NCBI RefSeq assembly: GCF_030463535.1
Contig: NC_132878.1
Coordinates: 25,182,925 to 25,246,924, forward strand
Length of the DNA: 64,000 nt
Reading direction: 5' to 3'
Origin: Salminus brasiliensis
Lineage: Eukaryota > Chordata > Actinopteri > Characiformes > Bryconidae
Shown: piece by piece, positions 1 to 64,000 of the stretch
Layout of the letters: each line of letters opens with the position of its first letter
How positions within the stretch are numbered: position 1 is the first letter of the stretch
Notes under the pieces: generated by a model
What the model was told of the DNA's origin: nothing
The model's database searches: none
Seen by the model: the letters and a program-made list of their open reading frames with translations, nothing else
Position numbers and translations under genes: made by a program

Positions 1-206
1 TTGAATAATTTGTAGGTACTGAGTAATTACTATTGATTGGATAGTTAGTAGGTACTAAACAAGTAGTAGGTATTCACTTTATATAATAAAGTGGGCAACA
101 TGTAGCCCATATGTACTTTCACATTTTTATTTGAACTGTATTTTTTTTTGTATGTATCCAATAGTTAGAAAGTTTAAGTATGTGTGTGTGTGTAATTAAA
201 ACTCAC
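1..206. other. Intron of the left-edge protease
   Basis: This AT-rich stretch follows the donor (GTGAGT, minus strand) of the last visible protease exon. It has a short TG run near 181-193. No GDSGGP-coding exon is present, so the catalytic serine exon is outside the window. Confidence 0.7.
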
Positions 207-3200
207 AGTGCATGCATCTCTGCCTCCATTCAGATCACCTGCACACAACATGCTTGAAAAAATGTGACCATCATAAATATTTGGCTTGTTACACATGGTT
301 CGGTCTATAATGTCCACAGACACCTCCAGTAAGTGTCTGGATAGTTTTCCAGGATCTGTTATAAATCACAGACACATGCACAGTACAATTTTCTCTCTCT
401 ATATATATATATCTTTCAGGGTCATGGTGCAACATGAAACAAACTATACAATACAGACTGCAGAAAGTGCAATGTGCAAACATTTGTCCAATTATGCAAA
501 AATAGAAAAAAAAAAAAGCTGGTAGCGATGGCCCAGATCTAGTACCTTTTGCCAGATGGATATATATGATCCATGATAGAGAGGAGATTCACAAACCAGA
601 CAGTGATGCAGCTGCTCAGGATACTCTCTACAGTCCATTTGACAACATGGTCACCCTGTGCTCAGATGCATGGTCACCTTGTGCTCTCTTTAGTTTTGTC
701 CACATTAAGACAGATAATTGGTCCTGCACCAGTTCATAAGCCACTGCACTTCCTCTCTGTGTGCTGACTCATCATTTCTACTGATGAGATCCACCCCAAT
801 CATAAAAAATACTTTCTGTGTTTGCTAAGAAGACACACTCCGTCTGGTGTTGCACAGTGAGTAGCAACACCCCTATGCCAGTAAGCAGTAACTGGACAAG
901 ACTACTAGCACTACATTCACCCAATCTGTAAGTGTAAATGTAAATTGCACTAAAAAAGAGCATCAGCCAAATATCCTGCACTTGAAATGTAATTGTTATA
1001 TAAATTGAAATCAGTTTTTGCACAAAAGAAAGAGAGTGGGAGAGAAAGAAACTTACATTTAGTTCTTCCAAATCCTGCTACAAAGCATTTTGTCCCATGA
1101 GGAAAAATATCAGAGATTGGTAAACACACTTTCTGGACATTGTCTGTAATACAGCATAACAAAAATCATTACAATTTTCTTAAAATGTCTAAAATAAACG
1201 CCACAACAAATACTGTGGATAAACCATCTAACCTCCAGCAGTAAGACCCTTTCTCTAAGATTTAATAACAAGTTCAACAGAAACACAGTACTGCAATGAT
1301 TTAGGTTGTTATGGTCATAACTGTTTTTGTGTCTGTCAATATATTGCAGTTGGCACCTGCAGTCATGTGAAAACAATAGGACACCCCCATAATTAGTTCT
1401 CTATTAAGAAATGTTTTAATTTCGAACAGTATCTATAGATAAAGGTATCTATGCTCCTTCCACACCTTCCATGAAAAACTTGCGCCATCTCTTTCTGATG
1501 ACAGATGCATGTATTTTAACATTAACTGTGTTAAGAATTTATTGTGATGACATTTTAGGATTGTTAAAGACTTCTTTGCACATCTTGTGGTCTGCTCTTG
1601 TGCTGAACTTGTTAGGACAGCCTGATCTGGCCATGATGGCAGATGTTGTTTGAAATGTTCTCTTCTTGTAAATGATCTTGCAGGCAGTGGAATGACTGCT
1701 CCGACACCTTTTTAAATCATCTGCATCTACAACCTTCTTTTTTGAAGGCCTTGGTGAACTATTTGGATCTCACCATGGTGATACTACTCCAACTAAACTA
1801 TAGGTTTAAATAAGGCAGGTTCCGTCAAAATCCTCTCCAACCATTTTCTGATCATCTGCAGCTAATGTGGAGTACCTGATTCTATTTTAAAGACATTTTA
1901 AGTCACAATAAATACATTTTCTTACAAATGTCTAAAGATCAAATGTCCATATGTTCATTTCTGGACAATCTGCATACAAAAAAGGCCAGTCAGTCCCAAA
2001 ATCATGCTTCTCAAGTATTGACTGGTCTATATTGCAATGTTGGGTTTCTAGTTCAAAAGCTGTAGGTATAGAATAATTTCTTTATCTGAGAGTAGAATAA
2101 TAAAAACATCAAGAAAACAAAGAATAGAATGGATTTGTCAACTTAAGGGAACTAACCGGAGAACTTGACAGATTGGCTGAGCGTCAACAAGGCTATGTCA
2201 TTGTTGTCAGTCTCTGAGTTATAATCCTCATGTAAGATGATCTTCTTAATTTTATATGGTGTGGGTAGGTTATCCAGACTGACCACATCAACATATGCTT
2301 GCCAGTGACCCTGAGTTCTGAGAAACAATGATACATAATGGACATACAGCACATTTCAGTTTTACAGTTGCTTCATTTTTATTTCAATAACAGTCTGGTC
2401 ATTTGGAAAGCAAACACATTATGCAAGTCTAATGCTTTCATTATGTCATACTTACATTTTCTAGCTGGTTTGGCATGCACTAGTAAAATACAATGTATAC
2501 TTTTCTAATACTCTTTTTAGGAAGAAATAATAAATGACCAGGTGTTCCAATATTTTTGTCTATATTGTGTGTATATTTGTTTGCACTGGATGTGATTTAG
2601 TGTTAGGAAAATCTGATAGACGTGGTAAAAAAACAACCAAAAGGATTGTAATACATACTTGTAAAAGCAATGGGCTGCCGTTAATACGTGAATGTCAGTC
2701 ACAAGAGAGCCCCCACAAGATTGATTGCCATTATGCAGTCTGACAAACCAAGGCCATTTTCCAGGCTCAGACCGTTCACCATTAATTATCCTTTTCTGTC
2801 TGTCTGCAGAACAAAACAAAATGACTGTATATATAAAGATGTACATGACTCTTTAACAAGGGGTTATTTATTAGCCACAGATAGAAACATCTGGCTACAG
2901 ATTCAATAAGAACAGTGACTGTAGTGACCTCTGCAATTAGGTCTATGGGAAATGATGAGACATTTCTGTCCTGATGGAAGATGTTCTAGGATGATAGCCC
3001 CCCCCCCCCCCCCTTGATATAAAAACATATACTATAGCCTTCACAGTCACCAGATACCAACCCAGTTGAAGAGCTATGGGACAATTTTGTAACGACTTGT
3101 TAGAAAGTGCTGTGCACTGTAATCATCTTAAGAAATAAAGGCACACTGAAGCTGTTTTTTGGCGTGTGGCTGCCCTGAATCTTATTAAGATACAACGTCA

Positions 3201-5867
3201 GGTTTGTCTTTAAGTTGTCACTCATCTGTTGCTCACTAAATATTCATAGAATTACAGATTGCAGCCCAGCCCCCCAACCCCATTAGCAGGACTGCTGCCG
3301 ATCAAAAATTGAAAAAAAAGATGGGTGGGGGACTGTTCTCAGCACAGCAGTAACACTGACATGGTAATGTGTTGTGCTAGTGACTCTGTTAGGTGCATGG
3401 GTATTGCTGGGGTTTTTACACCCGTCACTGTCACTGCTATGTTGAGAGTGCCTCCTCCATCTAAAAAAAATCCAGCCATGAGCAGATCTGTGGTCAGTGG
3501 GACTGACCATAAATGAAGGGATAGAAGACAGCTGACAAAAACTGTGCATCATCAAATGAGGTACAGTCTCTAACTAAACATCAAGTGATGTAAAGCTTTA
3601 TTTGACTGGATAGTAAAGTCAGCTTTTACTTACGAAGTCTTTTTCTTCTCGGAGGCCATGTGCAATTCTCATTTGTGTTCATTTTCGGTCTTTCAGTCTT
3701 TAGCAGATCACTGTTGTAGGCTTAAAAGGGATGACGTTTCCATTACAGAATACAACAAAATTTAAAACACTTCTTCAAACTAATTTAGGATCACAGTCCT
3801 TTGTATACGTGGTCACAACAACAACACAAACAAAACATATCTATCTAAAAACTAAAAAACACAACATTTATCCAACTTTTAGTCACAGCTGTTTCACTTC
3901 AATGTAGCAGCTGTTCAATTCCAATATACTGGAGACAAAAAAAGCAAAAAACTGCAACCCTGACCAAAAACCTTTAGGCTATTACACAGTCTCATCCTTC
4001 CTGCACATAACAATTTTACACTTTTTGACTCATAATCCCTTTCTATACATTTCTGTACATATAGAGCGCTGGATACAATTAAAAGACCACTTAATTTATT
4101 ACATTTGCATCTTTACGTGTATGGAGCCATTTACCTGGTGTTACCTGGATTTGCAGACTATGAATGGCATAAAGTCACCTAACAGTAATGTGAAAGACTA
4201 GTGGAGAGCCTGTCAAGACATGAAAGCTGTGATTGGCAGTCAAAGTTATTTCACCATAGTGATTTTGAATGCTCTCAAAGTTCAGATATTAGTTCTGTGT
4301 TGTTTAAATTTGAATAATAATTTATTTGCATTACATAATTATTATAGTACGTTCTTTGCATTATTTGAGCAGTTGTTTTTAAGCAGTTGTCATTTCTGCA
4401 AATAAATGCTCTAAATAGCAATATTATTATTTGGAATTTAGGGGAAATGCTCTTCATGGTTTATGAAATACACAATATTAAACACAAATGTTAATTCCCC
4501 TAAAAAAAATTCCCTAAGCCTATAAATAGTAAACCCAGAGAAAAACAATAATGTAGGGTGGTCTCTTAATTTTTCCCCAGAGCTGTATATACCTAAATAT
4601 TAATTTCCTATCTGTATATATTTCTTTATATGTTTACATTTTATTTTTCATGCATTCATTCTATCTTGTTTTTTGTTTTTACATAATCTGACAGTCATCA
4701 AAACAGTTCACTGCTAGTTATCACTGCTAGTATCATGTGGGACTGTATATGTCTGTATACACATTTTGAGTATAGTGTAGTCTACTAGGCCATATTGTAG
4801 CCCTGGTATTTATCAGTCTTACACACTTTTACAAACAAATTACAATAATACAGTAAATTTCCTTGGCATGATATGAGATTTGGAGACTGCCAAAAAAATA
4901 TTTAGTATGCACTTAAATAATATATAATATATAATCATGTAGAATCATTTTGCATATGACAGTTCAGTGGTCTAGAGTTATATTTCCTAGAATATAGTTA
5001 TTTTTCCTATGCTGTAATTTTAAATGATCTTTTCTGGTCTAAGTAAAATTTGTCAAATTTGAAGGTGACACCTTACCTTGAAAGATGATGATGATGATGA
5101 TGATGAAGATGATGAAGATGAAGAAGAATGTTTGCAGAAAGCTGAAAGTCCATGAACTGAAATTCTTTCTATGTAATATTGTTTAAATAAAAGATATCAT
5201 TTTAAATCATTTTAGTTCAGGAGCCTGTACAATATAAACAAACAACAGAATCAAACTTACGTGTGTTGTGGTTGATTAGACTCTAGGTCTTGCCTGTCTT
5301 GTCTTCCAGGTCCTCTGTTTCTGAGGAAACGCAAAAAACTGTGTATGGTGCGCCCTCAAAGATTAGAAAAAAAAGCCACTACAGCAAAGCTATGCTGTTG
5401 CGCTTACAATCTCCAACAGCATGTATACAGATAGAGAGAGAGAGAGATCTTCATTTAGGAATGCACTCATTTCAGAGCCATTGCATTCACACTATAATCT
5501 TCACTATGTGGACAAAAGTATTGGGACACATCACAACTACAGGATCTTGCATGCCATCCCTGTCTAAATCCATAAGCGTTAATATGGTGTTGGTCCTTCC
5601 TTTGCAGACCTCTGCGACCCTGCTCTGTACATTTACATGGTCTGCTGCTTTTTGGCTGAGTTGCCATGGTTTATAAATGCTTCCTCTCACAGTTGAATGT
5701 ATGGAATATCTATGAGAAAAGAAGTTTCATAAACTGACTTGTTGCGATGGTGGCGTCACAGTACCAGTATGTGTTTGTAAAGGCACCTGTTTGTACACCT
5801 GTGACAATGGGACTGAATGAAACACCTAAACTCAACTATTAAGATGTGTGTCCGAATACTTTTGTCC

Positions 5868-5931
<64 letters not shown>

Positions 5932-6265
5932 GTGTATACACAGTGCATGGGGTGTTAGATAGGTTAAAACTCTAATGAGGGATTATAATTTCTTTCCACA
6001 AACCCAAATATGAAACAAATGTAATTGTTCTTTTTTCCCCTTCTAATGTGGGTTTTGCTTTATGCAGATCAAATTATTTACTTATATAAGAGACTAAGCA
6101 AGTCTGTGTTACTGTGTAACTCACTTTACCTGTCTGATCAGTGGCAATCAACCCCTACGCTGGTTACAACATACTTACAACTATCCCAAACATAAAATTT
6201 TTTAATCAGCATCCTAACCTGAAGTTACACTTAAGACAGCAATGTAAAACTACATACCTCCGCAT
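207..6265 (-). CDS. Short-stem type II transmembrane serine protease, tmprss13-related (3' end off window)
   Basis: Exons on the minus strand: 6258-6265 (ATGCGGAG, start), 5261-5320, 5077-5156, 3634-3720, 2659-2803, 2157-2317, 1057-1143, 207-355. All junctions are GT/AG and every phase fits (259 codons). Order: a short basic/polar cytoplasmic tail; a membrane segment [16 protein letters not shown]; a stem of about 30 residues with NENCTWPP and no LDLa or SRCR; basic RRKRLHRQKR; then the trypsin domain starting IINGE. Catalytic His is in LTAAHC and Asp in NNDIALL. The S1 Asp is in GGRDACT, predicting cleavage after Arg/Lys. The catalytic Ser exon should lie left of base 1. The stem Cys and KVCLP probably form the disulfide that tethers the activated chain. 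The closest visible relative is the neighbouring tmprss13 ([10 protein letters not shown] against [21 protein letters not shown] shared). Protease exons are near certain. The two 5'-most exons rest on phase and splice sites only. Confidence 0.82.
1380..1925 (-). mobile_element. Decayed Tc1/mariner transposase 5' fragment
   Basis: On the minus strand, broken reading frames recall the DNA-binding half of Tc1 transposases: a Lys-rich stretch with KKVVDAD, then [16 protein letters not shown], resembling the usual RSGRP..S.R segment. Multiple stops and frameshifts make it inactive. It sits in the intron between the left protease's exons at 2157 and 1143. Confidence 0.6.
3335..3565 (+). repeat. Dispersed repeat, copy 1 (cagcacagcagt family)
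   Basis: The segment starts ctcagcacagcagtaacact and includes gctggggtttttacacccgt and gtcagtgggactgaccat. A second diverged copy lies at 9368-9646 and a tail fragment near 43290-43315. This looks like a non-autonomous element common in ostariophysan genomes. The family is recognised from memory, not searched. Confidence 0.6.
5502..5873. mobile_element. MITE with terminal inverted repeats
   Basis: The left end cactatgtggacaaaagta and the right end, read in reverse complement as cacatatggacaaaagta, form inverted termini of about 27 bp. The interior has no transposase. It is inserted in intron 1 of the left protease and runs straight into a (TG)n tract. Related copies are at 16195-16626, 29818-30118, 47110-47345, 50118-50638 and 58421-58858. 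Confidence 0.7.
5871..5936. repeat. (TG)n microsatellite
   Basis: About 33 TG units with a single TTT interruption. Confidence 0.95.
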
Positions 6266-7869
6266 TTTGGGAAAGGTCAGTCAAATCAATCAATAACCAG
6301 AACAAGCTTAATCAAATGTCGGTTGTCTCACACTCCGGCTAGTAAAGAGGGAAATGTCTCATTAAGCAGGGATTGTTACACGCCACACGCTACAAGACCT
6401 GATTTACCTGTAGGACTAGAATTTGCTTAGTAGATAACAATGGCATCACTCCAAACTTCCAACAGAGACAAGATTATTAAGAATAGATATGTGCAACAAA
6501 ACACATATCCATTATATTCCTTCTATATTTCACAAAACTTACGTATCTTATATTTGTATATTGTAAAACGTGGGTTTAACATCAAGAGGAGAGGATCCTG
6601 CCATATGTGCACATGGATGTGACACCCCTGCATATTGTGTAAAAACAAATATGATGTACCATGAGTAAAGAATCTGAGGTTGAACCACTATGATGGCCTT
6701 TATTTCCGTTTCAAATCTGATCAGAATAAAAAAGTGTAATGACAATCATTACAACAATGACATAATCAATACAACTTTATTATAATTAGGCTTATTTATG
6801 CTTTCTGGTAGACAGTGATCTAATGGCCCAGTTGTTTTGCACACACTCTTAGAAAACCTTCTACAGCTCTGCACCAAACATAATGCTCAGTTCATCAAAG
6901 CGATGATTTTAGACGCTCAACAATAGATTTGTCCACTAGAAGTCACCTGTAAAGAAACGAATTCCTAAGAAGTAAATGGAGCATTAAAGCAGCTGTATGG
7001 AAGAATTGGAATTTCTTGCTCCTGGGCTCCCCCTACAGTCAAAAAGTGCAAATTGCGCATTGAGCCACCGCTATGGGAAATGCTTTTTACATTCATTTTA
7101 CAAGCTGAGAGATACAGAACTGGTATCTGTAGAGTGTCAAGATTTTACACAAATATGCAGCGTTACACCGTTTTCACAAGTGTTATCCTGCCCGTTTGTG
7201 CAAAGTTTAAATTGTGGTTTCTGGCGTGCCAAGCCCAGAGCAGCAACGATAGCAATGCTACTCTCCTTATCACAAGTCAATGGAGAATCAACATGATTTT
7301 GAAACTATTATTTTAAGGTCAATATTCTACATAATGCTGCTTTACCTCTGGTCTACACACGTTTTTCAAAAGGAAATGAAGGGGGCAAGCCATTTTTCCC
7401 CAGACCCAATCTGTGGAGGCCTTGGAGGGACCAGGATGGGTCTGATGAAGGCTACCTCATAAGGTAGCCTTCATCAGACCCATCCTGGTATGCATGCTGG
7501 TGAATAAAATCAAGAGACTTCATTTGCTTATCATCTTCGACTAAAACGTTGACAACGAACGTAGCTTACTTTGACAAATCTCAGAGACGTCCATCAAGTG
7601 CATGTGAAAAGAAAATCATTGGAAATGATTTACTACAGACAATCATAGAGCCAACAAAAAACAACAAATAAAAAAAAAAATAAATAAACAAACAAACATA
7701 TGATTTTCCACATTTAGAGTGAAAACGAGTGCAATTGAACTGCACAGATGCATGGACTTGATTTTGTGAAAGGCAGCAGGAACCAAATCAGGACAAAAAG
7801 ATGGTAAAAGTAATTAGTTGCGATGCTGGCCAGGGCCTGTGCTTCCGTCAAACGGGTTGTGAAGTACAT
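6266..7869. other. Intergenic: left protease promoter side and tmprss13 3' side
   Basis: Both genes are on the minus strand, so this 1.6 kb holds the tmprss13 3' UTR and the left protease's promoter. Minus-strand AATAAA motifs are at about 6699-6704 and 6776-6781. A perfect hairpin lies at 7430-7489 and an A-rich tract at 7660-7697. No coding exon was recognised. Confidence 0.6.
7430..7489. repeat. Perfect 28-bp inverted repeat (hairpin)
   Basis: The arms 7430-7457 and 7462-7489 are exact reverse complements, separated by the 4-base loop CATA. The arm begins accaggatgggtctgatgaa. Its position, about 400 bp beyond the tmprss13 stop on the minus strand, could place it in the 3' UTR. Confidence 0.95.
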
Positions 7870-10800
7870 TCAGAGTGTTGCGTGGTCAGGGCTCTCTTGC
7901 TGAAAGACAGATACAGAGAGACGAAAAAGCAAAGAGAAAAGAGTAAGCCGTTAAACAGTATTTAGTGATAAACTGAAATAACTACAGTTTGAGGGAGGAT
8001 CAATACTGAAGGTCCTCCACCTTCCAATCTAACATTCCATGAATTTCCATAAAGATGTGATTTTAAGCACAAAAAAGCTGGTGATTTTATATGACCATTT
8101 TCCAGCCTTTCTTATCCTTTCTTAAAGTGTGTGTATTCACCTCCATCTTGCTGTGTATCCACGTTAGCAGGCTGTGTATGTTGCTGTAAACACCCGGGTT
8201 GTTCTCTCGGCCGCAGCCCACACCCCAGCTGGTCACTCCGGTAAGATACCAGCGTCCATCATTCTCCTGGCACACCAACGGACCCCCACTGTCCCCCTGC
8301 AGAGGAAGAGAGAGTATGCTTATTCATTGGTTTCTGGCAAATTAACCTAAAGTAGACAGAAACATGGACTAAAGGGCTGCTACAGTTGTTGTTAGCTATG
8401 TGACATGCAAGCCATTGTTTCATGATAATGTGTCACGGTGTCAGAAACCACATAAACAAGTATTACTGAACAAAGCGCCATGCTAACTGGATGCTAATGA
8501 AGCTTCCCTTAACTGTTAGTGTCACTGTTGTGCTGCGAAAGGACCACCACCCAAATGACATCTGGAGAAGAGTAAAGGGTATGTCTAATTGTAGACCTTG
8601 TTGTCAGCAAATTAAGAGTTCAATCGTAGATAGATGATGCCCTGCACAAACTGTACAAGCCAGGTTGACCTGACGTACCAAATGGAGTGGTTATCAAGGG
8701 AGTTGTCTAGTCAAGGAGTGGGATGATGTTATTCTACTATAATATGTAAAAGATCATGGACACCATTGTGATCTGCAGTGTTTGATAAAGTATTGCAGGA
8801 GGTTTTTAAAAGCGTTATATACTGCTTTTTGTTTAAAAACCAGGCTTGCGGTAATATGCAGTATGTGGTAGCCCTTAGAGCTTCAAGTATGGCCCTGGGT
8901 GTCTGAATGTCAGAGTTGACTGCTGTCTTCAAACGCAGAATGAGGCCTCACCTCTTCCAAGAGTACTTAGGCAGAGTGTAGTGTATGTATCCATACTGTA
9001 TGTAGTAGTATATAAGCTTATAGAAAGCCTTTGGATCCCAGCCTATACAAACTAGCTAAGGGTATTTTCTGAGTAAACAGTCTGCAGCTGTAATGCAATT
9101 CCCCTTTTAAACCACAGGATGGCAGAAACTACCCTCTCTTATTATGGTTCCTGTTTGCAGTGCTGTCTGCGTTTTTTCCTTACATTGGAGGTACATTGGA
9201 GGTTCCATGACAACAAATAATGTGACTGTGGCCTCTTGAGTTGAAAGACGTTCATAAATCCGTATTCAGTTACAGTTAACCCTTCATACATCGCTTTATC
9301 AGCCTCCCTTTAGAATGTCTGTCAACAATAAACAGAGCAAAGAAGCACCACTGTTTATCAGATGTTATTTGTGTGGTGGTCTATTCTCAGCACAGCAGTG
9401 ATAGTGGCATGGTAGTAATCATTGGTAGTGGGTGTGGTTCAGGTACGAGTGTGTCAGGCACAGTGGTATTGCTGGGGGTTTTACACACTCCACAGTGGGT
9501 CCACTGAGTAAGAGAGGGCCTCTGTGGTCTGAAACTGACCATTAATAAAAGTCTCAACAGATGAGCAACAGTCTCTAACTGCACACCAGCAAATGGGAGC
9601 TAGGAAGAAGGGGTTTCTAATAAAGTGGCCAGTAAGTGTGTGTGTCACCTGGCAGGAGTCTCTCCCCCCGTTTAGATCTCCCGCACACAGCATGTTCTGC
9701 GTGATCTGCCCGTTATAGATCTCAGCTCTGTTACACACTGAAGAGTCGATTATATCTACTGCCACCTCCATCAGCTTACTAGAACCAAAGCCTGAAGACA
9801 CACACACACACACACAGGCATGTTACGCAAAGAGACTGCGCTGTCATTTCACATTGACTGTCTCTCTTGCTAAGATTGTGAGCAAAAAGACACACAAACC
9901 TGCTCCTTCAGTCATGGTGCCAAAGCCAGATGTCCAGCACTGTGTATCTGTGGGGACAGTCTTGTCGAACGTGGGAAGACAGACAGGCTGGACTGTACCT
10001 GCATTAGACACACAATCAGCACCAAAAGCATTCTACACACATCACTCACAACTGAAGTGGTGTTTTATTTGTTGTGTACTAAAATACTCTCCATTTAATA
10101 GCAGTGACATGTTTCATTGACACACAGTGGGATCCAAAAGGCTGCGAGCACCAGAGAGAATTTTGCATTCTTTTCCACCACAGATTAGAGTATTAGCATA
10201 GTGCTAAGTAGAATCTGTGAAAATTTAATATTTTGGAATTTCTTGGTATTTGGTGGTCTGTCCCATCACCAAATACCTTTTGCTTCACTAATAGCATGCA
10301 CTCGAGCTGCATGAAGTCCACACATTCATGTAAAAGGCTCTGAAGAGCAGATCAGACCGACCTGAGAGTCTTCTAGACAAGTAGAAGTTATGGGGCCCAG
10401 TGTAATATTTTTAATGGGGGCCAAAATATTTGGTGTGGAGTAAAAGTGAATTACACTCCCCACCTGTAGGGGGAGCCTAGGAGCTGAAATGTCAAATATT
10501 TACCTAAATTGGAAAATGTATGTAGAAACAGTGAAACAATCAGCTTGGGTTGGTCTAATCTATTCAACAGAGGTTCTTACACAAATCAGCAGAGTCCATG
10601 CAGGTCAAGTGAACACTGTCAATAATGCAAAAGTGAGACACACCACCAAATAAGACTTTTCACTTTTTACTCAAACTGCAGTGCTGATCATATCAATTGT
10701 AACAAAATAAAACATGAGATTAGAATAGAAAGCAAATCAGAAGCATTTTGAAATTGGATCCCATTGTGTTTATTTCTAGCATGCATATTAAATAATTGTG

Positions 10801-13800
10801 TGGGTGTGTGTGGGTGTGATGATACTGACTGGAAAGGCTGACAGGTTGGCTGAGTTTAAGCAGGGCGATGTCGAAGTCATTGGTTTGGGAGTTGTACTGT
10901 TCATGCAGCATGATCTGTGCCACAGAGTATGGCTGGGGCAGCATGTATTGCGACTCCACACCCAAATAAACTTGCCAGTTCTTTGGTAACTGCCAAGAGG
11001 AGGAGTCTCTGAGGAGGCCAAAAGATGACAGGGTTGACTCTATTCTATCTATACATTCAAACCATTATTTTATACACTAAGCATCAGCTAATCATAGATA
11101 GTCAGTTCATCCACTTATCCACCCATCCATTTAACAGTCCACTCATACATTGGTCTGTCTGTACATCCATAAATCATCTTTCTTCCCATCCATTCAAGCT
11201 TCCACTAATCTGTCCATCCATTCCTTCATTCATCCACTCAGACCCATGTATTATCCACCCATTAATCTATCCATTAATCTACCTGTCTTTTGGTCTGTTC
11301 ATATATTCATAAAACTATCCCTCCTTTTATTCCTCCAAGCATCTACCTATCTGTCCATCCACTCATCCACCCATCAATCTATCCATCAGTTCACCCATCT
11401 TTTGTTCTCTCCATATATGCATAAAACCATCCATCCTTTCATTCAAACAGGCATCTACCTATATATCCAACAATTTATCTTTCTATCCATTCATTTACAT
11501 TTACATTTACAGTATTCAGCTGACGCTCTTATATAGAGTGACTTACAAGTTTACTCGTATTACAGAGGTGGACCAGTGTAGTGTTAGGAGTCTTGCCCAA
11601 GGACTCTTATTGGTGTAGGGCAGCATAGGAACAAGGAATTGAACCCAAGACTCCCACATGGTGTGGTAGCTCACTGGCAGATAGTGGTGTTAACTGTTGC
11701 ACCACACCAACCACTTATGTAACAATTCATATTTCAACCTATCTATCCAATCCCTAATTGTTTCATACATTGACCCAGCCATCCATCCATCTGTTCCTCC
11801 AATGTTTTCTCCATACATTTATAAAAGTATTCATCCTTTCATTCCTCCAAGCATCTAGCTGTCCATCCAACCATCCATCTATCTACCCCTGTACATCCAA
11901 CAAACCATACATTAATTCCATACATCCATCCAACAATCTGTCTGTCCACTCATCATGGACACCTTTCTGTCCAACACTCTGGCTCATACTTGGGGAAGCA
12001 GTGTGCAGCAGTCAGTATGAAGTCCTGGCCCACCAGAGATCCTCCGCAGGTGTGGGAGCCCATGAAATGCAGGCTTGCCTGCCACGGCCACTGACCCAAA
12101 CCTGCCACATTGCCCCCTATAATCCTAGAGGAGAGTGGATGCCCACAATCTGAACAGAGAAGATGGGAGAAGGAAATAACAAAATAAAAAGATTTGTCAA
12201 CCTATGTATTTGTAAGCACTCCATACACCTTTTATTGTTTGTAAAGTAGATGAATTCCTCACTACTGCACTGAAGAGATGTTGTCGTCTGACCAGGACAT
12301 GATGAACTGCAAAAAACACAATGGTAACATTAACAGAATGCTGTGATAAGATTAATAGTTTAATCCAGTGGTCTACTAGACATTTTTGGTAGTGGTGCAT
12401 TTTGCCTTTCTAGTTTCACCTATACCTAACTTACCTTTGTACATATTTGTAAATGTCTGAAATGGCTTCAGCTGGTCTTATGTTTAAAGTTCTTACCTGA
12501 CTTTGAGTCTTCCCTGAATGTAGTCTGCAGTCTGACTGCCCACGGAGAGAAATGACTGTGAGGTTGACGGCAGGGAGGAATACTGGTAACTTCTGTAGAA
12601 ACACACAAACACATACAGCTTTAAGTCTCCAGTTATGCGTTACACTGAAGGTTTTTTTTAATTTACCCAAAGATTTTTTTAATGCCAGGCTTTAGGTCAT
12701 TCCTAAAGCCTCAGCTTGCAAATTCTGGGTCATTGTCTTGTTGCAGAACCCAGTCTCTTCAGGTTTGGCTGCCTGACTGACTGTGTCATACTGACACATA
12801 CTGACGTCCATAATGTGCTGATATTTAGTGGAATACATTCTTCCTTTCACTCATACAGTGCTGTCTGTGCATGTGACTGCTGTACAATCCTACATCACAA
12901 TAGATTCATCCCCTAGCCTAACAGTTGGCAAGGACTGCTCTTTTTCTTCAAACATATTTTGAATGATTTATAGTCAAAGACATTCTTCTTTCTACTGTAT
13001 TAGTCCCATGTTCAAGTGAATGAATTGTACACAGGGAACAAAAGGGAACAAAATCAGTGTTTCTAATCTCTGTGTATGTGTGTGAAAACCTAGTGTACGA
13101 AAACCTGTAACTCACCCTCTGAAGCCAAGCTGCTGGCAAGTTTGATCTGCCAGGCTCTTACTCCATCCCACGGAGCAGACAGGAAGAAAGTTGCCAGAGT
13201 TAGAAGTCATGACCTGAAGTTCATTCTGTGATCCAAACCTTACTGCAGAGCCGAGCAGAGCAGAGAGCAGAGGTCAATCAGTGCACTCCCTACGCTTCTA
13301 CATTCTACACCTGCCCCATTTCAATGGATCAGGAACTGGACCAGTGCCAGAGGAGAGACATGTAAGTAATTAGTACAAGATAAGAGTATCTGTATTCATG
13401 TGACAGATTACAGTAATGAGAAATTTTACTGGCTGTTGTGGAGAATTATGCACTGTAAGAATACACTGAGGAAAAATATACTATAGATTGTATAATAGAT
13501 TATAGCACTGTTTATTGGTTGTTGTGTTTTCATGGACACTGACCGCAGATCGACTCGTCACTACCCCTCTTGCAGTCAGTGTGTCCGTCACAGACAACAG
13601 CTGAGGACGGGCAACTGTCCACCCCCGAGCCCATGAACACCAGTGATGCCCCATACTTCACTAAACAAAGATCACATTAGATAGGTTAGATACAAACACA
13701 ATAAGTCAGTCTGAACAGAGTCTGAGAGTCTGAGTGTTTAAACCACAATAATCTAAATGATGATGTCTATGAGAGAGTACATAGAGATCTACATAACATA

Positions 13801-16800
13801 AACTCACATCCCAGCCAGATGGCAATTCCAATGAGAACTAACAGAAGGGCGGAGCCTCCTGAGCCTCTATAGCAACAAGCTCTTTTGTTCCGTGTCACCA
13901 CTAGCCTGGTCTGGGGCGCGTCTGCTGAAGGGAACAGAGTATACATTGAGATATGAATACAGTCACATACATAAGATCTGCTTTTTGATACCTTTAATAT
14001 ATGTACATTAATACAGCATTGATATTGTCATGTTTATGTATATTGTACATTGTAGCGCATTTTTACATTTCTATGTATCCGTAATGCAAAATACTTTGAA
14101 TGCTCTTAAAATAATAATAAAGGTGAGAGTGGAGGCTTCCAAGTGGCACTGCTGTCTAAGTGTTTATTACAGGATTGGACACATTTCAGTAAAGGCCTTT
14201 TGATGATGCTTTTAAACTGTACTGGTCTTGCATTAAACAGCAAAATATATTCAAAATATCTTTCAGGGGTGTCATACTAATGCTTCTTAGAGCATTCACG
14301 CAAAAATAATCTCAACCTAATCCCACACCTGACCCCCATTACCAATCTAAACTCTACTACACTAAGCTAAGATGGTAAACCGATGGGCTTTGCTTCACAA
14401 TTAATAGCCTTCACATCATTCTGTTAATTATCTGCAGTGAACGTTTCACACTAAAACATTCTATTGAAAGTGTGTATGTATAGTGTGTGTAGTACCTGGC
14501 TCAACTCTGTGTGTGGTAGCTATAACAGGCAGAGTCTGAGACGTAGGTATTTGGGGTAGAGGGTGGTTGATGTAGTAGGGGATGGTGGGCGGGGCACTGG
14601 TCAGCAGCTGGCTGCCCACATATGGAGGTGGAGGTTCATTTGGCTTGACCACAGAATAATATGAAGGAGGGTTTTCATCACACTAAAAGGAACAAAACAC
14701 ATTTTAAACATTTTTAAATGGCATTTCTATACCTTCTGTGTTCTTCAATACAATGAGGACAACTTGTTATCCTCCTTTATGCAAGGTGTTCATTTTTCTG
14801 CCATAGGAAGCTAAGAGAGCTCTAAACACTTATATATTTCATAGATTTTAGAAAGAAGTTATTAACATTTATTTAATAGCATGCACTTAATAAACCATTA
14901 TTTATAATAATAACATATGGTACCTATCCAAGACAGTTTTGCCAAGACAAAACTGCAAAAGCTTACAAAACCTTATTTTGGTAGTTTTTATTAGTTTGTG
15001 TGGTTTGATAATGGTAGTTGTGTTTCATGTTTCATACAGGCCAATAGAAATGCATCAAAGCGAGCTCGCTTGGCTGCGTCACAGAGAAAAATTCTACAGA
15101 TAATTTTCCATTTGGTATTTCAAGGTTGTAACCTTTTTGCTTCCAAACGAATGAACAGCACTGTATAACAGCTGTAAGAGTAGCACTGCACTACAGAGTT
15201 CAAGTATAACCGAGTCTGAATACTACAAATGTAATTATTCTAAAAATATAATTTTTATATAGCTCTCAGAATAATTAGACTCATTAGCCAAGAAACACTT
15301 AAAGGTTCCCCACTGATCAAATAGAATATACAGTAATTCTGTTACAAATATATTTATAAAGTGCTAGAATAGTACTGAGGGGAATGAAACCTACACTCCA
15401 TCTACTCCAGCCCTGACCACCTGATAACCACTCACATGGTCTTGCTCTCAGATTAATCATAGTTCCTCTATCTAACGAGTTATTCTACTGCTCTTGTTCT
15501 TCTCAATCTGAGGGAGTTTCCTGTCATGTTTACCACAGGCTTGCTCAAAAGAAGCTCGAACCCAGATCTCTGTACAGTTGCCTTGTGATAACACTGGTTG
15601 TAAAAAGCGATAAATGAATATAGTTCAATTGAAAGAACTAACGTGTTGAAAGAGGATATTGAGTGTTTGTGTGTGCGAAATGTTGTCAGTTTGAATCTGC
15701 CTTATGTCATGTTTCATTGAACCAAGACAATGTGTTCCTGTCCTGACATTAGCGTGTGTATGTCTGTGGTTAAACAAGTCCAGCCTTGATTTGGAAATAA
15801 ACAAGCATTTATCGCACTTGACACACTGTGTGTGTGTGTGTGTAAGTTAATGGTGACAATGCAGTTAGGTGTACGTATACACACCCCAACGTCAATACTG
15901 ACAAAATATGTTCTCTGTCATAATGGAAAACCTGTGTTCACCTGTGACAGCATTCAGCCATAAGATCAGATTAATGGTTCACTTGTCTAAAACAATGCAC
16001 AGAATTTTTTAGCTATGCTAATGTTCTTCAGTCCATAGTTATAGGTGACGGTTTGTCATACAGTGCCAGAAACTACATAAGCAAGGCTATTCGAGATTAC
16101 TGAACAGCTCCACATGGTTTGTGGTGAGTGTGTGATGATTAATGATGAAGTTCACGCCACAATTCTAGCCCTGATTTTTCACCAAAAGATCAAAAGATTG
16201 CCCCAGATCAGAGGCAAATCTTCAAGTTTATCCTGCTGTTGTTGAAGTACCTGTCTCCACTGTCCAGGGAAGGCCTTCTAATAGATTTTGAAGCATTGCT
16301 GGGAGGATTTGACTGCATTCAGTGACAGAAGCAGTGAAGTCAGGATGAGGTTGGATGATAACCACCCCACCTCATTTCTAAATCCTCAGCTCATCCCAAA
16401 AGTTTTAGATGAAGCACCTTAATCCACACCTAGCATTAGACATGGTGACAATAGGTTCATGTTCATCTACTCCAGAGAGTCATATTCTTTCGGCAGTACT
16501 TTTCTACAGTAACTAGACAAGCTGTGTATGTGCATTTGCACATCTGTGTCAGCAATGGGTGCACCTTAAAGTGGCTGAATGCATTCATTAGAAGGGATTT
16601 CCACAAACTTTTTGACCTATAGTGTATCTTGATCTCCAAAAAAGGGGAGGCTAAATCTAGTAGTGTAAATAGTGGTGTGAGAGAGGTAAAACCTGCAAAC
16701 ATCAACAAGCAGGGCTACAAAAACAAAAAAACAGTGCTCAGCTTTCATGTGTTTTGCACATGGTGTCGCATCACTTCCTGTGTCAGTTCTCAGGTGTGTT

Positions 16801-19800
16801 TTTGTGCTAAAATGAAGTGAAACATCTTGTCACCTGTGACCCCCTTACATTAATCAGTCATGTAGGGTGTATTGCCAGGTTCACACTACACAATTTTAGC
16901 CCTGATTTTCCAGTTGCCAGCTGTTTTTGGGAGATCGTCAATAAAGACCTCATGTAGTAGGCAAACTGGGGTTTGATTGGCACTGGCTCGGCAAGCTCGA
17001 TCAGATTAATCAGTCCATAGTTAGGTGACGGTTTATCATACAGTGCCAGAAACTACATAAGCAAGGCTATTCGAGATTACTGAACAGCTCCACATGGTTT
17101 GTGGTGAGTGTGTAATGATTAATGATGAAGTTCACGCTACAGTTCTACCCCTTTTTTTTAACCAAAAGCCCCAGATCAGAGGCAAATCTTCAAGTTTATC
17201 CTGCTTATCCGTCTGCACTGTCCAGGGAAGGCCTTCTAATAGATTTTGAAGCATTGCTGGGCTGCTATGTGTAAATCACTAAAAGAGGCAATCTGAGAGC
17301 TCACAGAGTGATCGCCGATGCCTCGCAAGCCCCCAACATATACAAAGCAGGTTCACTTTCTGGAACTGTCGTTGACTCAAAATCCAGTAGTGTGAAAGTG
17401 TGGTGACTAGAAGTGTTGTGACTAGCTATAGCAAATGGGAGCGCAAGACACAGGGTGAGGAGAAAGCTGAGAATGGAGGTTATCCATATTTTTTCCCTTT
17501 TCTTCTGCAAATCACCGAACAAACAACTTGTATCGCTCATCCTTTACTGACATTTATTTTGGAACGTAGAAAAAAAACAAGTCTCCCTCTGTTGGCCTCA
17601 CAGGTCACAGGTGCTCCAATTTGCAAGGGCTAAGCTCCACTCTTTAAATGAGGTTCATCTGCAGCACACAGGTGCTGTTGATGATTGGACTGATTAGGAC
17701 TCCTCCTAAGCACTGTCAGCCTACCAGGCTTTGATATATTTGTGGTGTTTTGTTGGTTTTATGGTTTTGACCCTCTGCTTTGTACTGTTACCTGGAACTT
17801 ATTTCCTTACCTTTGCCTGCCCTGACAATGAGTATTGCTTTAGCCCTAAAAATGTTCATCTGCACACGTAGCCTGCCTCAACCCATATGTTACAGCACTG
17901 CAGGTCTTGCATGTGTTTTTGGAGAGCAGACAGACTCGTTGTGTGCATCAATCTCATGACTTTGAAAGTCAGGTAGTGCGTATATGACGCTAGGCAAGCA
18001 GTTAGAACAATTGGTGCATAAGCTTACATTATTTGTTGGCTACATTACACTTATAGCTCCAGTTCAAGCTCAAGTAGCTAAAGAGGCAGGCTACATTTGA
18101 GTATACTGTTGTGAAGATTATTACTGTTAGGATCAAACTTTACAGATGAAAGCACAAAAAGGAACTCTAGGAGGAACCTGGAGGGTAACAATACATTGAA
18201 TGGCATTGCATTGTTCAATACAAGCCCTTTAATTCAAAACACAGACATCAAACAACACATTCAATCAGACTAGAGTAAATAATGTCTCCACTTGAATTGA
18301 TTATGAATGATTGAAGTACATGAAGTATAATAATCATAAGCAAACAATAAAGGATCACCACTCTGAAAAAAAAAATTATCTGCTATCCGACCCACGCAAC
18401 TGTTCATGTATATCAGTGTTGGGTTTGTGTTTATGAAGTAGAGGTTTGTTGGTAGGAATGTGCCTTTATAACTTTCACATTAGGCACTGAAGAAGTAGAG
18501 AAGAATCAGAAGAACATATACAAGTTATTTGCAGGTCTAGTTCCTCCTCTGGTCTTGCGGGTAAAGCAGTGAAATACAACAATGACAACAATACACTAAA
18601 CTACAAAAGCATGCCTTGGCTTATAATCATGTAGTGATTATAATGGGGATGGCTACTGCTGATCCTCATCATCAGTCATTTTTCATGTTTTATGGTAGCA
18701 AAATATACAGTATCCATGAAATATATGTGAAGTTAATGACATTAATAGTCTTGTTACAAAGTCAGCTGTCAGTGGGAGGGATATATTAGGTAGCAAGGGC
18801 ACAGTCAGCTCTAGATGTTGATGTGCTGGAAGGCGGTTTTAAAATTATGTCTGGTTGGTGTACGACACGAATACCTTTTTGCTAAAATCATAAAAGAATA
18901 TGACTAATAGCTATCTAAAATGGAAACACTTGACATAAACAGATATTCAGCCATCCATAAATTGGAAAACACACATTGCCAGAGCTTGAATAATCACTGA
19001 AAAAGTCACATATCTAGAATGAGTAGTTTTCAGAAAGAGCCATATCTGATGAGTGACCCTTTAATACAATGTATATGGGTTCTGGATCAATTTCAGGGTT
19101 CTTCCTAGAACCTTAAGATATATGGGGAATTGTTAACATTTATTTAAGGAACCCAATTTGGTTCTTCCAGCACTAATTTTAAGGCAAAAAGGGGCTGTGT
19201 CCACTTAATGTGTTGTAATTTATCACTTCATAACTATGTGCATTGCACCCACACCAACTCAGTTGTCTCTTCAAATGATTTGTGTAAAATGGACAAGAAT
19301 TCATGAAAGAACAACTTATTAAAATTTATTTATGTTGACCCAAAGAAAAGTTTATTCCAAAACAGGACAAATAAAAAAATCCAACAGTTTACTCCATCAA
19401 GGAATGAATTTTAAATTGAAGTAGCAAAGTCAATGACTATGTTCACATTACAAGCTTCATTAATCAGTTCTGATATTTGATCTAAGACCAAATATGAGAG
19501 GCTATATTTAGACTGGAGGCAAATTAAATTTGTTTCTCAAATCAGATCTGGTGAGATGACTGTCCACACTGTTATTTGCAAGTAATCAGATTGAAAAGTG
19601 TGTGTCCAGATATCAACAAACCTGTCTGCATGTGTTGCTATGGTAAAGACATTGAGACTTTGAGCAGAAGCAGGAGAGATGGAGGTCGCTCTTGGTTTGA
19701 CATGGTTGTTGTTTGTCGCACTGTGAGTGATGCAAAATAGACTTTGAATGGCCAGAGCATCCTGTATAAATCCGTTTATAATCACATTCAAACCACTTCC

Positions 19801-21433
19801 TAATGTGGTTTGGATCCGATTTGCAAAAAATCTAAATTCATGTGCTTCTTGGCTGTCCAGACTATCCAAAATCAATCTGGATACAATCCAGATTTGCCAA
19901 AAATCTGCTATTTGGGCTAGCAGTCTAAACATAGCCAAAGTGACTCAAATCTGATTTGAAAAAATCAGATGTCCACATAGTCTTGGAAAAAAACAGATTT
20001 GTATCAAATCAGATTTGAGTCACTTTAGCCTGATAATGTGATTTGAAAAAAAAAAAAATCAGATTTTGTCTGAGTCAGTATGGCTATGTTCAGACTGCAG
20101 GCAAATCAGATTTTAAAAGAAAAATCACATTATCAGGCTAAAGTGATTCAAAACTGATACCGACTGATGCTGACTATGTTCAGACTGCAGGCAAATCAAA
20201 CTGTTATTAATAACAGTGATCAGATTTGTGTGTCCAGACATCACAAACCTTTCTGCATGGGTTGCTGTGGCAATGACGTGGTTCTTGTTTGTTGTGTGGT
20301 GGGTGACACAAAAGACACTTTGAAATCCGGCCAGAGCAACCAGAGTGAGACACATCTGTACAAATCGAATTGTAATTGCATTTCAAACCACCTCCTAATG
20401 TGGTTTGGATTTGATTTGAAAACCTAATTATATATGATATAAAAATCTGATTATATGTGTTTCATAGCTGTACAGACTATCACAAATCAATCTGGATTCA
20501 ATCTAGATATGCCAATTGATATGCCAACATTGAATTTTGTCTGTCAGTCTGAACATGACAGAATGGAAATGTGTACCCTAACTGAATTAACACAATCATT
20601 TATTTCACCAAGTTCAACTTTCAGACCTTCACCTTCAGCTGTTTTTATTTATTTAACAAAGAAGAATTCCCATTCAGATGCAGCAACAGAGCCACGCTCG
20701 TCATTAAACTATACTTGCCAAACAGAGGTGTTAAAACCAACACAGCTGAAATATTGAATTACTGTTAATAGCTGTCTTACTAGTTAAAAATGTTAAAAAA
20801 TATACAAATGTAAAAACCTTAAGGTTCAATGATACGTCATACAGTGTGCTAACGCTTCAACTGCTGTCAGAATGCCTGTTGTGAAGTGTTGATTTTTATG
20901 TGACTGTCTGCATCTTTGTGTGCATTTAATTGGGAATTCCACTAATGTCTGCATAATTCATTAATGCTTAAGGGTTTGTTATGTAGAAATTTAGGTGACA
21001 GGAACCAAGGGTTGCCATGACTACAACACAACTATAGCCACCACCACTGCGAACAATTCTGACTTCTGATTCTGAGCAGAGCGTTTCACCCCAAACCTAA
21101 TGTAGAAAAATGGGTGGAATTCCCCTTTAAGGAGAATACATTTGTGTACAGCAATATTCTGTTTTAATCATCTGGTCTCTATATTATGCAAAGCTGTGTT
21201 CTGATCTCACAGTCTGTGCCGACACAAAATGAATGTCAACTCTGGTTATCATGTCAGTTTTGAGTCTATAGGCTTTCTGTTCTCACAGCGCAGGCATTTG
21301 ACCTGTATCCAATTCTTTAAGTCTCAACCACAGAGCAATTAGACTTCCATTTACAGTGTGTATTCACCACCCAGACAGCAATAATATAATAAAGAGTGAG
21401 GCGTACCTGTATGTTGGCCTGTGTGTTCTCCAT
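7870..21433 (-). CDS. tmprss13: Transmembrane serine protease 13
   Basis: Exons on the minus strand: 21407-21433, 14496-14682, 13808-13921, 13544-13660, 13116-13242, 12497-12592, 12263-12306, 11990-12149, 10830-11008, 9900-9998, 9649-9791, 8141-8296, 7870-7899. All phases fit; about 492 aa. The start MENTQANIQ leads into a Pro/Tyr-rich cytoplasmic tail. The TM segment is around [16 protein letters not shown] short LDLa module follows ([17 protein letters not shown]), then SRCR ([20 protein letters not shown] to SLQCSNCG). The activation site is SSR/IIGGN. The catalytic triad is [22 protein letters not shown], with S1 Asp in [17 protein letters not shown] and WIHSKME closely match human TMPRSS13 as recalled. 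This is a type II cell-surface trypsin-like protease of epithelia. If the final intron is retained, the ORF runs on to a stop at 8087. Exon 13 rests only on splice sites. Confidence 0.93.
9368..9646 (+). repeat. Dispersed repeat, copy 2 (cagcacagcagt family)
   Basis: It contains ctcagcacagcagtgatagt, attgctgggggttttacaca and gtttctaataaagtggccag. It abuts the donor of tmprss13 exon 9649-9791 at a distance of only a few bases. Confidence 0.6.
11095..11490 (+). repeat. Degenerate (CATC)/(ATCC) tandem repeat
   Basis: Repeating cat-cca-tcc motifs (cacccatccattta, catccattcatccac) fill much of the tmprss13 intron between exons 11990-12149 and 10830-11008. They resume at about 11715-11965 after a SINE insertion. 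ORFs here are low-complexity artefacts. Confidence 0.85.
11493..11712 (-). mobile_element. tRNA-derived SINE, copy 1
   Basis: Read on the minus strand it starts GGTTGGTGTGGTGCAACAG (A-box fit TGGTGCAACAG), has a B-box-like GGTTCAATTCC, and ends in gtaagtcactctatataaga plus tgtaaatgtaaatg. It is inserted inside the ATCC tandem repeat, splitting it in two. The second copy, at 47359-47584, has a canonical GGTTCGATTCC. Confidence 0.8.
11715..11965 (+). repeat. Degenerate (CATC)/(ATCC) tandem repeat, continuation
   Basis: Same tetranucleotide-rich sequence as at 11095-11490, on the other side of the SINE. It ends about 25 bases before tmprss13 exon 11990-12149. Confidence 0.8.
16029..16303 (+). 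repeat. Direct duplication, copy A
   Basis: Starts agtccatagttataggtgac and ends aagcattgctggg. Nearly identical to 17011-17261 apart from small indels. A more degraded relative of its start is near 8433-8484. Confidence 0.85.
16195..16626. mobile_element. MITE fragment, cactata-TIR family
   Basis: Shares actgtccagggaaggccttc, gatgataaccaccccacctc and caagctgtgtatgtgcattt-type blocks with the copy at 58421-58858. It ends cctatagtgta, the family terminus. Confidence 0.65.
17011..17261 (+). repeat. Direct duplication, copy B
   Basis: Second copy of 16029-16303, same orientation, about 1 kb downstream. It keeps the block cagtgccagaaactacataa to gcaaatcttcaagtttatcc. Confidence 0.85.
19490..20560. 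mobile_element. Cluster of two diverged MITE copies
   Basis: Termini of the form ctatgttcagactgcaggca recur at about 20088 and 20172. Inverted forms (cagtctaaacatag, cagtctgaacatgac) are at about 19922 and 20545. The interiors of 19540-19900 and 20215-20450 align loosely (gtgtccaga, cctaatgtggtttggat). No coding capacity. A related scrap is at 24755-24830. Confidence 0.7.
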
Positions 21434-23607
21434 CCCAGACTATGGTGAATAGACTGAAAAGCTGGAGTCAGAACGTGCAGAATGTTAACTGTTCTCTCTC
21501 GCTCTCTCAGTCTTTCAGTTTCCTCCCAAAGTCACCCGTTCTGGTTATCATTAGAGTAAACCCGCAGCCAGCTTCCCTAATAACCCTCGTCACCTGGCCC
21601 TCTCTCTCGGTCATGATCTTTCTTGTTCAACTGGTTTAACAGCCACCACTTAGCGACAGCATTTGCTTTACTGTGCAAAAATAACACTTCATGTGCACGT
21701 CCACACACTGTCACTGAAGGGTGATATTGAGTAAATTTCATATGTGGAGGTCTCATTTACAAACATGGCTCTCAAGATGCATTTGTTGTTGAGGAATCAC
21801 AGCCACAATTGGTTCTTCTAGTACACACTTTAATTTTCCTTATATTTAAAGTTATTAACTTGGAAATGTGTATGTCTTGAATTGTTCCTATCAAGCCAGG
21901 GTTACAGCGATATCTGTGGCAATTTATGCTTTTTTATCACAAATGTGCATTGCATCTAGTCTCTAGTATCAGTGTATCAATAAAAGAACATTTCAGTGAA
22001 ATCTATTTATTTTAATCCAAAGAAACTGGCAAATCTACTGTTCTTTGACACATACAGTATTTATTTATTTGTTTGTTTGTTTGTTTATTTGTTTATTTAT
22101 TTTTAGGTTTATGGTGTCTCATAATTACCTACATATTTAAATACGCTGTCAGTAAATAGAACAGGGGTAGTAATTGTAAAAGAGTAAGTATACTCAATGT
22201 TCTTTAACAGTGGTTACATGAACAACAGGGCAATAAACATATAAACATAAAAGGTTAAAAGTAAAAAGTTAAAAGGTTCTATATCTTTTGTCATTTTTAT
22301 TACTCCTCATTTTTTTTTTTTTTACATTTTTATTACACCTCATTTTTTACCTCTCAAAAAGAATCAAATAATTCAAGTAATAATTCATAACCCTGGTATT
22401 CATTACTTAATTAAGTTTTTAAAAATTGTATACTATTTTCATTATTTTTCTATAATAACTACTTCAAATTTTGTACACTGTACTGATTTATTGGTTGGTT
22501 TGTTTTGCACCTAGGCTAATGTTTTCATGTATTCCTCGGCTGTGGGATCCATGGCCGGTGCCAATTCATCAATACATCCATTTTTAATTCTTTGTTTGAT
22601 CCAGTGCATTTAACTTGACAGGTCTGACAGAGACCAAACAAATCCATGGGTATTGCCATCTGCTGGTGAGATGATGCTAAGCACAAAATCATGTATACAG
22701 AACTACAGCTAGCTTTTATCACCCAGTCTTTGCTGTTACTGTTACTGTGATTATTTTTCACATGCTACATCATTTCAATTGATTTTACTAGTAGACAGAC
22801 TGCTGAGGAATCAGTCCATCGCCCGAATTTATCAGACTCCTTGGAGAAGAATCTGGGCCTGTTCCTGTCATTAAGATCATCCTATCATCATTTATAGAAA
22901 ACAGAACTATCTACTTTCTGCCAAGCAATCACAGTGACGTGTGGGATTGTTGAAAATGGTGAAAGAGCTGTTTGATTAGACCAGCTAATTAAAAACCATT
23001 CAGATCAGCTGTGGAATGATGTCATAGGTCATTCGTGCCTATTGATTGGTCAAGAACAAAGTCTCTGAGATAGACAGCTAAATCCTTGATGCCGGTATTC
23101 TCTCCCACCAAACCTATAAATTCAGCTGCACAGAGAACCCCTGAAAAGGTAAATGTGGTGCACTCCTGCTAGTCAAACACACTGGCAGATTTGTGGTGAC
23201 AAAATTATTATTATTTTAGCTACATCAGCCATGTTGCTACATTCAGCCTGATGTAGTAATAATACTAAATTAGGCATATAGCATCTGTAGTCCAAAATAA
23301 ATGGCTTACTTCTTAATCTAACAGTAAATATATCTTTTTTATTCTGTTACATGACTAATTTGCTGATCTGGTCCTGTTTAATGCAGTTGAACCGGTGTTT
23401 TTTTTTAAGGTTTCAGGATACTTTGAAACATGTCTGTAGAACAAATAACTGAATAATATTGTCACCCCTATTTACTCTGATGCACACCCCTATTATTGAT
23501 CCTCTGTTGTACTTTGGAAAGACTTGACCTTTTTAACTTCCCAGCACTAATTTGACCTCCCCACACACACACTTACTCACACACTTACTCAGTCAGCCAG
23601 AGCTGCC
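21434..23607. other. Head-to-head intergenic region, tmprss13 and tmprss4
   Basis: This 2.2 kb separates the divergent start codons, so it must carry both promoters. It includes a TTTG/TTTA-rich run (22060-22110) and a T-run (22310-22324). No gene was seen in it. IL10RA, which lies here in mammals, was not recognised. Confidence 0.7.
23115..23148 (+). promoter_or_regulatory. Possible TATA box and leader donor for tmprss4
   Basis: A TATAAA at 23115-23120 is followed about 30 bases later by ctgaaaag/gtaaat, a good splice donor. A possible acceptor (actcagtcag) lies just before the ATG at 23608. This suggests a short non-coding first exon, by inference only. Confidence 0.35.
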
Positions 23608-32639
<9,032 letters not shown>

Positions 32640-35600
32640 GAATGTGTACAATGACCTGGAGGAAGTTGCATACATCAACACACACCAACCTCACAAGTGT
32701 GTGACGCAAGCATTAAATCAATCATGTTTACTGTGAAACAAAGGTAGCAGTGCCTGTATAGTTACAGGGAACTTGGTTCAACCACAAATATTAAACTTGT
32801 AAACAATGAATGGAAGTAATAATGTTGCTGTAACATGAGTAGAATCATTTAAATCACAGAAAAATAATCAACACCTGGGCAACTGTAGTGTTTTGTGCAG
32901 AGTATTGATGTTTAGGTGTTTTGAACTTTTGGAAGCTAAAAACAATGTTCTTTATGTTTTTAATGTTTTATGAGTTTTGACCTTTCATATGGGGGAACCA
33001 CTGAAGTGCTGTGCATTTTCACCTAATAAATAATCACCTAATTAATTTATCACAAAGATAAAATATGACAAAAATAAAGACAAATCCCACACAGTGAACT
33101 TGTATCCAAAACTTTAATTTTATATAGGTTTTTTTCTTTTCTTTTTTTTTCTTTTTACAATAAATATTCTGTATGCATGACTGTACGGTTTAATAGTCAG
33201 AACAAGATGTCTGCACATTCAGTTAAGGCGACAGAAAGGAACCAGCCATGTCTAGACCAAAACCTATTATTGATTTCCAGTTGTTTATGTAGACTAGGAA
33301 GAAGCCAACGTTGGTGTCTGTATCTGCGCTTCACCTTAAGATGCTAACATGGCTAATTAACAAACTAGCATTGGTTTATTTACATGACTGCATCTAGCCT
33401 CTACTTGCTTCTTAGTTAGTAATGTTAGCATGATTAGGTGATGTGATTTGCTCCTGTTTTATATGTATAAGAGCACAGCATGAGTTGAGGTGAGATACTG
33501 TGCTACAGCTCAGAAACATGCGTCTGGTCTCAAACACGCTTGTTAGTCTTTGTGCCCTTTGGAGTGAAAGGGTGCTTTCAGTTGATAAGTAGGGAAAAAT
33601 GCACTGGTAATGCCGTTATTTGCTTACTTCACCTTGAGTGGTGCACACAAGGTTGCCAGTTTGCTACAGTGGTTTCCACCCAAAAATTGCATGAAAAACC
33701 ACCCAAAACAACTCCTCAAAAACAATAACTTGCTAACTTTAAAAGCAACCCAGCATTTCTGTTCATGCCAATTCCCCAAAGCAGATATGACCAGTTATAT
33801 TGTAGAACTGTGTACTCTCTGCCAAGTTAGCTAGTACATAAATGAGTCAAAGCTTTAGGCACAGAAAAAGGCTGGTACTTGATAAGCAGCAAGACTTGTT
33901 TGCTTGTGATCTTTCAAACCCTGGTGTCAGTGGTAGAAAACCATTTTTTTTTCTTTTTTCAACCAAATCCACTCAATCGGGCAACACTGAGCGAACACCC
34001 TTTGGCTTTGCTGCCTTGGTAAGAGGAGCTTTTTTTTCTGTTTAAACTGAAATACATTTAGTGAAACTGGATGCCAATACACTGCCTTCAGTGAATAGCT
34101 TTTAAACCTGGGCATGAGCTGTTAGAGCAACGCTCAAACCCTGCAAGTAAAGCGCTTATCATCTGAAAGTGCCCTGAGGGCTGCTTTTTTGGAAATTGGC
34201 CCTCCATCCATCCCATCTCACGCTCCAGTAAAAGTCAAACATTTCCTTTTACATGTAATTAAACAATGAAATACAATAATTCAGAGGCAAAATATTGACT
34301 TGATGGCAGAGGCTTCTCCTTACAGATACCAGTCCAGATTTAAACACACTATTACAGTATTTAAAACACAATGTGAACAAGACCAACAAGGATGACCTCT
34401 GCCTGATGTGTGTCTTCAGCCATCTTTGTGTAACCATAACTTGCACATGTACTTCAGGACCAGAAAAACCTAATTTTGACTTAAAGCCATGATGCTTTGC
34501 ATAGGTCCAAATCAGAATGAAGATATTTAAGCCAGCCCTTGAAGACCATTAATTGGTCCACACTTTTGATCTATTTTCCATCACAAGGCTGCAAGTGTAT
34601 TTAAAAAACAAAACAAAACAAACATTAATGAGAAAGAGGTTCAGCCTCATTCAGTTCAATGGTTGATGCTGAGGTCAAAATCTTCACATTTGTAAATGAA
34701 CTGTGTATTATTTGCATTGAAATACATTGTTTTGAAACTCTTCTCCTTCTGTTTCACCTAATCACTTGAATCTTTCTATGAATGTTGGTTAATTAAACAA
34801 GTCTGGATTCCAAGTGGACTTTCAGGAAGTTCACAAAAAAGCTGTGTTATTCCCCTTCTGGCCTAACTAAATAGCAAGTTTGGAAAACACTGTCGATTTA
34901 AATTGGGTGTTTCTGATCCTTGTAAATGCCAGATTGTTGATTCTGCCTAGTTAGTCAACCAGTCATCAAATAATTAAAGTCACAATCTTTTTCACACATC
35001 AATCAGTTGCTCACAACACTTCACCTCACAAATCAGACAAAGGTTAAAGATGTAACAAACAAATCCTCTTACAAACCAATTTACTTAAATTTCTCCCAAA
35101 AATTAATTTCATTCAACAGTGATCAAAATATTCACACATTAACCAGCAGTTTCATCATACTTTTTTTTTATACAACATCAGAGATCACACTCAAGCATCA
35201 GGTTTATTTACAATGTGCAATTATACAATCAGCATTCTTGTCATGTCTTGTAGTGTCGGCATAGAGGATTGAGTTTTAAGTTCGTCATTTGTGGTGATTA
35301 ATTTGAAAATTTCCATGTTCAAAACGGTTTGGAGACTTGGATTACTGGTTGGTTAACTGGATAACTGGTGTTATGGGAAGTGTAGGTTTTATTTCAGTGA
35401 CACTAGTAAGATTAGTAGTTTACACTTGTAATTTGTATATTTTTTCCCACATATTTTCTCCTAATACACAGAAAATCATCGGCCCACGCAGCCATTGTAG
35501 AGGTATGTCGAACTACGCATTTCTAATGTGCATTTGGTTCAGAGCTACAGTACTGTAGGTTTATTGCTAAAATGTTATCACAGTAAAATGATCTCATGTT

Positions 35601-36229
35601 TACTTTTATATTTCACATGAATCATATTAGTTATGGGCCAACCTCTCAAATCTGCTCTGGAAAACCAGCCTAGCCCAAACCACAGAACAATTCTGCTTCT
35701 GAAATTGTCAGTCCAAAAATAAACAAAAATTCTGAAGTATATCTAGCATTTTATTGAAATTCTGTATAGTAAATCAGGAGGCATGAGGTAAATGGTTTGT
35801 CTAAAAACTAACGAGCATAGGCAGATGTAAAAATAAACTAGTAAAAGTGCATATGAATACAGGCCTTGTCCCTGAACTTATTTAAGGGTATGATAGATTT
35901 GAGGTCCTAAACTGAAAGTAATATAAGCAACTAGAGAACTGTCATATTGTCATACTGTCATATTACAGCTAGCCTTGTATTGATAATCTTTCCAGTTACC
36001 TTAATTTTAACCATGACCTTAATCTTAGGATCTACTGAGTCTCCGAATTGGGTGCAGTAATGAAATGACAAAGATTTCCTTCTAAACTCCAAGTGTGTGA
36101 TATGATGATATGAGTGCAAATTTCTGGTCAGACTGCTAATTTGCTACATTCACTTATAGTGCTACATTTTCTATTCTTTTCCATTTCTCTTACCAAACTT
36201 AAACAATTACGCCTTACTGTGTTTAATTT

Positions 36230-36510
36230 CTTTCAGTGCTGAATTACTGCAATGCTCTGTTCAAAAGTAAACCCTGCCAAGGCTCTACAGAAACTGCAAT
36301 AAGCCAAGACAGTCTTGTTACAATCTTGCTGAGAGTGCAGAAGCAAGATTACATCAGCTCTCTGCCTCCACCACTGCACCAGTTCTCATCAACCACAGAA
36401 TTTATAATGTAAAATTGATTTTAAGATCCTGGTGTTGACAATATAATGAGGCCCCATTGTGCATGGAAGGCCTTGTATATTTGCTGACCACCACAGGCAG
36501 TCTTGCACCC
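36230..36510 (+). mobile_element. LINE reverse-transcriptase 3' remnant
   Basis: Broken frames read LNYCNALF, then QDSLVTILLRVQKQDYISSL and KIDFKILVL. This is the conserved end of fish L2/Jockey-type LINE ORF2 (usually LDYCNALL ... FKIL). Stops and frameshifts show it is dead. Confidence 0.7.
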
Positions 36511-39500
36511 TGCAGTCGCCTTCTGGAGACTCTTACTGAACAGACGCATATTAATTCAATACGTATAATTTGTGTAGGAATCTTGTAGTATTACTATATG
36601 CCTTTTTTTTAAATTCCACAAATATAAACCTCAATGTACATTAAGGTAAGATAATGGGACCTCATATAATAATGAATTGGTTGACCTTTTAGTGCAGCTG
36701 GGTGCAGATTTGTGAATTAATTTTATTAATTTGTATTGTATTTTTTTGTATTAATTTAATTATTAATAAAAGTATTAATTTGACCCAATGACTTCAAGAC
36801 TATCTGGTCTAGAAGAGCTATGTATAGTACAGTTTGCAACATCCAGTTGATGTACACCAATATGAGCCAAAATTCCAAATCTTTTACATAATTTAATTAC
36901 ATAATTAAATGATGTAAATTTAATTATGTAACTAATTACACATTTAATTACAGAAGTTCTAGTTGTAGTTTTAAAATTGTGACAAATGTGAGAAACACAT
37001 TTTATTTGTAGACTAAACTGTAGATTAAAATACATGGTCAGAAAAAATATATACATTTATCTAGACTAATGTGTTAAAGTATAATGATCATATTTTTATA
37101 TTAAACTCTAAACTAAAATCTTTAAATATAATTATATTTATTTGTAGACTACACCACACTATTAAAGTAGTCTGCACATAAAATGGTACAAAACATAAAT
37201 TAGGCTTACATTCTAAATTGTACTCCAGAAGGCATTTTGTTTGTGTGTTTGTTTGGCTCTGTAAAGATCAGCAACAGCGTCAACCAGGCATACATTTTTC
37301 CTTCTAAAATACATTCATTAAATGTAAGAGAATGAATATACAGGAAAGGTCATGTATTTTGGCTACCCTACATAGTCTTTTTTCTATTTTAATTTAAAAT
37401 TTCTCAAAATTAGTGTTTTTAATATCTGTGGTCATTTTAGCATTATACAGTCATTGCTAACCTTAACCTGTTAATTAACAATTCGACCAATTCAATTTGA
37501 TTTGAGTAAAAAAAAAAAAGGCTAAATTGGCCATAACCATAACCTGACCCCAAGTCAATCAAAAGGAAAGATATGCATTCAAGTACAATTAATATGATAA
37601 TGATATTTTCAAGTATGTAGCATTCATACTGGGCAAAACCGGTGTAATTCGCAGCCACTTTTTGCGTTAGTTAGTAAGCTTGCACTGACATCATGCTTGT
37701 CGGATTAAAGTGTGCTTATTGCCTGAATATTGCATTTGCATTTTGTTGAATGTGTCTCTGAGTATACATTCAGTGGGATGAATTGAATTCCTTGAAGGAG
37801 ATGCTCTTGAATAGGAAGTCTATCTTTTTTTTCCATAATAAAAAACAGTATATTTGTCTAGTCTTTATAGTAAGCATTTCTAAAAAAATATCAGCTGTTA
37901 GCATGCTAGAATGCATCGCTTAATAGTTTGACGCAGCACTTTTAATATTTCATTCAGGATATTTTTTCTAGGGGAAACTTTATCTAGGGGTTTCTAGGGA
38001 TTGTCAAGTATTCATTCATCTGCTTTTTTTTTTTTTTTTTTTTTACATTTTTTTTATTTGCATTATATTGTTTTGCATTTGCTTTTTCCTCCCCACCAGT
38101 AGGTGGTATTAGAAGCGATTACAGGCACCTGTGTTTGATCTCAAGCAAAAAAAAATCCATCAGTAAAATAATAAATCAAAAGCTTTATGCTGAGTTGGAC
38201 TCACGCTGCAGCTGAAAAACACACTTGCACAGTATTCCAGCTTTTTTTGTTTGTCTGTTTGTTTTTTTAGCATTCACCTTTCAATGTCCAGTTCAACACC
38301 AAATACATCATTGGTGCTCTTGTGCAACATGTAGCAACGCCTGCCACAGCTCAACAAATCTGATAAAAACTGAAGAGACTGGAGAAGGCTGTACACATTT
38401 ACGAAATATGGCATTTCATATTGAGCTCCAGCTAAATTCATAGCCGAATTATTAGCACAGATGTATTAACTGACGTGATTTATCACAACTCCAGGGCACA
38501 TCAACCCACAATTATCCAACAAACCAACAACTCTCATTGTAATTGTTGGCATTTCTGTAGAACATTCCCCCTCTTTCACATCACTTTTTGTCAGTTGCTC
38601 TGTGAAGGCAGCAGCCTGCAATGTTTTTGAGAGCATTCTGACGGTCTGAAGCAGTTGGAAAAGAAATTTTGAGTCGAATCCACCTCAGTTAAAAGATCAA
38701 ACCAAACACACCAAAACTGCATCACATTTAAGTCATTTCAATGAAACCAGTATAGCTTTTTCCCCCCTTATCTAATAAAAACAGTCCTGTTTTGGCATTG
38801 GCCTATATCTTGTTAAATGTAAGGAGATGAAAGTGTGCAATAATACAAAGCATATGTAAATATATGCATAACATCCGTAAGGCCCATCCATCTAATGTGC
38901 ATCTCTGCTTACAAATAAACCAAATAGAAAGATGTAAAAATGTATTTCATTAAAATTAAGGGAGTGGAATGAACACAACAACATGAGAAATCAAAACGTG
39001 CATTTCATTTAAAGGTTTTGAGCGTAAAATAAAATTATTATAAATATGTTTATAATAAATTCTGTTACACTCATGCTGCCTAGCATAGTGCTAAGTGATT
39101 GTGGAAGAGGAAGGGCCAATTGTCCTCTCCTGGCCACCAATGTTCTTTTTTCATACTTGTACTTGACTTGTGAGATACATTGCAGCTCAGTTCGCTTCTT
39201 TTCTGAAACAAAAAAAAAATATTTGTTTATAACTTATTATTAGTGTACAATTAATGTTATTAGCCAATTCAAAAAGTCAGCCAGGCCCTACTAAACGGCT
39301 TGCGACTGAAATAGACGAAACAACTCCTGACCATCAATATCCACACTTTTGTGGCAATGATGGATAGTCCTGCAGAATGACATGTCTGCTGTGTTTGCCG
39401 CTGCAACATGCAATTCTGTTGTTTAAAAATTGAGGTAGGCAAAGCCAGCTAACGCTACTAGCTAGCTAGCTAACTAACAGCTAGCCCTATCATTAATGCT

Positions 39501-39789
39501 ACTAATATGGGTTACTGAGCTCAAGTCTAAGCTAGCTAGCTATTTGAAGACACTCTTCAGTCAGGTTAGCTTAAGCTTAATGAGGTGATCTGGACTAACA
39601 TTAGTTAGTGTTAGCTATTGAGGTAGCTAAAGGGTTGAAAAGCAACTATGCAGCTAATGTCTTCTGCTTATTTGATTGGATTATTTTGGTTTTTTTTTAA
39701 TGAGAACTTTTCCAAAGTATCTTCTATCTGAGACTGAGCTGTGTGGGATTTAAGAGAACCCATGATAGTTTGAAAAATAGTCTGTCAAC

Positions 39790-40215
39790 TCGGATTATGT
39801 TCCGATACTTGTTCCGAGAGCCATCAGGCTCTTCAGCTTTTCCCAGTGGGGCTGGAAGAGGAGGACAGAGGACAGATGAGGACAGAGTCTCTTATGTTTA
39901 ATCATAGGTATATTATTCTGTACTATTAACACTTTACTGTACATCCTGTACCTGTGCACCCCTGGACACTATTGACACTTTACTTAAATACCATTATATG
40001 CAGATGTTTATTAAGTATTGTCATTTATCTGCGGATACCTGCTCCTCCTGCACATTATTTATTCTTTATTCTTTATTACTGCACTCCGGTTAGGGTTTAA
40101 ATGCATTATTTACATTTATTTATTGTGATAATGTGCTGTATTTTGTTACTGCTACTGTCTGCTAAATTCCCTTCGGGATCATTAAGTTTTCTATCTATCT
40201 CTCTATCTATCTATT
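39790..40215 (+). mobile_element. 3' end of a non-LTR retrotransposon
   Basis: Contains ccatcaggctcttcagcttt, repeated tactattaacactttactgt-type phrases, then attcccttcgggatcattaa followed by (TCTA)n. This is the typical untranslated tail of a fish LINE, plus-strand orientation. Confidence 0.6.
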
Positions 40216-41510
40216 TGTCCTTTTAACTTTGCCTCCTTTCATAGGTTAAATAGTGTGATCATGTTTGTTGTGCTGGTTCTACCATTAACACTATGCTTTG
40301 GATTAGCCACGCTTAAAGCAGGGAGGGAGCAGAATCAGGTTCATTTAAACAAAGGGTTTAAATGACTATCAGATGTTGCTCTGTGTCATGAAGGTGACAT
40401 GCTCTTGTGTATGTATTTATATGAGTTGAACAATGTTTCTGCTTTGCTTCAGGACTCGTCCCATCATCCTTGCTGAGTTTGTCCCAATATGGTTTCCTCT
40501 CGCTTTGCATTTGCTTCTCCAGTTTTATTGCTTTCAAGGCTCCTAAAGATTACAAACATGTTAGTTACTTAATTTACTTTCACTGTACCGCTTACTGTAA
40601 CTGCATCAGTGATGTTTCACACAGTAAACCTGCATAACTGTCAAAGACCCTTGTCCTATTTGATTTTAGATTTGCAGTATTTAACTTTTATATTTAGGTA
40701 CACATTTTATTTAAGAATGATTTGTAATCATCTTAACATGATTTAAAAAGTGTATTACAGTTCTTTTTATAGCAGTAGCATAATAGTAGTAGTATTTGAA
40801 TCACCATTAATTAATAATTACTTACTAGTAGTACTTTAGTATTAATGTTTTTATGTTTTACCTTTACTCACACTGTTTGATTTAGACTATTTTATCCTGG
40901 TTAAATCCTGTTTTTTTTATTATTTGGGGATTTTTTTTATATACCACACAGTCTTTCATGAGTTGACATAAGGTCAACTGCAGAGGAAATGCTAACCACT
41001 GGTCATCCAATCAAGTCTAAGACCCCTCCAACACAGTCCTTCAGTTCCCTCCAGCTAATTCACATTTAGCTCTATTGCACATCTCAGCTCTTGGAGTCCA
41101 ATAAATAGCACTTAATTACTTGCTCAGATGTACCGGAGTACGCGTAGAAGAAACTATTAACTGGTTGGAAAGCTTTTACTTGATTACTGGAAGCTGAACA
41201 GCAGAAGTAATCGAACTGAGCCTGGATCCGAGTAAACAACCAACCACATCACACACGCCTGCAGACACGAGTGCTACTTTTTGAGTAGTCAAACCTAATG
41301 ATGTTCTTTTTCCACAGCAGTGTAACTACATTATTCCATGCAGATTTAGAGCTAGCTTTATTCTGATTACATAGTAGGACAACAAGGGTACATAAGGTCA
41401 TTTATATAAAGAAGATCTTAGAGATTATTAATAGTTTTTTGTAAACAGAGATGTGAACTGACAGGACAGGCCAAGCTTTGTGGGTGTTGACTGTGTGTGT
41501 CATGTCCGTT

Positions 41511-44500
41511 TCATGCTTTCTTTGGTGTGGGTTTAGGTGTGGATTTGGAGCCTGACAGACCATTTTCTGTGTTGTCGATCCCTGAAGACGAGACAAGGCA
41601 CTCCTTACTGCAGAACATGGAGAAAGAGAGGGAGGGAAGCAGGGAACAAGAAAGAAAAAGACGACCATTAGGTGTTAATCATTGCTCTTACATTGTGACC
41701 ACTACATATGCCAGTGCGATTAACTACTGTTCAAAATGAATAGATAATTTTTTTTTAAAGTACAACATTGAACTATTTTATCCTACAAGTTGTTTCAAAT
41801 AGCAAATCTATCATCATTAATATTTTTTCATAATTTTGCTGTTGTGTTTAATATTTTACTATACACAAAAACAACAGAGGAATGTATTGCAAAGACAAAA
41901 AGTACTTTTAGAAGTCAATACATTATGTCTTTTGGCAACAACAAGGTGTTACTAATTGAAACATAATTAACTGTAATGATAGAAAATAAATTAATTAAAT
42001 GCGCCTATTTTAAAATAATCTGAAAATTTTAAAATAATTATTTGTAATCACAAACTTTAGCACAGGACTAGTTCAACAGTATATGTGTTTGCAACCATAT
42101 TATTTATATAAATTAAAAACACACACATATTTGAAAACATTGATTTAACCTCTCCAACTGCAAGAGACATTATAAATGAGGAGACCGATCACTGGTTGAA
42201 ATATGAATTGTTATCAACATGGCATCTGTTTACAGATAACTTCCTGCCCTACAGCAAAATGAGCTGATCGGCTGGCTGGTGGCTCATTTTGCATATTTTC
42301 CTCTGAGTGGAGGAACCCTCCCTCGATGTGGAGATCTGCGCCAGTGCAGTAGAAATAGAAGCCTGGTCTTGTCTGACTGGAAATAAGATGGCAGCTGAGT
42401 GAGTATTCATATTAATGATGGCATATTTTAGTGCCAATACACTAGTGCTTTGCAACTTTGTGTGTTCAATTAGTGGCTAAGCTGGGAAACTAAGTCATGC
42501 TAGATACATCCATGTGAAATCCATAGACCCCCCCCCCCCCTCTCTTGCCTTTTTTAACAAACAAACATCAAATATCCATATGTTTATATAAGAAAAAAGG
42601 CTCTCTATGGAGTGCTAATATTTTTATGATTAATGATGAATAGATCTATAGATGAAACAAATGCCTATTCAATTAAAATGAATATTCATAGGTGGCATAT
42701 TTCAAAAGTGGTGTTCTGACCTTAAGGAAGACACCTTGAAAAATTATTTAGATAGATGTGTTGATCTCCAAAGAGCAAATTGTGGAATAACATCTGTTGT
42801 TTTTATAATTCTTAAATAAAACATGCAAAATATTCTGGTGTCTAATATGTGTAAACTTCACATAATATTTTATATATTAATACAATATATTATATAATAT
42901 TAACATAATATATTGTTTTTGTAAATACAAATTATACATAACCAAAGGAATTTGAAAGGACAGATGTAAACAGAGGCTCACTTTTTCTCCTCAAGCTTGG
43001 CGAGGACGAAGAGTGTGAAGTTCTTGAGCAGCATGAAGATCATCAGCAAAGCTATACCGCCTCCAACACAGGAGACAATGATGATGGTCAAAGTGTTGTC
43101 CACAACTCTCACTGAGAAATACAGAGAAAGAGAGAAATGATTTCCATTAGGTTATATTACTTGGGATTGCTGCTTCAGATCAGTGTCATTATTGGACAGA
43201 AATGTCTCTTACTTTGGTTTAAGGGCTCTTAATGACATAAGCTGTTTACTGATATTAAGAAATTGTTTTTTAAGCTGATTTTACAAGGTAGGGGTTTCTA
43301 ATAAAGTGGATAGTGAGAGTGTGCTATTGGAATGCAGGTGATACAAAATCTCGCTCTTTAACAGACATTCATTGTCCTTCACTCACATTCATCTACCACG
43401 TAGAGGGTGAAGATGGCACTGTGGTTCTTGCCCTTCTCTTTGGGGTTCTTGCCGAAGCACGTGTACTCCCCTGCATCCTCGAACGTCACGTTCCAGATAA
43501 TTATGGACACGTTGTTGCTCTTGCTGGAGCCCACAAATTCCACTCGCTCGCGATAAATATCAATGGATGATGGCTCCACGTTGTCAGTTGGGATCACAGA
43601 GTCAATTACCTAATTACCAACACAGCAATCAGTAACAAGCAGTGTCATCTGACTGGATGGAAGCTGTTTGCAATAAAGCAATCAAACACAGCAATCAAGA
43701 ACAATTTATAATAATTTATAGATATAATTTATAAAAATGTATAATGATATACATATGGTGATTTCTCCAAATTCAACACAAACTGACACTGCATTCTCAG
43801 ACCTATTCAACCCCTTCATGACAAGCGTCTTCAGTACTTCAGTACTAGTAGAGAAAGAAACGCCCATCAGCATCTGCCAGCATTCCTGAGGATGGCAGAA
43901 TGGCCTCCAGTTCACTAATATTCTTGGGTTCGTGTGCTGCACCGCCTTCTTCAAATAGTACCAAAGATTTCCTACAGGGTTCAAGACAGGTGCAGGACAG
44001 TGATCTCTTCTCTGAACATTTTGGACAGCTCTCTTGACTGAGATACAGTCCAGGTTTTTGATGCGTTTTATCTCTCACACGATGCAACTAATGAAGCCCT
44101 TGATTTGTCACCTGATGTGTCACCTGTTACCTCCTTTATTCTATTCAATGCTGTGCATATTTCTACATATATACTTAAATAAGTACTGGGTTGATTAATT
44201 AGCAAGATAACATTTATTATGTATTATCCTTTCTGTTTCGCTTTTTTTCTGTTTTAGACCATATCCAGCCATTCCCAGTAATGCAAAGAATGCAGTCAGT
44301 CTGTACTAAACGTCATCTGTCCTGTTTTGAATATTTGGTGGGCTTGAGAGGAATGTCCCAACTTTTCAGTGCCGTACAGTCAGCTGCAAGCCCAACGTCT
44401 TTTCCACTCTGAGACCTCTCATTTGGGATGGAATGCTGTCGTTAATAAGCGGCATAATAACTCCCCCGAGCTGCTTGTACACCTAGGCCTGTAATTCCCA

Positions 44501-47500
44501 GGGTGGCCAACTTGCCGGAGTCGAGGCCAGCATCTCGTTCTACTGGAATGGATTGTTTGTAAGCCCATTCCTGGTGAAAGTGGGTCAGTGGAGACAGTCC
44601 AGATAGTGATATTTAAAACCTCCTTAACATCTCTGTGCTCCATTTCTGGGTTTAAAACTGTGACGACCATTGTGGTCCCTCCCGCTAGCCTGGTCCACAT
44701 GGATAGTTGTGCTTCTATTGAAATCACCCACCCTGTTAAATGCAAGTAACTATACACAGTCCTTATTATCTGCAAACATTTTTACATATATAATCTTTGT
44801 AGCATTTTGTTAAAACAAGTGATCTGTCTAAAAACGACAATTTTATTACACTTGCACAGGTTCAAACCAGACCAAGCTGTGACCAAAACTGTGCCCTATT
44901 CACTATCCCTTACTTGGGAACATCTAGGTCATTACAGTGCACTGGAAATTTGGCATTACGCTTCCGGACACCACTTCAAAATGGCAAATGAGTCCCAAAG
45001 TAGTGAACTTTATAGTGAACGGGGAACAGTTTTGAACACAGCTCTTGTTCCAAAAATATGCGAAATATTGAATAAAATAACTTCAGCTGTCACGGCCTTG
45101 CCTCCTAGCCACACCTCTGAGCCTTGGCTGAGAGTAGTCATAGACTGACCATATGCCAAGCAGAAATGCTGCCACTTTTTTGATAATTTTTTGTATTTCT
45201 ACCTGATTTCAGAACCCTTTTTAATGGGTTTGACTTCTTGACTTGTGCATTTTAATGTTTGTATTATATCTGATGATTTACTGTCCTGAGCTTTGTACCT
45301 AGAGAACTATATGAGACCTCACTGTGCACGTGTCACAAGAGGGTCATTATATCAGCCTACATTTGACTGGACACTAGAGCTGATAATCAAAAGTGATCAT
45401 CAGCAAAAACAGAAGAGATCTACAACCCATGTTGGGAAATGAAAGATTTCCCTGACACTCACCTTCTGCATGGTGCCGTTGTCGTTGAACTCCCATTTGA
45501 AATAGAGGTTATGGATGCCGATGCAGCTGGCGTAGGTGCAGGGCAGCAGGACATCACTTCCGTTCACTGCCTCCAGAAAAGGAATCTTACCTGTGGACAT
45601 CTCTAACGCCTCAATGCCACATACTGCGTCAAGAGAGAGAGGGCAGAGAACATTTCTCAGCTCAGTTCTCAGTTCCTTTAAGTCAGCAGATCCTTTAAGT
45701 CCTGTATGTTGTGAGTTGGGGCCTCCATAGGCACACCCTTACACCCTTTTGTGGACCACTTTTGGTAGGTATTGACCACTGCATACCAGAAGAACCCCAC
45801 AAGACCTCTCTGATGTCTAGCTATCACAATCTACTTCTAGTTACAGTGGCTCAAATTCATTATGCATTTCCTGCTTTGACCACATCGCCTTCAAGAACTG
45901 ACTGTTCACTTGCTGCCTAATATACCCCAGTCCATGTCACTGTAGAGGAAGATAATCAACGTTTTTCACCTAACCTGTCAGTGGAGCTGATAAGATGAGT
46001 GATTGGTGTATCTAGAACTTACAGAAGTGCTAGTTTAAATGTTGATATTCTCATTATAGAAAGAGGGAATTATACAGTGTGCCAGACATGTTGTACTGAT
46101 GTTCAAATTATTAGTATAACTATAGGAAAGCTTCAGAATAATGTTTGGTCTTATGAGGCCTTCTGTCCTGCTCCTGAAGTCTCAAAACCTAACACTGGAA
46201 GAGTAAATATAGCAGACATGATTATAATAATAAAAGAAAATGAACAAAAATTGCAGATGCATTTTAATGAGTGCCCAATATCATTAGGCCTTCTCTGAAG
46301 AGCTAGAAGGCCTTGAGGCTTGCATGTACTTGCATTCTTACAGAGTTGTATCACAAGCAGACACTAGCGATACGAAATGCTATCAAAGCATCTCCTTTGT
46401 GTTCCTTTCTCTCTCTTTGCTTTTCTCTCTCTCCCCCTATTTCTCTTGCCCTCTCACTCTCCTTCTCAGTCTCTCTCTCTCTCCCGCCCTCTCTCTCTTG
46501 CAGCAATGATGCTGCAAAAAAACACTCATTCACAAAAAGGGGCTGCCTCTCGCTCTCTCTCCCTCTCTCTCTCTCTGCAGTGAGGGCATGATTCTGGAAG
46601 GACATTGATTACTTCCATCTCCTCCAACTGTAAGTCTCCCACTCCATTAGAGTTATAAAGTGAAAGTGCAAAATAATAGTGATGCAGCAAAAAAAAACGG
46701 CTAAACCTGCTGTGAATGAGAGCTCTAATGGGACTGTCCGCTTTGCCAAAAAACAAACCAAAAAAACAAAACAAAAATGCAGCAGTTTAGTGATTCAGAA
46801 CCAGTAAACTGCCAGGAGGTTAGCAGGTTCGCTAGCTCCGGAAGAGAGAGGCACTAATTTATTTCATGGAAACATCCTGAAGAGGCTGTAAAAGAACACA
46901 GCACGTTGGGAACATCGATATTGAAGTGGGTAATTTAGGCATTTTTTGCCTGTATCAGCGTGGTTGAGGTGACTAATGGGACAAAGAAAAGGCAATGGGT
47001 TTAGAATGAAAGACATACTGTTTCATTCTCAGGCTATTTTTCTCTGCTATTCTCAACATCCCTCTTTTTGGGCTCTTAGTTGCCTTAGTTTTCTTAGTTC
47101 TAGATCACAAACATCACTCCAACTCATCCCATAGGTATTGGATGGAGCTCCATCACCACTGCTCCACAGCTCGCTCCAAATGCTGGGCTTGGGGGGGGGG
47201 GGGTTATGTGCAGTAGTGACCCATTAGTCATTGGATATTATACAAGCTGTGTGTGCGCTGTGTCAGCAGTGGATGCACTCTGAGGTAGCTGAGTGCTCTA
47301 ACTAGAAGGTGTGTCTGGATACTTTTGGAAATATGGTGTATCCATCGTCCGTTAATGATTTACATTTACATTTATGGCATTTAACTGACGCTCTTATCCA
47401 GAGCGACTTACAAGGTTACTGAATATTACAGAGATGGGCCAATGTAGTGTTAGGAATCTTGCCCAAGGACTCTTATTGGTGTAGCACAACATAGTCACCC

Positions 47501-50500
47501 AGACCAGGAATCGAACCCTGGTCTCCCACATGGCGTGGTAGCTCACTAGCAGGTAGTGATGTTATCTGTTGCACCACACCAACCGCTGATGATGTTAGAG
47601 GTGCTGCTGTTTGAGGAAAGTGAATCATAGTGTCTACTCCCTGAATTACCCGGAGATGACGTGCACCTGGCTGGACCGACGTCATGCGGCCAGCTGGTCG
47701 TGTCCAGTTGCCTTTGGCAGTGAGCGTGAGAGCAAGAAAAGCTGAGCCGGTGTGAAAGGGCTGCGTTTACACAGCTGTTAGACTCATCAGGATACAGTGG
47801 CTGTGTGATGATGACCACTTCAATGACCTAGGCCTCGCTATCCTGTTCCTTCACCGATATTTTATGCTCTGAGTTCTGCGTGAACACAGTGTACTCGGCA
47901 TAAATCAGAAAGTGTCTCACGTTACCCAGCACTTCCGCACAGGAGAGACGGGCAAAGGCCCACAGGTGCAAGAGGCTCCAACACAGCGCTTTCCTTGCTT
48001 TAACGCGCCACACTATAACACACCCAGCAGCAGAGCAGCAAACACTCCAGAAGCTATATCGAGGGAGTTACACTGAATACACTGTGTACTCCCTGAAATA
48101 AGGTCCTGTATGATTCTTGGCCTAGATACACTCTGACCAAAAAGGTTCTAGATAGTACTGAAAAAGGGTTCTTTGACTTGCAACAGTAGTGGAATGCTGT
48201 TTGGTGCGACATAGAACCATTTTTGGTCTCATTTTATTTAGATAGTACTTTCTATCCTGCTATAGATGATTTAACTTTTTGACTACTATCTGGTGAAACT
48301 CAACAGTAATTCTCAACAGTGTTAGTGTTTAGGATAGGAGTAGGACCAGAGCTAGGTTTAGGACCAGGCTGAGGGTTAGTTTCAACTTGTCAAATGTCAA
48401 CACAAGAATTACAAACTGGTCACCAAAGACAGGTCACTTAAGCACCCCGTCCTATGGCATTGCTCCAAAGAAAAATACTTGACACCTTTATTTTTAAGAT
48501 TGCAGAGGAGGAAGGAAATACACTGTGCAGCACTTTAGCCCTCTAGGGCCGGACCACAAAGTAGACCAAAGCCGTACAGCAGTACATTTGTTTGTACTTT
48601 GGTTTTGGGTTTATTTTTCACAGCTGATGATGATGACTCTTATGTCCCCTAGATGTGTACACTGTCATTACAGTATGCAGAATTATTCCTCAGTTAATGT
48701 CCTCTGAAGCAAGCAGAGACATATAGGAAACAATGTTTGTGTTTGTAAGTAGAAGAAACAATATTTTGTCATCAAATCTAACAGAAAAACATTTGTTAAT
48801 AAATCATTAAATATAGAGATAAATAAAACATAAAACATTACATACACTCTTAGAAAAGGGTTCTTTAAGTGTTCCGTATAAAAGGCAATGGTTCCATATA
48901 GAACTATTGCAACTTGAAGAACCAAGTGGAAGCTTAAATGTTTGTGTACCTGGTTAATGAGTTCTTCAGATCAATGGAAAAACGTTTGGTTTGATTGATG
49001 GTTCTATTAAGAACTAGCACCAAACAGGGTTTCACTACAGACTACTATCAAGTAAGATGGCAACAAACGACTTTTTTGATAGACAAATAATCTATCAATT
49101 ATTAAAACGAATAATCGAATATTCGGATTACGAATCACTTAATTACTCTACAACTAATGTGTTGTTGTGTTGCCCTCTAGCTTAGTAAGTCTGTTCACAT
49201 GGCACGCAGCTCTGCATCCAGATTAAGGGAATTACTAATGTAAGAAGTAACAGCAGCAGTAAAACTGTTTTCCACACTGTTATGGTTAAACATTGCAGAT
49301 TAATGGCAATCGTTCCTAGTCAGTGTGATACTAATTCGGCCGTTGATTTTAGTCAATTAGTCGCTGCACGCCTACTATCGAGTCAACCCTTGTTTGCCTA
49401 GAATGTATAAAACAATTCTGTTATGTATATTAAGTATTGAATAACCCTTTGAAGCTTTTAGGACTAAAGCACATCCACTTCAAAACTGAAGGTAACGACA
49501 GCTTTTATGTTTGACTGTTTATCCTTTGTTGTATTGGCTTCCAATATACCATTTTTATTACTGATACTATACAATGTGTGTAGATGTTCTCTGATTGTTT
49601 AATAATTAGTTGTGTGCCCTGATTCTCATCTTCACCTCATGTCCAGATAACACAGCATCAAAACAAATGTGCTTCCCTGAATTTCATATCCCTAATAATT
49701 AATACTGTTAATTAATTAAATGTCACCGACCTACACACCCAAGCGGCCGATGAAATATGGGAGTGAGCTTACACACAGCACAGCTGGATCTTTCTGGCTG
49801 TATTGCAACTCATCATCCAGCCCTGGGACCATGTGTGTGTGTGTGTGTGTGTGTGTGTATTTGTGTGCGTGTTTAGAGAAAAAGCCAGAGCAGCACAGAA
49901 ATTTGAATTTCTGTTTTAGGAGGCAAGACTGCAGATAATGCCCCACTTACTGCATATCAGCACACGGTTCTCAGACCAAAAACACTTTGGGCACATTGGG
50001 CACACATTATTATTATTATTATTATTATTACTACTGATACTATTACTACTGATACTAATTAGTCCATTTTCTTTCAATAAAAGGTGTATGATTTAAACAC
50101 TTAACATTTCAAAACATACACTATAAGTCCAAATGTTTGTGGACACCACTTCTAATAAATGCATTCAGCTACTTTAAGTTGCACCTATTGCTAACACAAA
50201 TGTGCAAATGCACACACACTGTTTGTCCCTGTAGAGAAATGTTGCCAATAAAATAGGACTCTCTGGAGCAGATAAACATGATCCTATTGGAACCATGACT
50301 AATGCCCCCCCCCCCACACACACACAGCACTGAGCTGTGGAGCAGTGGAACTGTGTTCTCTGGAATGATGGTGCTCCATCCTATTGGGACAAGTTGAGGA
50401 ATTGAGGTGGGGGGGTGAGGTGGTGATCATCCAACATCCCAACCTCACCAACGCTCTTGTCTGTGAATGCAATGCAATTCTCACAGCAATGCTTCAAAAT

Positions 50501-50867
50501 CTAGTAGGAAGGCTTTTCTTGTGCAGTAGAGACAGTTACTTTAACAAAAGCAGATTAAAAACATTAAACTTGAATACCCTTGGTTTTAGAAGAAGCAATG
50601 AATGAGCAGGTAACCCAATACTTTTGGCCATATAGTGTGCCATTCACTCCTCAGCCCATTCAGCCCATATATTGAAGCTAAGCTGCAAAAACAGCTGGTT
50701 TGAATTAATTGTTTATGTGATGTCACAACAACCCAAAAATATTTATATTTTTAAACTTTAAACTACAGAACAGTAGTTTAGCCCCGCCCACTCACATCAA
50801 AGTTATAAGGGGTGTCCAGACTGCTTCTGACAATACAGGTCAATTAAAACAGAGGTCTCATATATAT

Positions 50868-50899
<32 letters not shown>

Positions 50900-51042
50900 T
50901 AACATTGACTAACATTGTTTCCAATCAACTTCCAATCAGAAAAGGAAGAGAAACCATTGGACAACTTACTGAAGATGACTATCAGGACAAGGCAGGTGGC
51001 TCTTCTGTCAGGCAGAAACTTTCTTCCTTTTTGCGTCTCCAT
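41511..51042 (-). CDS. scn4b: Voltage-gated sodium channel beta-4 subunit
   Basis: Five minus-strand exons: 50970-51042, 45463-45623, 43387-43609, 42982-43111, 41511-41607. Phases all fit; 227 aa plus stop (human 228). Exon 1 is METQKGRKF followed by a hydrophobic signal peptide (CLVLIVIF). The V-type Ig domain runs from AVNGSDVLLPC to DAGEYTC. Residue 58 is the extra Cys (ASCIG) that in human beta-4 bonds to the alpha subunit. The TM helix follows VDNTLTIII. The tail keeps KECLVSSSG and DNTENGLSGSK, nearly identical to the mammalian tail, which fixes the identity as scn4b rather than scn2b. The subunit modulates Nav gating and surface adhesion. A likely polyadenylation signal (AATAAA on the minus strand) is at 41358-41363. 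Intron 1 (45624-50969) carries SINE and MITE insertions. Confidence 0.95.
43780..44075 (-). mobile_element. Decayed Tc1/mariner 3' fragment
   Basis: The minus strand reads NPVGNLWYYLKKAV, close to the conserved NP.ENLW..LK..V near the C-terminus of Tc1 transposases. It lies in the scn4b intron between exons 45463-45623 and 43387-43609. Confidence 0.55.
45660..45840 (-). mobile_element. Internally deleted Tc1-like fragment
   Basis: Joins cagatcctttaagtcctgta and ttgtgagttggggcctccat to ggaccacttttggtaggtat and accactgcataccagaagaa. These phrases normally sit near opposite ends of a fish Tc1-type transposase gene. Recognised from memory. It starts about 35 bases upstream of scn4b exon 2. Confidence 0.5.
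46400..46582. repeat. CT-rich low-complexity tract
   Basis: Imperfect (CT)n, about 46405-46500 and 46547-46578, in scn4b intron 1. The Ser/Leu-rich and Arg/Glu-rich ORFs here are artefacts. Confidence 0.8.
47110..47345. mobile_element. MITE fragment, cactata-TIR family
   Basis: Shares gctccacagctcgctccaaa and acaagctgtgtgtgcgctgt with the 58421 copy and ends gatacttttggaaatatggt. It contains an 11-base G run near 47192. Confidence 0.55.
47359..47584 (-). mobile_element. tRNA-derived SINE, copy 2
   Basis: On the minus strand: A-box TGGTGCAACAG, B-box GGTTCGATTCC (both fit RNA polymerase III consensus), then a body ending cgctctggataagagcgtca and tgtaaatgtaaat. Same family and orientation as 11493-11712, and less decayed. 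Confidence 0.85.
48840..49035. repeat. ggttct/agaacc short repeat
   Basis: Motifs gggttctttaagtgttccgt, ggttccatatagaactattg and gatggttctattaagaacta mark a small palindromic family. Similar phrases are near 19070-19190, 48140-48235 and 61940-61990. Confidence 0.5.
50118..50638. mobile_element. MITE with inverted termini, most complete copy
   Basis: The left end acactataagtccaaatg and the right end, in reverse complement acactatatggccaaaagta, bracket 521 bp without coding capacity. It lies in scn4b intron 1, about 330 bp downstream of exon 1. Confidence 0.7.
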
Positions 51043-52589
51043 CTCTCCGTCTCTGTCCTAACGCTCTGTCCTCACCAGGCTACCCCGATCCGCTCTGTCC
51101 ACAGCTCCTGCTGTTTCTGTCCTCTGGTAATCCCACCGTCTGCTCCAGACCCCTCTCGTGTCCTCTTTGGCACTTTGGCTGGGGTCGGTTTTCCCACAAT
51201 TCCAGGCACTTCCTTCAGTGTTCACAAGACGTCTACTAGATGTCCAAGATGTTCCTGCTGTATTGGAAGTACTCCAGTCCAGTGTGTGTGTGTGTGTGTG
51301 TGTAGTCTTGGTTTAGTAGCAGATTGCTAAAGCACCCGTTCAGCAGACTTAGAGTTCTATTGGGCTACGTCTACTGAAGAGGAATGAAAGAGAGGAATGA
51401 AGATGTAAGGTAAGGTAAGGTAAGGTAGATGAAAAACCATATGACAGGCCTAAAGGCATACTCCAGTGTTCCTCAATCCAATCACAATCTAATCTATCAC
51501 TGTATTTTGCCCAAGTATAATCTATAATCTGGTGTAGTTGATCACCACAGGCGATAGTTTGGCTGCGTTTCAGCATTGACCCACAATGTTGAACGGCTTA
51601 TTACACACATTACCACAGGGACTTCTGTACAAACTGATGGGGCTATTCTCTGGTCATAGAAGTGTGTAATAACACTTTCTAGGATGTTCAAGGGGTCAAT
51701 GTTGGAAACACATTAAGATTATTGTTTACAAAACATTATGCCACACATAACCAGGAATTCAGCATGAATAGACTTAAAATGACTTAAAATGAACCTAAAA
51801 TTCAGCTTTTGAAGGAAAGAGTTCATCATAAATCATCATAAATTCTAGTCCTTTTTCTATAAACCACTTATACACTATAGACAATAAAATTCATATTTTA
51901 ATGTTGACAAATTCTCAGTAAGTCAAACCACGTCACTGGTTGAATAATAATGGAGTATTCCTTTAAGAACTTGAAGAAAATCTATTGGTTCCCTATAGAT
52001 GAACCCTAGATGAGCCCTATAGATGAACCCAAAATGTATGACCTGAGTTAGAGTTAAATGGTGAATCACTACTGGAATTAGCCCAGGACCAGGCTTAGTC
52101 CAGGTCTAGTAAACCAGCTGTATGTGGGTCCATAATGGAATCCCTCACCAATAACCCAACAACTGCACAGCAGTGGCTGAACAATCATGCAGCACTATAA
52201 TAAACCTCAGAGCTCCAGGGCTTCAGTAACTTCAGTAAAGGACAGATACACAAAACACTTTGTGTGAAAGTAAGTTACAGCCTCTACATACGTGGGAGTA
52301 GAGAGACTGGTGTGTGTGTGTGTGTGTGTCCTACCTCGTCTGTTGCGCAGGTAACCCTGTGTGTGTCCTATAGAGAGAATTCCAGAGGGCAGTCTGATCC
52401 AATGAGTCCGCAGGATACAAACACACACGTGCGCGCACGCACACACACCCACTGCGCTGTTCTGGTCCTGATGTTGCTCTAACACGTACGCATACACACA
52501 CACACACGCACACACACAGCTTCACTCGCAGAACACACTCTCCATCCTGGGACAGCAGGTTCTCTTTTGCTGCAGCCTAAAACCCAGCG

Positions 52590-52633
52590 CCTCCCTCTCT
52601 CTCTCTCTCTCTCTCTCCCTCCCTCTCTCTCTC

Positions 52634-52687
<54 letters not shown>
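52590..52687. repeat. (CT)n microsatellite
   Basis: Nearly pure CT with a few CCCT interruptions. Overlapping Arg/Glu and Ser/Leu ORFs are artefacts. Confidence 0.95.
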
Positions 52688-52688
<1 letters not shown>

Positions 52689-52949
52689 GCTGAAAAGAAT
52701 CTGGCTCTCGCTCAACTTTCTTGGGCTGCTGACTTTGTACCCCTGTCTTTCCCCCTCCCTCTCGCTCACTGTGGCTTTCACTCTGTGTCTCTGTCTCTTT
52801 CGTCCCCCCTCTCTCTCTCCCCATGTGCGAGCTGCGAGTTCTGAGATCGTTCCGCTAAGTTTTACAAACCCAGCCCAGGTGGATATAACTTATACATTTT
52901 ATAACCTAGCATAAAATCATGCAGAAATCACTAACTGGGAAAAATACAT

Positions 52950-53100
52950 AACCTGAAAAATGTGAAAAAAAAATATATAACGTGACATAACTACATCTAA
53001 AAAACGCTTAATGTGAAAAAACGTAATGTAAAAAACTATTAATGTGAAAAAAAAACCCCAATGTAAAAAACACAAAAAATGCTTAACATGAAAATAACAT
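52950..53100 (+). repeat. Degenerate tandem repeat, aatgtgaaaaa unit
   Basis: The phrase (t/a)aatgtgaaaaaa recurs about six times at irregular spacing, mixed with aatgtaaaaaac variants. Confidence 0.6.
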
Positions 53101-55449
53101 GTGATCTAAGAATAAGGTCGTTTTTATGGTGTTATCATTATACCAGTATATGTGACATTTAGCTTTTTAATAATGAAAATATAAACCTATAAACACTTCA
53201 GCCCATACTGCTTTACTGCTGTGAGAAGAGTCGAGTGTATTTGCTGTCTGAGATTTCTTTGTAATAAGCTTTCATTTCAACTGAGTTATCTAGCTAGCAT
53301 TGTTAGCTGCCGCTGAACAGTATTACAGATATATTTTCTGAAGGAGTCTGTCACTCAAACACTTCAGTGCATTAGACTAGACTTAGATTAAGAGTTTACA
53401 AACCTGTCCAGGAAACAACAACTTTAATAATTCTGTGTCCAACTTGATCCCCTTCTCATATAACAATCCCTTCTACTTTGGAAAAGCTCCAGTTTAGCAT
53501 GTTTAGCATGTCATTGTGTTTTTGACGGGCTGTTGCTATTTATTTATTGTGTTCTATATATTTCAAAGTTAATTTGAATTAGTGGTAGAAAAGAGAGGAC
53601 AAATAAAAGAAATATTGATTCTTTAAATATTGAAAAAAACATTTTTATTAAAGTAATAAGTGAGTATTGAGAGTGAGTGAGTAAGTTTGGTGCTCTAGGT
53701 TGTTGCTTTAGTAAATGAAACCACATTAAGCTTTTTCATGTGAAGGATTTTAGAATGTACACAAAGATAGGGTCTCCAAGCACTGCTTTAGTGCTAATGT
53801 ACGTAGCGTTTATCTCAGCACTGGTGTGACACTGCTCATCATACAAGCAAAAGTACAAAAAGCACAGCAAAACTAGACATGGCCGCCTGGACTGTTTTTT
53901 TTGCTGATATAACCAGTCAAGTGATAATCTCGGCCTATATTGGCAACCAGGCACGCTATTGGTATACTATAGGCTATTCTATTTTATTGGTGTTCTATAC
54001 AGCGGTTAATGCACCAGTTCTGGAAGCAGCAGCATTGGAATTCCTCGATGGGATTCCTCGTTGGAATTTCCGTTGGAAATTTCAGACAGCTGTGCCACTG
54101 GAGAGCCCAATAGCATTCACACCCTGTTCAGCTGTACGACAGTAATACAGGAAGAACTGATGAATCTCAAAGAGTGAACGTCTGCTTGGTGGCCGAGGCT
54201 AGAGCTAGGCTAGGTGTAGGTGTGTGTGTGTTAGCTGTGTGTGTATGTGCTTTAGGGAAGTGTGTTGCGATGTGTTGGTGACTTTGAACATGTTTCCTCA
54301 GATTGACAGTTGAGTTGAGTTTCTTATGACTCTGCATTTCTCTCATCCGCCCCCTCCCTCACTCCCTCCTCCAGCAGGGTCAGGTTCTCTCGTCCCAGGA
54401 CGGTCATTTGAGTCTCAGGGAGATTTCTCTGTGTGCATTTGTGTGTGTCTGTGTGTGTGCGTGTGTGTGGGTGGGTGGGTGTGCATAGGTCATGCACTGA
54501 AATACTGTACATACAACTTCTGTGTGCCAGTTCTCAGGTCTTTCCCAATAGCCAAGATCATATAATGCTCCCATACGTCGGTGTGTGTGTGTGTGTGTGT
54601 GTTTTTTTTTCCTTGTACTTGCTGATGTTAAGATTACGATTAGGTTTAGGTTCATGCTTAGAAAGTTCCTTTACACATCTTGGTGCCAGATACCACAGAT
54701 GCCGCCTTCAGAGGTCTTGTGAAGTCTACGACTTGGCAGGTCATGTGGAGGAACTGGCAGATGGTCATAATGTTTTGGCTCGACATCAGTGTATTGCTGT
54801 AAAGTGCAAGCTGTAAGGTGACTCCCAGAATGCCACGTTGCTGTAAAGTTCAAAGTAACTGCTGTAATTCCCAGGCTGCTGCTCTTTCTCCGCTCCCCAG
54901 AGCAGCTCATAAAGCTTATTTTTGCTTTCCTTGCAGTTTGGTTGCGCCTCGACTTTATTATTAATAGCCATGGCTGCTTCCTGTTGGTGGCGCTATTTAT
55001 GGAAATGCTCTGTTGGCGCAGTTCAAGACTAATAGTGTTTGCAGGTGGACAGGAGCGCTGACTCATGTCCACCTGATGAGTTTATATATCACTGCCCGCT
55101 TGCTTCTAAAAGCTACACTAGAGAAGAAAGTGGTGAATAAGGATCCAGCTTCTGCCTCATGACTTAATTAAACACTTAATGCTTAATTCATATATTTATT
55201 TATTTAATTTTACATTGGCATTAAAATAATGTAATGCAAAAATGGTCAAAATAAAACCTCGCTTTGTTATTATTTTAATTGTGAGACGCTCAGGTTGAAC
55301 TGAAAGAAGACTGACCCATATAAGTCATTAAGGCTATGCATTGGTTTTGGTAAGTAGATAAATGTTTAAATATTAATGCTAATTCAAATAGTTGCCAGAT
55401 TTTAGAGATCTTCAACGCCATCTTACCCTCATACATACGCACACTGCCA

Positions 55450-56660
55450 CAGCCCTACAACTTAGGCCTACTTGAAGCCCACCAGCCACAACATCCTTAC
55501 TGGCCTATCAGTTCTGCAGCATTTGACTGAATCTGACCCACCATAGCAGTGCCTCCACCATGTTTGGCAGGTGATGTGGTTTGCTTTGGATCAGCCCTTT
55601 ATTTCCTTCTCCATATTCCATCTGTCCAAGGAATCCTGTAACATATCTGAGTTTTACATTTGTAATGTTTTACATTTACATTCCCATGCAAATGTTTTTA
55701 ACACCCTTGGGGTGATGAAGATGCTGGTGCATTAAATAGCTAAAGTCATTCAGTTCATTTTCAGGTAAATCTTTGCAGAAGACCTCTAGTTCTCAGATAT
55801 TCTTGGGTGTCGTCCTGCATGCACAGCTTGTTTAAGGCCTATCCACACATTTATTTAGGTCAGGGGACTCTCAAAACTTTCAGTGTGTGTCTCTTGGGTC
55901 CATGGCGAATTCTGAAGTTTGTTTTGGAGCATTATCCTGTTGTAGAAGTCATCCTCTGTTCAGCTTCAGTCTTTTTTTACAGAGAGTTTGATATCCATTC
56001 TTTCTTCCACCTGTACAATAGTGCCAAAGACGCAGGCAGCAACACAACCCCAAAGCATGATGGAGCCACATCTGTAACTCTTCTGTTTGTGGCCATAGAG
56101 TTCTATTTTGACTTCATTGGTCCACAGTACTTTCTCCATACGTCAAACAGTGCGCTTTGTTTTGAAGGTCGCATGTAAGGTGTCTTGTGACTCTTCCAGA
56201 AGGAATATGTTTGTGCAAGCAATGCTGCACAGAGGAAAGGTGCACCACCCTCTTGACTCTTAGGTTCTTGGCAGACATACATTAAAGGGGTTTTGATTTA
56301 CCTGTCCTACCAGCATGCTAACAGTTTTCCCTGAGAGTTTTCTTGGTCTTTCAAAACTCATCTTGACCTCCACAGTTCCTCTGAACTGCAATTTCTTATA
56401 ACATGCAGCACTGTAGAAACACTGTAGAAACCTCTTATCTTCTCATAGTTTACTTTAGACAGTTGCTTTGAGAAGTCCATGGTGTTGGTGTTAGTGCAAT
56501 GTTTGACGATTCCGAGAATGTATAAAGCTTGGAAATTTGATTCAGCTAACAGTTCCAAATTACTGGTAGTAATTGGTGACACGCCTCAGGCGTTTGCTAA
56601 TCAAGGTCTGAGACCTTATCAGATTAACTCTGGCTGTGCCCTAGACAGTAGGGAGTTGCC
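55450..56660 (-). mobile_element. Decayed Tc1/mariner transposon(s)
   Basis: On the minus strand, GSIMLWGC (56046-56075) and QQDNAPKQT (about 55917-55946) match the two best-conserved Tc1 transposase motifs. An N-terminal part with MDFSKQLS and SVSTVL is at 56360-56480, and VWRKYCGPMKSK is near 56110-56150. Many stops and frameshifts. The 55450-55640 part may be a second, different Tc1 remnant. Confidence 0.75.
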
Positions 56661-57180
56661 TTGATGCCTTGCTGCATGAGAAAAAGGCAGCATTGTGATG
56701 AAAGAACCCACAACCGAATTGGGTTCGGGACGCACTTCGAAGGCAGAAATTGGCAACGTTGCCAGGATATGTGATGTTGTCAGGATACCGACAAATAGGC
56801 ATTACTAATTACTAACCAATATTCGGCTATTGCACTGACACTTTCTCCTCAACAAAATATTAAGGCAAAATAATATATATATAATGACTTGTACAGATTG
56901 CTGCTTGCTTCCACCATGTTGTGCTTTCTTTCTTTCTTTTGCTTCCACCATGTGCTGTCTTTCGGGATGAGCTGGCACTAACCTAGAGGATCATGGGATA
57001 TGTAAGGCAGCGTTTATTGCATTTCAGACACAGACTCTGAGACTTTGCAATGGTTATGGTGTCCAAACTCTTGCATCGGCCATATTGTCAATGTTCTATG
57101 TAATTAGGATTAGGATTTGCTGAAAATATTGCTTTTAACTTTCAGCTAGCTACATATGCTACTTCTTAAGGGTGACCAAG

Positions 57181-57188
57181 CAAATATA

Positions 57189-57254
<66 letters not shown>
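57181..57254. repeat. (TG)n(TA)n microsatellite
   Basis: A short TG run passes into about 25 TA units. Confidence 0.95.
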
Positions 57255-57257
<3 letters not shown>

Positions 57258-57509
57258 ATAAACATTTACTGTGTGTATAATAGAGTGTTGCAGTTCTGGA
57301 ATGTAAAAATCACATGAATTGGTGTGCAGGTTGGGACAGTGTGAGGCGGGGTGGTGGTGGGAGGGGGGAACTGCAGTGGTGCAGTTACAGGCAGAGTTTT
57401 GGGGCTTCTGAGTTCATCTGCAGCAACTCTCTCTCTCTGCTGCACTGAGAAGACCTGCTTTTTTCTGCTTTGTTGGATCAGTTCCAATCAATGCTGCATT
57501 TCTTCCCCG

Positions 57510-57510
<1 letters not shown>

Positions 57511-57552
<42 letters not shown>
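57511..57552. repeat. (AC)n microsatellite
   Basis: About 20 AC units ending acacag, which would serve as an acceptor for the exon-like segment that follows. Confidence 0.95.
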
Positions 57553-57554
<2 letters not shown>

Positions 57555-57630
57555 GTGGTGTCCTCTGCTGGTGCAGCAAAGTGTCTGGCAGGGGACGAGC
57601 CTCTCTCAGCACTACCGGATCTACTGCAGT
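57553..57630 (+). other. Orphan exon-like segment
   Basis: A 78-base GC-richer block is bounded by cacacacag and the good donor gtgagt at 57631. All three forward frames are open, so frame gives no evidence of coding. No homologous family was recognised and no partner exon found. It may be chance or a non-coding transcript. Confidence 0.2.
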
Positions 57631-58420
57631 GTGAGTGCGCACATGAACACACACCCACACACACACCCACACACCTCCACACATACAAACTGTTAATTCA
57701 TATCCCTCTTTACCTGAAACCTTTCTCTCCTCCGTCACTGTATAAAACACAACCAAACACACAACATTAGCCTAGCCTACATTTCCCACAACACATTCAG
57801 TATGCAATGAAGCTCTTTGCCACACACATTAGCATGTAATTAGAGCTGGGGCAATTATGACTAATTAATTAATCTGGACAACAATAACGAGCAATTTTCA
57901 TTATGTTACAACTATGTAAGGATAATGATGTATGTCCACGACGGTTCACATTTTTACCACTGGGGGCACCAAAGCCTTACTACAATTAAAACAATTACTA
58001 AAATTAAAGGTGAAGTCTACAGCAAGTTCAACATTTCTGGCTAATTAAATGGCTAAGACTTAAACAGGTCAGAGCATTTGAAGAGAGTTTGGGTGAAACA
58101 CTTATTTTACATTTTACAGAAACTAAAACTTTACAGAATTCTTCACAATGGTGGTGAATGGAACCAGATGTCTGAAGAGTGTAATGCTAATGTATAAATC
58201 ATATTTTACATAGTGAATAAAATGGCTGTAATTGTCTTGCTGATATTATGATCAGTTTCAAGTTTCTCTACATTCTTTTTCTCAAGGGTAAAGGCAACCG
58301 TTTTATATAGAACATTAACAGTCACATTTATTGCACACTTTTTTTTATTAACATTATTATTTAAAGTGGCCCCACTGTTTTGGCCAGTTCTTGTTGTTCA
58401 AATGTGTGGACAAGGTACAT

Positions 58421-58858
58421 ACACTATATGGACAAAAGTATTGGGACATGTGGTCATTCACTGCTTTTTCTGAATTAAAAAAATCAAAATTAAAAAAAAA
58501 AAAAGAATCTATCCAGCTTTTGTTGGAGTAAATGTCTTTACTGTCCAGAGAAGGGTTTCTACAAGATTTTGGAGCATTGCTGTGAGGATTTGATTGCATT
58601 CAGTGACAAGAGTGTCAGGATGCTGGATGATAACCACCTCAAACCCCCACTGATCCAGAACACAGTTGCACTGCTCCACAGCTCAATGCTGGGGGGCTTT
58701 ATATCCTACCAAAGGTTCATGTTTATCTGCTCTGGAGAGTCCTATTCTATTAGCAGTACTTCTCTACAGTTTCTAGACAAGCTGTGTGTGCGCATTTGCA
58801 CATCTGTATCAGCTGAATGCAAAAATAAGAAGGTGTGTCCATAAACATTTGTATCATG
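58421..58858. mobile_element. MITE, cactata-TIR family
   Basis: Begins acactatatggacaaaagta and ends in a decayed gtgtccataaacatttgtat. The interior contains ctgctccacagctcaatgct and caagctgtgtgtgcgcattt, in reverse orientation relative to 50118-50638. Confidence 0.65.
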
Positions 58859-61447
58859 GAAATGTCTTAAGTTACACTCTTTGAATAAGGGTTTGTCTGT
58901 AAAGGCAGTGGTTATACACATAAACACGACATCTCAAAGAACTAATGGAACACTGATAAAACAGTGTAGGATATGGCTCTTTTAATATATCTATGTCATC
59001 AGAAGGCTGGCGAACCACAAAGATTTATAAATCTGCCAGCAGTAGGTCAGGTGTCATAGACAGTCTGCCTTTTGCCTTAGTCACCAGAGGGCGCTATTTA
59101 ACACTATATGTCCTCTGCCCTTTTTTATGCTCGACTGGTATGTCAAATTCAAGTGCAGGACAATTTTGAGCACAAAAGGACAATTTCCACACCATTCCTG
59201 TCACTGGCATTTGAAAATATGGCAAACCTTTTGGCACCCTGCCCTGGGCTGACCAACCACAACTACCTCTATCCACATACCTCTTACATTTAGATCAGGG
59301 TACACACAGGGTACAATCCTAAGATCACCCTTGGCAACCACTGGCTTTAGTATATGAGTTCAACAAGGACTGGGATAACTTGTTTCTACAGTAAGTCAGT
59401 AAGACTTACTAAAACACACAAACACACACATACACACTCTGCACTTTTGTGTCATCAGAAAACAGGAAAAACAACCACAACACAATTACACAACCCCAAA
59501 AATTAAAACAATAAGCATGTCCAAACGTGTGTGTGTGTGAACAGTGTGCTGCTGCATGGCACTATAATAGTTATCATAAGCAGCCCAATATGAAATATTT
59601 TCAGTCGCACAAACACTCAAACCTAAACACTCATGCTGCTAAAACAAATTTCCATTTATTTGCAGGCAGTTTTCTTGAACAGACACTTGAACAGTGAAAA
59701 TAAAATAATAATAAAAAGAAAGGAATCATATGTCAGCAGCAGCATTTTATACAGACACTGTATAATCCTAAATAATTAGGCAGTCAATTATATAAAAATA
59801 ACAAGAATAAAAGTATTTAACAAACAGCCCCTCAGATAGAGAGGCATGCTTTGGAAGCACATGAGTGGTTTATATTAGTGGGTTGGTTGTTTTTGGCATG
59901 GACTCGCTCTCCCACACTAGCATGGTGTTTTTTTCTGTGTGATAGGAGGCAGTGAAGGTTTGGTGGAGGAACCAGCCAAGTCTTCTGTAAATGACTAAAG
60001 GGACTGTGACAGAGAACGGCTTGAATCTTTAAGCTTTAAGTTGTTTTTGTTATTGGGAATTAGCAACAATTTGTCTGCTGACAGCGTTCTGTTAGCGCTG
60101 AGCTTATAGAGTAAACAAGTAGGTCTAACTTTGACAGGGAATAATGGTCAAAAATTATGACTATTTGGTTGATATGATGGTTATAATATATATGTATATT
60201 ATATTATATATATATATATATTAAAAATATTTTTTTAAAAAGTTAAACATATCAAGATTTTTACTTATCTTCCAACTGCCTGAACTCTAGGCTTCTTATT
60301 CAGTTACTAATATCTTCAGTAACTAGGTTAATCCCCAGTGATGACCTAAAACACCTGTCCAGACCAAACCGCCACTCTGTTAAACTAATGAAGCTTTAGG
60401 GAAAATGTAGGTAGCGAGCGCCGTCTTGTAAATCCCTTCACCTTGTTTTCCGGGTCATAACGAGCACTCTGAGCTCGTCACAGAGTTTGTTCATTTCTAA
60501 AACTGTCTCTCTTTAGATCTACAACCTCCCCCGATTCACAGCTACAGTATGCAGCAACATGTAAGCATATGCGTGTACCCATCTATGCACAAACAGAAGT
60601 GTACCAAAAATATTCTGATCAATATCAAGGTCTTCACAGGAAATCAACCAAGTCACCAAGCCCCACATGCTCTCACAACCTCTCCCAAACAATGTAACGC
60701 TACACTAATCAGCAAAACCTACAGGCTGAATGTTCAGTACGGATTATATTAAAAAATATTATTAGAATGGAAAGTACAGTACAGGACAGTAATGAGATGA
60801 CCGGAAGAATGGCAGCTTGTCATGTTTCCTTCTGTCAGAGAAATATGTGTAATGTATATGAATGAAATTAGCATGAGCATTTGGCACTAATTGCAATGGA
60901 ATAACTCTTAAACGTGCTACACAGTGATACCAAGTGAGCTGGCAATATGTTTAGCTTACTCAGCCACTTTAGGCAGCTAACTTGTTTGCTTTGCTTGTTC
61001 TAGGCTTTTTGTGACTTTGGACTTGGGCAGTGTCTAACTGGTATTAAGGTTTAGTGTGTGTGCAGACCTATTCATTTTCTTTATTTCACCCAAATAAAAA
61101 CAATACAAATAAACAACAACAGCAAGAACTGAATCTATCAAATAAGATGAAAGCTAACATCTAACTTTAAAAAATACATTTATATAAAAGCTATTTTAAA
61201 ACATGACTATACATCAGAATCTCCAAACTTTCCAGAAACATCTACAAAACGAAATCTTTAAAGCACATTCAATTTCTGCTCAGCTTTCCGTTCAAATCTG
61301 CATTGAACATATTTTCAGTGTCAGCTGTAGGTCAGGCCGCTTCTTTTTTCAGTGTTTGGAATTGAGGGAGAGAGTGTTTATGATCCTCGACAGAAAAATG
61401 TGTAAAATGTTTGTCTGAATGTGTACAAGTGAAGCCCAGTCTCTCTC

Positions 61448-63858
61448 TCACAAAACACCTGGCTGCTTCCACTCGGACCTTTCCAGCTCCATACCCGTGT
61501 CTTCATGCTTTCGTCTGCAGTAACGCACAGTGAGGAAGATGGAGAGGATGAGGAGGACGAGCAGGATGGCTCCACCCACCGCTGCAGCCAGGATCCCCAT
61601 CTCAGATAGCTTAACTGAGAGAGAACAACAGGATAAGAGAAACCAAGCGGACACTACAAGACGTCCTGTAGCATGCACTGGGCATATACCAGCACTGCAC
61701 GTAAAAACATCAGGTAACAATAGGTTTAACTTTAAGGGTCTTTTAGTAAAAGCAATGCTTAGTTTGAACGATTTGTAAATTAAATAGTTCTTTGCTTAGT
61801 TCTAGGCTTATTTTAACAAAGGTTTATATAGAATCAGGATCTCTTTCATTTGCCATGTATGTTACACACACAAGGAATTGTATGAAGTATGACATGTACA
61901 CACACAGTCATACAAAAGTCATAGTACAAAAAAAGATTTCCCCTATTGTTTAGAGTCAAAAACCTCTTTTTGGTACAACATAGAACCCCTTTTTGTGTGC
62001 CTAAATAAATAAATAAAAACAGATTGCATTTTAAAACATAACCATTAAAATCTACAGACTTTTGCTTTGGTTAAATAGAAGGTAATAAAACAACTAGATA
62101 TGGGGGAAGGAAGTGGGAAGGAATAAAATACTAGTTTTAAGGTGTTGAAAAACTCTGGCTCCTCAGCTCAAGGACAGCATTATCTAAACTATTAGACCAC
62201 CAGAGGAGAAATAGCAGATCAGTCTGCTTGCATAACCTTCACCTACACTGTATCAGCCCCGCAAGAAGTAACAGGGACACCTGGAGACAAAAATAATTGC
62301 TGGCATAAACGAGGACGACTCAGTCAAGGAGACGGAGTGAAAACCTGAGCCGAAGCTGTGACCCAGTGTTCTGCACCAGATTTCTCCAAAGGGCACAACC
62401 TCAGCCTCGTCTACCTGGCAAAGGCCCTTTATTATTAATTGCTAAGGTCATCAACAGCCGATCCTCCGTTCATTCTATCTGGCGTTGCATTCTGAATGCT
62501 TGCAGTGATCTGCATGGGGATGTCCATAGTGTCAATGAACAAAGCAGGTTATTTTTCATATATATAAAACTTAATAGAATATGTACAATAGGTTAATAAA
62601 TCATTTCTTACAGATCTTTATATTCTTTACATTGTAACAAAGTTTCATAATGAATGGACCAATAGAAACGCTCCAAAATGACTCTTTTTACACTGATTTC
62701 CAGTGAAAACGTTAAGAAAAGGTTGGGAAAGTTTTTACCCTCTCCAGTAAAATGACATCATGGAGACACAATATTTTTGAGTGACTGTGATGATATGTTA
62801 ACAAGCTGGTCTGGAAGCTGGTCTCACCTGATTGGACGACCTGGAGATGGATCTCACCGGCAAAGCCGTGGACGTCAGGTGCATTACGCACCTGACAGCT
62901 GTAGGTGCCGTTAAAACTGAACTGGACATCCTGCAAGGTGATAGAGGCGTCGTTCTTCAGCATGTTCCCTGACCATGTCACATGATCTTTAAACCGGCCT
63001 TCCTGAGGAGGATAGGCTATCTCCTGATAGAAGAAGAACTGCAGGCAGTAGAGATGAGATGGGAAGCAGAAAAAAGATGGATAAAGCAGGTGAGAGAGAA
63101 GTAAAAAGAGATTTTTTGTAATATCATTTAAAATGTATATATTAACATAATGTCATATAAAATATTAATATAATAACACTCATGTTGCTCAATGCTCAAA
63201 TTGGAAGTCCATATTTCATGGCTTATTTTGGTGGTATATCCCAACCAAGAGATGTTCAGCATTAAAGTGCAGCGGATTTTTTTTTTGCTTAAAACTGCCA
63301 CTATACACTCAACAAGCATTTTATTAGGAACACCTGTACACCACCACATTCAAGCAATTATCTAATCAGCCAGTCATGTTGCGGCAGTGCAATGCATACA
63401 ATCATGCAGATGCAGTCAAACAACGTCTGTTCACCTCAACCATCAGACGGTGACTGTTCGGTGTCAGACGGGCTGCTTTGCCCAGTGGTCTTCCCAGCCT
63501 GGATCTGAATTCAACAGAGCACTTTTGGAATGTGATAAATGCTGAAATGCTGACATTTCAGCAATTCTCTAACACAGTTCCTAACACAGTGCTTGGTGTG
63601 TGTAAATGCAGGCAATTGCTGCTAATACCAGATTGAGGAGTGTCAGGACCATTTCATGTCAGAGGAAAATATATTTGACCCATCTCACATTTTCTTCTTT
63701 GATCTGGCCGGTAGACCGGAAGCTCCAGGCGACAGACGCCGATTTCTCGCTGACAGGCTTGGTGGATTTGAAGGTGCACTTGAGATGCACACTAGTCCCG
63801 TTCACCGCCGTCGCTTCTTTGGACGTAAACACCTCAATCGCCACCACATGATACATAC
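61448..63858 (-). CDS. mpzl2: Myelin protein zero-like 2 (5' exon off window)
   Basis: Minus-strand exons: 63689-63858, 62828-63038, 61448-61614. Phases fit, and exon 63689-63858 begins mid-codon, so a signal-peptide exon is expected beyond the right edge. The V-type Ig domain starts AIEVFTSKEATAVNGTSVHL with LKCTF. It continues EGRFKDHVTWSGN, then DVQFSFNGTYSCQVRN and PDVHG..GEIHLQVV. These match human MPZL2 better than MPZL3, which lacks VNGT and RFKD. The TM helix is GILAAAVGGAILLVLLILSI, followed by a short basic tail RYCRRKHEDTG and stop. The tail is shorter than in human; an alternative donor (ACACGG/gtatgg, about 61500) could extend it into an unseen exon. Role: homophilic adhesion at epithelial contacts. 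A candidate AATAAA (minus strand) is at 61080-61085. Confidence 0.9.
63305..63650 (+). mobile_element. Non-autonomous DNA-element fragment
   Basis: Starts actcaacaagcattttatta, then ggaacacctgtacaccacca, caattatctaatcagccagt and gtcagacgggctg. This repeat is familiar from many fish genomes (from memory). It sits in the mpzl2 intron just upstream (minus sense) of exon 62828-63038 and about 40 bases from exon 63689-63858. Confidence 0.6.
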
Positions 63859-64000
63859 CTGGTCACCATGGAAGAAAGTCAGACAGGAGACATTAACTAC
63901 CAAAGGCCAGCTCTAGCAGGCTATAGGAGGCCCCAGGCAAGATTTTACTTCTGAGGCCCCTCCCCTCCTGGTTGAACCTGACCATCTTGGACATGAGGAG

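Follow-up and report, generated by a model that had tools for sequence, protein, structure and literature searches.

An old gene resembling tmprss13, in tandem with it in Salminus brasiliensis, has a rare multibasic activation site

Among the described proteases closest to the gene reported here, human TMPRSS13 activates itself (PMC8503615), as does TMPRSS2, and it has a modelled preference for arginine at P4 and lysine at P2 that is tied to the acidic residues 97, 98, and 99 of its 99-loop, E97/E98/D99 (PMC8046417). The same source describes Trp531, beside Gly532(216), as contacting P3; the residue is printed there as 225 and is taken here as 215. Activation by a convertase also has a precedent among TTSPs, in that corin is activated by PCSK6 (PMC8503615). 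In complement factor D, the replacement of Trp215 by serine accompanies a self-inhibited enzyme (PMC3949522). The titles and abstract beginnings retrieved on tmprss13 and zebrafish, fish “serine 13-like,” and teleost TTSP duplication describe no such gene as ours, and a pipefish paper lists a “serine 13-like” transcript (PMC3853555).

The candidate gene lies on the minus strand at the left end of a window of 64,000 nucleotides of the Salminus brasiliensis genome, the window being the whole stretch of DNA that was analyzed. Its last exon falls beyond the left edge. The features below are given in window positions unless stated otherwise.

C1:25182925-25246924: the window, in an assembly of 1.07 Gb and 103 contigs
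6258..6265, minus strand: E1, proposed first coding exon (start codon plus 5 nt), Kozak CCCAAAATGC, donor 8.8
5261..5320, minus strand: E2, proposed cytoplasmic tail, strong splice signals (12.1/8.3)
5077..5141, minus strand: E3, proposed signal-anchor helix, acceptor 3.5, donor 11.4
3634..3720, minus strand: E4, proposed short stem, 87 nt, phase 1-1, weak splice signals (2.5/4.8), containing a Cys (3662-3664), an NCT sequon, and RRKR (3638-3649), these inner coordinates read by eye
2659..2803, minus strand: E5, with RQKR (2790-2801), then IING, and catalytic His57 (2670-2672)
2157..2317, minus strand: E6, with the 99-loop S-E-T-D-N-N and catalytic Asp102 (2197-2199)
1057..1143, minus strand: E7, with Cys122 (VCLP) and GFG
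207..355, minus strand: E8, with Asp189 (216-218) and a phase 0 splice to the last exon
About 825 bp left of the window (sequence L009, from 9176), minus strand: last exon (GDSGGP), joining E8 in phase 0
8144..12149, minus strand: protease exons of the neighboring tmprss13, which adjoins the candidate gene and is not part of it
12263-13924, minus strand: stem and membrane exons of the neighboring tmprss13

The eight minus-strand exons E1-E8 are all bounded by GT-AG, read 254 aa in an unbroken frame, and keep every splice phase, just as an earlier sequence-only reading of this DNA had described. The 254-aa protein matches Pfam Trypsin (E=3.1e-42), and its best solved chain is already TMPRSS13 (6kd5). 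That reading had also suggested looking leftward for the GDSGGP exon; an intact trypsin exon sits there, some 0.8 kb outside the window, and the five-exon protease domain is therefore complete. A disabled catalytic-serine exon, which would be incompatible with the proposed short-stem protease, is ruled out by the same exon. His57, Asp102, Ser195 (GDSGGP), and Asp189 for Arg/Lys are all present (residue numbers assigned by eye), and the five protease exons contain no stop and no frameshift. Nine cysteines of the domain are in place, counted by eye; of the propeptide pair Cys122 is present, and its partner, the tenth cysteine, would sit in the putative exon E4. Judged from its sequence, the S1A protease domain that the candidate gene encodes is complete and trypsin-specific.

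Two residues of the last exon are unusual. Residue 215 is Val (SVG; L009 9105-9107, minus strand), and residue 192 is Thr (DACT, then GDSGGP). The aromatic residue at 215 that is typical of S1A proteases, although not strictly defining, is absent from the candidate gene. Across the paralogue loci, position 215 is Trp in 51, Phe in nine, and aliphatic in none (60 readable of 62 last-exon loci scanned, by script or by eye; L115 and L116 are unread, and L005 and L087 are one gene). The nine S1 loci with Phe instead of Trp are L097, L101, L106, L107, and L110-L114. Val215 may make for weaker catalysis in the candidate protease, or may redirect its activity.

In the activation region, RQKR directly precedes IING in E5, and RRKR in E4 ends two residues upstream of RQKR; an RQKR activation cleavage site with a second RRKR just before it was what had been claimed, and both motifs are in the sequence. 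The neighbors, likewise as described, have ordinary sites ending in SSR and LKR, namely PLSSR followed by IIGG in tmprss13 and VVGLKR in tmprss4. R-X-K/R-R at P4-P1 before residue 16 is thus present in the candidate gene (RQKR), and it precedes Ile16 in none of the 49 other readable activation sites of the S1 family examined in the genome; the multibasic site is therefore rare in the S1 family of this genome. These 49 comprise tmprss13 and tmprss4 of the window and 47 readable among 48 fetched activation exons, the 48 being drawn from the best 150 of 470 S1-family candidates in the genome. The 47 were read by script (39 + 5) or by eye (L049, L087, and L088), with L085 unread. Nearest to multibasic among the other sites are R-L-A-R at L012 and the sites of L013, L050, and tmprss4, which end in KR. 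This survey supports the view that the multibasic activation site of the candidate gene is unusual.

The gene is closest in sequence to TMPRSS13 by identity and by best solved chain. In the protease domain the C1 tmprss13 is 52% identical to the candidate, its C11 duplicate 48%, and 6kd5 45%, compared with 39-42% for five other sequences; with the last exon included, the best solved chain is TMPRSS13 6kd5 (1.8e-61) and the next TMPRSS11D (2.5e-56). The candidate carries the TMPRSS13-type motifs GFG and AGDLxGGRD, shares its protease intron phases with tmprss13, and enters E5 in the phase of the first tmprss13 protease exon (phases compared by eye). Relative to the neighboring tmprss13, identity over 224 codons is 53%, with pS 0.773 and pN 0.310; the protein has been conserved while synonymous change has reached saturation, and the duplication is therefore old. 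The protease domain has probably been under purifying selection for a long time. A tandem copy of tmprss13 had been proposed. Strand, phases, and identity bear out the tmprss13-like character and the tandem arrangement, whereas a recent tandem copy is ruled out by the saturated synonymous sites.

Trees of the protease domain, another check suggested at the outset, agree in part with this placement. In a 7-row LG+G4 tree, which omits TMPRSS11D and TMPRSS6 and uses a simpler model than the 9-row tree, the TMPRSS13 clade including the candidate receives 96/93, and the candidate with the two fish tmprss13 sequences 96/95, the inner order being open. In the 9-row C20 mixture-model tree, where most branches are open, the TMPRSS13 clade including the candidate receives 75/87. 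A TMPRSS13 clade without the candidate is not rejected there (p-AU 0.111), nor is a pairing of the candidate with TMPRSS11D (p-AU 0.32) or with TMPRSS2 (p-AU 0.092); a grouping with tmprss4 is disfavored (p-AU 0.014). Overall, the candidate gene appears to be an old tmprss13 paralogue, probably one of the fish lineage.

The position of the gene supports a tmprss13-like gene in tandem with tmprss13 on the same strand. A duplicated block at C11:33990001-34070000 (L071-L078) carries duplicates of tmprss13 on the minus strand and tmprss4 on the plus strand, matching the window in order and orientation; it is perhaps a product of the teleost genome duplication. No second copy of the candidate gene was found beside the C11 tmprss13 duplicate (tblastn, E up to 0.05, 80 kb), and the only tblastn match within the 30 kb beyond the left edge is the gene's own last exon. 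Two repeats are worth recording: a near-perfect inverted repeat at 7430-7489, where 60 bases are 97% identical to their own reverse complement, and a dispersed repeat at 4140-4576 in the E3-E4 intron, with a counterpart in L076 on C11 (79% identity). No exon is overlapped by blastn repeat matches (1-8140 against 81 sequences, 232 kb, low complexity masked).

The reported lack of LDLa and SRCR domains holds up. A three-frame Pfam scan of the minus strand over 1-8200, which may miss short split exons, matched neither, while the same scan in tmprss13 detected both (SRCR_2, E=2.6e-6; LDLa weakly, E=0.024). Likewise, neither 1-8140 nor the 30 kb beyond the left edge yielded a stem match in tblastn with the tmprss13 model. 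Hidden LDLa/SRCR exons are accordingly rejected, by tblastn in those stretches and by Pfam in 1-8200 and in L009 on the minus strand.

The amino-terminal half was assessed by enumerating the chains, at most four exons long and consistent in phase, that join E5; there are 2126, scored with a simple splice matrix. Among the four-exon chains, 78 combine a hydrophobic stretch with a Cys close to the activation site, and E1-E4 is the best of these (51.3); without that restriction, 38 four-exon chains score at least 51, and the E1 start is just one among many possible starts. The five best printed chains (59.1 to 56.2) splice E3 directly to E5 and skip E4. Among the 11 printed chains, E3 occurs in all 11 and E2 in eight. 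Of 15 control stretches matched in length, some of which may contain real exons, two hold hydrophobic-plus-Cys chains scoring at least as high as E1-E4 (51.8 and 58.1). E4 can be skipped without loss of frame because it is 87 nt long and in phase 1-1, and skipping it would remove the stem along with its Cys. Some exons of tmprss13 come close to E4 in the weakness of their splice sites (LDLa, 3.3/5.4). A GAT/ATC microsatellite at 5084-5127 takes up 44 nt of the 65-nt E3, the proposed helix exon, which as a signal anchor is largely microsatellite and does not rise above chance in the chain test. Whole-unit length changes of this repeat would add or remove residues in frame, mostly Ile. Five basic and three acidic residues lie ahead of the helix, which speaks for the proposed chain, as do the Cys and the sequon of E4. 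The E1-E8 model has 34 residues from the hydrophobic stretch to Ile16, close to the 30 or so claimed by the sequence-only reading; the short-stem membrane protein itself fares less well, E1-E4 not being above chance. That E1-E4 (start, helix, and short stem) exceed chance is unproven, membrane anchoring is about evenly balanced, and a real E4 is somewhat doubtful.

The candidate is a genuine gene, tmprss13-like and old; its multibasic site is rare and its residue 215 unusual. The explanation we tentatively prefer, with somewhat less than even confidence, is a tandem paralogue of tmprss13 with a complete protease, an RQKR cut by a furin-type convertase, and a short membrane anchor. A cut after RQKR would switch the zymogen on; the cutter would most likely be a furin-type proprotein convertase of the late secretory pathway, and the protease would then reach its destination already cleaved. 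The short signal-anchor segment might, most plausibly, hold the protein at the membrane, and the stem cysteine might tether the active chain to Cys122. Convertase activation is likely. The multibasic activation site proposed earlier is there, but cutting by a proprotein convertase in the secretory pathway is not established, since this P4-Arg/P2-Lys motif is also the one that human TMPRSS13 prefers. Residues 97-99 of the 99-loop are Glu-Thr-Asp in the candidate (by eye), and Glu97 and Asp99 make self-cleavage at RQKR as compatible as convertase cutting; given the autoactivation and preference of human TMPRSS13, self-activation is therefore a strong rival. RQKR would then be cut by the enzyme itself, by the neighboring tmprss13, or by another TMPRSS, the site having drifted to a TMPRSS13-type preference and not to furin. 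The E97/E98/D99 of the human enzyme are held to explain just this preference, and TMPRSS2, which autoactivates, has RQSR before residue 16 in the alignment. The neighboring tmprss13, however, has Gln-Thr-Asn at 97-99 (by eye) and an ordinary PLSSR site, and Val215 replaces the P3-contacting residue of human TMPRSS13. Moreover, furin would be the first protease to meet an RXKR exposed in a loop. We hold cutting by the enzyme itself or its relatives to be a serious possibility, though less likely than not; it is compatible with a different amino terminus.

Such a different amino terminus, with the protease exons real, is a reading to which we give appreciable though still minority weight: a signal peptide (and thus a secreted protein), an E4-less version, or other exons within 2.8-8.1 kb, with E1-E4 arising by chance. 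The 2126 chains, the five best of them without E4, the two matching controls, the microsatellite helix, and the weak splice signals of E4 all point this way, whereas E1-E4 tops its class, E3 and E2 recur in the printed chains, and E4 supplies a Cys for the conserved Cys122. Because of Val215 and Thr192, both unusual, one might instead suspect a decaying gene, a young pseudogene still looking intact, but the unbroken protease exons, the retained catalytic residues and cysteines, and 53% identity together with saturated synonymous sites make this highly unlikely. It is harder still to credit an alternative cassette, in which the tmprss13 stem exons splice over their own protease exons into E5, letting two interchangeable protease domains share a single stem. 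The candidate does lie on the same strand directly downstream, with phase 1 at both the SRCR3 donor of tmprss13 and the acceptor of E5 (by eye); yet phase 1 is common, the fusion would be without the propeptide Cys, and AATAAA hexamers occur at 6781 and 6704 between the two genes (two in 1.9 kb, which is weak evidence). A bolder version of the convertase explanation, a factor D-like membrane protease that is cut constitutively by a convertase, rests at low activity through loss of Trp215, wakes on its own substrate, and has an anchor length set by the microsatellite and perhaps varying between individuals, strikes us as very improbable.

If the convertase explanation is true, TMPRSS-type activation can shift from autoactivation to constitutive processing through a small change in the activation-loop exon together with loss of the stem, and the gene would offer a natural test of the role of LDLa/SRCR stems in zymogen control. 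A non-aromatic residue 215 beside a multibasic site also raises the question of whether a pre-cut enzyme is restrained by another means.

Compared with known systems, the candidate resembles TMPRSS13/MSPL (6kd5 and the fish's own tmprss13) in its protease domain, in GFG and AGDLxGGRD, and in intron phases, and its 99-loop is partly acidic where that of human TMPRSS13 is acidic. It differs from TMPRSS13/MSPL in that LDLa/SRCR were not found, in RQKR for PLSSR, and in Val215 and Thr192. TMPRSS2 shares R-Q-x-R before residue 16 (RQSR) but has LDLR-like and SRCR domains and is 40% identical. Corin, unlike the candidate, has a very large, multi-domain stem. Its zymogen, that of a TTSP, is cut by a proprotein convertase, PCSK6 (PMC8503615); for the candidate we propose a cut by a furin-type convertase. 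Finally, complement factor D likewise has a small residue in place of the canonical Trp215, Ser where the candidate has Val (PMC3949522), whereas it circulates in plasma and has an Arg218-Asp189 lock that is without a counterpart, by eye, in the candidate.
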